From: Sphingobacteriales bacterium 44-15
Lineage (GTDB): Bacteria; Bacteroidota; Bacteroidia; Chitinophagales; Chitinophagaceae
Length of the DNA stretch: 64,000 nucleotides
Direction of reading: 5' to 3'
Assembly: GCA_001899685.1 (NCBI GenBank)
Contig: MKWG01000003.1
Coordinates: forward strand, 372,001-436,000
Below the pieces are notes generated by a model. It was not told the origin of the DNA and did not search any database. It was given only the letters and a program-made list of their open reading frames with translations. How positions within the stretch are numbered: the first letter of the stretch is position 1; each line of letters opens with the position of its first letter. The position numbers were made by a program, and so were the translations under genes. Below are positions 1 to 64,000 of the stretch, piece by piece.

Positions 1-76
1 TTTTCTTTTGAAAAAGCTGCCCGCGTGATGGCAGGCTGCAGCACAACAGGACGATGGTGGAAATTATCTTTATCAT
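1..76 (-). CDS. secreted protein, N-terminal fragment cut by the window edge
   Basis: An ATG at 76-74 on the minus strand opens a frame that stays open to the window edge. Its 25 visible residues look like a signal peptide: MIK start, hydrophobic stretch ISTIVLLCCSL, then small residues and SRGQ as a likely cleavage site. It starts 18 nt after the stop of the next gene upstream (95-592) on the same strand, so it is probably the third gene of a small operon. Nothing can be said about function because the mature part lies outside the window. Confidence 0.5.
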   Translation of the reverse strand, partial: MIKIISTIVLLCCSLPSRGQLFQKK

Positions 77-94
77 AAATACGTCCGGATAAGA

Positions 95-592
95 TCAATT
101 TTTAGCAATATTATGTAAGTTCTTAGCTAAGGCGTTGCGCCTGCTCTTATTGAATGTGAACATATCCCAAAACCAAACCCTCTTATCAATACCTAATTCA
201 TATCTTTTTTTCACAGTAATACTATCATTCATAAGATTGTAATGAAAAGCATAGCTCTCTTCAAATCGTATTGGTAGTTGCCCAAGTGTCAATACCATCG
301 CGGGCAAAGCTTCTGTCTTGGCAAGAGACCCTACACGGTGTTTTTCTAACGGTAATAACTGAATTTTTTGATTACATAAGCTATCGGATGTAACCGCGAA
401 AAGACCTGCTTTTTTAAGAATGCCATATTCATAAGGTAGCGCTTTTGAATTAACTACGTACACCATTACCTGTGCAGCACCCTGATCCTTAATTTGATCA
501 GAAATAAGATCAGTCCGCCTTATTTGCCTGTAGGAGTAACAGCTACCCAATATAAATGGCAATAGAAATATGAAGGTTAGTATTTTTAGCAT
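95..592 (-). CDS. hypothetical lipoprotein, 165 aa
   Basis: The protein starts with a lipoprotein signal peptide: a hydrophobic stretch and the lipobox LGSC with Cys18 as the predicted lipidation site, so it should sit in the cell envelope. The remaining ~147 residues match no family I recognise; they are mixed polar/hydrophobic with a basic C-terminus. The gene follows another small lipoprotein gene (610-1083) by 17 nt and precedes a third secreted protein by 18 nt, all on the minus strand, which suggests one transcript. A start at 592 is supported by the well-formed signal peptide. Confidence 0.65.
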   Translation of the reverse strand: MLKILTFIFLLPFILGSCYSYRQIRRTDLISDQIKDQGAAQVMVYVVNSKALPYEYGILKKAGLFAVTSDSLCNQKIQLLPLEKHRVGSLAKTEALPAMVLTLGQLPIRFEESYAFHYNLMNDSITVKKRYELGIDKRVWFWDMFTFNKSRRNALAKNLHNIAKN

Positions 593-609
593 AGAAAATA
601 TTTTTCATT

Positions 610-1083
610 TCATTCTGCAAATACACTAACTAACTGCATACAGATGGTTTCACGATAAACACATTCCTTACCCTCAACACCATAAACAATCTTCCCCGTA
701 TATACTGAATTTGCATCCATGTTGTAGAAGTATTTTAATGAATAAGGAAATATGACGGTGGTATCACTTTGCCCGAAGATAAGAATTGACCGGGCCGCGC
801 ATTTCGGGTTCATCCTCACCTTGCTTCTTCTTTGTAATTTTACCCCGTTATTATATAAATCAATAAATGTATTTACCAAACAAGGTGTTGGAATAGCAAT
901 CGGTCTATCAGAGTTATTTCTAAATGTTAGCTTAATATTTTTGTCACAGGTAATTTCACAAGTCAATACTATATAATCTAAATTATGTGTACTTGTATTG
1001 ATACCTGAATTTGCTGAACAACCTGCATTCAAAAAAAGAAGAATAGACAACATCTTATACATACGGCTTTGTTTGATTACCAA
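610..1083 (-). CDS. hypothetical lipoprotein, up to 157 aa
   Basis: A hydrophobic segment followed by LNAGC gives a lipobox with the lipidated Cys at residue 22 of the longest frame. Two internal Met codons (residues 8 and 11) would give a tidier signal peptide, so the true start may be at 1062 or 1053. The mature part has several Cys (CEITCD, PTPC, KC, CVYRETIC) and alternating beta-like segments with a phrase of the type LTFRNNSDRPIAIP, which resembles small immunoglobulin-like envelope domains; this is only a structural guess. First gene of the short minus-strand lipoprotein cluster at the window start. Confidence 0.6.
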   Translation of the reverse strand: MVIKQSRMYKMLSILLFLNAGCSANSGINTSTHNLDYIVLTCEITCDKNIKLTFRNNSDRPIAIPTPCLVNTFIDLYNNGVKLQRRSKVRMNPKCAARSILIFGQSDTTVIFPYSLKYFYNMDANSVYTGKIVYGVEGKECVYRETICMQLVSVFAE

Positions 1084-1151
1084 AACAGTTATTTTACGTC
1101 AGATGCTAAAAATGTAAAAAATCCATATTTCGGATAACCGAATTTACCAAT

Positions 1152-1184
1152 AGGGTTTCCAACCTTTGAAAGGTTGGAAACCCT
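1152..1184. repeat. 33-nt palindrome, REP-like or terminator-like
   Basis: Two perfect 15-nt arms (AGGGTTTCCAACCTT and its complement) flank a 3-nt loop. It lies 14 nt beyond the stop of the barrel gene at 1198 and upstream of the lipoprotein gene at 1083. There is no T-run on either side, so an intrinsic terminator is doubtful. Short palindromes of this kind recur in Bacteroidota intergenic DNA, from memory, so a REP-type element is more likely. Confidence 0.6.
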
Positions 1185-1197
1185 GCTATCGTAATGT

Positions 1198-1896
1198 CTA
1201 AAACCTATACCCGATTGAAAGACCGCCCTGCACTGTTTTCATGAAACTTCTTTCATCACTCACGCCATTATACGACATATCAACATCCAGCAAACCCAAT
1301 TGCCCGTTGAGGTGGATATACAGGTTTTTAGAAAATTCATAACCGATAAGAATATTAGCCCCAAAATCGAAAGGCTTGGTATATGGTATTGTTCTGCTGT
1401 TTTCACTCCAGGAAGAGTCGGCACTGGAAAAGTCGTTTAAGAATTTCAGCTTTCCTTTAACGCTCATACCATTAGCCTCGGCCTTCCAGCGGCCGCTAAG
1501 CCCGTAAGCAATATACGGACCTGCCCCCAATAGCATTCTGCCATTTCCAACCTGTGGCTTAAAAATAAAGTTAACCGGCAATTCTATGTAATAGCTGGTG
1601 AATTTAATTTTGTCAACACCCAAAAGATATTGGGCGCCCCCATCCTTATCTATCGTATATCCTTTGCTGGTAAATAGTAATGCAGGTTGCAAAGAGAACT
1701 TATCCGCAAGCACCAGGTCTGCCGTTCCTCCAAGATGGAACCCCGGACGTAATTTTACCTTAGTGTAGCCGCTTTCATCTTTTAATAACATTGCAGACAA
1801 ATTGCCTCCGGCTTTTATGCCTCATTGCACCTGTGCCGAAATTGTATGGGTGATAGCAATATAGACTAATAGTAAGGTCGCAATTTTCAGTTTCAT
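1198..1896 (-). pseudogene. outer-membrane beta-barrel protein (PorT/OmpW-like) with an in-frame stop after the signal peptide
   Basis: From ATG at 1896 the frame encodes a signal peptide ending in SAQVQ, then codon 25 is TGA (1824-1822), and the same frame continues without interruption for 208 more codons. The continuation starts GIKAGGNLS, exactly what follows the signal peptide in Bacteroidota outer-membrane beta-barrel (porin-family, OMP_b-brl_2) proteins, and it ends in the barrel-like GGLSIGYRF with a terminal Phe. The stretch after the stop could only start at a TTG (1800) and would lack an export signal. The stop is therefore either a real nonsense mutation (TGG or CGA to TGA are single changes) or a sequencing error. 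The body shows alternating hydrophobic strands with repeated Gly/Tyr typical of an 8-strand barrel. Confidence 0.75.
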
Positions 1897-2147
1897 GTTT
1901 TTCCGGTTTAAGTTTTTATATTATGAGGGTTTAATAACGTGTTGCGCCGTATCATACATCCTCCTGTATATCAGGAATAATACTTCCTGATAACTTCCGG
2001 GGATAACACCTAAATGTAAAGAATAATTTTTTCGGGAATATATGAGATCAATCATACAATGATGAAATATGGATCAGCCTGCCTTATTTAACTCCTCTTT
2101 AACGTGTAAAAGAGCCCGGACAGAAAACACCCATGCTCCTGATTTCA

Positions 2148-3380
2148 TTAGCTACTCAATTTCTGTTCAAGCTTTTTTATTAGCCCGGAAAACCTTCCCG
2201 GCATCAGCTCTTCACCCCTTTTCGTCCACGCCAATGCATCTTTTAGGGCCTGCTTTTCGGTGGAGGGCAGATGTGTAAATGCATCGGCTGCTTCGTACAG
2301 AGGACTCCATATTTCCCGGGAGTAAATATTTATTAGAAACTCTTTTTCTTCCTCAAATGCAGCAATTTTCGCACTGTCCTGTTCTTTGCTTATAATTGAT
2401 TGCTCCTTTTCAAACCGACGCTTATCTTCCCTGCGAATGCTGTCAACCGGTATGGAAAGGAGCCCGTTGGTATGGAGATAACCTGCCCTTTTGATCAAAT
2501 CATAGTCCCTGACCAAAACGCCGTATTTCAAATCTATGCGGTTTAGTAACGTTCTTTCTCCCTTACCCAAACCATCTAATTTATCAGCAAATTTTCTTAA
2601 CGTTACTAATTCCGGTAATCTCTTTTCTGACAGAGCGGTACCGCCCCATGTCCGGACTATTCTGTCGAATAAGAAATCGGTAAGTTTAGCCTTAGATTCT
2701 GCTGCCAGCTGGTCGTAATGATTGATAAAATATGCCGAGAATGCAGTTTGTGTTCTTGGCATATATTTTAAGAGGTAAAGGAGCGTGGAATCCTGCCGGA
2801 GTTGCTCATCAGTCAGAATATTAAAATAGGCATCCAGCACCTCTCCGCTATTCACCTGCATTTCCGCCAGACGGTTAAGATAGAGACGCAGAAACGAAGA
2901 ATCGCGATTGCCTTCATCGAAGGTTTGTTCCATTTTACCCAAATTATTGGGGTCGGCTTCCTGTTCCATTGCTTCCTGAACAAGATCCATAAAACCAACC
3001 TCATCTCTTTCTCCCGTATGTTTATAAATAAGATAACCCGCACTGTTTACAAACAAAAAAGTAGGATAAGCGCTCACTTCATATTTTCTGGCAATCTCTA
3101 CTCCTTCTCCTTTCTCGGCATTGAACTGATAATTCAGAAATGCTTGATTGTACTTTTTGCCAACGGCCTGTTTGGTGAATATAAATTTCTCCATGTATAT
3201 GCAGGGGCCGCACCAGTCGGTAGATACATCAATAAAGATCATTTTATCAGCTTTCCGGGCTGCCTTGAGCGCCTCCTTCCAAGTGCCTTTGTAAAATTGT
3301 ATTCCTGTGCTTGCGCCCGTTTGCGCCAGTAATGTCATCACGTAAAATGTGGTAAAACAAAGAGAAATGATCTTTTTCAT
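2148..3380 (-). CDS. secreted thioredoxin-fold protein, 410 aa
   Basis: An N-terminal signal peptide (about residues 1-20, ending LLAQ) is followed by a thioredoxin domain of the Thioredoxin_7/DUF255-like type: DVSTDWCGPC with redox Cys57 and Cys60, then KYEVSAYPTFLFV with the cis-Pro. The remaining ~270 residues are helical and charged, without a recognised domain, and probably form a tetratricopeptide-like or family-specific tail. Expected role: periplasmic thiol-disulfide exchange. It lies 43 nt downstream of nothing obvious; its neighbour at 3424-3930 ends 43 nt before its start on the same strand, so the two could be co-transcribed. A second thioredoxin-fold protein is encoded at 4983-6401. 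Confidence 0.8.
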   Translation of the reverse strand: MKKIISLCFTTFYVMTLLAQTGASTGIQFYKGTWKEALKAARKADKMIFIDVSTDWCGPCIYMEKFIFTKQAVGKKYNQAFLNYQFNAEKGEGVEIARKYEVSAYPTFLFVNSAGYLIYKHTGERDEVGFMDLVQEAMEQEADPNNLGKMEQTFDEGNRDSSFLRLYLNRLAEMQVNSGEVLDAYFNILTDEQLRQDSTLLYLLKYMPRTQTAFSAYFINHYDQLAAESKAKLTDFLFDRIVRTWGGTALSEKRLPELVTLRKFADKLDGLGKGERTLLNRIDLKYGVLVRDYDLIKRAGYLHTNGLLSIPVDSIRREDKRRFEKEQSIISKEQDSAKIAAFEEEKEFLINIYSREIWSPLYEAADAFTHLPSTEKQALKDALAWTKRGEELMPGRFSGLIKKLEQKLSS

Positions 3381-3423
3381 TAGTTGAATCTTTTAGTGTG
3401 TGTATGCTGATCAATTATTCAGA

Positions 3424-3930
3424 TCAAACCGTATTTTTCTTCTTTAATGACTGACTTACGATGAGTATGGTTGGAATTAATAAAAGTCCTGAGGTAAACG
3501 GTAAAAACCAAAGCCCTAATCCGTTTGTCATACCAGTTGCTGTTAGGTAAGTGAAAAGAATGATCAACGAAAAAATTATGAGGACAGCCAGCTTTAAAAA
3601 TCTCAACACTCTTGTTGCGATCTTATATTGTCCCGGGGCATTGTTCTCAGTGATCTTTACCATATAATTAAAAATGCGGGGGTACTTATTCAGTTGCGCC
3701 AATCCGAAATAAATAATAGTTGCGAGGATAGGCGATATTAAAATTGTCATCCTGCTTCCGTAATTGTCTGCTTTCCCGGACGCATTAAAATGAGTGGGGA
3801 TCGTTGCCGGTAATTTTAAAAACACAAAAAGGGTTAAAGCCCATAGAATAATTAAAAATACTTTACCCGCTGATTCCAGTTTGCTGTCAAGCGAAGAAAG
3901 CGTAAGTTTTATTTTGGGTCTGGTCTCCAT
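3424..3930 (-). CDS. DUF1648 membrane protein, 168 aa
   Basis: Four hydrophobic segments are visible (about residues 22-43, 65-85, 108-130, 140-160). Between the first two lies the DUF1648 signature, LPATIPTHFNASGKADNYGSR, with the PxHFN and G.D.YGS elements shared with SdpI-type immunity proteins. Function in Bacteroidota is unknown; in Bacillus the SdpI relative senses and resists a toxin, which should not be transferred without evidence. The first 18 codons are repeated, diverged and truncated, at 4764-4817, so a second copy once existed or was partly duplicated nearby. Confidence 0.75.
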   Translation of the reverse strand: METRPKIKLTLSSLDSKLESAGKVFLIILWALTLFVFLKLPATIPTHFNASGKADNYGSRMTILISPILATIIYFGLAQLNKYPRIFNYMVKITENNAPGQYKIATRVLRFLKLAVLIIFSLIILFTYLTATGMTNGLGLWFLPFTSGLLLIPTILIVSQSLKKKNTV

Positions 3931-4027
3931 GTTTATCGTTTGTGTATTTTTTCGTTATATATTTTAGAAAGCATTACAAGTGTGTCTATTAAAGATCTTT
4001 GTGAGAGATATCCTTATGCTTAGTCTG

Positions 4028-4507
4028 TTATTCCTGTTTAGGCGGCGCCTCTTGTGCAATCTCCCGTACTGTCAACCAACCGGTTGGGCTGCTTTTGTCC
4101 TGAATATAAACTACCATTGAGCGTCCTCTGCCTATTGAAGGTTTGCCACCATTTTTAGGAGTTGTTTTGATTGAAAAAATTACGGTCTGTATTGCGACAT
4201 TTCCAAAGAATTCAGTGTTTTCAACGGTGTTTTCAATAAACTCTACTTTATTATTTTGAATCCAGTCTTTCACACCTTTTTCTACAGCTTCTCTACCAAT
4301 TGTCACGTTATTCCCACCAAAGTATTTTATGACATTGGGGCTATGCAATCTGCCTACTAAAGCGGCGTCCCCCTTTTCAAAAGCGCTTCTGATTGCAGCG
4401 GTCGCTTTCTCCAGGGATTGCAGCAAAGCCGTTGTATCCGTTATATCTTGAGAGTAAGCCCCGATTGATAAAAATAAAATGAGGGATAGCTGAACAATTG
4501 TTTTCAT
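4028..4507 (-). CDS. secreted DUF4440/SnoaL-like (NTF2-fold) protein, 159 aa
   Basis: The start is set at the internal ATG at 4507 because it gives a clean signal peptide (MKTIVQ, hydrophobic core, GAYSQ), whereas the upstream ATG at 4570 adds 21 unrelated residues. The mature domain has the pattern of DUF4440/SnoaL NTF2-like folds: LLQSLEKATAAIRSAFEKGDAALVGRLHSPNV, then TIGREAVEKGVKDWI and alternating beta strands ending in WLTVREIAQEAP. Such proteins bind or turn over small molecules; no catalytic residue can be assigned here. It stands alone between the DUF1648 gene and its fragment. Confidence 0.7.
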   Translation of the reverse strand: MKTIVQLSLILFLSIGAYSQDITDTTALLQSLEKATAAIRSAFEKGDAALVGRLHSPNVIKYFGGNNVTIGREAVEKGVKDWIQNNKVEFIENTVENTEFFGNVAIQTVIFSIKTTPKNGGKPSIGRGRSMVVYIQDKSSPTGWLTVREIAQEAPPKQE

Positions 4508-4763
4508 AAAAGAGCTTTGACAAATGAGCATAAAAGGTAAATTAAAATACCCACTCCATCTTCCACACATTAATTCTGCTGGCTTTTTAGCACAGTCTGT
4601 GGATGTTTACCCGTCTCATAAATCGCAAATCCTTCTCTGCCCTTATTCAATTGGTAACTAATATAACCTGTAGTAAATAATTTATATTATTTGCTATTAA
4701 ATATATTCCAAATACCACTCTTTAAGGTAGTTCTTTTAGCCGTTCTGCGATAAGAGTGTAGCT

Positions 4764-4817
4764 TCAGTCGTTATCAAGTGATGAGGTCGTAAGTTTTATT
4801 TTGGGTCTGGTTTCCAT
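4764..4817 (-). pseudogene. truncated duplicate of the 5' end of the DUF1648 gene
   Basis: The 18-codon frame METRPKIKLTTSSLDND plus stop matches the first 16 or so residues of the protein at 3424-3930 (METRPKIKLTLSSLDS) and about 50 nt of its DNA. The match ends at the stop codon and does not extend upstream into a shared promoter. It is either a remnant of a duplicated gene or a small recombination copy. The frame can be extended upstream to 4949, but those extra residues show no protein-like character. Confidence 0.65.
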
Positions 4818-4982
4818 TTGAGTGCTGGTTATCAGAACTTTGATGATATTATGTAGCTTGCTATTTAATGGCACATAATCTCTCCAGATATAAAATGTGT
4901 TACTATTAATAGTGTTTTTTAACTGGTCTGGATTACTTATACACAACATCTAATCGTTATTAAATGTATTTCCTGCATTGCA

Positions 4983-6401
4983 CTATTCTTGCAGCAACTC
5001 ATTAATTTGTTTTTCCACCTCTGCTTCCATGCTTGGCCTTGGCGCAGATGCTGAAGCGATACGGCCATTCTTATCAATCAGTACATAATGCGGCACACCA
5101 TGAACTTTGTAATCTTTTGCGATCTTACTGTTCTCGGACCCGTTGCTGTCTATAAGCTGTATGCCTTGCATTTTCATTGCAGCTACCTTTGCCAACCATA
5201 CATCTATCTTTGTATCAATTGATATAGTGATCATTTCAATATCCTTATTCCTGAATTTTTCTTTGAGGCGTTCCAGGTATGGAATTTCTTTAAGGCAGGG
5301 TCCGCACCATGTTGCCCAAATATCCAAATACACAACTTTTCCTTTAAAGTCTGAAAGTTGTACCGGTTTTCCTTTCGTATCAGGCAGCTTAAATGCAGGC
5401 GCAACAGCGCCCTTTGAAAGAGAGCCTATCGAAGCCAACTGGCGTGAATATAATTTTTCAATGGCAGGTAGAAGATCTGTATTGAATTTTTCCTTTCTGA
5501 AGTCTGTAATAAAATCATCTGCTCCCGCCAGTTGCATGGGGTATTCGATATAGCTATTGATCCTGTAATGCAGATTATAAGCAAGCAGTCTTGACCGGTA
5601 CCGGCTTTCTTTGAAGAGATCTTTTATGATGTTATTTTCTATAACATACTCATCAATATTTTTTAAAGTAGTGTCCTTTTCTATAGCATGCATACGCAAT
5701 ATCCTGATCAGGTTATTCATCATCATGATATCTGTTATGTTTGCAAAGCCTATCTTAGGATCATTAAAATTCACTTTATCGAGGTACTTCAATTTATCAT
5801 CTCCATGTACTTCCGCTGCTCCCTGGCCTTTTAAAAAGTTAGCTACGCTGTCCATTATGGTTGCGTTGCCACTGTATTTTCTCATTATCGGGTATAGCTT
5901 ATAGTTTGTAATTATAGACAGGGTATGAATATCCTTTATTAGCTGTTTTTGGGGATGTTTAAACGTTGAAAAAAAATCTTCTGAACGATCCAGTAAATAT
6001 TGGGTTAAGGTATTATAGTCCGGGGATGTTCCGAAAAATTTCTCTCTCATTTCCGCCTCAAGCCGGATCAAAAATGTATTATAACTTTCGGCTCCGCCTT
6101 TTGTTACAAGGTGCTTCGTGTCTTTTTCAATAGAAATGGTATCCCCGGGGAAACCAATTAGAAAAGGGGTATAGGTGTCAGGACCTATTGTTCGAAGTTT
6201 AAAATATACCGGCTCTGACGATTCGAATTTAAACCCGGCTTTATTCTTTTTTAGCCGAAGCGTATCACCGATATAAGTGAAGTCTTTCCAATACCCGATA
6301 ATTATCTTGTTGCCGTAGCCATCCACCGTAGCCTGTACAGTGATTTGCGAATGCGCCATTGACGACCAGAGCAGGCATAATACTAAATATAATTTCTTCA
6401 T
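4983..6401 (-). CDS. TlpA-family thiol:disulfide oxidoreductase with N-terminal DUF4369-like domain, 472 aa
   Basis: A signal peptide (residues 1-18, ending AHSQ) leads into a DUF4369-like region (about 19-120: beta-rich, KSGEFKFE-type phrase GFKFESSEPVYFKL). A helical linker follows, then a TlpA/AhpC-TSA domain from about 335: GAVAPAFKLPDTKGKPVQLSDFKGKVVYLDIWATWCGPC with active Cys366 and Cys369 and the cis-Pro in HGVPHYVLID. These proteins are periplasmic reductants attached to or facing the outer membrane in Bacteroidota. Length fits the family. The gene has a ~175-nt upstream region containing a 36-nt palindrome (6538-6573). Confidence 0.88.
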   Translation of the reverse strand: MKKLYLVLCLLWSSMAHSQITVQATVDGYGNKIIIGYWKDFTYIGDTLRLKKNKAGFKFESSEPVYFKLRTIGPDTYTPFLIGFPGDTISIEKDTKHLVTKGGAESYNTFLIRLEAEMREKFFGTSPDYNTLTQYLLDRSEDFFSTFKHPQKQLIKDIHTLSIITNYKLYPIMRKYSGNATIMDSVANFLKGQGAAEVHGDDKLKYLDKVNFNDPKIGFANITDIMMMNNLIRILRMHAIEKDTTLKNIDEYVIENNIIKDLFKESRYRSRLLAYNLHYRINSYIEYPMQLAGADDFITDFRKEKFNTDLLPAIEKLYSRQLASIGSLSKGAVAPAFKLPDTKGKPVQLSDFKGKVVYLDIWATWCGPCLKEIPYLERLKEKFRNKDIEMITISIDTKIDVWLAKVAAMKMQGIQLIDSNGSENSKIAKDYKVHGVPHYVLIDKNGRIASASAPRPSMEAEVEKQINELLQE

Positions 6402-6537
6402 AAATGTTACGAATATTTAATAGTGCATGGTGTATATAGAGCAATAATGATATTATGATTACCCTACAAACATATGCTGTAGAAGCTAACATAACAGCCG
6501 GTTCTCAGTATGAAAGATAAGTTTGATATAAACATAC

Positions 6538-6573
6538 AACTATAAATTTAGTTATATAACTAAGTTTATAGTT
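6538..6573. promoter_or_regulatory. 36-nt near-perfect palindrome, candidate operator
   Basis: Seventeen of eighteen base pairs match in the two halves; the centre TTAGTTATATAACTAA is fully symmetric. It lies 137-172 nt upstream of the TlpA-family gene start at 6401 and just after the 3' end of a short frame at 6578. Its AT-rich two-fold symmetry resembles operators of MarR-type dimeric repressors, but no such regulator gene is adjacent, so the role is inferred. Confidence 0.5.
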
Positions 6574-6577
6574 TTTT

Positions 6578-6715
6578 TTAAAAAACCATACTTAAGCTTG
6601 TGTCTGCAGAAGATACACGCATTTCAATACCGCCCGCATTAACTGTTTTTGTCTGTGCAACGGATGAAAATGATATTGTGAGCAGTGCAATGAACAATAT
6701 GCAGGCTTTATTCAT
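6578..6715 (-). CDS. short secreted peptide or truncated gene, 45 aa
   Basis: ATG at 6715 opens a frame with a convincing signal peptide (MNKACILFIALLTISFSSVAQ) followed by only 24 residues, TKTVNAGGIEMRVSSADTSLSMVF, and a stop inside a run of A/T (TTTTTTTAA on the minus strand). The abrupt end at a homopolymer suggests a truncated or frameshifted gene; a genuine small exported peptide is also possible. No recognisable domain. Confidence 0.4.
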   Translation of the reverse strand: MNKACILFIALLTISFSSVAQTKTVNAGGIEMRVSSADTSLSMVF

Positions 6716-6769
6716 TTTGAAACATAGATTAATATTTCGCTCAGATGCTCAACATATCAAAATCCATAT

Positions 6770-6800
6770 TTTGCTTTCCTGCTCCAGAATACTAACTTTG
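6770..6800 (+). promoter_or_regulatory. Bacteroidota sigma-A promoter of the thiolase gene
   Basis: TTTG at 6770-6773 and TAACTTTG at 6793-6800 are 19 nt apart, matching the -33 TTTG / -7 TAnnTTTG consensus of Bacteroidota. Transcription would start near 6806, leaving a leader of about 33 nt before the ATG at 6839. Confidence 0.6.
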
Positions 6801-6838
6801 GTACATAAAGTTGCATAAACAACTAAATTATATCCCTC

Positions 6839-8017
6839 ATGCAGGAAGCATATATCGTTGCCGGTTACCGCACGGCAGTAGGCAAATCGAAAAAAGGTGT
6901 GTTCAGGTTTACCCGCCCGGATGACCTGGCTATAGAAGTGATCCGGGCGCTGATGGCTTCGGTGCCGCAGCTTGATCATAAAAGAGTAGATGATGTGATA
7001 GTCGGCAACGCCGTTCCGGAGGCGGAGCAGGGACTGCAGGTGGGAAGGATCATTGCCGCCCGGGCAGTAGGCATAGAAGCACCCGGCATGACGGTAAACC
7101 GTTACTGCGCTTCAGGTCTTGAAACTATTGCTATCGCAACGGCTAAAATACGCTCCGGTCTGGCAGACTGCATCATAGCAGGTGGCACGGAAAGCATGAG
7201 CCTGGTGCCAACCGCGGGCTGGAAAACTGTACCGGCATATTCTATTGCAAAAGACGACCCTGATTATTACCTGAGCATGGGGCTTACAGCGGAAGCCGTG
7301 GCAAAAGAGTACAATGTAAACAGGGAAGACCAGGATGCTTTTGCCTACCAGTCGCATATGAAAGCGATCAATGCCATAAAGAGCGGCTATTTCAAACCAG
7401 GTATTCTGCCCGTAAATGTTGAAGAAGTATACGTTGACAGCAAGGGGAAAAAACAAACCAGGAGCTATGTGGTAGATACAGATGAAGGGCCCCGTGCAGA
7501 TACATCCCCGGAAGTACTCGCAAAATTAAAGCCTGTGTTTGCAGCGGGAGGAAGCGTTACCGCGGGAAATTCTTCACAAACCAGCGACGGCGCTGCTTTT
7601 GTAATTGTGATGGGAGAAAACATGATCAAAGAGCTGGGATTAAAACCCATTGCGCGGCTGGTGGCATGTGCGTCTGCCGGAGTGCATCCCAGGATCATGG
7701 GTGTTGGTCCTATTGAAGCAGTGCCTAAAGTGTTGAAGCAGGCAGGCATGTCTAAAAACGATATTGACCTGGTGGAGCTTAATGAGGCCTTTGCCTCGCA
7801 GTCGCTTGCCGTAATAAGGAAGCTTGAGCTTGATCCTGCTCTGGTGAATATCAATGGCGGCGCCATAGCGCTCGGCCATCCGCTGGGATGTACCGGCTGT
7901 AAGCTCACTATACAAATTACACACGACATGAAAAGACTCGGCAAAAAATATGGTATTGTTACCGCATGTGTAGGCGGAGGGCAGGGCATCGCAGGTATTA
8001 TCGAAAATATCAGCTGA
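6839..8017 (+). CDS. acetyl-CoA acyltransferase (thiolase), 392 aa
   Basis: A full-length thiolase: nucleophilic Cys90 in NRYCASGLE, the GGTESMS motif near residue 120, catalytic His347 in GGAIALGHPLG, and the second Cys377 in CVGGGQG. It catalyses CoA-dependent cleavage of 3-ketoacyl-CoA in beta-oxidation, or the reverse condensation of two acetyl-CoA. Length and motif order are standard for the FadA/AtoB family. No hydratase/dehydrogenase partner (FadB type) is adjacent, so it is a stand-alone gene with its own promoter and terminator; substrate chain length cannot be read from the sequence. Confidence 0.93.
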   Translation: MQEAYIVAGYRTAVGKSKKGVFRFTRPDDLAIEVIRALMASVPQLDHKRVDDVIVGNAVPEAEQGLQVGRIIAARAVGIEAPGMTVNRYCASGLETIAIATAKIRSGLADCIIAGGTESMSLVPTAGWKTVPAYSIAKDDPDYYLSMGLTAEAVAKEYNVNREDQDAFAYQSHMKAINAIKSGYFKPGILPVNVEEVYVDSKGKKQTRSYVVDTDEGPRADTSPEVLAKLKPVFAAGGSVTAGNSSQTSDGAAFVIVMGENMIKELGLKPIARLVACASAGVHPRIMGVGPIEAVPKVLKQAGMSKNDIDLVELNEAFASQSLAVIRKLELDPALVNINGGAIALGHPLGCTGCKLTIQITHDMKRLGKKYGIVTACVGGGQGIAGIIENIS

Positions 8018-8051
8018 CAGATAATAAATTGACATATCATAAGTTTTATTT

Positions 8052-8077
8052 AACCGGGAAGTTTTCCCGGTTTTTTT
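8052..8077 (+). terminator. intrinsic terminator after thiolase
   Basis: A perfect 9-bp stem (AACCGGGAA / TTCCCGGTT) with a 3-nt loop is followed by a run of Ts. It begins 35 nt after the thiolase stop. Confidence 0.85.
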
Positions 8078-8127
8078 GTCGCAGTATTTAGTTGACAAAT
8101 ATCAACGAATGTAACGCAATGCCTTAC

Positions 8128-8143
8128 TGGCAATGTTTTTGCA
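8128..8143 (+). promoter_or_regulatory. sigma-54-type -24/-12 promoter upstream of the DUF1800-DUF1501 pair
   Basis: TGGCAATGTTTTTGCA has GG and GC exactly 10 nt apart, the -24/-12 spacing of RpoN promoters, with the TGGCA and TTGCA boxes intact. The start point would be near 8154, which favours the ATG at 8206 as the translation start of the next gene, because the ATG at 8170 would leave only a 16-nt leader. Confidence 0.6.
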
Positions 8144-8205
8144 ACCTGTATCAACCTGGCTGAGCGCTTATGCCGGCAGGAAGCTACAAATCCAATGAAT
8201 ATCCG

Positions 8206-9870
8206 ATGGACAGACGTGCTTTTTTAACCGCAAAAAAGAAAACCTATCCCAAAAACAGGATCGCCGGCGCAAGGACCAACAGCGGTATCGCGCCTTATAG
8301 CGGACCTTGGAGCAGGAACGAAGTAGTACACCTGCTGAAAAGAACAATGTTTGGGGCCGCTCCGGCCGACATTGATTATTTTCTCGGCAAATCAATGGAT
8401 CAGTCTGTAGAGGAATTGCTTACAATTACTTCTCCCCTCCCGTCTGCTCCTCTCAAGGATTATGATACTTCGGAAGCCCTCACGCCCGACAATAATGTTG
8501 ATACCGGAACCACCTGGGTGAATGATCATAATACTGATGATATTATTGGCGGGCTGCGCAAGTTGTCCTTTAAAAAATGGTGGATAGGAGTTATGCTTGA
8601 CCAGCCACGGAATATCAGAGAAAAAATGACGTTGTTCTGGCATAATCATTTTGCAACAGAAATGGCATCTACACAAAATGCCCGCTTTGTATATAAGCAT
8701 CATACATTGCTGAGAAATAATTGCCTTGGCAGCTTTAAGGCGCTGGCAAGAGCCGTTGCCGTTGATCCGCTCATGCTGGTATACCAGAATGGTGAGCAGA
8801 ATCAAAAAGGCGCGCCTGATGAAAATTTTGCAAGAGAGCTGCAGGAGCTTTTTACGCTGGGAAAGGAAAACCACCCCAACTATACCGAAGACGATGTAAA
8901 AGCTGCAGCAAGAGTGCTAACCGGCTGGCAAAATAATGAAGAAACCAACACTTCCTATTTTACTCCCGGCAGGCACGATACAGGAAATAAAACATTTTCA
9001 TCCTTTTACAACAATACCACCATCGCAGGGAAAAGTGGCGCAACTGCAGGAGATGAGGAGCTGGACGCGCTAATCAATATGATCTTCAGCAAAGGGACTG
9101 AAGCATCCGTATATATCGTGAAAGAGCTATACCGTTGGTTTGTATACTATGAAGTAGATGAGGCGGCTGGGCAAAATGTAATTCTTCCCCTGGCACAAAT
9201 GCTTCAGGATCATAACTGGGATATCAGGCCTGTATTAATGACTTTGCTTAAAAGTGAGCATTTTTTTGATGTTGCCAACCAGGGTTGTCTTATTAAAAGC
9301 CCTGTAGATTTTGTGATCGGTATCTGCCGGGAAATGAAGGTTACCTTTCCCGGCGACAATGAATATGCCACAGCATATGCGCTTTGGGACAGTCTTTTAT
9401 ACAACTGTACAATTTTGCAGCAGGATCCCGGTGATCCGCCAAGCGTATCGGGATGGCCGGCTTATTACCAGATCCCTTCGTTTCACGAACTATGGATCAA
9501 CAATGATACCTATCCGCACCGCAAACAACTTACAGATACCCTGATAGATTATGGATATACCGTTAATGGCTTTCAATTAAAAATTGACGTTATTGAATTT
9601 ACAAAATCACTTAGCAATCCCGGTGATGCAAAATCATTGCTTGAAGATGCTCTTTCTATTTTGTACAGGATAGAGCTGTCTGACGCGATCAAAGAACAAT
9701 TAAAAAGAGAAATTCTCCTCACCGGGCAAACAAACGATTACTATTGGACCAATGCATGGAATACTTACATTGCCAATCCGTCGGATATGATGGCGTACCA
9801 GACTGTTGTGTCGCGCCTGAGCGAGCTGTACCGCTACCTGTTTGCACTGCCTGAATTTCAATTATCATAA
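8206..9870 (+). CDS. DUF1800 domain-containing protein, 554 aa
   Basis: The protein shows the DUF1800 layout: an N-terminal segment with RNEVVHLLKRTMFGAAPADIDYF, then KMTLFWHNHFATE, NFARELQELFTLG, DVKAAARVLTGW and the long helical tail. Start chosen at 8206 (MDRRAFLTAKK, a basic start like that of its partners) rather than 8170 because of the promoter position. The family is found next to DUF1501 proteins in Bacteroidota, Planctomycetes and Proteobacteria and is thought to be exported or membrane-associated; its biochemical role is not established. It is followed 35 nt later by the DUF1501 gene, so the two form an operon. Confidence 0.85.
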   Translation: MDRRAFLTAKKKTYPKNRIAGARTNSGIAPYSGPWSRNEVVHLLKRTMFGAAPADIDYFLGKSMDQSVEELLTITSPLPSAPLKDYDTSEALTPDNNVDTGTTWVNDHNTDDIIGGLRKLSFKKWWIGVMLDQPRNIREKMTLFWHNHFATEMASTQNARFVYKHHTLLRNNCLGSFKALARAVAVDPLMLVYQNGEQNQKGAPDENFARELQELFTLGKENHPNYTEDDVKAAARVLTGWQNNEETNTSYFTPGRHDTGNKTFSSFYNNTTIAGKSGATAGDEELDALINMIFSKGTEASVYIVKELYRWFVYYEVDEAAGQNVILPLAQMLQDHNWDIRPVLMTLLKSEHFFDVANQGCLIKSPVDFVIGICREMKVTFPGDNEYATAYALWDSLLYNCTILQQDPGDPPSVSGWPAYYQIPSFHELWINNDTYPHRKQLTDTLIDYGYTVNGFQLKIDVIEFTKSLSNPGDAKSLLEDALSILYRIELSDAIKEQLKREILLTGQTNDYYWTNAWNTYIANPSDMMAYQTVVSRLSELYRYLFALPEFQLS

Positions 9871-9905
9871 AATCCGGTACAAAAACCATATCAAATCCAA
9901 TAGCT

Positions 9906-11483
9906 ATGAAGAGAAGAGATTTTTTACGCAATACCATTCCGGCAACTATATTACCGGCTTTTATAAACGGGCACACCGTTACAGCCATGTCATCTTCACC
10001 ATGGCTGAATACACTTACCAATTTCACTACGAATACAGATCATGTGCTTGTAATTATACAGATGAATGGAGGGAATGACGGGCTGAATATGGTAATACCC
10101 ATTGATAATTATGCTAACTATTATAAAGCAAGAACAAATATTGCTATTCCTGAAGGTAAAATTCTTAAACTGAACGGAAATAACAAAACAGGATTACACC
10201 CGGTCATGACAGGTATACAGGAACTTTTTAACACCGGGAAAATGGCAGTAGTACAGTCGGCCGGATATCCGGATCCTAACCTTTCCCACTTCAGGGCTAC
10301 AGACATCTGGATGAGCGGCTCCGACAGTGATGAGGTGGTAAATACCGGGTGGATAGGCAGGTATTTAAATTATGAATATCCAAATTTTCCTTCCGGCTAT
10401 CCTAACGCCACAATGCCCGACCCGCTTGCTATCCAGATCGGGTCAGTATCCTCTCTCACCTTCCACGGTCCTACAATGGGAATGGCAATGAGCATCACTA
10501 ACCCTACTTCTTTTTATAATATTGTAGATGATGTGCAGGATCCGGCGCCGGCAACAAGGGCAGGAAAAGAGCTTACTTTCATTCGTGAAATAGCCAGGCA
10601 AACCGAATTATTTGCAGGATCAATCAAAAAAGCCGCCGGCCATGCTACACAACAATTGCCTTATCCGGACAATAACCTGCTTGCCGCAAAGCTCAAAATA
10701 GTTGCAAGGCTTATTAAAGGAGGGCTTAAGACAAGAGTATATATGGTGAGCTATACAGGCTTCGATACACACTCTATGCAAACAGAACAGGACGATCCCA
10801 CCACGGGTAAACATGCAGACCTGCTCAAAGAACTGTCAGGCGCAGTAAAAGCTTTCCAGGATGACCTGGCATTTTTAGGCATTGAAGACAGGGTCATTTC
10901 ATTTACCTTCTCCGAGTTTGGGCGCCGTATAAAATCAAATTTCAGCATTGGCACCGACCATGGAGCTGCTGCTCCCATGCTGATCTTCGGCAGCAAAGTA
11001 CAATCCGGCATATTGGGAAATAATCCTTCTATTCCTTCAAACGTTGACGTAAATATTAACATCCCCCACCAGTATGACTACCGGAGCGTGTATGCCTCCA
11101 TACTGGAAAAATGGTTTTGCGCAGATAACACTGCTCTCCAGACAATACTTCTTAAAAACTTTCAGTCACTGCCCATTATACAGGACGGGCTTTGCAACGG
11201 TATTGATGACCTTAATAAAAAGGCGGGCAACAATCTTATTTCAGCTTATCCCAATCCATTCACTATTCAAACGAACATAAAATACATCACCCTGGGCGGT
11301 CATACACTCGTACAGGTAATTGACGGCATGGGCAGAGTAATAAAATACCTCGTAGACAAAGAACAGCCCGGCAATACCTATACCATTCCGTTTGACAGCC
11401 ACGGGCTTGCAGCAGGTGTTTATTATCTGCGTCTGCAGAACGGCCCGCTGCAGCAGGTAATACCCGTACTTAAAGTAAAATAG
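9906..11483 (+). CDS. DUF1501 protein with C-terminal T9SS sorting domain, 525 aa
   Basis: The N-terminus MKRRDFLRNTIPATILPAF resembles a twin-arginine-like or lipoprotein-free export signal used by DUF1501 proteins. The core belongs to the DUF1501 (sulfatase/alkaline-phosphatase-like) family: VLVIIQMNGGNDGLNMVIP, GLHPVM, YPDPNLSHFRATDIW, GFDTH and TFSEFGRRIKSN...TDHGAAAPM. The last ~80 residues (AYPNPF..., GMGRVI, LAAGVYYLRL) form a type A T9SS sorting domain, so the protein is predicted to reach the cell surface. It is the second gene of the pair driven by the sigma-54-type promoter. The enzymatic role of the family is unproven. Confidence 0.88.
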   Translation: MKRRDFLRNTIPATILPAFINGHTVTAMSSSPWLNTLTNFTTNTDHVLVIIQMNGGNDGLNMVIPIDNYANYYKARTNIAIPEGKILKLNGNNKTGLHPVMTGIQELFNTGKMAVVQSAGYPDPNLSHFRATDIWMSGSDSDEVVNTGWIGRYLNYEYPNFPSGYPNATMPDPLAIQIGSVSSLTFHGPTMGMAMSITNPTSFYNIVDDVQDPAPATRAGKELTFIREIARQTELFAGSIKKAAGHATQQLPYPDNNLLAAKLKIVARLIKGGLKTRVYMVSYTGFDTHSMQTEQDDPTTGKHADLLKELSGAVKAFQDDLAFLGIEDRVISFTFSEFGRRIKSNFSIGTDHGAAAPMLIFGSKVQSGILGNNPSIPSNVDVNINIPHQYDYRSVYASILEKWFCADNTALQTILLKNFQSLPIIQDGLCNGIDDLNKKAGNNLISAYPNPFTIQTNIKYITLGGHTLVQVIDGMGRVIKYLVDKEQPGNTYTIPFDSHGLAAGVYYLRLQNGPLQQVIPVLKVK

Positions 11484-11612
11484 CAGGACATTACACTATA
11501 CCTTTTTCTTTCAGTGACGTATTATTGAGTTCTTTTCTTATCTTTATCTGTGCTGATATTATTAATATTATCCGGCGATTGACCAATCCCGTATTTCCTT
11601 ACTGTCTGCAAT

Positions 11613-13454
11613 ATGAAGTTTTTTGTTCCCGGCATAACCATACTCCTGCTTTGTAGCTTCTGCCAGGACTTATTTTCTCAAACAGATACCAACACACTGA
11701 AATCACTTTACGACCGCGCCCTCGATTTTGATGAAACTAAGTCTGACTCAGTGGGATATTATGCCCGGTATATTGAAGAAGAATCCAAAACGCTTGGCTT
11801 TCAAGAGGGACAGGTGCTTTCGCTCCGGCTGAAAGGGATCTATAATGAGCTGAGGAATGATTATGATTCAGCAATAAGCTATTATTACAAATCGCTTGAA
11901 GAAGCAAAACGATTGCAGCATCTTGAATATGAATGCGCCGCCCTTGGAGATCTTGCAATGGCATACAATAATATCAACCAGCCTGAAAAAACCAGGGAAT
12001 TCTATAAGCAGGCGCTCGATATAGCATGGCAGCGCAAAGAGATATGTTCTATTTTCACTAACTGCTCTAATCTCGGATCCATTTTCAACAAGCTGAAGCA
12101 GCCGGACAGCGCTTTGCATTATCTTACGCAGGCAGAAAATATTGCCCGGCAATACCAGCTTGGCTTACCAATGAACTCCCTGTATAATAACATAGGTAAC
12201 GCATGGTTTCATAAAAAGCAATGGAATAAGGCGCTTGGCTTCTTCATGACAAATTACTTTGCGGACAGCATGAACGCAGACAAAGAAATGCTTTGGTACG
12301 ACTGCCTCAATATAGGAGATGTATATATTGAGAAAAACAATCTTGATTCTGCAAAAAAATATATTGACCTTTCCCTGCAGCTTGCACATTTTCTGGGATC
12401 GAAGAACAAAGAGTCCGATGTATATGCATTGTATTCCAAATACTTTGAGCACAGGCAAGACTATAAGTCAGCGTATAATTATTATAAAAAATGGCATGTG
12501 CTTGACACGGCGCTGGTATCCCAGCAGCTCTTAAACACAGTGGCTGACCTGCAGGAAAAATACAATCTCAAGCAAAAAGATCAAAAAAACAAACTGCTGT
12601 CGCTGGAGATAGAACATCAGAATTACCAGAAAAGAAATATGCGTTTGCTTATAGCAGGCATTGCGTTGCTGGCTGTTTTGGCTTTAGTCATTTTGTTATT
12701 GATCAAAAGAAAAAATGACCAGCTTACCAAACAAAACCAGATCATACAAAAGCAAAACAGTAAGCTTTCAAAAGCCAACAGCGATAAAAATTCAATGATC
12801 AGTGTAGTATCACATGATCTGAACGCTCCGTTCACCAGCATAAAAATGTGGACGCAGATCCTGCAATCCAACATTTCTAATTTTACGGAAGACCAGAAAA
12901 AAGCGCTGTACCGTATTCAATCTTCCGCCGATAACGGCGAATTGCTTATCAGGAATATCCTGCACATTGAAAAAGAAGAGATAAACCGTCCGCTCAACCT
13001 TCAGTTCCTTGATATCTGCGCCTTCCTGGAAGATGTCATCAATGCACATACGCCGCAGTCCCAGCAAAAAGACATTGAAATTGTCTATCAGCACGATGGA
13101 AAATTAACTGAATTTATGTGCGACAGGTATATGCTCAACCGGATCTGTGAAAACCTGCTTTCCAACGCTATTAAATTTTCACAGCGGGGCAGTAAAGTAT
13201 ATGTAAAGCTTGAGAGTCCGGCAGATAATATCGTAATAAAAGTCATAGATGAAGGCGTTGGCATTGCTCCGGAAGATATTCCGTATATATTCAGCAAATA
13301 CGGGAAAATATCTTCCATGCCCACAGAAGGTGAATACTCTACCGGTCTTGGGCTCTCCATCGTAAAAAGGCTGGTGGATGAGCTCAATGGTAAAATATTC
13401 TGCGAAAGCATGTTGAATAAGGGAAGTGTCTTTACTGTTGTTTTGCCAAGATAG
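11613..13454 (+). CDS. TPR-containing sensor histidine kinase, 613 aa
   Basis: Signal peptide (1-22), a periplasmic region of tetratricopeptide-like helices (about 30-300), one membrane segment (about 344-365), a coiled coil (366-392), then HisKA with phospho-accepting His401 in SVVSHDLNAPF and an ATPase domain with N-box RICENLLSNAIKFS, DEGVGIAPED and GLGLSIVKRL. The architecture is common in Bacteroidota hybrid-less kinases that sense an extracytoplasmic cue through TPRs. No response regulator gene is adjacent, so it is an orphan here. The 130-nt upstream region has no clear promoter. It ends just before a heptamer hairpin that separates it from a convergent ABC transporter gene. Confidence 0.88.
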   Translation: MKFFVPGITILLLCSFCQDLFSQTDTNTLKSLYDRALDFDETKSDSVGYYARYIEEESKTLGFQEGQVLSLRLKGIYNELRNDYDSAISYYYKSLEEAKRLQHLEYECAALGDLAMAYNNINQPEKTREFYKQALDIAWQRKEICSIFTNCSNLGSIFNKLKQPDSALHYLTQAENIARQYQLGLPMNSLYNNIGNAWFHKKQWNKALGFFMTNYFADSMNADKEMLWYDCLNIGDVYIEKNNLDSAKKYIDLSLQLAHFLGSKNKESDVYALYSKYFEHRQDYKSAYNYYKKWHVLDTALVSQQLLNTVADLQEKYNLKQKDQKNKLLSLEIEHQNYQKRNMRLLIAGIALLAVLALVILLLIKRKNDQLTKQNQIIQKQNSKLSKANSDKNSMISVVSHDLNAPFTSIKMWTQILQSNISNFTEDQKKALYRIQSSADNGELLIRNILHIEKEEINRPLNLQFLDICAFLEDVINAHTPQSQQKDIEIVYQHDGKLTEFMCDRYMLNRICENLLSNAIKFSQRGSKVYVKLESPADNIVIKVIDEGVGIAPEDIPYIFSKYGKISSMPTEGEYSTGLGLSIVKRLVDELNGKIFCESMLNKGSVFTVVLPR

Positions 13455-13461
13455 AGGAGGG

Positions 13462-13540
13462 GCGAGAAGTGAAATGTGAGAGGTGAAACGTGAGAAGTGA
13501 GGCGCCTTCTCACATCTATCCTCTCTCCTTTCACGCTCAT
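13462..13540. repeat. heptamer inverted-repeat element, copy 1
   Basis: About six purine-rich heptamers of the GTGARAN type on the left are followed by about four complementary units on the right. The innermost stem is GTGAGAAG at 13490-13497 pairing with CTTCTCAC at 13506-13513. It fills the whole spacer between two convergent genes (stops at 13454 and 13542), so it could also serve as a two-way terminator. Confidence 0.75.
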
Positions 13541-13541
13541 G

Positions 13542-15344
13542 CTACACAGCGCCTCCGCTTATTGCCCGCTCGGTCTCAGCCTTTTTTCTCTCTCCTATCT
13601 GCTGGCGCCACATAGCATAATACAAACCTTTCGCCTGCACTAACGCATCGTGTGTGCCTGTCTCTTCAATCTCCCCCTGCTCAAGCACATAGATCCTGTC
13701 GGCATGCATTATGGTAGACAGTCTATGAGCTATAAGAATGGTGATCTGGTTACTTTGTGATGATACTTTCTTAATGGTATTGGTCACTTCCTGCTCGGTA
13801 AGAGAATCCAGCGCTGAAGTGGCTTCGTCAAATATCAGCAGCCGCGGGCGCCTCAATAAAGCGCGTGCAATGGAAAGCCGCTGCTTCTCTCCCCCCGACA
13901 ATTTCAACCCGCCCTCTCCTATCAGCGTATTGAGTCCCTTCTCCGCTCTTGCCAGCAAGCCATTGCAGGAAGCTTTATCCAGTGCATCCGCCAGCTCATC
14001 CTCCGTAGCGGCAGGATTTACAAACATGAGGTTTTCTTTGATGGAGCCTGAAAACAACTGGGTATCCTGCGTTACAAAACCTATCTGGTTGCGCAGATCT
14101 TCATAATTGATCGAATTTTCATCAATACCGTTATAAAGAATTTTTCCTTCCTGGGGGCGGTATAATCCTACCAGGAGCTTCATGAGGGTGGATTTGCCGG
14201 CTCCTGATGGTCCAACAAAAGCAATGGTTTCCCCCGCTTCCGCACTGAAGCTTATATTGTCAATTGCTTTTTGCCGGGCAGTCTGATGCTTAAAAGAAAC
14301 TTTATTGAATTCCAGCTTTTGGATTTCCCCCAGATGCACAGGCTCTTCCGGCTGCTTTTCAGGCTTTTTCTGCATCAGGTTTTTGAAGTTGATGAGCGAG
14401 GCTTCCGCTTCCCTGTAGGAAAGAATAATATTCCCTATTTCCTGCAGGGGTCCAAAAACAAAAAATGAAAATATCTGCATAGTCACTAACTGACCGGCAT
14501 CCATCCTGTTTTGGAATATCAACCAGAGCAGCATAAAAAGAATTACCTGACGCAGGGTATTGACAAACGTTCCCTGGATAAAGCTAATGCTGCGGATACG
14601 CTTTACCTTGGTAAGCTCCAGCCCGAGTATCTTATACGTGTTTTTATTCAGGCGGCTGACCTCCTGCTGTGTAAGCCCCAGGCTTTTGACAAGCTCTATA
14701 TTCCGGAGAGATTCAGTGGTAGCGCCTGCCAGCGCGTTGGTTTGCGATACGATATTTTTTTGAATGACTTTTACTTTCCTGCTCAGCACATTGGTCACTA
14801 TCACGAGCAGGAATATACCACCGAAATATATAGGAGGCAAAGACCAGTGAATGCTGAATGCAAATACACCGACAAATACGATCCCAACGATCACTGAAAA
14901 AAGGATATTAACGAAGTAGGTCATGAAACGCTCTGTATCCGTCCTTACTTTTTGCAGTACGCTCAGAGTCTCTCCGCTACGCTGATCTTCAAACTCCTGG
15001 TACGGAAGCTTCATGGCATGCTGCAAGCCATCGGTAAACACTTTGGCCCCGAATTTCTGTATCACAACATTCAAAAAATAATCCTGGAAATTTTTGGCGA
15101 TCCTGCTTATCATTGCTACTCCTATGGAAGCCAGCAGAAGCCAGAGCACGCTGTTATAGCGCTGGGTAAAAAAGCGTGATGAAGTATATTCAGCAGGATT
15201 TTTCAGGTACTCGTTGCTGAGGGTAACCAGCTTACCAAAAATAATGGGATCAAAAAGGGAAAATCCCGTATTCATCGCTGACAGGACCAGCACCAGCACT
15301 ATAAGCCACTTAAATGGCTTCAGGTAGGTAAATAATATTTTCAT
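13542..15344 (-). CDS. ABC exporter, fused permease and ATPase, 600 aa
   Basis: Six membrane helices in the first ~320 residues (ABC_membrane type I exporter fold), then an ATPase domain with Walker A GPSGAGKST, Q-loop FVTQDTQLF, signature LSGGEKQR, Walker B LLIFDEATSALD and the H-loop AHRLST. Such half-transporters act as homodimers and export lipids, peptides or drugs; the substrate is not evident. The C-terminus has a short charged tail (RQQIGERKKAETERA). It is convergent with the histidine kinase and is followed upstream by the LolC/E-like gene, 66 nt away on the same strand. Confidence 0.92.
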   Translation of the reverse strand: MKILFTYLKPFKWLIVLVLVLSAMNTGFSLFDPIIFGKLVTLSNEYLKNPAEYTSSRFFTQRYNSVLWLLLASIGVAMISRIAKNFQDYFLNVVIQKFGAKVFTDGLQHAMKLPYQEFEDQRSGETLSVLQKVRTDTERFMTYFVNILFSVIVGIVFVGVFAFSIHWSLPPIYFGGIFLLVIVTNVLSRKVKVIQKNIVSQTNALAGATTESLRNIELVKSLGLTQQEVSRLNKNTYKILGLELTKVKRIRSISFIQGTFVNTLRQVILFMLLWLIFQNRMDAGQLVTMQIFSFFVFGPLQEIGNIILSYREAEASLINFKNLMQKKPEKQPEEPVHLGEIQKLEFNKVSFKHQTARQKAIDNISFSAEAGETIAFVGPSGAGKSTLMKLLVGLYRPQEGKILYNGIDENSINYEDLRNQIGFVTQDTQLFSGSIKENLMFVNPAATEDELADALDKASCNGLLARAEKGLNTLIGEGGLKLSGGEKQRLSIARALLRRPRLLIFDEATSALDSLTEQEVTNTIKKVSSQSNQITILIAHRLSTIMHADRIYVLEQGEIEETGTHDALVQAKGLYYAMWRQQIGERKKAETERAISGGAV

Positions 15345-15410
15345 ATTTTAAATGACGATAAAGGATAGACAGAAAATTTTTAACCCGGCAAATTACGTAC
15401 AAATTCCGGT

Positions 15411-16631
15411 TTAATTCCTCAGTTCAAACGCCTGCTCTGCCGCCCTCCTGGAAGGATACCATGAAGCAGCCATAGCAATGACAAATACGGTAATGCACAC
15501 TAGCAGGAAATCTGAAGCCACCATTTTCACCGGGTAATAATTGACGATGAAGGATGCACCTTCAAGCGGCACAAGCCTGAACTTTATCTGGGCATAACAC
15601 AGCAGCGCAGCCATGAGCATACCCGCTGCCGCACCAATAAAGGCGAGTAATATACCTTCGCTGAGAAAGATTTTCCGGATCCAGCTTTTATTTGCTCCCA
15701 TAGCCTGCAATACCTGTATGTCTTTCTGTTTTTCCAGCACCAGCATGCTAAGCGACCCGATCATATTGAATGCCGCCACTATCAGCACCAGTATAAAAAT
15801 GCAGAAGATAGCATATTTCTCAAACCGCATAACACTATACAGGCTGCTGTTTTGCTCATACCTCGTCTGCACTGTATAATCCTTACCAAGCAGTCCTTCA
15901 ATTTTCTTTTTTATCATATCCTCATCCCCCTGGCGCATTACTGCAAGCTCCACTTCCGAATATTCATCCGCTTTAAAACCCATGTGATTTTTTACAAAAT
16001 CAATATTGGTAAGCACATATTTATTATCAAATTCTTCCTGCACGGCAAAGGCGCCGAAAGGCATAATAGCCCCTTCATTGAATGCGGAAAGCGGGTCCGC
16101 AGGATTTACATCTCCTCTCCTGGGCAGGATAATGCTTAACCCGCCAATACTCCTGTCGCTCAAGACTGCCACGGCATTCTCCACCCCCACGCCCATTACA
16201 GCACCCGGGTTTTCGGCATCTCCCGTAAAATACTTTCCTCTTACAATACTTTGCTGAATATTTGTAACCGAGGTATAATTGGAATCCACCCCTTTCAGGT
16301 CCACAATAGCAGTGTAATCGCCGTTTCGCAGAAGCGCTTTTTCTTCCACGGTCAGTGAGAGTGCTTTTATGCCCTGCAGATTGCTAAGCTCCTTTATTCG
16401 CGAAGGCGTAAGCATGAGCGTTTTTCCCGAAGCTGCAGACACTTTAATATCCGGGTAAAAAGTGGTATATAATGATTTGACAAGGTCTTCAAACCCGTTG
16501 AATGCGCTCCACAGCACCAGCAGTGCGGCCGTAGCGAATGCAATAGCCGTAACACTTACCCACGCGATAATGTTAATGGCATTCGTTGATTTTCTGGCCT
16601 TAAAATAGCGCCATGCAAAAATGAGGTACAA
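15411..16631 (-). CDS. FtsX/LolC-E-like ABC permease, 406 aa
   Basis: One N-terminal membrane helix (about 22-45), a large periplasmic domain (about 46-270), and three C-terminal helices (about 275-300, 322-345, 370-395), the MacB/FtsX layout. The N-terminal phrase FAWRYFKARKSTNAINIIAWVSV and the loop LQAMGANKSWIRKIFLSEG are typical of LolC/LolE lipoprotein-release permeases. It would work with a separate ATPase (LolD type), which is not encoded next to it. In Bacteroidota this gene is often found beside rbfA, as here (46 nt apart), suggesting a conserved pair on one transcript. Confidence 0.88.
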   Translation of the reverse strand: MYLIFAWRYFKARKSTNAINIIAWVSVTAIAFATAALLVLWSAFNGFEDLVKSLYTTFYPDIKVSAASGKTLMLTPSRIKELSNLQGIKALSLTVEEKALLRNGDYTAIVDLKGVDSNYTSVTNIQQSIVRGKYFTGDAENPGAVMGVGVENAVAVLSDRSIGGLSIILPRRGDVNPADPLSAFNEGAIMPFGAFAVQEEFDNKYVLTNIDFVKNHMGFKADEYSEVELAVMRQGDEDMIKKKIEGLLGKDYTVQTRYEQNSSLYSVMRFEKYAIFCIFILVLIVAAFNMIGSLSMLVLEKQKDIQVLQAMGANKSWIRKIFLSEGILLAFIGAAAGMLMAALLCYAQIKFRLVPLEGASFIVNYYPVKMVASDFLLVCITVFVIAMAASWYPSRRAAEQAFELRN

Positions 16632-16677
16632 TACGCCTGGATTTTATTTGATTCATCATTCGGAAGTGTACAGGCAG

Positions 16678-17064
16678 CTATGCCTCTTCACTCTCCCCCT
16701 GGTCATTCTTCTTTTCTTCATTGATCTTTTTGAACAACTCTTCCATCCTGAACACATGCTCAAGGGTATCATCCACAAAAAATTTTAGCTCCGGTATGCG
16801 GCGCAACTGGTGCTTTACACGTATTGTCAGCTCCCGCTTGATCTCCCAGGCCTTATCCTCTATCTTTTTCAATGTGGCTTTGGGGTCAGCTACTTTAAAA
16901 AAGCTGAGGTATATCCTCGCTTCCAGCAGATCAGGCGTGACCTTTACCGATGCAATAGAGACCATTCCCCCATCCATCATTCCCAGCCCTAATTTCCGGA
17001 AGATCTCGTTAAATTCTTCATATAATAACCCGGCTACCTGCTTCTGCCGTTTTCCTTCCTGCAT
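16678..17064 (-). CDS. rbfA: ribosome-binding factor A
   Basis: The 128-residue protein fits RbfA in length and shows the KH-type core: N-terminal RQKQVAGLLYEEFNEIF, the strand VSIASVKVTPDLLEARIYLSF, and RIPELKFFVDDTLEHVFRMEELFKKI. RbfA binds the 30S subunit and helps mature the 16S rRNA 5' end. It starts 63 nt from the divergent ABC transporter at 17128, with TTACTTTG (17095-17102) a possible -7 box for that plus-strand gene. The acidic tail (EEKKNDQGESEEA) is common in Bacteroidota homologues. Confidence 0.9.
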   Translation of the reverse strand: MQEGKRQKQVAGLLYEEFNEIFRKLGLGMMDGGMVSIASVKVTPDLLEARIYLSFFKVADPKATLKKIEDKAWEIKRELTIRVKHQLRRIPELKFFVDDTLEHVFRMEELFKKINEEKKNDQGESEEA

Positions 17065-17127
17065 ATCATTCCGTTTTAATGGCCGTAAATTTAGTTACTT
17101 TGCGGCTCAATCTGATGATAAAAAAGA

Positions 17128-18936
17128 ATGAAGAAGTATTCGCGGATCTTTCAATACCTGGGATCATTTAAGGGAGACATCGTTCTTTACTTTGTTACCA
17201 CTATTCTTTCTATTGTTTTTTCCATTGTATCCCTGGGGATGCTCATGCCCTTTTTTGACCTGATCTTTAAAGGCGATGACGCTGGTCTGGCGCCACGAAT
17301 GGACAGCCCTCTCACTGTTTATATACGAAAGCTCCTGGTATTATGGGTGGGCGACTTAAACCCGATAGGAGCGCTGGGATTCATCTGTGTCATTATTATC
17401 ATCTCCATTTTTCTTAAAAATCTTTTCCTGTACCTGTCTTTTGTCATTCTTAACCCGATAAAAAACAAGATCATACACAAGCTGAGAGAGGAACTGTATG
17501 ACAAAATACTTCGTTTACCCATAGGATATTTTACGGAAAAACGAAAGGGAGACCTCATCAGCAGGATCACCAACGATGTATCGGAAGTAGAAGCATCCCT
17601 GGTAGGGGCGCTGGAAGGCTGGATACGTGATCCGCTGACTATTCTGGTCAATTTTGTAGTATTATTTTATATCAGCCCGCAGCTTACTATTGCTATCCTG
17701 GTATGCATACCGGTAGTAGGGTTCATTCTCGGCCGCATATCCCGCTCGCTGAAACGCCAGTCGAATGAAGCTGCCATCAGGCTGGGGGAATCGCTCTCCG
17801 TGCTTGATGAAACACTCAACGGGCTCCGGGTAATAAAGGCATTCAATATAGAAGGACTGTTGCGGAAAAGATTCGGGAAGATCAACGACGAACTGTACGA
17901 GGCCAAGAATAAGATCACCCGGCGGCGCGATCTCGCATCGCCTATGTCGGAGTTCCTGGGGGTATTGGTATTTGTAGGTATCCTTTGGTTTGGCGGTCAA
18001 CTGGTGCTTGGCGGTAAGCTGTCGCTTACCCCTTCCATGTTCATCGGCTATCTTGCCCTGTTTTATAATATCATCAACCCGGTAAAAACGCTCTCTACCT
18101 CTTTCAGCAATATGCAGAAAGGGTCATCTGCCATAGTGCGCATTGAAGAGATCCTGAAAACAAGGATAACCGTAGACGATAATCCCAATGGAAAGCAACT
18201 GCATTCCTTTGAAAATAAAATTGAGTTCAGGGATGCAACATTTGCTTATGAAGATGCGGTCATACTCCATAATATCAACCTCACGATAGAAAAAGGTAAA
18301 ACTATAGCGCTGGTGGGATCTTCAGGAGCCGGTAAATCCACGCTTGCAGATCTTGTGCCACGGTTCCATGATGTAACCGGCGGGGAAGTATTGATTGACG
18401 GAACAAATATTAAAGATTATTCCCTGCAATCTGTCAGGAGCCTGATGAGCATTGTAACGCAGGAGCCCATTCTTTTTAATGATACGATAGCCAACAATAT
18501 TGCTCTTGGCAACCCGGAAGCAACAGAAGAAGAAATTATCCATGCGGCTAAAATTGCCAACGCCCATGAGTTCATTATCAAAAAAGACCAGGGATACAAC
18601 AGCAATATTGGCGATCGCGGCTCAAAGCTCAGCGGTGGCGAAAGACAAAGGCTGACTATAGCAAGAGCAGTATTGAAAAACCCGCCCATACTCATTTTAG
18701 ATGAGGCTACCTCTTCTCTTGACACAGAAAGTGAAAGGCTTGTACAGGATGCTATCAACAACCTGATGGAAGACCGCACTTCCATAGTGATCGCACACCG
18801 CCTCTCTACCGTGCGACATGCCGATGAGATACTTGTGCTGCAGAAAGGAGTAATAGCAGAACGAGGCACACATGATCAACTGCTTGCATATAACGGGATA
18901 TACAAAAGACTGGTAGATATGCAGGAAGTGAAATAA
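17128..18936 (+). CDS. MsbA-like ABC exporter, 602 aa
   Basis: A complete half-transporter: six membrane helices in the first ~330 residues, then an ATPase with Walker A GSSGAGKST, Q-loop SIVTQEPILFND, signature LSGGERQR, Walker B ILILDEATSSLD and H-loop AHRLST. The overall match to lipid-A flippase MsbA homologues of Bacteroidota (length, FDL and EKRKGDLISRITNDV motifs) makes lipid export the best guess, but multidrug export cannot be excluded. It is a single gene, divergent from rbfA, and its stop codon abuts the stop codon of the convergent aldo/keto reductase gene. Confidence 0.9.
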   Translation: MKKYSRIFQYLGSFKGDIVLYFVTTILSIVFSIVSLGMLMPFFDLIFKGDDAGLAPRMDSPLTVYIRKLLVLWVGDLNPIGALGFICVIIIISIFLKNLFLYLSFVILNPIKNKIIHKLREELYDKILRLPIGYFTEKRKGDLISRITNDVSEVEASLVGALEGWIRDPLTILVNFVVLFYISPQLTIAILVCIPVVGFILGRISRSLKRQSNEAAIRLGESLSVLDETLNGLRVIKAFNIEGLLRKRFGKINDELYEAKNKITRRRDLASPMSEFLGVLVFVGILWFGGQLVLGGKLSLTPSMFIGYLALFYNIINPVKTLSTSFSNMQKGSSAIVRIEEILKTRITVDDNPNGKQLHSFENKIEFRDATFAYEDAVILHNINLTIEKGKTIALVGSSGAGKSTLADLVPRFHDVTGGEVLIDGTNIKDYSLQSVRSLMSIVTQEPILFNDTIANNIALGNPEATEEEIIHAAKIANAHEFIIKKDQGYNSNIGDRGSKLSGGERQRLTIARAVLKNPPILILDEATSSLDTESERLVQDAINNLMEDRTSIVIAHRLSTVRHADEILVLQKGVIAERGTHDQLLAYNGIYKRLVDMQEVK

Positions 18937-19959
18937 TTACTCAGCCTTGCGGTCTGCACCCTGGCGTTCCAGCATCCAACCGGGATATTCTGAAGGGAGC
19001 CTGCTGATATCATCAAGCCTTTTCAATTCATCTTCTGTAAATGTTACATCAATCGCTTTAAGGTTGTCTTCAAGCTGTTCAGGCTTTTTAGCGCCTATGA
19101 TCACCGTAGTAACTACCTGCTGGTGAAGCAACCATGCCAGCGCCAACTGTGCAACACTGCTGCTTTTGATTTTGGCCATTTCCTGCAGTACGTCAACAAT
19201 ATCATAGACCCTTTCTTTATTTACCGGCGGGAAATCAAAGGTGGTACGGCGCGATCCTTCCTCTGTTTCTCCGCTGCGGGTATACTTCCCGGTGAGCAAA
19301 CCGCCGGCAAGAGGGCTCCATACCATCAACCCTACTTTCTGGTCTTTAAGCACAGGAACAATTTCACGTTCAAGATCGCGTCCTGCCAAAGTATAATACG
19401 ATTGTAGAGATACGAATTTTGAGCGGCGGTTATACTGTGCATACGATAATGCTTTCATCAGTTGCCATGCCGTAAGATTGCTGCAGCCGGCATACCTTAC
19501 TTTCCCTGATTGTACAAGACCATCCAGGACATCTATTGTTTCTTCCAGCGGTGTAAGCGCATCAAAGCCATGGATCTGGTACAGGTCAATATAGTCTGTA
19601 TTCAGGCGCCGCAGGCTTCCTTCCACCTGGCTTAGTATATGCTTGCGCGTCAGTCCCTGGTCATTAGGACCGTTCCCCATCTTACCCCGCACTTTGGTAG
19701 CGATAACAAGGTCGTCTCTTTTCAACCCGAGATTACGGATAGCCTTCCCCGTTAGTTCTTCCGATAAGCCCTCGGAGTATACGTTGGCGGTGTCAATAAA
19801 ATTAATCCCGGCGTCCACTGCTGTTTTTACCAGGTTGTCTACAGCCTGTTGTTCCAATGTGCCGATAGCGGTCCATATTCCCTTACCGCCAAATGTCATG
19901 GTACCGAGACAAAGCTCAGAGACTTTCAACCCGGTATTGCCTAACAAATTATATTTCAT
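18937..19959 (-). CDS. aldo/keto reductase, 340 aa
   Basis: The start is set at 19959 (MKYNLLGNTGLKVSELCLGT), the conserved beginning of the family; an upstream ATG at 20004 would add 15 unusual residues. The catalytic tetrad is visible: Asp56, Tyr61, Lys89 and His130 (DTANVYSEG, ATKVRG, YQIHGFD). NADPH-binding features GLMVWSPLAGGLLTGKY and VIIGAKKPEQLEDNLKA follow. It reduces carbonyl compounds; the physiological substrate is unknown. It lies 10 nt after the DsbA-like gene on the same strand, so both likely belong to one transcript with redox roles. Confidence 0.92.
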   Translation of the reverse strand: MKYNLLGNTGLKVSELCLGTMTFGGKGIWTAIGTLEQQAVDNLVKTAVDAGINFIDTANVYSEGLSEELTGKAIRNLGLKRDDLVIATKVRGKMGNGPNDQGLTRKHILSQVEGSLRRLNTDYIDLYQIHGFDALTPLEETIDVLDGLVQSGKVRYAGCSNLTAWQLMKALSYAQYNRRSKFVSLQSYYTLAGRDLEREIVPVLKDQKVGLMVWSPLAGGLLTGKYTRSGETEEGSRRTTFDFPPVNKERVYDIVDVLQEMAKIKSSSVAQLALAWLLHQQVVTTVIIGAKKPEQLEDNLKAIDVTFTEDELKRLDDISRLPSEYPGWMLERQGADRKAE

Positions 19960-19969
19960 GATCTGTATT

Positions 19970-20674
19970 TTAATCGCATTTCCCGTCAGGAGTGCAGGCA
20001 GCACCGCCTGCAGATACTATCTGGAACCTGTTATCCTTCTCCCAGTCAGCAAAGGATTGCCTCAGCGCCTGAAGGAATGTTTCCTCAGGCTGGGCTCCGG
20101 AAACAGCATATTTCCTGTTGAATATAAAAAACGGAACACCCCGTATACCAAGTTGCGCCGCCTCGTCAATATCCTGTCTCACTTTATAGGCGTACTCATC
20201 GTCATTCAACGCAACATTTACCTGCTCCCCGGTAAGCCCGATACCTTTTCCCAGTTCAGCCAGCACCTTGTGATCACTTACATCTTTTCCCTCTGTAAAA
20301 TAGGCATGGAACAAACGCTCCTCAGCCTCATCACCTTTTCCGGCAGTTTTTGCAAGCTGAATGAGCCGGTGGGCATCAAAGGAATTTGCCACCACCGCCT
20401 TATCAAAATGATAGTCCAACCCGGCTTCTTTTGCCATTTCAGTCACATGCCGGTGCATATCAACGGATTGCTCCAGAGATATTCCTTTCCGTTCGCTAAG
20501 ATACGCATAGAGGCTTTTGCCATGACCATGCTGTATATCCGGATCAAGCTGAAAACTGTGCCATTCTACCGATACCTTATCAGAAAATTCAAAGGCAGAC
20601 AGCGCTGCTTCGAATCTCCTTTTGCCGATATAGCAGAACGGACACATGATATCACTCCATATTTCGACTCTCAT
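19970..20674 (-). CDS. DsbA-family oxidoreductase (FrnE-like), 234 aa
   Basis: The start is taken at 20674 (MRVEIWSDIMCPFC), which places the CPFC redox motif at residues 11-14 as in FrnE/2-hydroxychromene-isomerase-like proteins; the longer frame to 20761 runs into a repeat element. Downstream motifs are NSFDAHRLIQLAK, and GIRGVPFFIFNRKYAVSGAQPEE with the cis-Pro. No signal peptide is present, so it is cytoplasmic. A Cys pair close to the C-terminus (CTPDGKC) is a family-specific extra. Probable role in disulfide handling under oxidative stress, consistent with its DoxX and reductase neighbours. Confidence 0.9.
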   Translation of the reverse strand: MRVEIWSDIMCPFCYIGKRRFEAALSAFEFSDKVSVEWHSFQLDPDIQHGHGKSLYAYLSERKGISLEQSVDMHRHVTEMAKEAGLDYHFDKAVVANSFDAHRLIQLAKTAGKGDEAEERLFHAYFTEGKDVSDHKVLAELGKGIGLTGEQVNVALNDDEYAYKVRQDIDEAAQLGIRGVPFFIFNRKYAVSGAQPEETFLQALRQSFADWEKDNRFQIVSAGGAACTPDGKCD

Positions 20675-20686
20675 ATATAATTTTTT

Positions 20687-20775
20687 GTGAATGGAGAAAA
20701 ATGTGAGATGATAAAAGTGAAACGATAAAGAATTGCTTCTAGTTACCTTCTCACTTTTCACTTCTCACCTGTGAA
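20687..20775. repeat. heptamer inverted-repeat element, copy 2
   Basis: The left arm starts GTGAATGGAGAAAA and continues in GTGAGAT, GATAAAA, GTGAAAC type units; the right arm, read in complement, gives GTGAGAA, GTGAAAA, GTGAGAA. It lies between the DoxX and FrnE genes on the same strand and begins only 12 nt from the FrnE start. Confidence 0.7.
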
Positions 20776-20808
20776 AGAACAATAAGGTATATTCCAATTA
20801 CCCCAGCT

Positions 20809-21168
20809 CTAATTGCCTGCGGCAGCAAACAACTGCTTATTTTTCACATACGCTCCCGCCCATAATAAAGCAATGAATAAAAGCGCAATGGAACTTTTTC
20901 CCTGTCCTACTTCAATAGCGGCCGCTCCACCAAGGTAAGAAAGTAAAAATAAGAAACCTACTTTCCAGGTTTTAGGAATCCATAATAATGCCACAAATAC
21001 CAGTTCGGCTATGCCAAGCAGTGGGATATATGGCCCGTACCCGATTTTGGATAAGCCGGTAACCATGGCTTCGTTCCCGGAAATTTTCATAATACCGCTG
21101 AACACTACCATGAAAGACGGGATAGCCAGGAGTATGATCGAAAGAATGCTTTTTGCTTTGTTTGTCAT
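20809..21168 (-). CDS. DoxX-like membrane protein, 119 aa
   Basis: Four hydrophobic segments are packed into 119 residues (about 8-27, 43-62, 68-86, 93-110). The pattern FSGIMKISGNEAMVTGLSKIGYGPYIPLLGIAELVFVALLWIPKTWKVGFLFLLSYLGGAAAIEVG fits the DoxX-like (DoxX_2) family of small membrane proteins linked to thiol and oxidative stress. It is divergent from an HxlR regulator (start 21384); HxlR genes commonly sit opposite DoxX-type genes and control them, so regulation by that neighbour is likely. Confidence 0.8.
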   Translation of the reverse strand: MTNKAKSILSIILLAIPSFMVVFSGIMKISGNEAMVTGLSKIGYGPYIPLLGIAELVFVALLWIPKTWKVGFLFLLSYLGGAAAIEVGQGKSSIALLFIALLWAGAYVKNKQLFAAAGN

Positions 21169-21266
21169 GTGCTTAAAATTTAAACAGCAAATTTCCTAAA
21201 CTTACTTTACTTTTGATAGTGGTTTCCAAAAAGAAAGTGATTTCCTTCAGGAAACCGGGGCGTAAG

Positions 21267-21341
21267 CGTGAGAAGTGAAAAGAGAGACGTAAGAGGCTGC
21301 CTGACGTTTATCGTTTCACGTCTCTCTTTTCACTTCTCACG
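21267..21341. repeat. heptamer inverted-repeat element, copy 3, perfect 24-bp stem
   Basis: Arms at 21267-21290 and 21318-21341 are perfectly complementary over 24 nt, with a 27-nt loop. The left arm reads in 7-nt steps (CGTGAGA, AGTGAAA, AGAGAGA, CGT). It sits between two divergent genes, 43 nt upstream of the HxlR start, so it cannot be a terminator for either. Confidence 0.85.
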
Positions 21342-21383
21342 ATAATATACAGCTATAATTTAACTGGCTTAACACTACTTACT

Positions 21384-21770
21384 ATGGGTAACAAAATGCA
21401 ATCCGCCGGTAAGCCGGAAGAATGCCAAAGTCATATAAGGGCGATCCATGATACCCTTGATATTCTGAACGGGAAATGGAAGATCGCGATCATCGGATCT
21501 TTACATTTCGGAAAGAAAAGATTTATGCAGCTCCAGCGGGAAGTGGAGGGAATAGGCGCTAAAATGCTCAGCAAAGAATTGCGGGACCTGGAAATAAACG
21601 AGCTGGTAACACGTACTGTATATGATACTAAACCCGTTACTGTAGAATATGAGCTTACAGAATATGGAAAAACATTACAATATATCATCAAAGAAATGTC
21701 CAAATGGGGTGCAAGGCATCGCGAAAGGATCATGCACGCCATTGAAAAAGATAAGGCATATTCCACATAG
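21384..21770 (+). CDS. HxlR-family transcriptional regulator, 128 aa
   Basis: A winged helix-turn-helix protein with the HxlR signature: CQSHIRAIHDTLDILNGKWKIAIIGSLHFGKKRFMQLQREVEGIGAKMLSKELRDLEINELVTR, then the wing TKPVTVEYELTEYGKTLQYII. The single Cys at residue 14 precedes the domain as in redox- or formaldehyde-responsive members. The divergent DoxX gene is the likely target. The start at 21384 fits (MGNKMQSAGKPEEC). It ends 25 nt before the MtfA-like gene on the same strand. Confidence 0.9.
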   Translation: MGNKMQSAGKPEECQSHIRAIHDTLDILNGKWKIAIIGSLHFGKKRFMQLQREVEGIGAKMLSKELRDLEINELVTRTVYDTKPVTVEYELTEYGKTLQYIIKEMSKWGARHRERIMHAIEKDKAYST

Positions 21771-21795
21771 ATTCATTTTAAATTAGACCGGTGCT

Positions 21796-22632
21796 ATGAG
21801 CTTCTTCTCTATGGTAGTAGGAAGTGGGATTGTTGTTGCCATCGTGGCGATCACAAGAAGAATCGTTCAGTTTTCCGGAACTGCAACAGTCCCGGAAGAA
21901 AATGCATTACAGCCTGTTATCCCGGGAGCTTTAGTATACAACGGGGCAGATCTTGATTTTAGCGATGAAGTGCTTTGTAATGTCCTGATCAAACATTTTC
22001 CATACTACAACAATCTTGACGAACCCGATAAAGAAAAATTCATATCCAGACTAAAGCAGTTCATGCAGCAGAAATCATTTGTCATTCATGACAAAAGCGG
22101 TTTCCGTGAAATGCCTATACTATTGAGCGCTACTGCGATAATGCTAAGCTTCGGGCTCGAACTATATATGTTGCCTTATTACAGGTTCATCCATATTTTC
22201 CCCGCAGAATTTATTGGCGTTGTCCCAACACTGCGTGTGCTTGCTGGAAATGTATCGGGTAATAGCATCCATATTTCATGGAAGCATTTCCTACAGGGGT
22301 TTCAGTTGCCGGATGACGGGCAGAATGTAGGCCTCCACGAGATGGCTCACGCCTATTATTACCAGTATTTTGAAACAGGAATGAAAGCGGACCTTGGGTT
22401 CACCGATAAATTTCCTTCCTTCTCAACAGTGGGAGATCTTGTGTTGCAGGCAGAAAAGACAAAAGATAATACATTTTATTCAGCTTATGGACTTAGCAAC
22501 CTTTCTGAATTCTGGGCCGAAAGTGTAGAACTGTTTTTCGAGCGCCCGGCGGAGTTCAAAGAAATTTACCCGGAGCTATATGCAACAATGGTAACCCTGC
22601 TGAACCAGGATCCCGGACAAACATATCTATAA
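21796..22632 (+). CDS. MtfA-like zinc peptidase, 278 aa
   Basis: An N-terminal hydrophobic segment (about 4-20) is followed by a MtfA/DgsA-anti-repressor-type domain. The zinc site is clear: HEMAH with His181, Glu182 and His185, and a downstream Glu in NLSEFWAESVELFFERP as third ligand. In E. coli MtfA is a cytoplasmic zinc peptidase that also binds the Mlc repressor; Mlc binding should not be assumed here because Bacteroidota differ in sugar PTS control. The membrane segment suggests anchoring. It follows the HxlR gene by 25 nt and may be read from the same promoter. Confidence 0.85.
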   Translation: MSFFSMVVGSGIVVAIVAITRRIVQFSGTATVPEENALQPVIPGALVYNGADLDFSDEVLCNVLIKHFPYYNNLDEPDKEKFISRLKQFMQQKSFVIHDKSGFREMPILLSATAIMLSFGLELYMLPYYRFIHIFPAEFIGVVPTLRVLAGNVSGNSIHISWKHFLQGFQLPDDGQNVGLHEMAHAYYYQYFETGMKADLGFTDKFPSFSTVGDLVLQAEKTKDNTFYSAYGLSNLSEFWAESVELFFERPAEFKEIYPELYATMVTLLNQDPGQTYL

Positions 22633-22720
22633 TTTAGGGCTTGCTGTTTAACGTCCGTGTCTGCTTTTTCTATGCCACGAATTCCATAGGTCTGCAAGCG
22701 GACTGATTTATGAATACAAC

Positions 22721-23018
22721 AAGCCACGAATGCACCAATGAGGTTTTTTTCAATTGACCAGCCATTCGTGCATTTGTGGCTATATCTCCTTTTGTTGTAC
22801 AGAATACACGAATGCGCCTGCCGCGTATTCGTGTATCAAATTCGTGTTATGTATTTTGTGCCTGATAACTACAGATGTTTTTAAATAATTCTCACAAAAG
22901 TCTTGCAGCAATGACGCCGCCAGATCAAATCTTACACTTCAAAAACAGATAATTCTCTCAAGATTTTTTATGAATTAACTCTACATATTCGTGCATTAGT
23001 GGCGATATACTCCTTTTT
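22721..23018. repeat. intergenic spacer with three copies of a CATTCGTGCATTNGTGGC-type repeat
   Basis: The 454-nt spacer 22633-23086 holds no convincing gene. Two direct copies (22763-22794 and 22987-23018) share ATTCGTGCATT, GTGGC and the following ATA-CTCCTTTT, and an inverted copy lies at 22721-22745 (GCCACGAATGCACCAATG). A fourth palindromic piece around 22805-22835 reads ATACACGAATGC and its complement. Sequences of this kind recur in Bacteroidota intergenic DNA as I recall; the family has no function I can state. Confidence 0.55.
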
Positions 23019-23086
23019 CCCAAATCTATGAGGCATCCCCGGTTATTCAGCACCCCCTGATTAAAAAAAGGAACAGGATAAAAAAA

Positions 23087-23491
23087 TTACGGCATAGCGT
23101 AATACCTGAATAAATAATACATTGCCCATCCGGCAAATCCTATGATGAGTATCCATACCCATGCAGGAATGCTCTGGGGTGTTTCACTACCTTCTATCAT
23201 GAACGATTTCTGATCACCTTTTCCATAGGCATTGATCATCAGGGGAAGCACACCGTCCACTACGGCATTTTCTTTAATACCTTCCACAGCGATTGCGGGA
23301 CCATTCCGCACGATGAAGGGTATCGTGCGGATACCTTCCTTCCCAGCAGGATCCCTGCTCACTATCTTTAAGGTATGCTCGCCATCAGTAAGCTTCCGGG
23401 TGTCCAGCTCAAAGCTTACCGGGGAGAGGACTTCCGCCACAGGTTTCGTGTCTTCATCAATGAAAATAAATATGGTACTTTTATCACTCAT
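23087..23491 (-). CDS. membrane-anchored beta-sandwich protein of the cbb3 cluster, 134 aa
   Basis: About 105 residues of beta-rich, immunoglobulin-like sequence (FIDEDTKPVAEVLSPVSFELDTRKLTDGEHTLKIVSRDPAGKEG) end in one C-terminal membrane helix (about 108-130, WVWILIIGFAGWAMYYLF). There is no signal peptide, so the N-terminal domain orientation is uncertain. It is the last gene of the oxidase cluster, 1 nt after the stop of 23493-23771, and is read with it. Similar small proteins accompany cytochrome oxidase genes in Bacteroidota, often annotated loosely as cytochrome c; no haem-binding CXXCH is present, so that name would be wrong. Confidence 0.6.
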   Translation of the reverse strand: MSDKSTIFIFIDEDTKPVAEVLSPVSFELDTRKLTDGEHTLKIVSRDPAGKEGIRTIPFIVRNGPAIAVEGIKENAVVDGVLPLMINAYGKGDQKSFMIEGSETPQSIPAWVWILIIGFAGWAMYYLFRYYAMP

Positions 23492-23492
23492 G

Positions 23493-23771
23493 TTACTGAT
23501 TATTTAAAATCATCCTTTTAATATGAGCATCAGATTTCTCTCCGGGGCGTATGATCCATTTTACGGAGAAAAACAGGGTGAGCAGCACTATCGCAACGGT
23601 TATCCAAACGATCAGGTAGTCCCACCGGCTTTCCGGGCCGGCGCCATGGGTAATGCTTTTCAGCACCGAAGGCTGGTTCCGGTCACATACCGGGCAGGCT
23701 ACTGCGGGTATAGCTGCACACAGGGACAGCAATATACCGGACACTTTTTTTCTTATATGTTTTGCTTTCAT
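23493..23771 (-). CDS. CPVC-motif membrane protein of the cbb3 cluster, 92 aa
   Basis: A signal peptide or N-terminal helix (about 10-24) is followed by CPVC (residues 26-29), a conserved-looking stretch KSITHGAGPESRWDYLIVW and one membrane helix (about 50-69), then a basic cytoplasmic tail. The Cys pair directly after the export signal could bind a metal (copper delivery to the oxidase is a natural idea) or form a disulfide. It lies between the cytochrome c subunit gene and the beta-sandwich gene on the same strand. I do not recognise a named family. Confidence 0.65.
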   Translation of the reverse strand: MKAKHIRKKVSGILLSLCAAIPAVACPVCDRNQPSVLKSITHGAGPESRWDYLIVWITVAIVLLTLFFSVKWIIRPGEKSDAHIKRMILNNQ

Positions 23772-23799
23772 ATTTATCTGTTATTTAAGCTTAGCATTG

Positions 23800-23864
23800 T
23801 GTCAAACGTGAGATGTAAAATGTGAGATGTAAAACCTTTCACGTTTCTCCTTTCACATTTCACA
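23800..23864. repeat. heptamer inverted-repeat element, copy 4
   Basis: Left arm in clean 7-nt steps: TGTCAAA, CGTGAGA, TGTAAAA, TGTGAGA, TGTAAAA. Right arm is the decayed complement. It separates the cytochrome c subunit gene from the CPVC gene inside what would otherwise be one operon. Confidence 0.75.
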
Positions 23865-23878
23865 ATAAAACACAGACA

Positions 23879-24874
23879 TCATTTGGCCGCTTTCAGCTTT
23901 ACCGCATCTATGATCTTTTTAATTTCTTCCGGCGTTACCGTTTTTGCCTCATTTCCCCAGCTTGTTCTTTCATGATTTATGATAGCAGCCACTTCATTTT
24001 CGGTAAATCCCATATTGGTACCTATAGGAGGCATTGCTCCATACCCCGGCCGTGCATCATACCCGTTCATGATAATATCTACATACAGTTCAAGGTTGTC
24101 TCCGGTTACTACCGGACTTCCTTTCAGTGGCGGAAAGGCGCCTGGCAGTCCTTCCCCGTTAGCCTGGTGACAGGCCTGGCAGTTGGCAGCAAATAATGCC
24201 TGCCCGTCCGGAGCGGCATTTGTTGCATTTGCAGCTTCCTTCTTATCCTCACGCTTATATAAAAAGCCAGGTGCTTCAGGTAGTTTGGTTTGTTTGAGCG
24301 ACTGCAGGTAAGCAAGTAAATATAATGCGTCTTGCGTAGCTACTATTTTATCATCTTTCGACTTCAGGTATTCCGCCGGCACATTTACCACTACGTCACT
24401 TTTTGAGGGCTCTTTCTTTGCAGTGAACAGCCAGGGATATGCAGGCATTACCGATTCTTTTACCACAATACGGGGATTATACAGGTGCACCAGGTTCCAG
24501 TCCTTTGAAGGCTGGCGGGTACCTATATCCGTGAGGTCAGGTCCTGTGCGTTCCGTGCCCATAAGGGTAGCGGTATTACGCCAGAAATCAGTGCGGGTAA
24601 TGCCGGCATAATCTGCTGCAACGCTGGGGCGGCTTCCCCACACTTTATCCATATCCACATTTCTCACCTGCTGGGTATGGCAGGCCACACAACCATTGGC
24701 CACGAATACAGCTTTCCCTTTGGTCGCCTCGGTACTTAATGGCACTGCTCCCGGCAACGGCCGGTTATCCTCCTGGTTCCGGATCGCCGGGAGTATGGCC
24801 ACCATAATGGTCAGCCCTACAAACATCAGCGTGGCAGTACCAAACAGCTTTCTATGATCATCAAATAATTCCAT
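23879..24874 (-). CDS. cbb3-type oxidase cytochrome c subunit, CcoO fused to a second cytochrome c domain, 331 aa
   Basis: One N-terminal membrane anchor (about 13-31), then a CcoO-like monohaem domain with Cys62, Cys65, His66 in GCVACHTQQVRN, followed by RTDFWRN, GPDLTDIG and the MPAYPWLF phrase of CcoO. A linker leads to a second cytochrome c domain with Cys232, Cys235, His236 (CQACHQANGEG) and a Met-containing GAMPPIG loop. It therefore combines roles of CcoO and a CcoP-like electron entry. In standard operons these are separate genes. It begins 18 nt after ccoN on the same strand and should pass electrons from periplasmic cytochrome c to CcoN. Confidence 0.9.
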   Translation of the reverse strand: MELFDDHRKLFGTATLMFVGLTIMVAILPAIRNQEDNRPLPGAVPLSTEATKGKAVFVANGCVACHTQQVRNVDMDKVWGSRPSVAADYAGITRTDFWRNTATLMGTERTGPDLTDIGTRQPSKDWNLVHLYNPRIVVKESVMPAYPWLFTAKKEPSKSDVVVNVPAEYLKSKDDKIVATQDALYLLAYLQSLKQTKLPEAPGFLYKREDKKEAANATNAAPDGQALFAANCQACHQANGEGLPGAFPPLKGSPVVTGDNLELYVDIIMNGYDARPGYGAMPPIGTNMGFTENEVAAIINHERTSWGNEAKTVTPEEIKKIIDAVKLKAAK

Positions 24875-24892
24875 TTTTATAATTAAATAGAT

Positions 24893-27040
24893 TTAAGCAA
24901 TAGGGGTGGCGCTCTTTTCCAGTTGCTGAATAGCGGCTTCTCTTATATCCAGCGCTTCTTTTCCCGCGATCATTTTATACATGTTATATGCGAAGAACAG
25001 ATGGGAAAGCCACATCAGGCTCCCGCCGATAGCACGCCACAACCAATAAGGAGCCATCTGCACCACGCCTTCTATAAAGGGCTTTCCGCTCATCCACAAC
25101 AAACCCTTGAGCGTGCCGCCATACATCAGTGGTATGGAGTAAAACATCAGTCCTATCAAAGCCAGCCAGAAATGCGCACCTACCGTGATCTGGGGCGGCT
25201 CTTTACCGGTAAGCCTCGGCACTACCGCATAAATGCATGCCCAGAGAAAAAAACAGATGATACCATACATGGTAAGATGAGAATGGGCTACCGTAAAATC
25301 CGTGAAATGCCATATCAGGTTCGTAAACCGGAATGCTTCGGCAGTACCCTGCATCGACCCGGTAAAATAGAAAATGATCCCTACCAGGAAAAAAGGCAGC
25401 GTATAGCTGTCGCTGACCTTGTACCAGGCGCCTTTGAATGTCATCAGGAAATTGGTGGTACCTGCAATTACCGGGATGGCCATACCCATACTTCCCACAA
25501 TGGCTACTGTTTGCAGCCACCAGGGAATAGCGCTGAAGACAAAATGATGAGAGCCGATCAGCGTATAAAACAGGATCTGTGTCCAGAAAGCCAGTATACC
25601 CAGGCTATAGGAATATATAGGCTTATTCAACTGCTGCGGAAGAAAATAATATACGATGCCCAGCGTAAACAGCATAAACCACATACCTACCCCCTGGTGC
25701 ATATAATATCCCTGGATAATGGTCTCCCCCAGCCCGTTTTGCCAACTGGGTATATAGGCTGCGAGCGCAATAACAATAGTGAAGATAATGGCAGCTACCA
25801 TATACCAGTTGGATATATATATTTCCCTGGTGGTACGGGCAGCAATAGTTTTTATATAATTATAAAGACTAAGCGCAAGCCCTATACCAAACAACAGCAT
25901 TACCGGCCAAACATACTCGCGATATTCTCCTCCCGCGTTGTTGATGCCTGCCATAAGACATATACTGCCTATAATAACGGAAGCATTGATCAGGTAAAGC
26001 GCATACCAGCCCATCTTTATGCTGAACAATTTAGTATTGCTCACCCGCGGCACAATATAATATCCCAAACCAAGCATGCCTAATGATGCCCAGCCCCAGA
26101 ATACAGAGTTGGTATGAACAGGGCGGAGCCTTCCAAAGCTCAGCCAGCTTACATGATCCGCATCAGGAGCAACAAACTTGATGCCTATATATTCGCCTAT
26201 GGTTGTTCCCAGCAGGAGCCAACATGTAGCACAGCCCAGGTACCAAAGCACCAGCCTTGACAACGACGGATCAATATTCGGTCTCGGAAGGGCTTTCTTT
26301 TTTACAGCAACTATCGGCACTCCCGCCTCCCGGTTTATATTCAGCAAACCTTTACTATCCTCCGCCGGTTCATTTCCCGAAAGCTCACGGTGTGTAAGGG
26401 AATAATCCAGCGCTGCTTTTCTTTTTCTTAATATCGTATCTACTTCCTCATCGGGTAAGTTTTGCAGGTATATTGCAAGCTTTTCGGCTTCTTCGCGGCG
26501 CAACCGGTTCCGCTGCTGGTTCATGGCATTCCTGATCTTGACAATAAGAATGGTAAGCGCAGCCAGTATAGGTATTAATACCAGCACAATAGTAATGATA
26601 ATGCCACTCTCGCTTAATAATGACCCGCTCTCTGTACCCGGAGCTGCCTGGGCTGTGGCAGTACTAACGGCAAGAAAAATAAAAACAGGTATCAATAAAA
26701 TAACAGAGTGCATGCCTCCCTGTATTTTTTTATTTTTATATCGCAGCAATCTCTCTATCTGCCGGCTGTTGAGCTGTAAAGTATGTTCCTTAAGTATGTT
26801 CTCCCTCTGCCTGTCATCCATTTTTCTATAATTTTTTCTCAGGGCGGCTACTTTATTTTTGAGCGCAAATGCAGCCGCAAGCAATGCGAATGCTATGATA
26901 AATATGAGCCATATTCCCGCTTTGGTTGAGCTAAAAGAAAAATGGGAAACCTTCATGTTTTGTGCCTGTGCAGCAGAAAAGCGCAACAGCCAGGGCGTGA
27001 TCAGCAGGATCCGGGCTGAAAAAAAAATAAACGATTTCAT
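24893..27040 (-). CDS. ccoN: cbb3-type cytochrome c oxidase subunit I with a ~250-aa N-terminal extension, 715 aa
   Basis: The catalytic part (about 255-700) carries the full CcoN set: low-spin haem His309 (RPVHTN) and His588, high-spin haem His586 (VAHSHLTMYG), CuB ligands His448, His498, His499 and the cross-link Tyr492. Spacing of His448, Tyr492 and His498 (44 and 6 residues) matches what I recall for CcoN, and separates it from NO reductase NorB. The first ~250 residues are unusual: a signal-like or membrane segment, a second at 43-60, a third at 110-130, a fourth at 147-168, with charged coiled regions between (RQRENILKEHTLQLNSRQIERLL). The promoter at 27143-27187 carries a palindromic operator. 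Confidence 0.92.
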   Translation of the reverse strand: MKSFIFFSARILLITPWLLRFSAAQAQNMKVSHFSFSSTKAGIWLIFIIAFALLAAAFALKNKVAALRKNYRKMDDRQRENILKEHTLQLNSRQIERLLRYKNKKIQGGMHSVILLIPVFIFLAVSTATAQAAPGTESGSLLSESGIIITIVLVLIPILAALTILIVKIRNAMNQQRNRLRREEAEKLAIYLQNLPDEEVDTILRKRKAALDYSLTHRELSGNEPAEDSKGLLNINREAGVPIVAVKKKALPRPNIDPSLSRLVLWYLGCATCWLLLGTTIGEYIGIKFVAPDADHVSWLSFGRLRPVHTNSVFWGWASLGMLGLGYYIVPRVSNTKLFSIKMGWYALYLINASVIIGSICLMAGINNAGGEYREYVWPVMLLFGIGLALSLYNYIKTIAARTTREIYISNWYMVAAIIFTIVIALAAYIPSWQNGLGETIIQGYYMHQGVGMWFMLFTLGIVYYFLPQQLNKPIYSYSLGILAFWTQILFYTLIGSHHFVFSAIPWWLQTVAIVGSMGMAIPVIAGTTNFLMTFKGAWYKVSDSYTLPFFLVGIIFYFTGSMQGTAEAFRFTNLIWHFTDFTVAHSHLTMYGIICFFLWACIYAVVPRLTGKEPPQITVGAHFWLALIGLMFYSIPLMYGGTLKGLLWMSGKPFIEGVVQMAPYWLWRAIGGSLMWLSHLFFAYNMYKMIAGKEALDIREAAIQQLEKSATPIA

Positions 27041-27142
27041 ATTAAGGATATAAATACCTTTTTATCTTTTTTAAAACAAAAGTTCATATGGCAAGTACCT
27101 GGCAAAACTGTATATCGCAGAGGCTCGTTTTGGTCAGCAGCA

Positions 27143-27187
27143 CAAAGCTACCAATTATTAAATCAATAAAAGACAAAAACATCTTTT
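27143..27187 (-). promoter_or_regulatory. promoter of ccoN with palindromic operator over the -33 box
   Basis: On the minus strand TAGCTTTG (27150-27143) is a -7 box and TTTG (27177-27174) a -33 box, 23 nt apart. The -33 box lies inside the 20-nt imperfect palindrome at 27168-27187 (on the plus strand AAAAGACAAAAACATCTTTT, arms AAAAGA/TCTTTT). The same palindrome type and promoter geometry occur upstream of the RIC gene (30747-30789). Confidence 0.6.
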
Positions 27188-27251
27188 ATTTTTTGACATA
27201 TTCAGATTTGCTTCGATGCCAGAGCAGCTTTAACTATCTATTTTTTCTCTC

Positions 27252-27578
27252 TCAAACTCCTAATTGCGCTCTTCCTTCTTCCGTCAGCATTTCAAAGCTC
27301 CATGGTGGGTCAAAAGTCAGGTTAATGTCTGCTTTCTTTCCGGGGAACGTCATTTCCAAAGCATTCTTCACTCCGTTGGTGATCGCTTCGCCCATAGGGC
27401 AATGGGGCGTGGAGAGGGTCATTGTTACAGAAATGCTGTCATCATCTCCGAATGCTATTTCATATATCAGTCCAAGATCTACCACATTTACAAAAAGCTC
27501 AGGATCTATTACATTATAGAGCGCCTGCTGCGCTTTAAGCTTTTCATTGGAGTATGGTTCTGTTAAGGAAATGATCAT
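27252..27578 (-). CDS. DUF59/MIP18-family metal-sulfur assembly factor, 108 aa
   Basis: The start at 27578 overlaps the stop of the upstream gene by 4 nt (ATGA), which fixes it against a longer frame. The protein shows the DUF59 pattern: YNVIDPELFVNVVDLGLIYEIAFGDDDSISVTMTLSTPHCPMGEAITNGV with the single Cys in HCPMG, and DPPWSFEMLTEEGRAQLG at the end. Members such as PaaD, SufT and MIP18 support iron-sulfur cluster assembly. Its coupling to an NnrS-like protein and next to RIC suggests a role in repairing or building metal centres under nitrosative or low-oxygen stress. Confidence 0.87.
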   Translation of the reverse strand: MIISLTEPYSNEKLKAQQALYNVIDPELFVNVVDLGLIYEIAFGDDDSISVTMTLSTPHCPMGEAITNGVKNALEMTFPGKKADINLTFDPPWSFEMLTEEGRAQLGV

Positions 27579-28843
27579 GATAATATTTTTGTTTTGTGCA
27601 ACAATACCTTCATCACATTTACAAAATACAACGTTGACAATATAAGCCACAGGCCTGACGCTATGCGAAAAACAATAACGTTATTCATCAGTATGGCAGT
27701 AGCAAGGAAAAGCAGCGCGATAATAAATATCCTGAACTGCCACTGCACCATCGGTTCACTGTACAGGTGCTTGGGCAGGGGCACTTTCACTTTCCCGGAG
27801 AGGGATTTGTAATGTCCGTTCCACACAATAAAAGGCAGCGTCTTAAAGGTTTTTCCAAGAATGATCCCCGTTATCCAACCCATGAATGCGAAAGTTCCGT
27901 ATAAGACAGTCCAGTGATACCCCCGGGCATTGACTACAACAGGTATCATAGCGATAGCAACGGCCAGGCACAACAACGCAACAAATGTCTGCTTCATCTG
28001 TATATCTGTTTTTTTTCTCACACGGTTGCGGAAAGTGTCATAAAGGTACAGGAACCAGCACACTACGCCTGCGGCTACCAATGCGGCATATAGCAGTATC
28101 CTGGCGGAGGTGATACTTCCAAAATAGCTTTCCGTTAAAAATAAAAGCAATCCTGCATTCTGCAACACACAGGCATACAGCAGCAATTTCTCTTTGGCTG
28201 ATTTTCCCAGCAGGAACATAGGCACCAGCTTACTGCTCACTCCCGTTATCAATTGCAGGAACCAGCCTGCCAGTCCGGCATGCGCATGGAGCTTCAATAT
28301 ATCCAGGTGGTTTTTCGTGAAAAAAGGATAGCTGAGATTGATCGTCATGAGCAGCCCGACTGTTACGGTGAACATAAGCCAGGTAGCAGAAGTAACAATG
28401 AACAGCCTGACAACAGAGTAATGACGGCATATCCTGCTTGTGAGCAGCGCATTGATGAAATAGGTCAGCGCGGAAAAAACCACAAGCGACCCTCCGCTTA
28501 TCATAAGCCACCCCGTTGTAAAAGTCCAGAATGAAAACACAAGGATAGCTGTGCCTCCCGTAAGGGTATACCAGCACAGGGAAGCAATAACAGGGCTGAA
28601 CAGATCGCGTTCACAAACAACAGGTAATAACTGGTGTGCGGCTCCGAAAATGATCATCGTTCCCCAGCCCAGCGCCGCCGTATGCACAATGGCCAGCAAA
28701 TGCGGGTTGAAATAATGCTGGCTCAAGGCGTCAGTGCTGATAAACAATAAAAAGCAAAGTATCCAAAAAGCACCGGCGCCCGTTGCATAAAACGGGAGCA
28801 CGGCGCTATTGGGAGGGGCTTTTCCTATATCAATGTCAGCCAT
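27575..28843 (-). CDS. NnrS-like / haem-copper-oxidase-related membrane protein, 422 aa
   Basis: About twelve membrane helices fill the sequence. Two His motifs resemble haem ligands of the NnrS and CcoN-like groups: AIVHTAALGWGTMIIFGAAHQLLPV (about 50-75) and LKLHAHAGLAGWFLQLITGVSSKLVPMF (about 183-211). The CuB ligand set of true oxidases is not seen, so catalytic oxygen reduction is unlikely. NnrS proteins relieve nitric-oxide stress; that role would fit its neighbours (DUF59, DUF2249, RIC), with which it forms a tight operon (4-nt overlap downstream, 9 nt upstream). Confidence 0.75.
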   Translation of the reverse strand: MADIDIGKAPPNSAVLPFYATGAGAFWILCFLLFISTDALSQHYFNPHLLAIVHTAALGWGTMIIFGAAHQLLPVVCERDLFSPVIASLCWYTLTGGTAILVFSFWTFTTGWLMISGGSLVVFSALTYFINALLTSRICRHYSVVRLFIVTSATWLMFTVTVGLLMTINLSYPFFTKNHLDILKLHAHAGLAGWFLQLITGVSSKLVPMFLLGKSAKEKLLLYACVLQNAGLLLFLTESYFGSITSARILLYAALVAAGVVCWFLYLYDTFRNRVRKKTDIQMKQTFVALLCLAVAIAMIPVVVNARGYHWTVLYGTFAFMGWITGIILGKTFKTLPFIVWNGHYKSLSGKVKVPLPKHLYSEPMVQWQFRIFIIALLFLATAILMNNVIVFRIASGLWLILSTLYFVNVMKVLLHKTKILS

Positions 28844-28852
28844 GAATGAATA

Positions 28853-29716
28853 TTACCGTGGTTCAGAAGTTGTATATGGTTTTTCAAATAAAATCATTTT
28901 TACATCCCCCTCGCCTATTGTATGAATATGTATCTCATAATGCTTATCCGCCAGCTCTTCCAGCAGGTATACCGGCACACGCTTGTGATGCACATATAAC
29001 ATGTGATCCCGTGGCAATGTTTTCAGTTCGTTCAGGATAGTATGCATGGGCTGGGGCATTTCTAAATGGCGAACATCTGCTTCCCGTATTTTTTCGCCGG
29101 GGAAATGTTGACGCACCGCTTCGAAACTACCGGCATCATCAAAGATAACATTGTCATGACTGCTCTCTTTTTCTTCCTCAGCGGCATTTTTTCTTTTCAG
29201 AAAATAGGTCAGGAATTCCTCTTCGCTGATCTTATCTACATAACTGCTTTCCGCTTTTCCCTGTTGCAATAAATGGATCAATGGCGTAGGTACAAAGCTG
29301 TTGATTACACAAAGTATTTTTCCCTCAGGAACATTTTTGAATTTGCCGAGTATCTCTTTCAGCGGATCCGTGCCGGATTCAATAACGGGGCGCACGTCCA
29401 GCCAAGTAATATCCGCCCGCCCTGCATCCAGCAGCCATCCGGGTTTAGGCTGCTGTGCTGTCTCTTTCGGTTGCATTACCTGTTCATATTCAAAACCGAG
29501 GGGCGTCAAAGCTGCTACAATATCACTTACGCTGCAACCGCCCATCTTTGCTGCTTCGGCTATAGTGACCCGTGCGGCCATTATTTTCCTGAGCACCGGA
29601 TTTCTCAAGCGATGAAAAGGCTTTGCTACTCCGGCAATTGCCTCAATGGAAGCCTTATCTGCTTTGATAAGCTCTGATATTTTAGTGGTATCGCTTATTT
29701 TAAACGGTTTGTCCAT
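28853..29716 (-). CDS. DUF1858 plus two DUF2249 domains, 287 aa
   Basis: The N-terminus (about 1-75) is DUF1858-like: ISDTTKISELIKADKASIEAI, PVLRKIMAARVTIAEAAKMGGCSVSDIVAAL. Two DUF2249 domains follow: WLDVRPVIESGTDPLKEILGKFKNVPEGKILCVINSFVPTPLIHLL (about 105-155) and HLEMPQPMHTILNELKTLPRDHMLYVHHKRVPVYLLEELADKHYEI (about 218-265). DUF2249 shares a fold with TusA-like sulfur carriers and appears with hemerythrin and NO-response genes. Its function here is unknown. It lies 9 nt upstream of the NnrS-like gene and 43 nt downstream of the RIC gene, all minus strand. Confidence 0.8.
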   Translation of the reverse strand: MDKPFKISDTTKISELIKADKASIEAIAGVAKPFHRLRNPVLRKIMAARVTIAEAAKMGGCSVSDIVAALTPLGFEYEQVMQPKETAQQPKPGWLLDAGRADITWLDVRPVIESGTDPLKEILGKFKNVPEGKILCVINSFVPTPLIHLLQQGKAESSYVDKISEEEFLTYFLKRKNAAEEEKESSHDNVIFDDAGSFEAVRQHFPGEKIREADVRHLEMPQPMHTILNELKTLPRDHMLYVHHKRVPVYLLEELADKHYEIHIHTIGEGDVKMILFEKPYTTSEPR

Positions 29717-29759
29717 GGCGAATCATTTTGATCTATCAGATGGATAGACGACTTCTGGT

Positions 29760-30713
29760 TCATTGTACATTTTCCCGCTCCGGCGCAATTGCCCTGGGGA
29801 AGAGAATATTATTTTCGACATGCAGACATTGCTGAAGATCATCTTCCATTTCCGCCAGCTTTTGATACAGGTAAGCGTATGAGTTGCAGGCGTCATCCGG
29901 CAGCTCATAATCATTGCTCAGCTTCCGGAAATATGCCAGGTCTGCCGCTATGATACTATGTTCCTTCTCCAGCACCAATACTGATTTCTTTATGATGCCC
30001 GCTTCATCAGGTATTGCTCCGGTAGCCGGACTTTTCCCAGATACACGCTGCTTGATCGCCGGGAAAACGATCTCTTCTTCTTTGCCAATATGTGTCAGCA
30101 GGTTTTGCAGAAAAGGAATTACGCCTTGAGCCAGCCTGTTTAACTCAGGGTGATAAACGCCGTGCCTTTGTGCAACCTTTTCTGCCAAACCGCTGATCAG
30201 TTCTGCATTCTCCTTTATATAACGGTGGTGCGTATTGCTGATATAATCACAAAGAAAATCAAGCTTCCATTTATTAAAGTCCTGGGAAGCGGAACGGGGC
30301 AGTTGTTCTGCATCTGCCAGCTCAGCTTTCAATGCTTCTTCACTGATAGCAGCTTCCGCCACTGCTTCCTGCAATGTTTTATTACCTCCGCAACTGTAAT
30401 CAATCCCCCTGGCTTTAAATACTGCAGCTTTACGCATGTCCTTTGCTGCTATCGATCCGATAGTCTCCCCATTATTGTCATTGGAGCGCTTGGCAATTTT
30501 TACCTGCCAGCGCTGAGGGCCCTGCTGAAGATATTCCCATGTAAAAATATTCCCACGCTCCCCTAAAAGCTGGTAGTACAATGGCTTGGGGTCATGGTCA
30601 TTATCTATGATAAAGTTTTCGCCCGCATCTAACTCATCAAAGTGCTTAAAAATAGTAGGATGTTTGAGCTTCGGCTCTATACGGGTAACATCCAGAATTG
30701 CTACTGCTACCAT
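29760..30713 (-). CDS. RIC/ScdA-type iron-sulfur repair protein with N-terminal DUF2249, 317 aa
   Basis: Three parts: a DUF2249 domain (about 1-78, ILDVTRIEPKLKHPTIFKHFDELDAGENFIIDNDHDPKPLYYQLL), a ScdA_N/DUF542 domain (about 86-150, GSIAAKDMRKAAVFKARGIDYSCGGNKTLQEA with the key Cys), and a hemerythrin-like four-helix domain (about 165-310) with His/Glu di-iron ligand motifs THHRYIKEN, HPEL, HIGKEEEIVFP, KEHSII and HVENNILFPR. RIC proteins restore iron-sulfur clusters damaged by NO or oxidation. The extra DUF2249 is a feature of Bacteroidota versions. It is first in the operon and is preceded by the operator at 30770-30789. Confidence 0.88.
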   Translation of the reverse strand: MVAVAILDVTRIEPKLKHPTIFKHFDELDAGENFIIDNDHDPKPLYYQLLGERGNIFTWEYLQQGPQRWQVKIAKRSNDNNGETIGSIAAKDMRKAAVFKARGIDYSCGGNKTLQEAVAEAAISEEALKAELADAEQLPRSASQDFNKWKLDFLCDYISNTHHRYIKENAELISGLAEKVAQRHGVYHPELNRLAQGVIPFLQNLLTHIGKEEEIVFPAIKQRVSGKSPATGAIPDEAGIIKKSVLVLEKEHSIIAADLAYFRKLSNDYELPDDACNSYAYLYQKLAEMEDDLQQCLHVENNILFPRAIAPERENVQ

Positions 30714-30746
30714 GTTCTTTATTTTATGAATGTTTTAATGCAGCAG

Positions 30747-30789
30747 CAAAATTACAGGACAATTCAAATAAAGGACAAATTTGTCTTTT
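30747..30789 (-). promoter_or_regulatory. promoter of the RIC operon with palindromic operator over the -33 box
   Basis: On the minus strand TAATTTTG (30754-30747) is the -7 box and TTTG (30779-30776) the -33 box, 21 nt apart. The 20-nt palindrome at 30770-30789 contains the perfect 12-nt core GACAAATTTGTC and covers the -33 box. About 22 of 27 positions, including the flanking TCTTTTATTTTTT, match the site upstream of ccoN, which has the same layout. Confidence 0.65.
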
Positions 30790-30799
30790 ATTTTTTTAG

Positions 30800-30813
30800 A
30801 TGATTTAAATCAT
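30800..30813. promoter_or_regulatory. perfect 14-nt palindrome, FNR-like site
   Basis: ATGATTTAAATCAT is fully symmetric and differs from the FNR consensus TTGATNNNNATCAA only at the outer positions. Its centre is about 64 nt upstream of the predicted RIC start point, a typical distance for an activator of the Crp/Fnr family. Binding is inferred. Confidence 0.45.
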
Positions 30814-31072
30814 GTGGTTATTCAATATTTTTTAGTAAAGTGTTGTTGGGAAGATGCCTCATGCTTCGGCAAATGATGGCTATGCGTGAAGATAGTGCCA
30901 AGAAGCAGCCTCAAGGTGGCATTGATGACTAACAATACTCACCGGAGATTGCTTCACCCGCCGCTACATTCATTCATGTCAGATCTTCATGCGGGCGGGT
31001 TCGCAAGGACGGTAAGAAGTTGAGTAATTGCATACTTTGCTTTAGTACAAGATTGTAAAATAAACCACCTTT

Positions 31073-31133
31073 GTCATTGCGAGCCGCTGCATGTATTCTA
31101 AAAATTAGGAATGATGCGCGGCGAAGCAATCCC
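31073..31133. repeat. REP-like element in a 600-nt spacer
   Basis: The spacer 30814-31328 has no convincing gene; a 60-codon minus-strand frame at 30974-31156 lies across the repeat and looks random. The stretch GTCATTGCGAGCCGC at 31073 and GCGGCGAAGCAATCCC ending at 31133 form an imperfect inverted pair around an AT-rich loop. The GTCATTGCGAG...GAAGCAATC type is a common dispersed palindrome in many bacteria. Confidence 0.5.
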
Positions 31134-31328
31134 TTGCATTTACGGCTATTGTTCACTTAACATCATTGTCGCAATGATTCGAAAGGACAGGCAAAGGGCT
31201 GATGATTTATAACTTTCGCAATAATTCAGGTTTACAAATAGTCCTCTTGCGACTACCCGGCTAATTTGAAATGCGTCCGGCCAATCTCACCTTTCCGGGG
31301 AATGATTATAAAATACAGGACGGGACTT

Positions 31329-32141
31329 TTACTTACGCTGCAAAGCATCCATGGCTTTCTTTACGCTGCCATGGCTCAGTAAGATACTCCTTGCTTCTTC
31401 ATAGTCTGCAATGCCGGCTTTGTCCATCAATATTTTTACGGCGCGGTCGGTGATCTTATCATTGATCAGGAGTACATTCACCATACTGTTATCTTCTACT
31501 CTTCCAAGCTGTATCATGGTGGTGGTGCTGATCATATCAAAGATCATCTTCTGGGCAGTACCGCATTTCATACGCGTGCTGCCGGTTACAAATTCCGGTC
31601 CCGTGATCACTTCTACCGGTATAGCCGCTGCAGCAGCAATGGGAGAGCCCGGGTTGCTGACGATACAACCGGCAGTAATATGATGCGCTTTACATTTTTT
31701 TAAGGCCTCAAGCACAAAAGGAGTGGTGCCGCTGGCAGAGATCCCCACCACAATATCTTTGGGAGAGATATTATATTCCAGCAATGCATTCCAGCCCGCT
31801 TCGGTATCATCTTCCTTTTCTTCCGGCGCTTCAATAAGATGTTCTACTCCGCCGGCAAGTATCACATTAACTATTCCTTTTTCAATGCCATAGGTAGTAG
31901 GCAACTCTATAGCATCAAGCACAGACAATCTGCCCCCGCTGCCGGCACCGAGATAAAACATCCGGCCGCCATTCCTCAGCTTTTCTACAATGGCTTTGAT
32001 CAATGCATTAAGCTGCGGTAGCACCTTTTCAATGGCCAATGCCACTTTTTTGTCCTCATTATTGATATTAGCAGTAAGCTCCTCTACCGGCATTTTTTCG
32101 AGATGCCTGTACAGTGAAGGTTGTTCGGTAATCCTGGTCAT
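31329..32141 (-). CDS. murQ: N-acetylmuramic acid 6-phosphate etherase
   Basis: The protein carries the SIS fold of MurQ: FYLGAGSGGRLSVLDAIELPTTYG near residue 60, DIVVGISASGTTPFVLEAL, and the family signature GPEFVTGSTRMKCGTAQKMIFDMIST. MurQ cleaves the lactyl ether of MurNAc-6-P to GlcNAc-6-P during cell-wall recycling. At 270 residues it is shorter than the ~298-residue E. coli enzyme, mainly at the C-terminus, which is normal for Bacteroidota. It stands alone between a repeat-rich spacer and a heptamer element. Confidence 0.93.
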   Translation of the reverse strand: MTRITEQPSLYRHLEKMPVEELTANINNEDKKVALAIEKVLPQLNALIKAIVEKLRNGGRMFYLGAGSGGRLSVLDAIELPTTYGIEKGIVNVILAGGVEHLIEAPEEKEDDTEAGWNALLEYNISPKDIVVGISASGTTPFVLEALKKCKAHHITAGCIVSNPGSPIAAAAAIPVEVITGPEFVTGSTRMKCGTAQKMIFDMISTTTMIQLGRVEDNSMVNVLLINDKITDRAVKILMDKAGIADYEEARSILLSHGSVKKAMDALQRK

Positions 32142-32182
32142 TGAGTATGTAATTAAATATTAAACGTAAATTATTAGTGCTG

Positions 32183-32299
32183 CGTCAAACGAGAAACGAG
32201 AGACGTGAGAGGCTGAATGTCAAAGGTGAAAATCTCACTTTTCACGTCTCTCATTTCTCTATTGCCTGCTCCTCCTCTTTATCGTCTCACTTTTCACGA
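32183..32299. repeat. heptamer inverted-repeat element, copy 5
   Basis: The left arm runs in seven 7-nt steps: GTCAAAC, GAGAAAC, GAGAGAC, GTGAGAG, GCTGAAT, GTCAAAG, GTGAAAA. The right side is a longer complementary array that ends directly at the topoisomerase gene stop (32300). Inner stem: AGAAACGAGAGACGTG against one-mismatch complement. The left edge has the shared GCTGCGTCAAAC boundary. Confidence 0.8.
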
Positions 32300-34819
32300 T
32301 CAAAACAATTCCGGCTGGTTATCTTCCTCGTTTTTCTGCTTCTCCCATTCCATTGTTGTGCTTTTGGAATAGTCCGCCAGCTTTGCTCCTACGGCCTTCC
32401 AGCCCATTACCTCCACCATCTTATTCACCTTGATCTTAGCCTTTCTTACCTGTGCGCCCTTACCGCTCTGGATAGCCAAAATGGGTTCCGCATTGGTAGT
32501 TACGGCTTCCAGTTGGTTGCCGTCTCCTTCCTTGATGAATAAAAACTTATTCCGCAACGTTGTGGTTTCAATCTTAAACCGTTTGATATTGTATTGCAGC
32601 TTTTCTTTATCCAGGTATACGGCGGTTATTACCTTTTCCGGGTTAAATTTTTCGATCAGCATTACTTTGTCCCCCTCAAAGCGCTGCGTAAGCTCGGTAT
32701 CTGTGATCTCATAGTTACCGTCGTTATATACTACCAGCAGCTTATCTTCCGACGGATCGAAGCTGCCGAGAAATACTCCTTTCTCATCTGTATTAAGCCT
32801 TCCAAAAGTATTGTCAAACCATAGCTTCACACCGCTGAGGGTAGAGCGCCCCGCTTCTTTGAACTTCACCGATTTCACCGGGTATTTTGTTACCTGGTTG
32901 CCCATGCTGCCGCGTCCTTTGATCTCCAGTTCCTCAAAATAAAAATCAAGCTCCTTATTTCTTGCCGAAGCATTAGGGCTCAATACAATCTTCACGGTCT
33001 CTGCTTCACCATTGGGATTTACAGAGAAGTAATGCACTTTGCTTTTCTCGGATCCTTTTGTAAGATCATACTCCTTATCACGGGTAACACCGGTTACATT
33101 AAACCGTTTGGCATAAGTAATGCCGGATTTCCCGTCCACATACAGCATATTATAGGTGGTGCGCTCATCATTCTTCTTAAATACCGCTACATGCAGAATA
33201 TCTTTTCCTATGAACACCTTATCAGCCGCCTTCACTACCTTCATCTTACCGGCTTTGGTAAAAGCAATAATATCATCAAGATCCGAGCAGTCTTCTACAA
33301 ACTCATCTTTCTTCAGACTGGTGCCGATAAAGCCCTCTGCACGGTTTACATACAGTTTGGCATTGGCTATAGCCACCTGCTTGGCCTGTATGGCTTCAAA
33401 CAACCTGATCTCGGTTTTGCGCTCCCTGCCTTTTCCGTATTTTTTGAGCAGGTTTTCATAATATGCCACCGCAAAATCCACGAGGTTGGCAAGATCATAC
33501 TTTACCTGCTTTATATCTTTCTCGATTCCCCGGATCTGTTCATTCAGTTCATCAATATCAAGACGGTAAATACGGCGTACAGGTTTTTCCGTGAGCTTTA
33601 TGATATCTTCTTTGCTGATATCACGCTTCAGTTGCTTTTTAAAAGGATTGAAAGCTTTATCTATAGCTTCCAGCACTTTCTCCCAGGTATCGTGCTTTTT
33701 CTCCAGCTCTTTGTATATCTTTTCTTCAAAGAATATTTTTTCCAGGGAAGTATAGTGCCATTTCTCCTGCAGCTCCGCCAGCCTGATCTCAAGCTCCTGC
33801 CGTAACAGGTCTTTAGTATAATCGGCGGAAACACGCAACAGCTCATGCACAGACATGAACCTGGGCTTATCCTCAGCGATCACACAGGCATTGGGGGAAA
33901 TGCTGATCTCGCAATCTGTAAAAGCATATAATGCATCAATAGTAATGTCCGTAGACATGCCGGGCGCCAGGTCCACCAGGACCTCAACCTCAGCCGCGGT
34001 ATTGTCAGTAACCTTCTTGATCTTGATCTTCCCCTGGTCATTGGCTTTTACAATAGAATCCATCAGGGAAGTTGTGGTAACGCCATAGGGCACATCGCGG
34101 ATGACCAGCGTTTTTTTATCCAGCTCTTCTATACGCGCCCTCACTCTTACTTTCCCGCCGCGCTTACCTTCATTATAGCTGGTCACATCAATCATGCCTC
34201 CCGTCTGAAAGTCGGGATACAGCTCAAATTTTTTACCCCGCAGGTATTTAACGGATGCCTCTATCAGCTCGCAAAAGTTGTGCGGGAGTATTTTGGTAGA
34301 GAGCCCCACGGCAATACCTTCCGCTCCCTGCGCCAGCAAAAGCGGGAACTTCACAGGTAGTGTTACCGGCTCATTTTTACGCCCGTCGTAGCTGAGCTGC
34401 CATGCTGTTGTTTTAGCATTAAATGCTATCTCCAGGGCAAACTTGCTCAACCGCGCTTCAATATACCTGGCAGCGGCTGCATCATCGCCCGTGCGCACAT
34501 CGCCCCAGTTGCCCTGGGTTTCTATCAGGAGGTCTTTCTGCCCCATATTCACCAGCGCATCGCCTATTGATGCGTCGCCATGGGGATGATACTGCATGGA
34601 CTGCCCGATAATATTGGCCACCTTATTAAAGCGCCCGTCGTCCATTTCCTTCATGGCATGAAGGATACGGCGCTGCACAGGCTTCAATCCGTCTTCAATC
34701 GCAGGCACAGCGCGCTCCAGGATCACATACGATGCATAATCGAGGAACCATGTTTTATACTGTCCCTGTACACCCGATTCCGGGGCATCTGTATTTAAGC
34801 CATCTTTATTCTTGTCCAT
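32300..34819 (-). CDS. parC: DNA topoisomerase IV subunit A
   Basis: 839 residues with the type IIA topoisomerase A-subunit order: RAVPAIEDGLKPVQRRILHAM, QYHPHGDASIGDALVNMGQ, and the DNA-cleaving Tyr119 in AAARYIEARLSKFA. A coiled-coil tower (about 350-480) and beta-propeller C-terminal domain follow. No GyrA box (QRRGGKG) is visible in the C-terminal domain, which together with the nearby ParE-type subunit supports topoisomerase IV rather than gyrase; it decatenates replicated chromosomes. The GT-type gene 34837-36474 ends 17 nt before its start on the same strand. Confidence 0.9.
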   Translation of the reverse strand: MDKNKDGLNTDAPESGVQGQYKTWFLDYASYVILERAVPAIEDGLKPVQRRILHAMKEMDDGRFNKVANIIGQSMQYHPHGDASIGDALVNMGQKDLLIETQGNWGDVRTGDDAAAARYIEARLSKFALEIAFNAKTTAWQLSYDGRKNEPVTLPVKFPLLLAQGAEGIAVGLSTKILPHNFCELIEASVKYLRGKKFELYPDFQTGGMIDVTSYNEGKRGGKVRVRARIEELDKKTLVIRDVPYGVTTTSLMDSIVKANDQGKIKIKKVTDNTAAEVEVLVDLAPGMSTDITIDALYAFTDCEISISPNACVIAEDKPRFMSVHELLRVSADYTKDLLRQELEIRLAELQEKWHYTSLEKIFFEEKIYKELEKKHDTWEKVLEAIDKAFNPFKKQLKRDISKEDIIKLTEKPVRRIYRLDIDELNEQIRGIEKDIKQVKYDLANLVDFAVAYYENLLKKYGKGRERKTEIRLFEAIQAKQVAIANAKLYVNRAEGFIGTSLKKDEFVEDCSDLDDIIAFTKAGKMKVVKAADKVFIGKDILHVAVFKKNDERTTYNMLYVDGKSGITYAKRFNVTGVTRDKEYDLTKGSEKSKVHYFSVNPNGEAETVKIVLSPNASARNKELDFYFEELEIKGRGSMGNQVTKYPVKSVKFKEAGRSTLSGVKLWFDNTFGRLNTDEKGVFLGSFDPSEDKLLVVYNDGNYEITDTELTQRFEGDKVMLIEKFNPEKVITAVYLDKEKLQYNIKRFKIETTTLRNKFLFIKEGDGNQLEAVTTNAEPILAIQSGKGAQVRKAKIKVNKMVEVMGWKAVGAKLADYSKSTTMEWEKQKNEEDNQPELF

Positions 34820-34836
34820 TTACTTATATGCTGCTT

Positions 34837-36474
34837 TTATTTGTCTGATCGAATTTTTTTAAGCTCATGCAGCATTGCAGTGTCTGCTACTGCATACAAA
34901 AAAGCCGTATGATTACCTTTTACACAATGAAGATCTGCTTTACTATTTGTCAAAAGTAAAGAATCTGTCTGTTGTTTGAATAAAGGATCGTAACCGCCGT
35001 TAATCAGCAGGTATTGATTTGAACTATCGGATATAAGTGTTTTGCATTGCTGAATATTCACAAATCGAATATCCGTGTTCTTAAATCCCAGAAAATAGTC
35101 ATTCAGTTCTGCTGTCATATCATCTCCACAGTAAACGGTGGCACTGCCGGTATAGTTCGAAAAGTATGACTTTACCAGGTCACGCTGATCAAAATAATAC
35201 GGATACCTGGGGTGAATAAAATCATTTACATAATTTAATATCATGCCGCCTGCACCTAACAAAACCAGCCATTTCCCGGCAGGCCTGTAATATGTAGAAG
35301 AGGCAAATACAAACGCCAAAAGCAGGCTGAATGTGATGATAAAATATACATATCTGGTTCCCTCAACGGATGAACATATCAGCCATATATCCGCCAAAAT
35401 AAAAAGCAGCAATACCAGGGGATATTTACGGGGATTCAAAAAATAAGCTTTGATCATATATGCGCCGGATATAACGGCGAAAGGAATAACAAAAATAAAA
35501 TGCCTCGGGTCAGGCAAAAGAGGATTGTAAGCATCAATCGTATAAGACATGAAATTTGCGGACAACAGCAGTATTAAAAAAGAAATAACAACATGTTGTG
35601 CAGCGGTATCCGGGAAAATGGTACGACGATAGATAAATGCACATAGCGCGAAAATGAGGTATTCCATATCACCGTTCAGTAAAAAAGCATTCCATAACTG
35701 ATAAGAAAGCCTTTTAACTGTTATTATCCCGGGTTGCTGAGCATAAGGTATACCACCCGACAACAGGCTGTTGCGGTTCAGCACATGGTATCTAAAAAAC
35801 CAATCGCCGGTAGTGATCTTAAAATACCACAGATACAAAAGTGTAAGTATTGCAAAAAAAAGGAAAGCCAGTCCCCAGAACCTTATATTTCTTCTTACTG
35901 ATATATCTTTTATGCATAAAAAAAACCATAGCGGGGCGGACAGGATGATGGTTTCTTTGGTAAGCACACCTAAGAACAGCGAAGAGGAGAAAAGCAATGC
36001 GCTGCCAGTGTTATCCTTATTATAAAACAGTTTTTGATGGTAAAAAAAGTATGCGGCAAAAATAAAAAGGCAAATACCTGCATCAGGAAGCAAGCGATGC
36101 GCATAAAATACGACCGTGAAATTCAAAAAAAACAGGATAAACGTAGCAAGAGCTAAAAAAAGAGAACTCCCTTTCAAAAAACGGCTTATCAGGAAAGCCG
36201 TAAGAACGAAACAGCTATAAGAAAATAGCGCCATAGCCGGTTCCGTAAAGCCAAACAGCTTAAAAAAAAAGGCAGCGCTCCAAATAGTGATCCACCTTAA
36301 CGGAAAATGGTCAGTGCTGCTTATAGGAAGAGTATTATTATGCAGCAACTCCGCAGAAAGCCTGGCATAGTTTATATCATCATTTCCATAAAAACCACAA
36401 AAAATAAATAAAACATGCAGCAATAACAGAATGCTGAAACCAATAAATGTACAATTGACCAGATTACTCTTCAA
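34837..36474 (-). CDS. multi-pass membrane glycosyltransferase-like (GT-C) protein, 545 aa
   Basis: Around eleven hydrophobic segments, with a first extracytoplasmic loop carrying acidic residues (FCGFYGNDDINYARLSAEL, DHFPLRW) where GT-C enzymes of the ArnT/PMT type have catalytic Asp, and a soluble C-terminal domain (about 430-545). GT-C enzymes transfer sugars from polyprenyl-phosphate donors on the outer face of the inner membrane. Acceptor and sugar are unknown. It overlaps the DUF1835 gene upstream by 11 nt and is 17 nt before parC, so it is inserted in the topoisomerase region as part of a co-directional run. Confidence 0.7.
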   Translation of the reverse strand: MKSNLVNCTFIGFSILLLLHVLFIFCGFYGNDDINYARLSAELLHNNTLPISSTDHFPLRWITIWSAAFFFKLFGFTEPAMALFSYSCFVLTAFLISRFLKGSSLFLALATFILFFLNFTVVFYAHRLLPDAGICLFIFAAYFFYHQKLFYNKDNTGSALLFSSSLFLGVLTKETIILSAPLWFFLCIKDISVRRNIRFWGLAFLFFAILTLLYLWYFKITTGDWFFRYHVLNRNSLLSGGIPYAQQPGIITVKRLSYQLWNAFLLNGDMEYLIFALCAFIYRRTIFPDTAAQHVVISFLILLLSANFMSYTIDAYNPLLPDPRHFIFVIPFAVISGAYMIKAYFLNPRKYPLVLLLFILADIWLICSSVEGTRYVYFIITFSLLLAFVFASSTYYRPAGKWLVLLGAGGMILNYVNDFIHPRYPYYFDQRDLVKSYFSNYTGSATVYCGDDMTAELNDYFLGFKNTDIRFVNIQQCKTLISDSSNQYLLINGGYDPLFKQQTDSLLLTNSKADLHCVKGNHTAFLYAVADTAMLHELKKIRSDK

Positions 36475-37306
36475 TATTGATAATTTCCGGGTTTCCCAAT
36501 TTAAGTTTTATCTCAAAATCTTTCATATGCTTCATTTCCCCCTGCACATCATATTTATCATTATCCGCTATGATCATTTTCAATCTCCACAGCAGGTATG
36601 CATCTCCGGTAGTATGCTTATTTTTCGATAAAAACTGAGCAATGATCTTATGGGCTTTCTGCCAGTCTTTGCTGATATATTTTCTCAGGTCGCTGTCATA
36701 AAAATCATAGTCATACTGCACCAGTTTCTTTCCTCCTTCCAGTATACGCACAGCTTTGTTTTCATTGCATAGTTTTGTCCACTCGTCCGGATCCACTTCA
36801 AATTCGCTGAGCGTAATAGGTCTCGCCAGTTTTTTTGCTTTCAAAAATTCTTTCGGAGGTATAGTGTGCAGCCATTCGGGATAAAATATGCTTCCCTTCT
36901 CATTAATAAAAGGCAGGTTATTCAGGTATAATATAAATACTCTTCCCTGGAATTCCTTCATATAATGTAGCAGCCAGTAATAGCCGCTCACGTCATGCTT
37001 GTTCTGCGCCGCCCATATCCACACGATCTCTTCAGGATTGCGGCGTAATGTTCCCACCAATTCTGCCACGGTACTGGTATCATTCACGGATCCGTCGTCT
37101 GCTTTCCCGTTGTAATCCCCACCCGCCAGTACTTCGCTCCACCATGCCTTCCGTGCAGCCATCCCATCGCCAATATATATGTTGAACAGTGGGCCCACCG
37201 CGTAGTCGTCCTTTATCTGAACTACCGGTCCGGCAATGGCTTCATCCAGCTCAATCGCTTTTTGCAATACATTTACATCAGCTTCATTAAAAACGATGTG
37301 TATCAT
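36464..37306 (-). CDS. DUF1835 domain-containing protein, 280 aa
   Basis: The N-terminus MIHIVFNEADVNVLQKAIELDEAIAGPVVQIKDDYAVGPL is the DUF1835 signature, followed by WWSEVLAGGDYN, IWIWAAQNKHDVSGYYWLLHYM and a C-terminal DUF3658-like part (LRRxISKDWQKAHKIIAQFLSK and LLWRLKMII). The function is not known; no signal peptide or membrane helix is present, so it is cytoplasmic. It lies between parE and the GT-C gene, with an 11-nt overlap to the latter, so translation of the two is probably coupled. Confidence 0.8.
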   Translation of the reverse strand: MIHIVFNEADVNVLQKAIELDEAIAGPVVQIKDDYAVGPLFNIYIGDGMAARKAWWSEVLAGGDYNGKADDGSVNDTSTVAELVGTLRRNPEEIVWIWAAQNKHDVSGYYWLLHYMKEFQGRVFILYLNNLPFINEKGSIFYPEWLHTIPPKEFLKAKKLARPITLSEFEVDPDEWTKLCNENKAVRILEGGKKLVQYDYDFYDSDLRKYISKDWQKAHKIIAQFLSKNKHTTGDAYLLWRLKMIIADNDKYDVQGEMKHMKDFEIKLKLGNPEIINIEE

Positions 37307-37395
37307 AGTTCTCTATCTATTTTAAGATTATGTACATATTTCAGCATTCTGCTGGCAACTACCGCCATGTCAACAATAATTTTTCGTGTTTCTTT

Positions 37396-37450
37396 GTGAG
37401 AGATGAGATGTGAGGATCTCACATTTCACATCTGCCGTTTCACGTTTGAC
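37396..37450. repeat. heptamer inverted-repeat element, copy 6
   Basis: Short copy: left units GTGAGAG, ATGAGAT, GTGAGGA; right arm in complement GTCAAAC, GTGAAAC, GGCAGAT, GTGAAAT, GTGAGA. The shared edge TTATGTCAAAC appears here on the right, in complement. Between parE and the DUF1835 gene. Confidence 0.75.
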
Positions 37451-37469
37451 ATAACACTACCTGCTGCCG

Positions 37470-39371
37470 CTAAGACGCCGCCGCAGTTGCTTCGGCAAGG
37501 TCTATTTCCACACGAAGATTATCAATAATAAATTCCTGCCTTTCCTGTGTATTTTTACCCATATAGTATTCGAGCAATTGCTGCAGATGTGTTTCAGGCA
37601 TTACCATTACAGGCTCTTTGCGCATATCCGAGCTGATAAACTTTACAAATTCCTCCGGCGATATTTCCCCCAGCCCTTTGAAACGGGTGATCTCCGGTTT
37701 CCCGCCTAACTTTTTTGCAGCTTCCTGCTTTTCGTTTTCATCATAGCAATAAATAGTTTCCTGCTTATTGCGCACCCTGAAAAGCGGTGTCTCCAGTATA
37801 TACACATGCCCGTTCTTTACCAGGTCGGGAAAAAACTGCAGGAAGAAGGTAAGCAGCAGCAGGCGTATATGCATACCGTCCACGTCTGCATCCGTTGCTA
37901 CTACCACATTATTGTATCTCAGCCCTTCAATGCCTTCCTCAATATTCAGCGCGTGCTGCAACAGGTTGAACTCTTCATTCTCATATACCACTTTTTTGGT
38001 CAGCCCGAAACAGTTCAGGGGTTTTCCCCGGAGGCTGAACACTGCCTGTGTTTCTACATTTCTTGCTTTAGTGATAGAACCGCTGGCAGAATCTCCTTCG
38101 GTAATGAAAATAGTGCTCTCCAACTGCTTCTCATGAAATTCTTCCTTGCCTTTATTCGGGGGATCGTCATTAAAATGAATACGACAATCCCTGAGCTTCC
38201 TGTTGTGAAGATTGGCTTTTTTAGCTCTTTCATTGGCCAGTTTCTTTATACCCGCCAGCTCTTTTCTTTCCCTTTCACTTTGCTCTATCCGCTTTTTAAG
38301 AGCGTCTGCAATAGTGGGATTCTTATGCAGGAAATTATCCAGTTCTCTTGAAAGAAATTCCAGCAGGAAATTCTTCATGCTTGTGCCGCCTTCCTCTATA
38401 TACTGGGATCCCAGCTTTGTTTTGGTCTGGCTTTCAAAGACCGGCTCCACTACCCTCACGGCAACCGCCGCCACGATGCTCTGTCTGATATCTGTAGCAT
38501 CATAATCTTTTTTATAAAAGTCCCTGACCACTTTTACGAAAGCTTCCCGGAAGGCCTGCTGGTGCGTTCCTCCCTGCGTGGTATACTGCCCGTTCACAAA
38601 GCTGAATATCTCCTCGCCATATTCATTATTATGGGTGATAGCAAGCTCGATATCATCGCCTTTGAGATGGATAATATTATAGCGCAGCTCGTCTGCATTC
38701 GTTCTGCGCTGCAGCAGGTCGAGCAGGCCATTCCTGCTTACATATTTTTTGTCGTTGAAAGTAATGACCAGTCCGGCATTCAGATAGCAATAGTTCCATA
38801 GCAGGTTTTCTATATACTCCTGTTTGAAATGAAAATTCCTGAAAACAATATCATCCGGTATAAATGTTACCAATGTACCGTTGCTTTCATCAGATTTTAC
38901 TTCTTTATGCTCTTTGGTCAGCATCCCTCTCTCAAACTCTGCAGTTTTTTGCTTACCGTCTCTTACGGCCATTACCTTAAAGTAGTTGCTCAACGCATTC
39001 ACAGCTTTGGTACCTACACCGTTCAGCCCCACAGATTTTTGAAATGCCTTACTGTCATATTTAGCGCCGGTATTGATCTTGCTTACTACATCCACCACTT
39101 TACCAAGAGGGATCCCCCTGCCATAATCCCGCACGGTGACCGTCTTGCCTTCCACCTTTATATCTATCTGCTTTCCGTAGCCCATCATGTGCTCATCAAT
39201 ACAGTTGTCCAGCACCTCCTTCAGTAATACGTAAATGCCATCATCGGGACTATTGCCGTCTCCCAGCTTGCCGATATACATCCCCGGGCGGAGGCGGATA
39301 TGCTCCTTCCAGTCAAGCGACTTAATAGAATCCTCCGTATAGTCAAATAAATTTTGTTTTGCTTCTGCCAT
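37470..39371 (-). CDS. parE: DNA topoisomerase IV subunit B
   Basis: 633 residues with the GHKL ATPase motifs ([38 protein letters not shown]), the transducer Lys loop (QTKTKLG) and TOPRIM motifs ([24 protein letters not shown]). The length and absence of the GyrB-type insertion fit ParE. It pairs with parC (32300-34819), three genes downstream on the same strand. The chain ends with a short Ala-rich tail. A 390-nt spacer upstream (39372-39760) contains one sigma-54-like site on the other strand and no gene. Confidence 0.9.
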
Positions 39372-39661
39372 ATTCTAAATATTCATTCAGTACCAGTATA
39401 TTCCTACTGCAAATATGCTAATTATTTTAGTATTTCCAGAACGCGGCAAATATAATAAAACGAAAGCAGAGACAGGCGGGAGGATTATGCACCCCTGTGT
39501 ATAAAGAATAAAAGCATGCCCCCGGCTACGTAACAGCACAGGAATAGCGGATAAGTATAACATACACGTATAAACGAAACAAAATTCCCTGCTATTTTAT
39601 TTCTGATCCCAATATTAATTTATACCGTTAAAATCATTTAACAAAGGCGGTTCCTGTTTTT

Positions 39662-39677
39662 TGGCATAGTACTTGTT
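39662..39677 (+). promoter_or_regulatory. sigma-54-like promoter, variant -12 box
   Basis: TGGCATAGTACTTGTT keeps GG and G at the correct spacing but has GT in place of GC in the -12 box. It would start transcription near 39689, 72 nt before the gene at 39761. Weaker than the site at 8128. Confidence 0.35.
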
Positions 39678-39760
39678 TTTAAGCAGGTATCCCTCCAATC
39701 ACTTACTCTGGAAAGATTAGTAATCAACATTCAATTTGAAAAAACAAAAATTCCAGCAGT

Positions 39761-40078
39761 ATGAAAAAAGCAAGATTGACGCTGGCGGCGTTAGGTGTAA
39801 TAGCCGCAGGTCTGTTCGCATTTAATGTGATCACAAATGGTTCAGTAAAAGGTACAGTTACCCCTGCAGATGCAGCAGTAAGAGCATGGGCAATTTCGGG
39901 CACAGACACCGTAAAAGCTGACATTTCAAATGGCGCATTTGAAATAGGAGATGTTAAACCGGGAACTTACCAGGTAATTATCGAGGCAAAAGCGCCTTAT
40001 AAAAATTCCGCAAAGGACGGTGTTGAAGTAAAAGAAGGTGAAGCTACCGATATAGGAGAAATCAAACTGGAACAATAA
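39761..40078 (+). CDS. secreted single-domain carboxypeptidase-regulatory-like protein, 105 aa
   Basis: A signal peptide (about 1-21) precedes one carboxypeptidase-regulatory-like (CarboxypepD_reg / SdrD-like) beta-sandwich: GSVKGTVTPADAAVRAWAISGTDTVKADISNGAFEIGDVKPGTYQVIIEA, ending GEIKLEQ. This fold binds no known ligand here and is often a stand-alone envelope protein in Chitinophagaceae. The gene is monocistronic: a hairpin terminator follows at 40145-40167. Confidence 0.7.
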   Translation: MKKARLTLAALGVIAAGLFAFNVITNGSVKGTVTPADAAVRAWAISGTDTVKADISNGAFEIGDVKPGTYQVIIEAKAPYKNSAKDGVEVKEGEATDIGEIKLEQ

Positions 40079-40144
40079 TTTCCCGTTTTACTATAGGATT
40101 CAGAAGCTTACCTCTGTTTGTACTCAGTACAACAAAAGGTAGAG

Positions 40145-40167
40145 GCAGTGCATTGTGCACTGCTTTT
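40145..40167 (+). terminator. intrinsic terminator
   Basis: Perfect 8-bp stem GCAGTGCA / TGCACTGC with a TTG loop, followed by TTTT. It lies 67 nt after the stop at 40078. The rest of the spacer to 40390 shows nothing further. Confidence 0.7.
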
Positions 40168-40390
40168 ACCGTATATATCATCATCAGAGATCAATCCATT
40201 GCAATAGCATATTGCCTCCCGGGAATAAAAGATATTTTTTCTGCTCAGACATACTCCATACAATAATATCTTTCCGTTTTAAGCAGCATAAAAAAATAGC
40301 AATAATAAGCGTATAGGTCATATTTTTGAATACTTCTTTTGGAAAGGAGAGCATGCTCCATTATTCAGAAATGTTTAAAATCTATCGTAA

Positions 40391-40771
40391 ATGAAAAAAA
40401 TAATTGCTATACTCGCTGTCTGCATTATCGCAGTATGTATTATTTCAGCAAAAAATAAAGAACCACAAATGCTCAGGCACGTTGTAATGTTTAAATTTAA
40501 AGACAATACTACACCGGCACAGGTGAAACAGGTGGAAGATGCCTTTCGTGCCCTTCCTTCCAAAATAAAAGAAATTAAAGGCTTTGAATGGGGCATCAAC
40601 AACAGCCCGGAAAACCTGAACCAGGGGCTTAGCCATTGCTTCTTTCTTTCTTTTACCAGCGAAAAGGACCGCGACATTTATCTGCCCCATCCTGCTCACA
40701 AGGCCTTTGGCGCTGTGCTTACACCCTATTTAGATAAAGCGGTAGTGCTTGATTATTGGGCTAAAGATTAA
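40391..40771 (+). CDS. secreted Dabb-family (stress-responsive alpha/beta barrel) protein, 126 aa
   Basis: A signal peptide (about 1-20) is followed by a dimeric alpha/beta-barrel (Dabb) domain: MLRHVVMFKFKDNTTPAQVKQVEDAFRALPSKIKEIKGFEWGINNSPEN, SHCFFLSFTSEKDRDIYLPHPAHKAFG, VVLDYW. The typical His in the HVVMFKFK strand and the YxPHPAH motif are intact. Function in bacteria is unknown; some plant and bacterial relatives act in small-molecule chemistry or stress. It is 21 nt upstream of the carboxylase gene and may be co-transcribed. Confidence 0.85.
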   Translation: MKKIIAILAVCIIAVCIISAKNKEPQMLRHVVMFKFKDNTTPAQVKQVEDAFRALPSKIKEIKGFEWGINNSPENLNQGLSHCFFLSFTSEKDRDIYLPHPAHKAFGAVLTPYLDKAVVLDYWAKD

Positions 40772-40792
40772 TGCAGGTAAATTTTACGCCTT

Positions 40793-42424
40793 GTGATGAA
40801 TATAGAAAACAATAAGAACGAGGATATACAACGGATGGCATGGAGCCAGGTAAAGCAGAACCTGGAAAAAATATATTCCGGCGGCGGCAGGAAAGCTATC
40901 GAAAAACAAAAAGAAAAAAATAAGCTGACTGCCCGGGAGCGCATTGCTTACCTGTGCGATGAAGGCAAGCCCTTTGTAGAGATCGGCGCTTTTGCGGGCT
41001 TTGAAATGTATGAAGCCTACGGCGGTTGTCCTGCAGGAGGAACAGTAGCCGGGATAGGCTATATAAGCGGCCGCCAGTGTGTAATAGTGGCCAACGACCA
41101 GACGGTAAAGGCAGGCGCGTGGTTCCCCATCACCGGCAAAAAAAACCTGCGGATGCAGGAAATTGCGATGGAGAACAATCTTCCCGTTATCTACCTTGTA
41201 GACAGCGCCGGTGTATTCCTTCCCATGCAGGATGAAATATTCCCGGATAAAGATCATTTTGGAAGAATATTCCGCAATAATGCCTGCATGAGCGCCATGG
41301 GTATTGTGCAGATAGCTGCTGTAATGGGCGCCTGTGTTGCAGGTGGCGCATATCTCCCGATCATGAGTGATGAAACGCTGATGGTAAAAGGCAACGGCTC
41401 TATATTCCTGGCTGGTCCCTATCTTGTAAAAGCTGCCATAGGAGAAGATGTGGATACAGAAACACTTGGTGGCGCGGTAACACATACTGAGATAAGTGGG
41501 ATAGCGGATTATAAATTTGATACCGAACAGGAATGCCTGGATGAAATAAAAAAAATCTGCGCCAGGCTTGGCGAACGGGAAACAGCCGGATTTAACAGGA
41601 TAAAGGCTAAGGCGCCGAAAAAAGATCCTGCTGAAATATACGGGTTATTGCCCCCGGATACCGGCAAGCCGTATGACATGCTGGAGATCATTGAAAGGAT
41701 CGTTGATGATCCCGGGTTTGACCAGTATAAAAAAGATTACGGACAAACAATATTATGCGGTTATGCCCGCATTGGAGGTTGGGCTGTAGGTATTGTAGCT
41801 AATCAAAGAAAAATAATTAAAAATAAAAAAGGCGAAATACAGCTTGGGGGAGTGATATACAATGACAGCGCCGATAAAGCTGCCCGCTTTATTATGAACT
41901 GCAGCCAGAAAAATATTCCGCTGGTTTTTCTGCAAGATGTAACAGGCTTCATGGTAGGCAGCCGCAGCGAGCATTCGGGCATCATTAAAGACGGGGCAAA
42001 AATGGTAAACGCGGTAGCCAATGCTTCTGTCCCAAAGATCACGATCATCATTGGCAATTCTTTCGGAGCGGGCAACTATGCCATGTGCGGCAAAGCATAT
42101 GATCCGCGCTTTATCTATGCGTGGCCTTCGGCAAAGATAGCGGTGATGGGGGGAGAGCAGGCGGCAAAAACCTTGTTGCAGATACAGGTAAACGCTCTCA
42201 AAGCAAAGGGAAAGTCCATTGACCCCGAAGAAGAAAAAAAATTACTTGAAGATATAAAAGGTCGTTATGAGCAGCAGACTACTCCTTATTACGCAGCAGC
42301 ACGGTTATGGGTAGATGCTATTATTGATCCGCTGGAGACAAGACAGCTCATTGCAGAAGGTATTGCTGCAGCTAACCACAAAAGAACAGCAGACCGGTTT
42401 GGGCTCGGTGTTTTCCAGGTATAG
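40793..42424 (+). CDS. acyl-CoA carboxylase beta subunit (carboxyltransferase), 543 aa
   Basis: A full carboxyltransferase with N- and C-terminal crotonase-like halves: KLTARERIAYLCDEGKPFVEIGAFAG, the acyl-CoA loop GGCPAGGTVAGIG, DSAGVFLPMQDEIFPDKDHFGRIF, then QDVTGFMVGSRSEHSGIIKDGAKMV and GNSFGAGNYAMCG. It belongs to the propionyl-CoA / methylcrotonyl-CoA carboxylase beta group; the motifs look closest to methylcrotonyl- or geranyl-type enzymes (HFGRIFRNNA) used in leucine degradation, but substrate choice is not certain. No biotin carboxylase alpha gene is adjacent, so the partner must be elsewhere. Followed by a heptamer element. Confidence 0.9.
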   Translation: MMNIENNKNEDIQRMAWSQVKQNLEKIYSGGGRKAIEKQKEKNKLTARERIAYLCDEGKPFVEIGAFAGFEMYEAYGGCPAGGTVAGIGYISGRQCVIVANDQTVKAGAWFPITGKKNLRMQEIAMENNLPVIYLVDSAGVFLPMQDEIFPDKDHFGRIFRNNACMSAMGIVQIAAVMGACVAGGAYLPIMSDETLMVKGNGSIFLAGPYLVKAAIGEDVDTETLGGAVTHTEISGIADYKFDTEQECLDEIKKICARLGERETAGFNRIKAKAPKKDPAEIYGLLPPDTGKPYDMLEIIERIVDDPGFDQYKKDYGQTILCGYARIGGWAVGIVANQRKIIKNKKGEIQLGGVIYNDSADKAARFIMNCSQKNIPLVFLQDVTGFMVGSRSEHSGIIKDGAKMVNAVANASVPKITIIIGNSFGAGNYAMCGKAYDPRFIYAWPSAKIAVMGGEQAAKTLLQIQVNALKAKGKSIDPEEEKKLLEDIKGRYEQQTTPYYAAARLWVDAIIDPLETRQLIAEGIAAANHKRTADRFGLGVFQV

Positions 42425-42437
42425 ACACTGGTGCTAT

Positions 42438-42545
42438 GTCAAACGTGAGAGGTGAAAAGTTAAACGTCAGACGTAAAAGGACAAACATGAGGGATGAAAG
42501 TTTCACGTCTATCGTCTCACGTCTCACTGTTATTCATCATTCACA
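42438..42545. repeat. heptamer inverted-repeat element, copy 7, longest array
   Basis: Nine consecutive 7-nt units can be read on the left: GTCAAAC, GTGAGAG, GTGAAAA, GTTAAAC, GTCAGAC, GTAAAAG, GACAAAC, ATGAGGG, ATGAAAG. The right side is complementary and ends with the CATTCAC edge that is also seen, in complement, in copies 2 and 9. Left edge GCTATGTCAAAC. Between the carboxylase and VCBS-protein genes, both plus strand. Confidence 0.85.
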
Positions 42546-42604
42546 AAATGATTCGGTATATTATGCTTAACGTCACACTACTATATATCTTTTAAAATAC
42601 AATT

Positions 42605-43777
42605 ATGCTAAAACGATTGTTGTTTTTACCGGTGTTTGCACTTGCCATAGCAGGTAATGCCCAGCAGAAAAAACAGGGCAGCAATATCCCGTTATTTAAG
42701 AAGCACGAGATAATAACACAGTATATCAGCGAGGGAGCCGCTGCTGCAGATGTGAATAATGACGGCAAGACCGATATTATTGCGGGGGCTTTTTGGTTTG
42801 AAGCGCCTTCATGGAAAAAGCATGAGATCAATGGTAATGACACTTTCAACATCAGAACGTATGGAAATTCTTTTTTGAACTTTGCCATGGACGTAGACCA
42901 GGACGGGTGGACGGATTATATACGCGTAGATCACCCCGGACAACCTGTAGTATGGTTTGAAAATCCACGGAATAAGCCGGGGCACTGGAAAATGCACCAG
43001 ATCAATGGCTCGCTGGGCAATGAATCCCCGATGATGGTAGATGTGGATGGGGACGGACGCCCGGACATTATAGGAAACGATGCTGTTGCAAAACAGGTGA
43101 TCTGGCTTAAGTCGCCTGAAAAAAAGGGAGATACCCTGTGGCAGAAAATTGTGGTGAGCGCCGATGAAAATCTTGCCACGCACAAATACACCCACGGGAT
43201 TGGATTCGGGGATATCAACGGAGACGGAAGAAAAGATATAGTGATAAAGAACGGATGGTTTGAAGCCCCGGTAAACCGCATGCAGCCTGACTGGACCTTT
43301 CATCCTGAAGATATCAGCGAAGACTGTTCAGAAATGTTTGTACTGGATCTTAACGGAGACGGGCTGAATGATATTATCAGTGCCTCAGCTCATAATTACG
43401 GCATCTGGTGGCACGAACAGCAAAAAGACAGTGATGGAAAAACCCGGTGGGTGCATCATGAAATCTATAAGGCTTTCTCGCAAACGCACGGGCTTATTGT
43501 AACGGATATCAATGGAGACGGCAACCCTGACATCATCACCGGCAAACGCTTTTTCGCACATAACGGAAACGATCCGGGTGAATTTGAGCCTGCAGTATTG
43601 TACTGGTTTGAATATAAACCCGGAAAAGACCCTTCCTGGATACCGCATGAAATAGATAATAATTCCGGTGTAGGGCTTCATGTTGTTGTTCAGGATATGA
43701 ATGGCGACGGATTGCCCGATATACTCACCGGCAATAAAAAAGGAGTGCATCTTTTTTTGCAGCAAAAAAGAAAGTAA
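42605..43777 (+). CDS. secreted VCBS/FG-GAP repeat protein, 390 aa
   Basis: A signal peptide (1-19, ending GNAQQ) precedes seven or so beta-propeller blades, each with a Ca-binding loop of the D-x-N/D-x-D-G-x-x-D type: DVNNDGKTDIIAG, DVDQDGWTDYI, DVDGDGRPDIIG, DINGDGRKDIV, DLNGDGLNDIIS, DINGDGNPDIITG, DMNGDGLPDILTG. This is an FG-GAP/VCBS propeller, in Bacteroidota an extracellular protein that binds carbohydrates or other ligands. Its length suggests one complete seven-blade propeller with no T9SS tail visible. Single gene. Confidence 0.85.
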   Translation: MLKRLLFLPVFALAIAGNAQQKKQGSNIPLFKKHEIITQYISEGAAAADVNNDGKTDIIAGAFWFEAPSWKKHEINGNDTFNIRTYGNSFLNFAMDVDQDGWTDYIRVDHPGQPVVWFENPRNKPGHWKMHQINGSLGNESPMMVDVDGDGRPDIIGNDAVAKQVIWLKSPEKKGDTLWQKIVVSADENLATHKYTHGIGFGDINGDGRKDIVIKNGWFEAPVNRMQPDWTFHPEDISEDCSEMFVLDLNGDGLNDIISASAHNYGIWWHEQQKDSDGKTRWVHHEIYKAFSQTHGLIVTDINGDGNPDIITGKRFFAHNGNDPGEFEPAVLYWFEYKPGKDPSWIPHEIDNNSGVGLHVVVQDMNGDGLPDILTGNKKGVHLFLQQKRK

Positions 43778-43809
43778 ACCATCCTAGGAGCACAGCCCGC
43801 AACAGCTAT

Positions 43810-43870
43810 CGTGAGATGTCAGAAGTCAAACGTGAAGATCTCACATTTCACGTCTGTAGTCTCACGTTTA
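43810..43870. repeat. heptamer inverted-repeat element, copy 8
   Basis: Left arm in 7-nt steps: CGTGAGA, TGTCAGA, AGTCAAA, CGTGAAG; right arm nearly complementary with one gap, ending TCTCACG. It lies in the 449-nt spacer before the giant PKD gene; the remainder of the spacer has an AT-rich tract and a sigma-54-like site. Confidence 0.75.
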
Positions 43871-44086
43871 ATAGTCATGTAGTTTTTTTTCGAAAAGGGT
43901 ATCATAATTTTTTCTTTGCATGCAAATTTCTCTACTGATTTCCACTTACCTCCTGTAGTTTTTTTATGGTGCAAAATTGATTTTTGTTTTTTTTTGCCAC
44001 TGGTGATTACACTGAGATTTACCTTAAGATATTCTTACTTCATTTCTTTTCAATTTGTAACAAATATCAATTTGAATAATCTGCTC

Positions 44087-44102
44087 TGGCACCAGGTTTG
44101 AT
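44087..44102 (+). promoter_or_regulatory. sigma-54-like promoter, variant -12 box
   Basis: TGGCACCAGGTTTGAT has a perfect -24 box TGGCAC and GG-to-G spacing but GA in place of GC at -12. It would start transcription near 44114, about 110 nt before the PKD gene. Speculative. Confidence 0.3.
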
Positions 44103-44226
44103 TTTCAGGGAAGAGGGTTTTATTTAAAAAAACGCAATAACAAAAGTTAGTTGTCTTGCGTTTAAATGCACATATCCCGGAGACCTATGACGGTGATAGC
44201 AATATTTAATCCAATTCCTGAAAACT

Positions 44227-47200
44227 ATGAAAAGAATAGACTTAATCCGTCTTACTTACAGATTTAGGTATTTCCTGCTGTTTATTGGTAGTGTATTCTT
44301 CAGCGGTGTATCTGTTGCTCAGGTACAGACACAAAGGGCCGTTGCCGAAAATATAGGCTCAAATATAGGGGGCTTTTATGAATCATTACCGGTAAACTAC
44401 GATGCAGAGCCTACTAAAAAATATCCTTTAATAATCTTTCTTCATGGGGCAGGAGAAGTAGGAAATGGAACGACACAGATATCAAAGGTTGCTGCCAATG
44501 GTATTCCCAAATTAATTGCCCAGGGAAAATTTCCATCTAAGTTTACAGTAGATGGTGAAGACTTTTCATTTATCGTAATGAGTCCGCAATGCAAAATAGG
44601 GGACGGCCCGATAGGGACTATTGTTCCCTTTCTTAGTTATGTCCTGTCCCACTACAGGGTAGATGAACAACGAATTTATCTTACCGGACTAAGCCTTGGC
44701 GGCTATATGAGCTGGAATTATGCTGCGGCTACGGTAGATTATGCAAAAAAACTTGCGGCTTTGTTATTGGTTTGTCCCGGAATAGATACAGTTAAAAATG
44801 GAGGCACGCCTGACCCTCATGGTTATGCAAATAATGTGGCAACAGCAGGCCTGCCTACCTGGATTACCACCAATTCCGTAGACCCCGAGGCCTATACCTA
44901 TAAAGCTGTTGCACTTGCACAATTTATTAATCAAAATAATCCGACACCTCCTGCCAGACTCTCCGTTTTTCCGGAAACAGGTCATGATGCGTGGACGAAG
45001 ACGTATAATCCGGATTACAGGGAAGACGGAATGAATGTGTACGAGTGGATGCTTAAGTATAAACGCGGAAGCATTATAACTCCCAGTCCCCCGGTTGCCA
45101 ATGCAGGCTCACCACAGACGATAACATTGCCCACCAATAGTATCACATTAAACGGCACGGCTTCCACTGCCCCGTCCGGGACTATCAGCAGCTACTCCTG
45201 GACAAAGATATCAGGGCCATCATCCGGAACAATAAGCACTCCGTCAGGCGCCACTACAACCGTAAATAATCTTACAGAGGGTACATACCAGTTTCAGCTG
45301 ACTATAACTGACAATAATGGTAAGACAGCCTCCGCAGCGGTGAGTATAGTTGTAAAACCGGCGCCGTTACCACCTGTGGCTAACGCCGGCAATCCGCAAA
45401 CGATAACACTTCCTGCAAATAGTGTTACACTTAACGGTAGCGCTTCAACTGCGCCATCAGGCACTATCAGCAGCTACCAGTGGACAAAATCATCCGGGCC
45501 CTCTTCCGGCACTATAACCAGTAATACATCCGCAGTAACTACAGTTTCGGGGCTTACAGAAGGAGTGTACGTATTCCAGCTAAAGGTCACCGACAACAAT
45601 GGGGCAACTTCAACGGCTTCGGTTAGCATTACTGTTAACGCCGCACCCAAGCCGCCTGTTGCTGCAGCAGGAAATGACCAGACTATCCAGCTCCCGGTAA
45701 ATTCGGTATCGCTTGACGGATCAAAATCTACCGCTCCCTCAGGCAGCATTTCAACTTATCTCTGGACAAAAGTATCAGGCCCCTCGGGAGAGACTATTAC
45801 AAACAAGAATAATGCTGCCACCACTGTAACAGGATTAACAGAGGGCACTTACGAATTTAAATTAACGGTAACAGATAATCTTAGCCAGTCATCTTCCGAC
45901 ATTGTTATCATCACTGTAAAACCTGCACCGCCACCACCTGTAGCCGACGCAGGCAGCGATGCAACTATCCAGCTCCCGGTAAATTCCTTTTCCCTGGACG
46001 GCAGCAAATCTACCGCTCCGGGAGGCTCCATTACCGACTATGAATGGATAAAATCTTCGGGACCATCCGGCGGGACCATCGCAGATCCGCACAGCAGTAA
46101 TACTACTGCCAGCAATATGGTTGTAGGAGTGTATGTTTTTCAATTGAAAGTAACAGACAATAATGGCAATACCTCCTTTGCAACAGTATCCGTTACCGTA
46201 AAGGCCGCTCCTTTACCTCCGGTGGCAAATGCCGGGGCAGACAAAACGATAACGCTTCCGGATAATTCCATAACCCTGGACGGTACTGCTTCTACAGCGC
46301 CTTCAGGCACTATTACCTCATATACCTGGGCAAAATCATCCGGGCCGGCTACGGGATCAATTGTAAATCCATCCGCTTCCACTACAAAGGTGAATGGACT
46401 GGAACAAGGTGTATACAAATTTACGTTGACAGTAACGGACAATAACGGAGGGTCTTCCTCAGGCGAAGTAACAGTGACTGTCAAGCCGGCGGTATTGCCT
46501 CCTGTTGCCAACGCCGGAACCAGTATTTCCATAACGCTTCCTGTAGATAACATAACGCTTGATGGCACGGCTTCTACAGCGCCTTCCGGAACTATTGTAT
46601 CTTATGCATGGAAAAAAATATCAGGGCCGGCTTCAGCGATTATTAATAACACATCAAGCGCCGTCACGGATGTTACAGCACTTGTAGCCGGCGAATACAA
46701 TTTTGAGTTAACGGTAACAGACAATAATGGGAAAAGCGCTACTGCAGTGGTAACGGTCAACGTTAATCCGGAAATCTTACAACCTGTGGCCAATGCAGGG
46801 AACAATGGATCCATTACGCTTCCCCAAAATACTGTTACCCTGGATGGAACTGCTTCCACCGCAGCTGCAGGCTTTATTACGAAATACTTATGGACAAAAG
46901 TATCCGGACCGACAGCAGGAACCATTTCAGATCCTTCCGCTTCAGTTACATCAGCTTCGGGACTTGAAGAAGGCGTATATGAATTTGAATTAAAAATCAC
47001 AGACAATAATAACAATACAGCCGTAAGCATTGTTACGGTTACTGTCCTTCCGCAACCTGTACTGCCGATAGCGAATGCGGGCGCCAGTCAATCTGTTACA
47101 TTACCTCAAAACAGCGTAACACTCGATGGAAGCGCTTCTTCCGCACCTTCGGGCACAATTACTGCATATACATGGACAAAAGTATCCGGACCGGCAGACG

Positions 47201-50200
47201 GTATAATAGAGAATGTGGATAATGCTGTAACACAGGTAAATGGTCTTACAGAAGGGATCTATGAATTTGAGCTGAAAGTAACGGATAATAATGGTGCAGT
47301 GGCTACAGGCTCGGTGACTGTAACAGTAAATGCAGCGCCTTTACCTCCGGTTGCAAATGCAGGATCTGATCAGACTATATCTCTTCCTGTAAATACCATA
47401 ACATTAGACGCTAACGCTTCCACAGCTCCGGCAGGTAATATAGTATCTTATGAATGGGCAAAAATTTCCGGCCCGGCTGAAGGAAATATAACAGATGCGG
47501 GGGCGGCTACTACTGAAGTCACAGGTCTTGCAGAAGGTGTATATGTGTTTGAAGTGACGATAACTGACAATAACGGGGCGATTGCAAAAAGTACTGTTAC
47601 CATTAATGTGAATGCAGCACCATTGCCTCCGGTTGCAAATGCAGGATCTGATCAAACTATTACACTGCCTCAGAATAGTATAGCGCTTGACGGAACAGCA
47701 TCTTCTGCACCTGCAGGAAATATAGCTGATTACCTGTGGACAAAAATTTCAGGACCTTCTGATGGCAGCATAACATCAGCCGATAACGCTGCTACAGACG
47801 TAACCGGTCTTGTAGAAGGTATTTATAAATTCCAGTTGAAAGTAACGGACAATAACGGCGCTACTTCGACAGCCAGCATAACCGTGACTGTAAAGCCTGC
47901 ACCGCTTCCTCCTGTTGCCAATGCAGGTAGCGCCCAGACAATTACATTGCCATCGAATATGGTAACGCTTGATGGCAGCAAGTCTGCAGCGCCCTCGGGA
48001 ACGATAAAAAGTTATCACTGGACAAAAATTTCAGGACCTGCGTCAGGGGCTGTCGCATCTGCTGATGCCGCAATCACAGAAGTAAATGGCCTTGCAGAAG
48101 GTGAATATAAATTCGAGCTGAAAGTAACGGATAATATAGGTGCGATCTCAACGGCCACAGTTACCGTTACTGTTAAACCGGCGCCTCTGCCTCCTGTTGC
48201 CAATGCAGGAAGCTCCCAGACTATTCAGCTTCCGGTAAATACCATTACACTTGATGGTACGAAATCATCTGCTTCTTCAGGTACGATCGTATCATACCTG
48301 TGGACAAAAATTTCGGGACCCTCTGCAGGAACAATAGCAGATGCAGCAGGCAGCACTACGGTTGTCAACGATCTCAAGGAAGGTGTATATACTTTTGAAT
48401 TAAAAATAACTGACAGCAACGGGGCAACATCTACCGCTACAGTAAATGTTACGGTAAAATCAGTGCCTCTGCCTCCTGTTGCCAATGCAGGAAAGGATTT
48501 ATCCATAACCCTGCCTCAAAATAATATAACCCTGGATGGAACCGCTTCCACTGCGCCTTCAGGAACAATAGTATCATTTGCATGGACTAAGATCTCCGGG
48601 CCTGCGGAAGGAAGCATAACAGATGCAGGAAGTGCAACCACTACGGCTGCTGATCTGGCAGAAGGCGTTTACCGGTTTCAGCTTAAAGTGGTTGATAATA
48701 ACGGGTTATCTTCTACTTCAACCATAACGGTGACGGTAAAGCCGGCTCCTTTGCCTCCTCTTGCCAATGCAGGAAAGGATTTATCCATAAACCTGCCTCA
48801 AAACAGCATAACCCTGGATGGAACCACTTCCACTGCGCCTTCAGGAACAATAGTATCATTTGCGTGGACTAAGATCTCCGGCCCCGCAGCAGGAACAATA
48901 GCAGATGCAGGCGCCGCCACTACAGCAGTGAATAACCTTACTGAAGGCGAGTATACATTTGAATTGAAAGTAACAGACAGTAATGGAGCTACAGCAACGG
49001 TAACCGTTACCGTTACTGTAAACGCCGCCCTGCTTCCTCCCATAGCTGACGCCGGCGGCGACAGAAGTATAATATTACCGGAAAATAATATTGATCTTGA
49101 CGGCAGTGCATCTGCCGCACCTTCCGGCACTATCCTAACCTATACATGGACAAAAATATCAGGACCCGGCACAGGCGCCATTGGAAGCCCGTCCTCAGCA
49201 GTTACGAAAGTTTCCGGCTTATCTGAAGGAGTATATAAATTCCAGCTAAAGATTACAGATAGTAACGGAATGACAGCGACCGATCTTGTTACCATTACCG
49301 TCAAACCTGCCCCTCAGCCTCCCGTGGCAAATGCAGGAAATGCGCAGACAATAGTATTGCCGGTAAACAGTGCGACTTTAGATGGAACAAAATCTACTGC
49401 CTCATCAGGATATATTATATCTTATGAGTGGACGCAGCTTTCCGGACCTTCAGATGCGGCGATTGAAAATGCAACATCCGCTGCTACTACCGTTAACGGT
49501 CTGGCAGAAGGAGAGTATACTTTTGAATTAAAGGTTACGGATAATAATAATATCAGCGCAACAGCTTCCGTAACCATAATAGTAAAAGCAAGCCCTCCTC
49601 CGCCTGTTGCTGATGCAGGTAATGCAATAACTGTTGTTTTGCCGGTAAATACAGCCACGCTGGATGGTAGTAAGTCAACGTCTTCAGGCAGTACCATTAT
49701 TTCTTATGAATGGAGCATCCTTTCAGGACCTGAAGGGGCTGGCATTACAGATGCAGGCTCAAAGACTACACAGATCGTAGCACTGGTAGAAGGCAACTAC
49801 CAGGTACAGTTAAAAGTAACCGACAATCTCGGTGCAAGCGCAACCACATCAGTCAGCATTACCGTGAAAGCGGCGCCTGTACCCCCGGTGGCAAATGCAG
49901 GGGCTGCACAAACTATCACCCTGCCGGTAAATACTGCTCAGCTTGATGCTACAAAATCTTCGGCGCCGGCGGGAAAAATAAAAACGTACCTGTGGACTAA
50001 ATTATCAGGACCGCAGCAGGGAAATATTGTGGATGCCGGTAATGCCCTAACCCAGGTAGAAAATCTTGTTGCGGGAACATATGAGTTCCAGGTTAAGGTA
50101 ACTGACAACAATGACAAATCATCTACCGCAACTGTAACGATTATAGTAAAGCCGGCGCCTGTGAGACCGCCTGTTGCCAATGCCGGCGACGATTTTACCG

Positions 50201-51009
50201 TTCAGTTGCCGGTAGAAGCGATTCACCTGGATGGCAGTAAATCTTATGCCAGAGATGGAAGCATTGCAAGTTACCACTGGATCCTTCTTGGCGGCACTAC
50301 GCCAGTGACTATTCTTAATGCAGAAACTGTTAACCCCAACATCTCTTCCGTAGAGTCCGGCATATATATATTCAGGCTATACGTTACCGATACCTATGGC
50401 TCTAAAGATTCTGCAGATATAGCTGTAAATGTTCTTCCTGAAGATATGAGCACTGGATTGCCCGAAGTAAATATAAAAGGAGATACTATCGTATCGTTGC
50501 CGCAGACCGAGGTAATGCTGGATGGTACAGCTTCTGCCGCTGAATCGGGGTCAATAGAGCAATATGAATGGAAAGTAGTATCAGGTCCGTCAGGCGCAGT
50601 TGTGGAAGATCCTTCGTCGGGAATAACTAAAATTTCCGGATTGGCAGAGGGCCAATATGAATTTGAGCTGACAGTAACCGATAGCAGGGGGAAGCAGGGT
50701 AAATCAGTCATTAAGATCACGGTGAATAATCCCGGTGGAAGACAGGATCTGTCAACATCGGCAATGATCTATCCTAATCCTACGCAGTCGCAGGTCAATA
50801 TACAATTGAAAGGTGTTGAAGCCAAAGGAAGGACCATGCTGGATCTGTATGACGCAAACGGCAGGCGTGTATTGCATAAGGAAGTAATAAAGGACGATGT
50901 TTACTTTAATCAAAAGATCGATCTGTCCGGCTTAAAGAAAGGAATATATTTCCTTGAAATTATAATAGATTACCAGTACAGGATAGCCCAGAGAATTGTG
51001 AAACTGTAA
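44227..51009 (+). CDS. giant secreted esterase-like protein with 20 PKD-type repeats and T9SS sorting domain, 2260 aa
   Basis: Signal peptide (1-31), then an alpha/beta-hydrolase of the PHB-depolymerase/CE1 esterase type (about 40-280) with HGAG oxyanion motif (73-76), nucleophile Ser156 in GLSLG and His253 in TGHDAW. From about 288 on, 20 PKD-type repeats of about 93 residues run to about 2165, each starting PPVANAG or close, then LP-N-LDG, G-I-Y-W, ISGP and ending VTDNNG. Repeats 13 and 14 are nearly identical in DNA as well (period 282 nt), so the array has expanded recently. The last ~80 residues (YPNPTQ, GRRVL, GIYFLEI) are a T9SS sorting domain. Likely a surface polymer-degrading or adhesive protein. 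No sortase or cellulose-binding domain is seen. Confidence 0.9.
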   Translation: MKRIDLIRLTYRFRYFLLFIGSVFFSGVSVAQVQTQRAVAENIGSNIGGFYESLPVNYDAEPTKKYPLIIFLHGAGEVGNGTTQISKVAANGIPKLIAQGKFPSKFTVDGEDFSFIVMSPQCKIGDGPIGTIVPFLSYVLSHYRVDEQRIYLTGLSLGGYMSWNYAAATVDYAKKLAALLLVCPGIDTVKNGGTPDPHGYANNVATAGLPTWITTNSVDPEAYTYKAVALAQFINQNNPTPPARLSVFPETGHDAWTKTYNPDYREDGMNVYEWMLKYKRGSIITPSPPVANAGSPQTITLPTNSITLNGTASTAPSGTISSYSWTKISGPSSGTISTPSGATTTVNNLTEGTYQFQLTITDNNGKTASAAVSIVVKPAPLPPVANAGNPQTITLPANSVTLNGSASTAPSGTISSYQWTKSSGPSSGTITSNTSAVTTVSGLTEGVYVFQLKVTDNNGATSTASVSITVNAAPKPPVAAAGNDQTIQLPVNSVSLDGSKSTAPSGSISTYLWTKVSGPSGETITNKNNAATTVTGLTEGTYEFKLTVTDNLSQSSSDIVIITVKPAPPPPVADAGSDATIQLPVNSFSLDGSKSTAPGGSITDYEWIKSSGPSGGTIADPHSSNTTASNMVVGVYVFQLKVTDNNGNTSFATVSVTVKAAPLPPVANAGADKTITLPDNSITLDGTASTAPSGTITSYTWAKSSGPATGSIVNPSASTTKVNGLEQGVYKFTLTVTDNNGGSSSGEVTVTVKPAVLPPVANAGTSISITLPVDNITLDGTASTAPSGTIVSYAWKKISGPASAIINNTSSAVTDVTALVAGEYNFELTVTDNNGKSATAVVTVNVNPEILQPVANAGNNGSITLPQNTVTLDGTASTAAAGFITKYLWTKVSGPTAGTISDPSASVTSASGLEEGVYEFELKITDNNNNTAVSIVTVTVLPQPVLPIANAGASQSVTLPQNSVTLDGSASSAPSGTITAYTWTKVSGPADGIIENVDNAVTQVNGLTEGIYEFELKVTDNNGAVATGSVTVTVNAAPLPPVANAGSDQTISLPVNTITLDANASTAPAGNIVSYEWAKISGPAEGNITDAGAATTEVTGLAEGVYVFEVTITDNNGAIAKSTVTINVNAAPLPPVANAGSDQTITLPQNSIALDGTASSAPAGNIADYLWTKISGPSDGSITSADNAATDVTGLVEGIYKFQLKVTDNNGATSTASITVTVKPAPLPPVANAGSAQTITLPSNMVTLDGSKSAAPSGTIKSYHWTKISGPASGAVASADAAITEVNGLAEGEYKFELKVTDNIGAISTATVTVTVKPAPLPPVANAGSSQTIQLPVNTITLDGTKSSASSGTIVSYLWTKISGPSAGTIADAAGSTTVVNDLKEGVYTFELKITDSNGATSTATVNVTVKSVPLPPVANAGKDLSITLPQNNITLDGTASTAPSGTIVSFAWTKISGPAEGSITDAGSATTTAADLAEGVYRFQLKVVDNNGLSSTSTITVTVKPAPLPPLANAGKDLSINLPQNSITLDGTTSTAPSGTIVSFAWTKISGPAAGTIADAGAATTAVNNLTEGEYTFELKVTDSNGATATVTVTVTVNAALLPPIADAGGDRSIILPENNIDLDGSASAAPSGTILTYTWTKISGPGTGAIGSPSSAVTKVSGLSEGVYKFQLKITDSNGMTATDLVTITVKPAPQPPVANAGNAQTIVLPVNSATLDGTKSTASSGYIISYEWTQLSGPSDAAIENATSAATTVNGLAEGEYTFELKVTDNNNISATASVTIIVKASPPPPVADAGNAITVVLPVNTATLDGSKSTSSGSTIISYEWSILSGPEGAGITDAGSKTTQIVALVEGNYQVQLKVTDNLGASATTSVSITVKAAPVPPVANAGAAQTITLPVNTAQLDATKSSAPAGKIKTYLWTKLSGPQQGNIVDAGNALTQVENLVAGTYEFQVKVTDNNDKSSTATVTIIVKPAPVRPPVANAGDDFTVQLPVEAIHLDGSKSYARDGSIASYHWILLGGTTPVTILNAETVNPNISSVESGIYIFRLYVTDTYGSKDSADIAVNVLPEDMSTGLPEVNIKGDTIVSLPQTEVMLDGTASAAESGSIEQYEWKVVSGPSGAVVEDPSSGITKISGLAEGQYEFELTVTDSRGKQGKSVIKITVNNPGGRQDLSTSAMIYPNPTQSQVNIQLKGVEAKGRTMLDLYDANGRRVLHKEVIKDDVYFNQKIDLSGLKKGIYFLEIIIDYQYRIAQRIVKL

Positions 51010-51039
51010 TCAATGTTGTGCTAACTATATGTGCTTTTT

Positions 51040-51125
51040 GTGAATGGTGAAAAGAGAAAGGACAAACGTGAGAGCTGAAGGTCTCGCGTTTGTCCTTTCA
51101 CGTCTGTCGTCCATCGCCCATTCAC
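51040..51125. repeat. heptamer inverted-repeat element, copy 9
   Basis: Both ends read GTGAATG (right end in complement, CATTCAC). The inner arms AAAGGACAAACGTGAGA and its one-mismatch complement make the stem. It spans the gap between two convergent genes and overlaps the last codons region of the HAD gene end (stop at 51122). Confidence 0.8.
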
Positions 51126-51727
51126 CGCCGGGATCTAAAGGGCTTATAATAAGCAGAGGTGGCAAGCGATAACATCGGCTTGTCACCTTTTGTGTCTCCA
51201 AAACAAAAAATATCTGTATATGCAGAGAGGTCAAACTTTTCCCTGATACGACTTACTTTTTCTATGCCATAACAATTTTTTCCTGCTATCCTTCCTGTCA
51301 GTATATTATCGGTTTCTTCTAAACGGGTAGCTATGCACACCAGGTTATTTTCTTTACACCACCCGGAAATCCAGTTTTCGGGGGATGCAGAGACAACGAC
51401 CACTGTGACCTCCTCCTTTTTCAACCTTTCAATTTCTTCAAATGCCCCGGCCCGGATAAGCGCAGGTAAGCATTCACCGGAAAATCTGTCACATAACGTT
51501 TGAAAATCTTTGATTGACATTCCTTTAAAAAACTGAGAGAGCAGCCGTTCCTTTGCCGCCTGGTTAGTAACCAGCTTTAGCTTCATTGCCAGCAGCCATG
51601 GAGAGACAGTAAACAGTCCTTTGTATAGTCCGGCTCTTCCATTTTGAAATTTTATGATTTCAAGGAGAGTATCTTTAAAGGTTATCGTACCATCAAAATC
51701 AAAAAATGCGATTGCCTTTTTTTTCAC
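51122..51727 (-). CDS. HAD-IB phosphatase, 201 aa
   Basis: A HAD subfamily IB phosphatase: motif I FFDFDGTITFKD (nucleophile Asp10, Asp12), motif II VVSASPENW, and motif III/IV Lys plus CFGDTKGDKPML. The chain ends YKPFRSRR, a tail also found in HAD phosphatases next to UbiA prenyltransferases. It overlaps the SDR gene by 4 nt (ATGA), so both are translated together. Best guess: dephosphorylation of a lipid-linked pentose 5-phosphate made by the neighbouring prenyltransferase. Cytoplasmic, no signal peptide. Confidence 0.85.
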   Translation of the reverse strand: MKKKAIAFFDFDGTITFKDTLLEIIKFQNGRAGLYKGLFTVSPWLLAMKLKLVTNQAAKERLLSQFFKGMSIKDFQTLCDRFSGECLPALIRAGAFEEIERLKKEEVTVVVVSASPENWISGWCKENNLVCIATRLEETDNILTGRIAGKNCYGIEKVSRIREKFDLSAYTDIFCFGDTKGDKPMLSLATSAYYKPFRSRR

Positions 51728-52455
51728 AATTGCTTTCGTTTAAAGATGCTTTCGGGAATTGCTTTAATAATGTACATGATCCACCGCCAGAACCACTTGA
51801 CATAAATAACGTTCTTTTTCTTTTTAAGTCCTGCATAAACAGCCGAAGCAACATCAGCAGGATTTGCGGTAAGCAGCTTTGGCAAATCCAGGTTTTCCGT
51901 CATTTTTGTATAGACAAAGCCCGGTAAAACCGTAAGCACATGTACATTATCTTTATACAGGCTGTTGCGCAGCCCGGATAAATAAGCAGTAAAGCCAGCC
52001 TTGGCGCTGCCATAGATGTAATTGCTTTGCCTTCCCCTCTCTCCTGCCACAGAGCTGATACCCGCTATCGCACCGCTTTTCCTGGCGGCAAAATCCTGTG
52101 CAATAATATTTAAGATACTTACGGCGCCTGTATAATTGGTATGGATCGTTTTAAGTGTTTCCTCCGTATTGCTTACTGCTATATCATTTTCTGTCATGTA
52201 TCCAAAAACACAGATGGCGATATCCGGTTTGGAAAGAAGTCCGTCATAGAATGGCTGATGGGATTTAAAATCCATGGCATCAAAGGCATATACCTTACAG
52301 TCCTGTTGATATCTTATTCTTATATCAGCCGCAATATTTGATATGGATAAAGGGTTACGGCAGGCTAACTGAACATCATATTTTTCTCCGGCAAATTTCC
52401 GCGCTATTGCGGTGCCTATATCGGATGTAGCCCCAAGAATTAATACGGAAGCCAT
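51724..52455 (-). CDS. short-chain dehydrogenase, DprE2-like, 243 aa
   Basis: A Rossmann-fold SDR: cofactor motif LGATSDIGTAIARKFA at residues 7-22, catalytic Ser, Tyr and Lys (GISSVAGERGRQSNYIYGSAKAGF, Tyr147-Lys151 region), and IPESIFKRKQL at the end. In D-arabinofuranose donor synthesis DprE2 reduces the keto intermediate of decaprenyl-phosphoribose; the TSDIG form of the glycine motif and the UbiA/HAD context favour this role. The oxidase partner DprE1 (FAD-dependent) is not encoded in this operon. Overlaps the HAD gene by 4 nt and follows UbiA by 12 nt. Confidence 0.78.
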   Translation of the reverse strand: MASVLILGATSDIGTAIARKFAGEKYDVQLACRNPLSISNIAADIRIRYQQDCKVYAFDAMDFKSHQPFYDGLLSKPDIAICVFGYMTENDIAVSNTEETLKTIHTNYTGAVSILNIIAQDFAARKSGAIAGISSVAGERGRQSNYIYGSAKAGFTAYLSGLRNSLYKDNVHVLTVLPGFVYTKMTENLDLPKLLTANPADVASAVYAGLKKKKNVIYVKWFWRWIMYIIKAIPESIFKRKQL

Positions 52456-52467
52456 GGAATTTCTGGT

Positions 52468-53352
52468 TTATAAAAAAAATGGGAATTTCTTAATATAGAT
52501 AAGGAAATAGAAGCTGATCATCCAAAGGAGGATAGATACCTGTATAAAGCGATCCTTATAAAGAATTTTTGTTGGGGAACCTGAATCCGACTTAACGTAG
52601 ATGATCTGTAAATACCGCATTAAACCAGCCATAACAAAAAGAGCCGTAATATATAACCTTTCTGTATTATGCTTTTCAATTACTTTTTCCGATACAGTAT
52701 ACATGAAATATGCAACGATCATTACCGCAGATACTAATGCCAGCAGCGTATTCAGGAAGTCAAGTGTATAGCCTTTTACTGCCTTGCGCATATCAACACC
52801 GGAAGATAGTTTAAGCAGCACGTCATCCCTTCTTTTGCCAATAGCCATAAAAAGCGCAAGGAGAAATACCATGATATTCATCCAGATGGTCACATCTACT
52901 ACAGCTATGGCTCCGCCCCCCCGGATGCGCAGATTAAATCCAATGGCAATGATAAAAATATCAAGTATTGCTATATTTTTTAAGCCAAACGAATAAGCCA
53001 GATTAATAACAAAATAAATACCCAGCAACCAAAAAAAACGGCTGCCTTCAGGCCAGGCTATCCCAAAACCCAGCAAAATTAAAATACCGCAGATAATCAG
53101 CGCGGCAGATGGAGAGACTTTACCAGAGGCAAGAGGACGATTTTTTTTCTCCGGGTGCTTACGGTCATCTTCCATATCCCTGTAGTCGTTAATAATATAA
53201 ATGCTGCTGGCAATACAGCAGAAAGCTATAAATCCTCCTGCTAAGGCCATTAATTTGGAGGTATCAAAAATTTCTCCTGAAAAAAACAGAGGAATATAGA
53301 GGAATAAGTTTTTTGCCCAGTCTTTGGGTCTGAGTAGTCGTAAATATATCAC
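52468..53352 (-). CDS. UbiA-family prenyl-phosphate phosphoribosyltransferase-like protein, 294 aa
   Basis: Nine hydrophobic segments with both UbiA aspartate motifs: NDYRDMEDDRKHPEKKNRPLASG (about 55-77) and the second LDIFIIAIGFNLRIRGG. This form, with KHPEKKNRPLASG, is typical of decaprenyl-phosphate 5-phosphoribose synthase (Rv3806c type), which joins phosphoribosyl pyrophosphate to a polyprenyl phosphate. It is the first gene of the minus-strand operon UbiA - SDR - HAD. Start at 53352 fits. Divergent from a GT-C-like gene 145 nt away, which may use the donor sugar. Confidence 0.85.
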   Translation of the reverse strand: MIYLRLLRPKDWAKNLFLYIPLFFSGEIFDTSKLMALAGGFIAFCCIASSIYIINDYRDMEDDRKHPEKKNRPLASGKVSPSAALIICGILILLGFGIAWPEGSRFFWLLGIYFVINLAYSFGLKNIAILDIFIIAIGFNLRIRGGGAIAVVDVTIWMNIMVFLLALFMAIGKRRDDVLLKLSSGVDMRKAVKGYTLDFLNTLLALVSAVMIVAYFMYTVSEKVIEKHNTERLYITALFVMAGLMRYLQIIYVKSDSGSPTKILYKDRFIQVSILLWMISFYFLIYIKKFPFFL

Positions 53353-53496
53353 CTCTTTAATCTTCGTTTATGTGCTAAAAATAAAATATTATTCATATTT
53401 CCTATGCGCAAGTTAAATAACGTTCGTTACTTAGCGTTAAGTATATACACATAATAAAGATAGACCCAATCTATATTTTTACAAATAATTACTAAT

Positions 53497-55113
53497 ATGA
53501 CGCTAAAAAAAGCATTGCCCGTTTCAGAGATAGCCCTGATTGTAATTTTTGCGATAATCCCGCTTTTTCTTTCTCTTCCGTACAGGGTGAATATATTTCT
53601 GTCATGGGAAGGCGCTTACAGAATTAGTAACGGAGAGATGCCGTTCAGGGATTTTGGGATCCCTTTGGGGGGCATGTACTGGGTTGTGCCTGCGATCTTC
53701 TTCAAGATTTTCGGACCTCAAATGATTTCCCTTATCAAAGCTCAGGTGTTCATTAATATCATTTCAGGGCTTGCCTTCAGGTCTGTATTAAAAAACCTGG
53801 AAGTACTGCCTTCCGTAAGGTTTGGTGGTATCCTGCTATACTGCCTGTCATTTTCATTCATAAACTTTTGGCCATGGTACAATCATACCGTGATTGTATA
53901 TGCATTTGTCGCACTTGCTTTTGTTATAAAAATGATAATGAATGGCAATAACCGTTTTATTTACTGGTGGGCCGGCCTGGCAGGGTTATTTACTTTCTTC
54001 TCATTTTTTACCAAGCAGGATGGCGGAGGACTGATCCTCCTTGTTTGCAGCGCTCTTTTATTATATAATAGCTGGGTTGATAAAAAATGGATGGGACTGG
54101 CGGTTTACTTATTGAGCACCATCGCTTTTATCTCGGTTGCTGTTTTATATTTCTCCCGGTATGATTTCTCTTATTGGTTCAACCATGGTCAGCCGCCTCA
54201 TAATGCAAGAGTGTCTGCCGCAGATATCTCTAATGAGTTTTTCGGAGGTTCACAATGGCTGAAATTCTATTTCTTTCTAATTCTTTTATTAATTCTTTCT
54301 TATATAAAAGACCAGAAAAATTTTATCAGGAATAAGCAGTTCATGGTCTTTTCACTGATGACCCTGGGCATTTTATGCTTTGCAGCCATATTCCAGGTAA
54401 CCAGCTATACACCGGACAACTGCAATATCTTCTTTCATAGTTTCGCTTTTGTTTTCATATTCCATTATCTGGGAAAGCTTGTCTTAAACAATCAAAGCCT
54501 GTTACGGGGAACGCTAGCGTTAAGCCTGGGTGTGCTGCTGTGGTGGAGCCATTTGTACTGGAATTACATGCAGCGAATACTTAAAACAAACGTCGTAAGC
54601 AGCGATTTTGCAACATCTTCCACAGGGGAGAATATAGTAAATATGCATAATGCTATTATGAGTAAAGATGCTTTTGCCATCTCCCAGGGGAAATGGATCC
54701 CTGCAAATTTTTATACCCTGCACAAAATGACAATGCCCGAACCTACGGTACAGGGAGTAGAGCGGATATTAAATATGGAGATTGTTAAAAATAACAAAAA
54801 CATAAAAGTGCTGAATATGTCTGAGCTTACCTTTCTTGCAAGGGAAATGCCCTATAAGCTTGAGCACGGTCCTCAATACCCGCTTTGGTTCCATCTTGGG
54901 GTGGGAATGTTCAACAGGGAGGCCCGGGTGTTTGAAGAAAAGATCCGGAACAATTATTACGATCTTGTATTGTTTGAATATATTGACGACCTCAATAATT
55001 TTTACCCTTTTCGCATCAGGGACGTTTTAAAGACCAGCTACCGGCAGGTGGATTCCTTTTTTGCTCCCCGGAATACAAACCCCGGCATGATTGAAGTATA
55101 TATAAAAAAGTAA
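53497..55113 (+). CDS. multi-pass membrane protein, GT-C glycosyltransferase-like, 538 aa
   Basis: About eleven hydrophobic segments and a C-terminal soluble domain (about 375-538). The first loop carries WEGAYRISNGEMPFRDFGIPLGG, with acidic/polar residues where GT-C enzymes place their catalytic and donor-binding residues; the second contains QDGGG. Such enzymes move sugars from lipid donors, and its position opposite the UbiA-SDR-HAD operon makes an arabinofuranosyl (or ribosyl) transferase a reasonable idea. No clear family match by eye; other GT-C relatives are possible. The promoter region (53353-53496) is shared with the UbiA operon. Confidence 0.65.
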   Translation: MTLKKALPVSEIALIVIFAIIPLFLSLPYRVNIFLSWEGAYRISNGEMPFRDFGIPLGGMYWVVPAIFFKIFGPQMISLIKAQVFINIISGLAFRSVLKNLEVLPSVRFGGILLYCLSFSFINFWPWYNHTVIVYAFVALAFVIKMIMNGNNRFIYWWAGLAGLFTFFSFFTKQDGGGLILLVCSALLLYNSWVDKKWMGLAVYLLSTIAFISVAVLYFSRYDFSYWFNHGQPPHNARVSAADISNEFFGGSQWLKFYFFLILLLILSYIKDQKNFIRNKQFMVFSLMTLGILCFAAIFQVTSYTPDNCNIFFHSFAFVFIFHYLGKLVLNNQSLLRGTLALSLGVLLWWSHLYWNYMQRILKTNVVSSDFATSSTGENIVNMHNAIMSKDAFAISQGKWIPANFYTLHKMTMPEPTVQGVERILNMEIVKNNKNIKVLNMSELTFLAREMPYKLEHGPQYPLWFHLGVGMFNREARVFEEKIRNNYYDLVLFEYIDDLNNFYPFRIRDVLKTSYRQVDSFFAPRNTNPGMIEVYIKK

Positions 55114-55134
55114 CCGTTTTAAAGTAGGACATTT

Positions 55135-55248
55135 TAAAATGGTACATTCCAAATTGTCGCACCGCTTTTCCTTCTTTGCTGCGCGGAGAGGGAATAAAAG
55201 GGTGAGGGCAATTAAAAATGCGGCGACAATTTGAAATGCACCATTTTA
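55135..55248. repeat. inverted-repeat element with 26-nt ends, MITE- or REP-like
   Basis: Arms at 55135-55160 and 55223-55248 match at 24 of 26 positions (ends TAAAATGG, inner edge AAATTGTCGC). The 62-nt interior reads TTTGCTGCGCGGAGAGGG...GGTGAGGGCA, a G-rich phrase that recurs in dispersed bacterial repeats. No reading frame is present. The rest of the spacer 55249-55553 shows no gene. Confidence 0.6.
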
Positions 55249-55553
55249 ATATACACCCTGAAAAACCGTTTTCTGGCATTTCCCCTGCCCCGGGTGAATT
55301 TGCCCGTTGTCACTTATCCACAATATTTGCCATTCGCACCCTGTTTTAGCTGTTATTCCACTACTGTGTAACTTTTTGATGCTTTACAGGTTCTACATAC
55401 GAACATTTCCCGGGAAAAAGGCTTTGGCAGTTTTAAATTAATCTAGTGTAATGCATTCAGCCTTTACTTTTTTCCGTTTGTGTATTTTATATTTTCTCTG
55501 CCCTTATTTCAGAGGATTTTTAAGTGCGAAGTCGTTCGTATAACTAATTATTT

Positions 55554-56228
55554 ATGAAGAATAAGCTACTTAAGGGAGCTCATCTTTCCGGGCACAAATG
55601 CAGGGAGATCCTGGAATTGTTTTGCGAAGATATTACCGCAACCCAAATTGCCGCTATAAGTGGTATAAGCCGGGTTACGGTAAACAATTATTTTAAATTA
55701 ATCAGGAAGTCCATTGCCGCATACTGTGATCATGATCCTGAAACGGTGATATCGTATGAAGATGATCCTATGCTCGCGGGCAATCAGCGGCTGCCGGTAG
55801 TATATGGCTTTGTCAGCAATGGCAGAAAGATCGAAACAACCTGGTTACAGGCCATAGACGGGAATATTTTGCAGCACCTGCAGGATCACGGAAACTGTAA
55901 TTCTTTTTTAAAAAATATTGAAACATTCACGCCGTTTCAGGCAATAGCCGATTGCTGCAACTGGAAATTACACTGGCTTGAGGATACTGCATCTTCTGCC
56001 GTAAGCATTCTCCTCTCGGATATTGCCGGTTTTTGGTCGTACACCAAAGGAAGGCTTCAGAAATTCAGAGGGATGAATAAAAAGATGCTTTACCTGCATA
56101 TCAAAGAATGTGAGTTCAGGTATAATTTCAGAAATGAAGACCTGTTACCCGTATTGAACGAAGTCATTTCATACCCCCAAAAGAGAAAAAGTCCTGTTAC
56201 CCTAAACGAAGACTGTGGTTTTATGTAA
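55554..56228 (+). CDS. ISXO2/IS1595-transposase-derived protein, probably domesticated, 224 aa
   Basis: The N-terminal ~45 residues contain a helix-turn-helix (EILELFCEDITATQIAAISGISRVTVNNYFKLIRKSI) as in IS1595-type transposases. The middle keeps the beta-strand phrase VVYGFVSNGRKIETTWL, and the C-terminus keeps the strongly typical GFWSYTKGRLQKFRGMNKKMLYLHIKECEFRYNFR (about 169-205). Catalytic residues seem lost: the Glu expected before GFW (IEGFW in the family) is Ala (DIAGFW, residue 168), and no acidic residue stands where the central TDE motif is expected. It is shorter than the ~290-320-aa transposases, and no terminal inverted repeats flank it. It may now be a DNA-binding or regulatory protein. 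A stem (56291-56332) and terminator follow. Confidence 0.65.
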   Translation: MKNKLLKGAHLSGHKCREILELFCEDITATQIAAISGISRVTVNNYFKLIRKSIAAYCDHDPETVISYEDDPMLAGNQRLPVVYGFVSNGRKIETTWLQAIDGNILQHLQDHGNCNSFLKNIETFTPFQAIADCCNWKLHWLEDTASSAVSILLSDIAGFWSYTKGRLQKFRGMNKKMLYLHIKECEFRYNFRNEDLLPVLNEVISYPQKRKSPVTLNEDCGFM

Positions 56229-56378
56229 ATGGAAATATTCAGGTAAACTGGCAGCAAATACCTGTGGATCATTAAGCTTTTAAGATTGTCTCCGGGGATT
56301 TCATTTTTCCCATACTTCAACTCATCCCCGGATCATATATTTAAGTTGAAGTGACATAAGTTTTCTCATGTTTTAAAC

Positions 56379-56409
56379 GCGGGAGGTTGTCTAATCACCC
56401 GCTTTTTTT
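56379..56409 (+). terminator. intrinsic terminator
   Basis: Stem GCGGG / CCCGC with a 14-nt loop followed by seven Ts, 150 nt after the transposase-like gene stop and before the tRNA. A second perfect 9-bp stem without T-run lies at 56291-56332. Confidence 0.65.
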
Positions 56410-56493
56410 GTCTTCCGGTATTCTTAAAACTCTTCTCAGATTGTAATAAAACCCCTATTTTTGCTGCCCGAAAAGAAAAATCCGGGTATTCCT

Positions 56494-56570
56494 GGCGAGG
56501 TAGCTCAGTTGGTTAGAGCGCAGGATTCATAACCCTGAGGTGATGGGTTCAATTCCCATCCTCGCTACCA
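56494..56570 (+). tRNA. tRNA-Met (CAT anticodon), CCA encoded
   Basis: A 77-nt cloverleaf from GGCGAGG to CCTCGCT-A-CCA. The acceptor stem has one G-U pair at position 1-72. The D-arm (TAGCTCAGTTGG), anticodon loop TTCATAA with CAT, and T-arm GGGTTCAATTCCC are all present. The G-U end pair and body match elongator tRNA-Met of Bacteroidota rather than initiator; lysidine-modified tRNA-Ile2 also has CAT and cannot be fully excluded. A TATTTTTG -7 box lies at 56456-56463. Confidence 0.93.
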
Positions 56571-56607
56571 GGACTATTCCTAATATAGGAATAGCTCACA
56601 AAAAGTT

Positions 56608-56642
56608 AAGCGGTAATCTTTAAAAAAGGTTGCCGCTTTTTG
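56608..56642 (+). terminator. intrinsic terminator after tRNA-Met
   Basis: Stem AAGCGGTAA / TTGCCGCTT (one G-U pair) followed by TTT, 37 nt after the tRNA end. Confidence 0.7.
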
Positions 56643-56684
56643 TTTGACTATGGTTTGAGTTCAGGTTTTGAATAGCCAAAGTCA

Positions 56685-56718
56685 TTTATTCATAATATGC
56701 CCAAATGCTTTAATTTTG
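56685..56718 (+). promoter_or_regulatory. promoter of the metE riboswitch transcript
   Basis: TTTA at 56685-56688 and TAATTTTG at 56711-56718, 22 nt apart, fit the Bacteroidota -33/-7 pattern. The start would be near 56725, directly before the aptamer. Confidence 0.5.
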
Positions 56719-56752
56719 CCGTCCAGTTCTTTTCTTTACTTCTTATCAAGCA

Positions 56753-56923
56753 GCAAAGGTTCCCGCATAGCGCGGGATTAATAGGGAATCCGGTGTAAAT
56801 CCGGAGCTGTCCCGCAACTGTAAGTAACACAACAGTTTTTACCCTTGTTGTCCACTGTCCCGGTAGCTATCGGGGTGGGAAGGACGGTAAAAATGTTATA
56901 AGTCAGGAGACCTGCCTTTACTG
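56753..56923 (+). ncRNA. cobalamin riboswitch
   Basis: The order of conserved elements is that of the B12 aptamer: AAAGGTTCCCGC, GGGAATCCGGTG, AAATCCGGAGCTGTCCCGCAACTGTAAG, then the long variable arm, and the 3' part GTCAGGAGACCTGCC. The spacer to the metE start (57114) is 190 nt and holds a small hairpin (CTGTCT TTCC AGACAG at about 56988-57003). The switch is expected to shut off the B12-independent methionine synthase when cobalamin is available; the mechanism (termination or start-site masking) cannot be told by eye. Confidence 0.92.
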
Positions 56924-57113
56924 TAATTGGCAATGCTTTCGGGGAATGAAGCAATTGTTGGGTTGGTATACTTTAACGATCACGATCTGTCTTTCCAGAC
57001 AGCAGGACCCTGGCGTTGGTATGCTCATTCTTCACATTATTTTTCACCGGTAAACATTGCGGGTTCAGCAAAGAGCTTTTGATTGATCATTAATCATTTT
57101 AAAAGCATTGAAC

Positions 57114-59438
57114 ATGCAAACACACAACCTGGGCTACCCGAGGATAGGCGGCCAACGGGAACTTAAAAAAGCGTCGGAGCAGTATTGGGCCGGCAAGCTT
57201 ACGGCAAATCAATTGGGTCAGACCGGCAGCAGCATCCGTTTACACAACTGGCGGCTGCAAAAAGAAGCCGAGATAGATTGGGTGCCCTGTAATGATTTCT
57301 CTTTTTATGACCAGGTACTGGACACCTCACTGATGGTAGGAGCGATCCCTGCAAGGTATCACGACCTGATGCAGAATAAACAACTGCCTCACCTGGATCT
57401 TCTGTTTGCAATGGCAAGAGGATATCAAAAAGACGGGTATGATATCACAGCCATGGAAATGACAAAATGGTTTGATACCAACTACCACTATATTGTTCCT
57501 GAATTTGTGGCCAATCAAAAGTTCAGCCTGTTTAATACAAAAGCACTGAACGAATTTGTTGAAGCAAAACAAAACGGTATACAGGCCAAGCCGGTTTTGC
57601 TGGGGCCGGTATCGTTCCTGTTGTTAGGTAAGGAAAAAGAAGCCGGGTTTCATCGCCTGGAACTGATAAGCAGGCTCCTACCTGTTTATATAGATATTCT
57701 GACAAAGCTGGAGCAGGCAGGCGCATATTATGTGCAACTGGATGAGCCCTGTCTTTCACTGAATCTTACAGATGCGGAACGGCAGGTATTACGCAAGACT
57801 TATACGGAGATTAAAAATAAGTTACCGCACTTACAGATCATCCTCGCCAGCTACTTTGAGTGTTATGGTGAAAACCTGAACACTGTCCTGGAATTACCCA
57901 TCCAGGTATTGCACCTCGACCTGGTGCGTTGTCCTTCCCAGTTGGATGATATCCTGCAAACTGGCCTGGTGCGCAGCAAAACCATTCTTTCCCTCGGCGT
58001 TGTGGATGGAAGAAATATCTGGAAGAATGATTTTGAAAAATCGCTGGAGCTCATTAAAAAAGCCAACGCCAAAATAGGAGCGGAAAGGATATGGATCAGC
58101 CCGTCCTGCTCGCTGCTGCACGTACCCTGCGACCTTGACCTGGAAACCAATGACAAAGTGTTAACGCCCGAGATTAAGCAATGGCTGGCATTTGCCAAAC
58201 AGAAGATCGCGGAAGTAGTAGCGCTAAAGCAACTGGCAAGCGATGAGGAAAATGCAACGGTTAAAAGCAGGCTCGAAGAAAATATCCGGGCTAATCAGAA
58301 CCGGAAAACTTCAACACTCATCCACAATGCAAAAGTGAAGGAAAGGGTAGCTGCGATCACAAATGCCGATGCCTCACGCACCAGTCCGTTTGCTTCGAGG
58401 AAAATCAAACAGCATGCGTCTTTAAACCTCCCGTTGTTTCCTACCACCACCATCGGTTCTTTTCCACAGACAACCGAAGTGCGCAACTGGAGGGCAAGAT
58501 TGAAAAAGGGAGAGCTGACTCCTGAGCAATATGATGATCTGATCGCAAAAGAAACGGAAAAAGCTATTCGCTGGCAGGAAGAAATTGATATTGATGTGCT
58601 GGTTCACGGCGAATTTGAACGTAATGATATGGTGGAGTATTTCGGAGAACAGCTCAACGGTTTCGTCTTTTCGAAAAATGGCTGGGTACAGAGTTATGGC
58701 AGCCGTTGTGTGAAACCTCCCATTATTTATGGAGATGTAACCCGTCCCGAGCCTATGACAGTACGCTGGACATCTTATGCACAGTCGCTGACCGAAAAAC
58801 AGGTTAAAGGAATGCTCACCGGTCCTGTTACCATTTTGCAATGGAGCTTTGTGCGCAATGATCAGCCGCGCAGCGAGACCTGTACGCAGATTGCGCTTGC
58901 CATCAGGGATGAAGTGGCAGACCTGGAAAAGGCTGGCATTAATATTATACAAATTGACGAACCCGCAATTCGCGAAGGATTACCGTTACGTAAAGAAAAC
59001 TGGCAGGAATACCTGCAGTGGGCGGTGCGAGCATTCCGGATCTCGGCAAGCGGGGTGAAGGATGAAACACAGATCCACACCCATATGTGCTATTCCGAAT
59101 TTAATGATATCATTCAGAATATAGCCGATATGGATGCTGATGTCATCACTATCGAATGCAGCCGTTCACAAATGGAACTGTTAGATGCTTTTGCAGAGTT
59201 CAGGTATCCCAATGAAATTGGCCCGGGGGTATATGATATTCATTCTCCGCGTGTCCCGTCCAGACAGGAAATGGTTCAGCTTATGGAAAAGGCAAAAGCA
59301 GTTATTCCTACCGGTCAGCTTTGGGTTAACCCCGACTGTGGCTTAAAGACCAGGGGCTGGAATGAAACAAAAGCAGCACTTTTGGAAATGGTGAATGCCG
59401 CTAAGGAATTACGGCAGCAGGTAGCGGTGAATGCCTGA
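57114..59438 (+). CDS. metE: cobalamin-independent methionine synthase
   Basis: The start is placed at ATG 57114 (MQTHNLGYPRIG); a TTG two codons earlier is an unlikely start. The protein has 774 residues, normal for MetE, with the two barrel halves: N-terminal GYPRIGGQRELKKA and LGPVSFLLLGK, C-terminal TTIGSFPQTTEVR, LHGPVTILQWSF-type MLTGPVTILQWSF, QIDEPAIREGLP, and the zinc ligands in IHTHMCYSEFNDI, IECSRS and NPDCGLKTRGW. It makes methionine from homocysteine and 5-methyl-THF-(Glu)n. The cobalamin riboswitch upstream implies a B12-dependent MetH elsewhere in the genome. Confidence 0.95.
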   Translation: MQTHNLGYPRIGGQRELKKASEQYWAGKLTANQLGQTGSSIRLHNWRLQKEAEIDWVPCNDFSFYDQVLDTSLMVGAIPARYHDLMQNKQLPHLDLLFAMARGYQKDGYDITAMEMTKWFDTNYHYIVPEFVANQKFSLFNTKALNEFVEAKQNGIQAKPVLLGPVSFLLLGKEKEAGFHRLELISRLLPVYIDILTKLEQAGAYYVQLDEPCLSLNLTDAERQVLRKTYTEIKNKLPHLQIILASYFECYGENLNTVLELPIQVLHLDLVRCPSQLDDILQTGLVRSKTILSLGVVDGRNIWKNDFEKSLELIKKANAKIGAERIWISPSCSLLHVPCDLDLETNDKVLTPEIKQWLAFAKQKIAEVVALKQLASDEENATVKSRLEENIRANQNRKTSTLIHNAKVKERVAAITNADASRTSPFASRKIKQHASLNLPLFPTTTIGSFPQTTEVRNWRARLKKGELTPEQYDDLIAKETEKAIRWQEEIDIDVLVHGEFERNDMVEYFGEQLNGFVFSKNGWVQSYGSRCVKPPIIYGDVTRPEPMTVRWTSYAQSLTEKQVKGMLTGPVTILQWSFVRNDQPRSETCTQIALAIRDEVADLEKAGINIIQIDEPAIREGLPLRKENWQEYLQWAVRAFRISASGVKDETQIHTHMCYSEFNDIIQNIADMDADVITIECSRSQMELLDAFAEFRYPNEIGPGVYDIHSPRVPSRQEMVQLMEKAKAVIPTGQLWVNPDCGLKTRGWNETKAALLEMVNAAKELRQQVAVNA

Positions 59439-59479
59439 CACATTTCAGGGCTGATCTCGTTTGTTTAAATGATAACGTC

Positions 59480-59522
59480 AGGAGAACGGGATTGCAGTGA
59501 TGCAATCTCTTTCTCCTTTTTC
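59480..59522 (+). terminator. intrinsic terminator after metE
   Basis: A two-part stem, AGGAGAA...TTCTCCT outside and GATTGCA/TGCAATC inside with a GTGA loop, ends in a T-rich run, 41 nt after the metE stop. Confidence 0.8.
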
Positions 59523-59634
59523 TTAGATGAGTTACTTGTGTTGAAAACCTCCGGTATCCTATGTCAACAATAAGTATATCTTTATAAAGATGTAAAATAT
59601 AAAACACAATGGCCTTCCGGTTAAAAATTAACCA

Positions 59635-60033
59635 TTGTTGAAAAAGCATGAGCTGAAATATTGTCCACGGTGCGGTAAAGATTTTGAATGCAAAGTAGGA
59701 GATATCAATCGCTGTCAATGTACCACGGTCTTGATCAGCGGGGAAACCCGGCAGTTCCTTGAGCAAACCCATTACGACTGCCTGTGCAGCGCGTGTTTAC
59801 AGCAAATTGATCACCTGGTAAGATACAGTCAGCAACATCTTTTTCCTGTGCAAAAAGAGATGCTGATAGAAGGGCTTCATTATACTATTGAAAATGGTAT
59901 GTTTGTGTTTACCGAACTCTACCATATCCAAAGAGGATACTGCTGCAGGAATGGTTGCCGGAACTGCGCGTATGGATTTAAAAAAACGGAAGAGAACGTC
60001 ACTTGTTCACAAAAAACCAATTCACCCAAATAG
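59635..60033 (+). CDS. cysteine-rich CWC plus DUF5522-type protein, 132 aa
   Basis: The N-terminal half has paired Cys (YCPRCGKDFEC, NRCQC, DCLCSACLQQI), the cysteine-rich CWC domain; the second half is DUF5522-like: GLHYTIENGMFVFTELYHIQRGYCCRNGCRNCAYGF with five Cys. Together they form a likely zinc-binding small protein of unknown role, common in Bacteroidota. The only available start is TTG at 59635 or the next TTG; an ATG at 59609 is out of frame and short. The start is therefore uncertain. Preceded by a short AT-rich region with a TATCTTTA box at 59577-59584. Confidence 0.75.
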   Translation: MLKKHELKYCPRCGKDFECKVGDINRCQCTTVLISGETRQFLEQTHYDCLCSACLQQIDHLVRYSQQHLFPVQKEMLIEGLHYTIENGMFVFTELYHIQRGYCCRNGCRNCAYGFKKTEENVTCSQKTNSPK

Positions 60034-60044
60034 TACAGGACATC

Positions 60045-61730
60045 TTATATATATAAGTCAAACCCGAAAGTGCTACCGGAACCAATTTCGCTTTTTACCC
60101 ATATCTTTCCCTGCTGCGCTTCTATAAATTCTTTGGAAATAGAAAGACCGAGCCCCGTACCTTGTGCGGGAGTACCGGGCACTTTGAAGAACCGGTCAAA
60201 GATCTTATCAAGGTATTCAGAGGGAATTCCAGGCCCCTGATCGGCTACGGAAAAGCGAATAGTCTTCTCATTTCGGGTGATCCTTACCGATATGGTACTA
60301 TCAGCACCTGCATACCTGATCGCGTTAGTCAGGAAATTGTTTAATACCCAGGCTGTCTTTTCAGGATCTGCTTTCACCGCCGGTAGCCCCGGTTCATATT
60401 CGGTTACAATACGGATGTTTTTTTCTTTCGCTGCATTGAGCACCGTGCTAATAGCGTCGTCTGCTATCTGTATGGGAGCTACCGGTTGCAGATCAAGCTG
60501 GATCTTACCGGCTTCTACCTGCGACATATTCAATAATTCACTTAATATCCTCAGCATACGCTGATTGTCGAGCTTAAGATTATGAACGTATTCTTTCTGC
60601 TCTTCCGTCAGCTTACCTGTTCTTTCATCTTCTAACAACTTAATGCTGAAATCAGAAGAGGCCAGCGGAGTTTTGAGTTCATGGGAAATGGTAGCGATAA
60701 AATTCGTTTTAGCAACATCCAGTTCTTTGAAAGAGGTAATGTTTTTCAATACAATTACCTTTCCGCTGCTGCCATCTTCAGAAATATCTGAGATCTCTTT
60801 TGTGAAATAGTTCTCGTGATTGTCCAGCACAACCTTGAAAGGGACCGTATTTTTTTCTTCGAGCAAAAAGCGGAACAAGTCATTTTTAGCGGCTATTTCG
60901 CTGATGGGCTTCCCCACTATATCTGCCGATTGCAGTCCAAGCAATTGGAGTGCCTGGTCGTTGGCAAAAAGAATGCGGCCATTTTTGTCAAAACCTATGC
61001 TGGCATCTTTGAGCCTGTTGATCACTGCCTCGGCACGTGTCTTCTCAAATATGATCTTATTCAGATTGCTATTCTCAAAATATTCCAGCCTTTCGGTCAT
61101 CTGGTTGAAGGCCGAAGCCATTTCACCAAATTCATCTTTCCGGTCAAGATGTATCCGGTGATGGTAATTGCGGGCTGTTACCTGCTTAATGCCTTCACTG
61201 ATAGCATTGATCGGATCTGTTATGATGGAGGGAAAATTAAAAGTGAACGTAACCCCTATGATAAATATAATAGTCGCGATCAAAGAGAGGTAAGTAAGCG
61301 CTTTGTTAGCGGTTTTCGCAGCCCTGTCGTTCTTATTTTCGATCGCCCTCATATTCAGGCTCAAAACGTTTTGAAGCGCCGCTTCTACCCGGGCGATCAC
61401 TTCAGGAGAGCGATTGCCTGCGCGGAAGTCCTCGAAATATTTTCTGATAACAGCAGTAGCTTCTCTCTCTCCCGGCTCTGTAAGATTTTTTTCCTGCAGT
61501 GTAAGCATATTATCGAAACGAGCTGAAAAAGCAGGATCAACGGAGGCACTGTCCACATAGCGGAGCATCGCATGAGCATAATCAAGCGATTCATAATTAT
61601 TCTTTAGAATGCGCTGTGAGTCATTCTTCAGCCGCACAATATGGAAAATGCTGACCGAGCTTAAAAGCAGCAGTAAAATAAAAAGGAAGATGCTGCCCAA
61701 CCTTATTTTTTGCTTAACCGAACCTGCCAT
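60045..61730 (-). CDS. sensor histidine kinase with HAMP and PAS, kdp operon, 561 aa
   Basis: Two membrane helices (about 10-32 and 145-166) flank a ~110-residue periplasmic helical domain; HAMP (about 167-220), PAS (about 238-325), HisKA with His350 in ATISHELKTPLASSD, and an ATPase domain with N-box VLNNFLTNAIRYA, DQGPGIPSEYLD and GTGLGLSISKEF follow. In E. coli the KdpD C-terminal half is the kinase fused to the N-terminal sensor; here they are separate genes 1 nt apart, and this kinase has its own HAMP-type membrane sensor instead of the KdpD four-helix DUF4118. It is the last gene visible of the kdp operon. Confidence 0.88.
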   Translation of the reverse strand: MAGSVKQKIRLGSIFLFILLLLLSSVSIFHIVRLKNDSQRILKNNYESLDYAHAMLRYVDSASVDPAFSARFDNMLTLQEKNLTEPGEREATAVIRKYFEDFRAGNRSPEVIARVEAALQNVLSLNMRAIENKNDRAAKTANKALTYLSLIATIIFIIGVTFTFNFPSIITDPINAISEGIKQVTARNYHHRIHLDRKDEFGEMASAFNQMTERLEYFENSNLNKIIFEKTRAEAVINRLKDASIGFDKNGRILFANDQALQLLGLQSADIVGKPISEIAAKNDLFRFLLEEKNTVPFKVVLDNHENYFTKEISDISEDGSSGKVIVLKNITSFKELDVAKTNFIATISHELKTPLASSDFSIKLLEDERTGKLTEEQKEYVHNLKLDNQRMLRILSELLNMSQVEAGKIQLDLQPVAPIQIADDAISTVLNAAKEKNIRIVTEYEPGLPAVKADPEKTAWVLNNFLTNAIRYAGADSTISVRITRNEKTIRFSVADQGPGIPSEYLDKIFDRFFKVPGTPAQGTGLGLSISKEFIEAQQGKIWVKSEIGSGSTFGFDLYI

Positions 61731-61731
61731 T

Positions 61732-62853
61732 TTAAGACAAAATTACAAGGTCTACATCATTAGCAGACAGCGCATTGAGTAACTGGTTGAATACGCCGGT
61801 GTTCCGGATGATCTGCCATAATTTTAAATGTGGTTTACCTATACATACTGTCGTGATTTTTTTCTCCGTTATCACTTCAAGGATTGCCAGTGAAATATCA
61901 TCCGCTTTTTTCTGGATCACTTCACCGCCAAGTTCTGTTGCGTTCTTAAAATTATTGATCAGGTGGCGCTGTGCCGACAGCGAAATTTTACTGGATGATT
62001 CTTTAGGTGTTTGTACATAAAGCACATACCACTGACTATTGTAATACGAAGCCAGCCTGGCTGCCTTGCGTATGATGCGCTGCGCAATTTCATGGTTAGA
62101 CGAAATACAGGCCAGCAAACGTTCGTGCCGGAAAGAAGTGGCTTTTGATGCGATCTGGTAATCTACTTTTCGCTCTACCTGTCCTGCTACTTCCTTCAAT
62201 GCCAACTCCCGAAGTTGCAATATCTTTTCCGGTTGAAAAAAATTAATCAGCGCCTGCTGGATTTTACTATGGTCATAGATCTTTCCCTCCCTGAGCCGCC
62301 GGATCAGCTCATCTGCCGGCAGGTCAATATTTACGACTTCATCTGCAATCTGTAAAATTTTATCAGGAACTCTTTCTTTTACCTCAATTCCCGTGATCTG
62401 TTTTACTTCTTCGTTAATGCTTTCGATGTGCTGAATGTTGACAGCCGTAATTACATCTATTCCTGCCTCCAGCACGTCCATCACATCCTGCCACCGCTTT
62501 TCATTTTTGCTTCCGGGAATATTGGTGTGGGCAAGCTCATCAATCAGCACTATTGCCGGATGCATCAGCAGGATGGCCTGCACGTCCAGTTCCTCCAACT
62601 GTTTTCCCTTATAAAAAACCTGTCGCCGGGGAATTTCGGGTAATCCTTCCAGCAAGGCATGTGTTTCCTTTCTGCCATGCGTTTCTATATACCCGATCTT
62701 TATATTTTTCCCATCAGCGAGCAACTGGTGCGCCTCCTGCAGCATACGATAGGTCTTACCCACGCCGGCGCTCATGCCAATATATACCTTCAGCTTCCCC
62801 TTTTGGTAAGAAGATACCGGCGAATAGGAGCTATCTTGTTGATCTGCAGACAT
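61732..62853 (-). CDS. kdpD: KdpD N-terminal (sensor) protein plus universal-stress domain, 373 aa
   Basis: The start is set at ATG 62853 because the upstream ATG at 62883 would overlap kdpC by 26 nt; the chosen one follows the kdpC stop by 4 nt. Residues ~18-230 are the KdpD domain with a P-loop GMSAGVGKTYRML, ETHGRKET, DELAHTNIPGS and KRWQDVMDVLEAGIDV; the C-terminal ~130 residues are a Usp-like domain (HERLLACISSNHEIAQRIIRKAARLA). The membrane helices and kinase of canonical KdpD are missing; the kinase is the next gene. The gene senses the need for high-affinity K+ uptake. Confidence 0.9.
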   Translation of the reverse strand: MSADQQDSSYSPVSSYQKGKLKVYIGMSAGVGKTYRMLQEAHQLLADGKNIKIGYIETHGRKETHALLEGLPEIPRRQVFYKGKQLEELDVQAILLMHPAIVLIDELAHTNIPGSKNEKRWQDVMDVLEAGIDVITAVNIQHIESINEEVKQITGIEVKERVPDKILQIADEVVNIDLPADELIRRLREGKIYDHSKIQQALINFFQPEKILQLRELALKEVAGQVERKVDYQIASKATSFRHERLLACISSNHEIAQRIIRKAARLASYYNSQWYVLYVQTPKESSSKISLSAQRHLINNFKNATELGGEVIQKKADDISLAILEVITEKKITTVCIGKPHLKLWQIIRNTGVFNQLLNALSANDVDLVILS

Positions 62854-62857
62854 GAGT

Positions 62858-63415
62858 TTATTTTGCCAGTTTATCCAATGCAATATTGAGCTTTAACACA
62901 TTGAGGATTTCAGGGCCTGCAAATGACTGCTCAATGTGTTGGGCGATCAGCACTTTGAGCTGCTTTTCTTCCAGTTTCCTGATACCGGCAATCCGTTTTA
63001 CCTGAATATATGCCGATGCCGGAGAGATATGCGGATCCAGCCCACTGCCCGATGCGGTCACCATTTCTGCCGGGATCGCATCCTTTGTCACTCCCGGATT
63101 GTGCGCCAGGAAGCTGTCTATTCTTTCCTGCACGATCTTTAGATAATCAGGATTGGAAGGACCTTTGTTTGACCCTCCCGAACCTGCAGCATTATAATCT
63201 ACCGCCGAAGGTCTTCCCCAAAAGTATTTATCATCGGTAAATTTCTGACCTATCAGCGCATATCCAACACTCTTGCCGTTAACGGTCAGCTTCTGACCGC
63301 CGCCTTCGCCAGGGGTCATTTTCCCGATCAAACCTACGATGCCGAAATATAGTACACAACAAATGAGGATCATTACGATGGTAAGCTTAACAGATGTCCA
63401 TAAATAATTTTTCAT
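62858..63415 (-). CDS. kdpC: potassium-transporting ATPase subunit C
   Basis: 185 residues with one N-terminal membrane helix (about 9-31) and the KdpC signature: LIGQKFTDDKYFWGRPSAVDYNAAGSGGSN, NPGVTKDAIPAEMVTASGSGLDPHISPASAYIQVKRIA, and AFAGPEILNVLKLNIALD. It is the accessory subunit that stabilises KdpB with KdpA and helps ATP binding. It lies 11 nt after kdpB and 4 nt before kdpD on the same strand. Confidence 0.93.
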   Translation of the reverse strand: MKNYLWTSVKLTIVMILICCVLYFGIVGLIGKMTPGEGGGQKLTVNGKSVGYALIGQKFTDDKYFWGRPSAVDYNAAGSGGSNKGPSNPDYLKIVQERIDSFLAHNPGVTKDAIPAEMVTASGSGLDPHISPASAYIQVKRIAGIRKLEEKQLKVLIAQHIEQSFAGPEILNVLKLNIALDKLAK

Positions 63416-63426
63416 GTGTTGTTTTT

Positions 63427-64000
63427 TTACATGAATGTTGCAAGCAACATGTCAATTAATTTAATACCAATAAAAGGAACAATAATGCCGCCGATGCCAT
63501 ATATCAGGAGATTCCTGCGCAACAGCGCAGAAGCGCCTATTGGCTTATAATCTACTCCTTTTAATGCCAGTGGGATCAATAGCGGGATAATGATGGCATT
63601 GAAAATAACTGCTGATAATATAGCCGATTCCGGGCTTTTCAGGTGCATGATATTCAAGCCCTGCAATGCAGGAATGGAAGCAATGAACAGCGCCGGAACG
63701 ATGGCGAAGTATTTTGCCACATCGTTGGCAATGGAAAAGGTCGTTAAAGTGCCCCTGGTGATCAGCAATTGTTTTCCGATCTCTACAACTTCTATGAGCT
63801 TGGTAGGATCATTGTCGAGGTCAACCATGTTACCTGCCTCTTTAGCTGCCTGGGTACCGCTGTTCATAGCCACACCTACATCAGCCTGCGCAAGTGCCGG
63901 CGCATCGTTGGTACCGTCGCCCATCATGGCCACGAGTTTCCCGTTGCCCTGTTCGGCACGGATGTAGTTCATCTTGTCTTCCGGTTTTGCTTCAGCAATA
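63427..64000 (-). CDS. kdpB: potassium-transporting ATPase ATP-binding subunit, C-terminal part
   Basis: The frame is open to the window edge. The visible part has the P-type ATPase hinge [49 protein letters not shown] and the C-terminal helices of KdpB ([64 protein letters not shown]). It hydrolyses ATP to drive K+ uptake with KdpA and KdpC. The N-terminal nucleotide and phosphorylation domains lie outside the window. Confidence 0.93.

Follow-up and report, generated by a model that had tools for sequence, protein, structure and literature searches.

Two closely related palindromes in a 64,000-nt stretch of DNA (hereafter the window), one preceding an operon for a ccoN-like heme-copper enzyme and the other an operon for the Fe-S repair protein RIC, are, judged from sequence comparison, very probably sites of a conserved, likely NO-sensing repressor present in many Bacteroidota. 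The initial annotation had proposed that one regulator joins a cbb3 oxidase to NO/Fe-S repair, and this link was strengthened by a third exact copy of the palindrome in front of an Rrf2-family regulator gene, and by a co-oriented Rrf2 gene no more than 400 nt upstream of ccoN in 60/80 loci of relatives. The regulator is probably an autoregulated Fe-S repressor of the Rrf2 family, resembling NsrR in its role and released by NO, which would control both the ccoN-like and the RIC operon.

The operator and its position in the promoters

Operator 1 (27165–27190, AATAAAAGAC AAAAAC ATCTTTTATT) lies upstream of the ccoN-like operon and operator 2 (30767–30792, AATAAAGGAC AAATTT GTCTTTTATT) upstream of the RIC operon, neither being assigned to a strand, and both match exactly a 26-bp extended palindrome with the consensus AATAAARGAYnnnnnnRTCYTTTATT. 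Two matching palindromes had initially been placed at 27168–27187 and 30770–30789 with about 22 of 27 positions shared; the positions and the 22/27 identity (21/26 over the full palindrome) were verified, but the sites are longer than had been noted. Self-complementarity is 24/26 in operator 2 and 18/26 in operator 1. The perfect 12-nt core GACAAATTTGTC described earlier is indeed there, but it is not the conserved element, as in the position matrix the information lies in the outer arms AATAAAAGA/TCTTTTATT and the middle of the core is simply A/T.

With a motif learned from other genomes only, the two window sites thus being outside the training set, operator 1 scored 25.9/30.9 bits and operator 2 31.9/33.0 bits, and in a scan of the 64-kb window these two sites (26–33 bits) were followed by a next best place of 5.0 bits. 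The 26-mer occurs exactly three times in the 6.0-Mb genome, before ccoN, before the RIC operon and, outside the window, 5′ of an Rrf2-family gene that heads a globin-RIC-hemerythrin operon; allowing one mismatch returned the same three exact matches (control 0). The many random copies that a genome scan might have revealed were thus not found. Looser patterns had no specificity in this genome, neither the 20-mer (351 matches vs 341 for the reversed control) nor the 26-mer at up to three mismatches (19 vs 22 in the control). Six further candidate sites in the genome (L025–L030) were rejected, being located in or beside genes with no visible link to NO.

The predicted ccoN promoter, on the minus strand, combines a TTTG at 27177–27174 with a TAnnTTTG −7 box (TAGCTTTG, 27150–27143) at a spacing of 23 nt, the box being 14 nt from operator 1. 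The predicted RIC promoter, also on the minus strand, has its TTTG at 30779–30776 and its −7 box (TAATTTTG) at 30754–30747, with a spacing of 21 nt and 12 nt between box and operator 2. The palindrome thus covers the −33 TTTG of both promoters, as had been reported, but this arrangement is not conserved: a TTTG is present at the −33 position inside the palindrome in 9/45 orthologous promoters, and any TTG is found 19–24 nt ahead of the −7 box in 10/45. The operator and the −7 box do keep their spacing, which is 9–16 nt in 45 of the 46 sites with a downstream TAnnTTTG; in 12/58 regulator promoters no TAnnTTTG follows the site.

As the operator is centred near −38 and a recognisable −33 TTG is mostly lacking, an activator would fit this layout too, docking at about −38 in substitution for the missing −33 box and turning on transcription upon a change in, or loss of, its cluster. 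We consider activation unlikely, given that the operator overlaps the −33 region and also precedes the regulator's own gene, which is the customary layout of autorepression. The NO-linked Rrf2 protein NsrR is likewise described as a repressor in the accounts cited here (PMC2577008, PMC11500311).

An Rrf2-family regulator and its probable regulon in relatives

A search for a Crp/Fnr or Rrf2-type regulator gene had been suggested as a check, and the gene behind the third exact copy (contig C43, 254723–255151, strand not given) belongs to the Rrf2 family (PF02082, 84.6 bits, cut-off 30; TIGR00738, 83.7 bits, cut-off 73.3). The predicted model of an ortholog (L084, not the protein of this genome) resembles the Rrf2-family structures of CymR (Z 15.6), IscR (15.2) and DNA-bound NsrR (14.0), with an rmsd of 2.0–3.1. 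Cys 92, 99 and 105, spaced CX6CX5C, are invariant in 86/86 regulator sequences (five of which are paralogs) and probably hold an Fe-S cluster; Glu7 is present in 81/86 and Cys6 in 82/86. Placed by eye, Glu7 would presumably fall beside the position of the Asp8 ligand in NsrR. In the Streptomyces coelicolor protein, Asp8 is given as the fourth, carboxylate ligand (PMC5411485).

The regulator shares with NsrR the Rrf2 fold, three invariant cysteines, autoregulation, predicted here, and a regulon that includes flavohemoglobin, NO reductase and RIC, but differs in its cysteine spacing, which is CX5CX5C in NsrR, and in its score of only 38.3 bits with the NsrR equivalog model, whose cut-off is 182. 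The operators differ as well, the one described here being an even-centred palindrome of 26 bp and that of NsrR being reported as two 11-bp repeats around one base, 23 bp in total (PMC4432287). All of 24 orthologs matched the NsrR model at E ≤ 0.001 (best 1.8e-12), with two of them scoring 36.8 and 43.2 bits. Because the score falls short of that cut-off, the case for NO sensing rests on the content of the regulon. Both RirA (51 bits) and IscR (46 of the 207.55 bits required) outscore NsrR on this protein, all far under their cut-offs, as might be expected of an Rrf2 protein that senses Fe-S status, iron or oxygen, with the NO genes following because NO harms Fe-S clusters. A one-mismatch site 5′ of a NifS/IscS-like cysteine desulfurase gene for Fe-S assembly (L161) points the same way, as does the regulated oxidase, since cbb3-like oxidases are often tied to low oxygen. 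Such sensing is nevertheless improbable, as the desulfurase is a lone one-mismatch case in a single genome and the targets elsewhere (flavohemoglobin, qNOR, NirK and NosZ-linked genes) have nitrogen oxides as their common thread.

The link between operator and regulator extends across the phylum. Motif discovery run de novo on the regions upstream of 64 Rrf2 genes in other genomes gave AATAAAAGATAAAAATGTCTTTTATT, the same palindrome, with a log-likelihood ratio of 850 against 83–98 in three base-shuffled sets (the best of 80 random starts for the real set, of only 30 for each shuffled control), and in 58/64 of these regions a site scores 12 bits or more. Sites of at least 15 bits were present in 66/80 ccoN loci, in a stretch reaching from 1100 nt upstream to 150 nt downstream of the ORF start, a count that is partly circular because many of these loci also supplied upstream regions for training the matrix; simulated sequence of equal total length gave 0–1 such sites in five runs. 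As samples of related species, the 64 regulator upstream regions and the 80 ccoN loci do not amount to independent trials. The 14/80 loci without a site in the expected stretch include some contig ends and four with a site farther upstream, and several ccoN loci (L142, L144, L145 and L152) have neither site nor regulator gene.

Scanning 146 genomes of the family at up to one mismatch gave 64 matches in 44 genomes (control 12 in 7), and an exact scan of 247 genomes of the phylum gave 18 matches in 12 (control 0). Outside this genome there are 81 distinct sites, and a regulator gene or a cluster or nitrogen-oxide gene lies within 420 nt of 33 of the 41 exact ones; 21 of the 40 one-mismatch sites have no recognised target. 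The downstream genes include flavohemoglobin, qNOR, NirK, NosZ-linked genes and RIC, and those for NO detoxification are hmp, qNOR, RIC and globin; these names were assigned by best BLAST match against a small set of queries, and family scans support only some of them; NirK was above cut-off in three of three cases. Chance resemblance of two sites within AT-rich intergenic DNA, with which the commonness of the looser 20-mer in its control would agree, is refuted by this conservation across other genomes, and the rarity of the 26-mer, the de novo motif, the locus counts and the phylum scan leave it a negligible probability.

The two operons and their products

All genes of both operons are on the minus strand. 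The first encodes a 715-aa ccoN-like catalytic subunit of a cbb3-like heme-copper enzyme (24893–27040, PF00115, 283 bits), a CcoO (FixO) subunit with a fused cytochrome c domain (23879–24874, PF02433 and PF00034), and two small cluster proteins, p92 (92 aa, 23493–23771) and p134 (134 aa, 23087–23491), the best matches of 69 and 70 ORFs, respectively, in loci L076–L184. The enzyme has the catalytic residues, FixO subunit and cytochrome c of the cbb3 oxidase named in the initial annotation, but it is divergent and not a canonical cbb3 oxidase: it reaches 249.5 of the 583.15 bits set by the ccoN equivalog cut-off, has the CcoO-cytochrome c fusion, and is 28% identical over 462 aligned positions to the canonical cbb3 that is encoded elsewhere in the genome, without an operator. 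The three CuB histidines, the cross-link Tyr and the heme His are kept in 80/80 relatives, as are the replacements of Glu323 by Gln and His243 by Ala (Pseudomonas stutzeri numbering from the alignment). Retention of the active-site Tyr (Tyr492, 80/80), with no NO reductase-type replacement in these sequences, argues against a pure NO reductase.

The p134 marker is present in 23/146 family genomes, 5 of which have no operator match at up to one mismatch. The ccoN-like enzyme as a stand-in for a missing NO reductase was unsupported as a general rule, with qNOR in 3/23 genomes with the marker and 12/123 without (p = 0.71). The marker was enriched with NirK (7/16 NirK genomes vs 16/130 others, p = 0.004), and 1/16 NirK genomes has qNOR. 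This genome encodes NirK, NosZ and an eNOR-like enzyme, all without the operator; the last has Gln at the Tyr position, the recognition rule given for eNOR (PMC8756737), and thus another NO reductase candidate exists.

The second operon starts with RIC (29760–30713; DUF2249, ScdA_N and hemerythrin domains above cut-off), which scores 192.6 bits with the FeS_repair_RIC model, slightly under the cut-off of 204.7. It is followed by a DUF1858/DUF2249 protein (28853–29716) and a 422-aa membrane protein (27575–28843) with a putative heme-copper-oxidase fold, for which COX1 is below cut-off (25 bits) and the predicted model resembles subunit I of cbb3/NOR (TM 0.72, 10% identity). The operon ends with a SufT-like DUF59/FeS_assembly_P protein (27252–27650, PF01883, 55 bits), whose start codon is uncertain.

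Predicted regulation and related systems

We propose that the regulator from contig C43, whose own promoter bears the third copy, serves both operators, and that its dimer, with intact Fe-S clusters, would occupy the promoter from about −50 to −25 and block RNA polymerase. Damage to the cluster by NO would take the regulator off the DNA, releasing the RIC repair operon, the globin-RIC-hemerythrin operon (and with it more regulator) and an additional, cbb3-like terminal oxidase, which could keep respiration going.

Alternative oxidase is a di-iron enzyme. In Vibrio fischeri, aox is described as an NO-resistant extra terminal oxidase controlled by NO through NsrR (PMC5156696, reporting Dunn et al. 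2010), comparable to the NO control predicted here for an extra oxidase, which is a cbb3-like heme-copper enzyme instead. Soil and wastewater commonly harbour Bacteroidota, many of them with partial denitrification pathways. For the control of nitrogen oxides in this phylum, the searchable literature offers HcpR in Bacteroides, a regulator of nitrogen-oxide genes that belongs to another family (Crp/Fnr) and has another motif, GTAACnnnnGTTAC (PMC1274295), and Rrf2 genes adjoining clade II nosZ on Bacteroidetes fosmids, likewise in denitrification clusters, with no operator, oxidase or RIC link, or regulon described in the part of that report consulted (PMC6264515). A defined operator, regulator and set of targets make the regulon predictable from sequence, and the cbb3-like oxidase as NO defence testable. 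More tentatively, there may be a phylum-wide Bacteroidota NO regulon under an undescribed Rrf2 subfamily (CX6CX5C, 26-bp operator), with an ancestral core of regulator and NO-tolerant or NO-consuming cbb3-like oxidase, a heme-copper enzyme that cells would produce when needed to counter NO, and from this core the regulator has since moved to another contig here; the shared operator would keep the separated operons one regulon, showing how a gene cluster may split and yet remain under one control.

The first guess in the initial annotation, a Crp/Fnr-type regulator responding to low oxygen or NO at both sites, was dropped for the 26-mer, as the position matrix holds no TGAN6TCA within the palindrome, its arms being AATAAAAGA/TCTTTTATT. 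An upstream TGAN6TCA accompanies just 15/119 operator-gene pairs (control 3), and the gene that recurs behind the operator is Rrf2; such binding is thus very unlikely, even though nirK and nosZ of this genome have genes nearby that were judged by eye to be Crp/Fnr-like, and a Crp/Fnr-like palindrome, ATGATTTAAATCAT (30800–30813, no strand assigned), adjoins operator 2. This 14-bp palindrome is the sole exact match in the window and possibly a site of a second regulator; an identical copy is found elsewhere in the genome, near a Crp/Fnr-like gene and nirK.

Palindromic operator and predicted regulator gene

Two operons on the minus strand of the window carry the same predicted 26-bp palindromic operator in front. 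Operator 2 (30767–30792) lies before the RIC operon, which runs from RIC through DUF1858/DUF2249 and a heme-copper-oxidase-like membrane protein to DUF59, and has a predicted TAnnTTTG −7 box 12 nt on; operator 1 (27165–27190) lies before the downstream ccoN operon (ccoN-like, ccoO/cytochrome c and the genes for the 92-aa and 134-aa proteins p92 and p134), with its −7 box 14 nt on. The nearest relatives of the ccoN-like protein were Chitinophagaceae and Bacteroidetes records (top identity 82% among the best 80 of 335 in the named collection), and the host is, as judged from these relatives, a Chitinophagaceae-type bacterium. The shared palindrome proposed in the initial annotation was specific as a 26-mer at 0–1 mismatch, but not as its 20-mer core (351 genome matches versus 341 for the reversed control). 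The genome scan for further copies suggested there returned three exact and no one-mismatch matches of the 26-mer in the source genome (6.0 Mb, 46 contigs), with 19 matches at ≤3 mismatches being no excess over the control (22). At ≤1 mismatch, 146 family genomes gave 64 forward matches in 44 genomes (control 12 in 7), and exact matching alone gave 18 matches in 12 of 247 phylum genomes (control 0).

The third exact copy (255195–255220 on contig C43, outside the window) precedes the gene of a 143-aa Rrf2-family protein (C43:254723–255151), one of the two regulator types that had been guessed at, and thereby points to the probable regulator. Here the operator is 14 nt from the −7 box, and the operon continues with genes for an SdpI-like protein, a bacterial globin and a membrane protein, followed by a second RIC, which clears its 204.7-bit cut-off at 239.8 bits, and a hemerythrin-domain protein. 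By protein search, all 12 genomes of the genus have a single strong ortholog each (at least 55% identity). Rrf2 genes have been reported in clade II nos clusters (PMC6264515), and HcpR2 in Bacteroides (Rodionov et al., PMC1274295); an Rrf2-linked 26-bp operator or regulon was not described among the matches listed in open-licence literature on Rrf2/NsrR, Bacteroidetes, NO, nosZ, cbb3, RegPrecise and the arms of the motif.

Operator and regulator at related ccoN loci

The best 80 of 335 confirmed ccoN relatives were picked by protein similarity only. A regulator-related gene was located ≤400 nt before ccoN on the same strand in 60/80 loci, and anywhere in the locus in 64/80, a common order being operator, Rrf2, ccoN, ccoO, p92, p134, globin, membrane protein, RIC and hemerythrin. 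In locus L082 a single operator is followed by RIC, D2249, HCO-like, DUF59, Rrf2 and ccoN in series, and in L076, the closest relative, the DUF59-ccoN gap lacks Rrf2 and holds the operator, as it does in the window. A motif search without prior knowledge, using the 64 regulator upstream regions as input, recovered AATAAAAGATAAAAATGTCTTTTATT with a log-likelihood ratio of 850.5, while three shuffled sets reached 83.0, 97.7 and 87.3. These loci, 1,373,456 bases in total, contained 86 sites of ≥15 bits (0, 0, 1, 1 and 1 in simulated sequence of equal length), for which the first recognised gene was Rrf2 (56), ccoN (15), RIC (3), hemerythrin (2) or TM (1), with an unrecognised gene after five and none after four. 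A site was present at the ccoN start or ≤1100 nt before it in 66/80 loci; the other 14 include contig ends and loci lacking both site and regulator, as well as L082, L104, L117 and L133, which have a site farther upstream. Sites of ≥12 bits were found in 58/64 regulator promoters, and 46 of these 58 have a TAnnTTTG box downstream, at 9–16 nt in 45/46. Scored with the learned motif, the window was strong only at 27165 and 30767 (25.9 to 33.0 bits), the next-best place reaching 5.0 bits. By sequence, the relatives' loci are an independent confirmation of the predicted operator-regulator link. A near-palindrome of 4.9 bits, AAGGATATAAATACCTTT, is located at the ccoN start codon (window 27040–27065).

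Regulator protein and proposed mode of action

The regulator passes the Rrf2 cut-offs of Pfam and TIGRFAM, and the predicted model of an ortholog matches the CymR, IscR and NsrR folds, with the regulator scoring under the cut-off of every equivalog model matched, including NsrR. Cys92, Cys99 and Cys105 were invariant in 86/86 regulator sequences, with Glu7 in 81/86 and Cys6 in 82/86; 5 of the sequences are paralogs, and 18 come from loci that had been selected by motif. The cluster of Streptomyces coelicolor NsrR is held by three cysteines and Asp8 (PMC5411485). Paralogous Rrf2 genes (~36–40% identity) follow the HCO-like and DUF59 genes in four congeners (L058–L061), and one ends the RIC-to-DUF59 run in L138 and L155, so linkage of the RIC operon to Rrf2 takes more than one form; the window has no Rrf2 gene after DUF59.

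The flavobacterial sigma-A −7 box, TAnnTTTG, is positioned at −12 to −5 (PMC9723704), which would place the window operators at about −50 to −25. Family precedent and this position make repression relieved by NO the best-supported reading: the regulator bound at its predicted operator would repress the promoter, and NO would release it and lift repression. The −33 TTTG box, previously taken as a shared promoter feature, was not conserved, and for this reason it is possible that the regulator activates instead.

A perfect Fnr-like palindrome, ATGATTTAAATCAT, lies just upstream of operator 2 (window 30800–30813), and all 14 bp recur elsewhere in the genome (L238:5753), next to a Crp/Fnr-like gene close to nirK. 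Of 119 operator-gene pairs, 15 also had TGAN6TCA upstream (control 3).

Further predicted targets and heme-copper proteins

Motif alone identified 81 distinct sites besides the genome's own three, 41 exact and 40 with one mismatch. Targets within 420 nt of the exact sites were Rrf2 (12), RIC (7), qNOR-like (5), NirK (3), hemerythrin (2), globin (2), flavohemoglobin (1) and ccoN (1); five sites had only an unrecognised gene and three had none. Such targets followed 19 of the one-mismatch sites, with an unrecognised gene at 12 and none at nine. At one-mismatch sites, family scans identified flavohemoprotein (L162, L178) and Sec-type NosZ (L175, L181); they also detected a NorB cytochrome-c-like domain in L184, L202, L226 and L230, while L227, L229 and L234 had a copper nitrite reductase that passed its cut-off. 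The qNOR label of L231 and L235 comes from BLAST similarity alone. The unrecognised targets included small c-type cytochromes (L208, L210, L237). Fasciclin-domain protein genes, also among the unrecognised targets and with no NO link that we know of, lie behind exact operators in genomes of two other families (L224, L225, L233). In one other genus, a NifS/IscS-like cysteine desulfurase gene (L161:328–1458) has a one-mismatch operator 56 nt before it; this target, again one of the unrecognised ones, fits Fe-S repair and also a regulator sensing Fe-S status, an alternative that we consider unlikely. One-mismatch operators in L213 and L214 (one congener) each precede a similar small protein (METQTITGMPVIGKY..., MPVVGKYKW...), and that of L213 had no Pfam match. 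Among family genomes, the operator occurred anywhere in 18/23 with the cluster marker p134 versus 26/123 without it (p = 2.5e-7).

The catalytic histidines and Tyr of cbb3 enzymes were retained in 80/80 relatives of the ccoN-like enzyme, with Pseudomonas stutzeri Glu323 replaced by Gln and His243 by Ala in all 80. The canonical CcoNO of the same genome shares 28% identity with it and lacks the operator. Since cbb3 enzymes can reduce NO (PMC8780969), and Vibrio fischeri has an NO-resistant oxidase under NsrR (PMC5156696), we read the ccoN-like enzyme as an oxidase made under NO, which may tolerate or consume it. The 422-aa protein of the RIC operon (window 27575–28843), for which a Pfam signal is barely present, has a predicted cbb3/NOR catalytic-subunit fold (mean pLDDT 72; TM 0.72 to 9g6b at 10% identity). 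Elsewhere in the source genome (L220:2093–3760, contig C7), a heme-copper subunit I has Gln in place of the active-site Tyr (GHSSQQ), and the adjoining subunit II carries a cytochrome c motif at its C terminus; the pair, which lacks an operator, is a candidate eNOR-like NO reductase.
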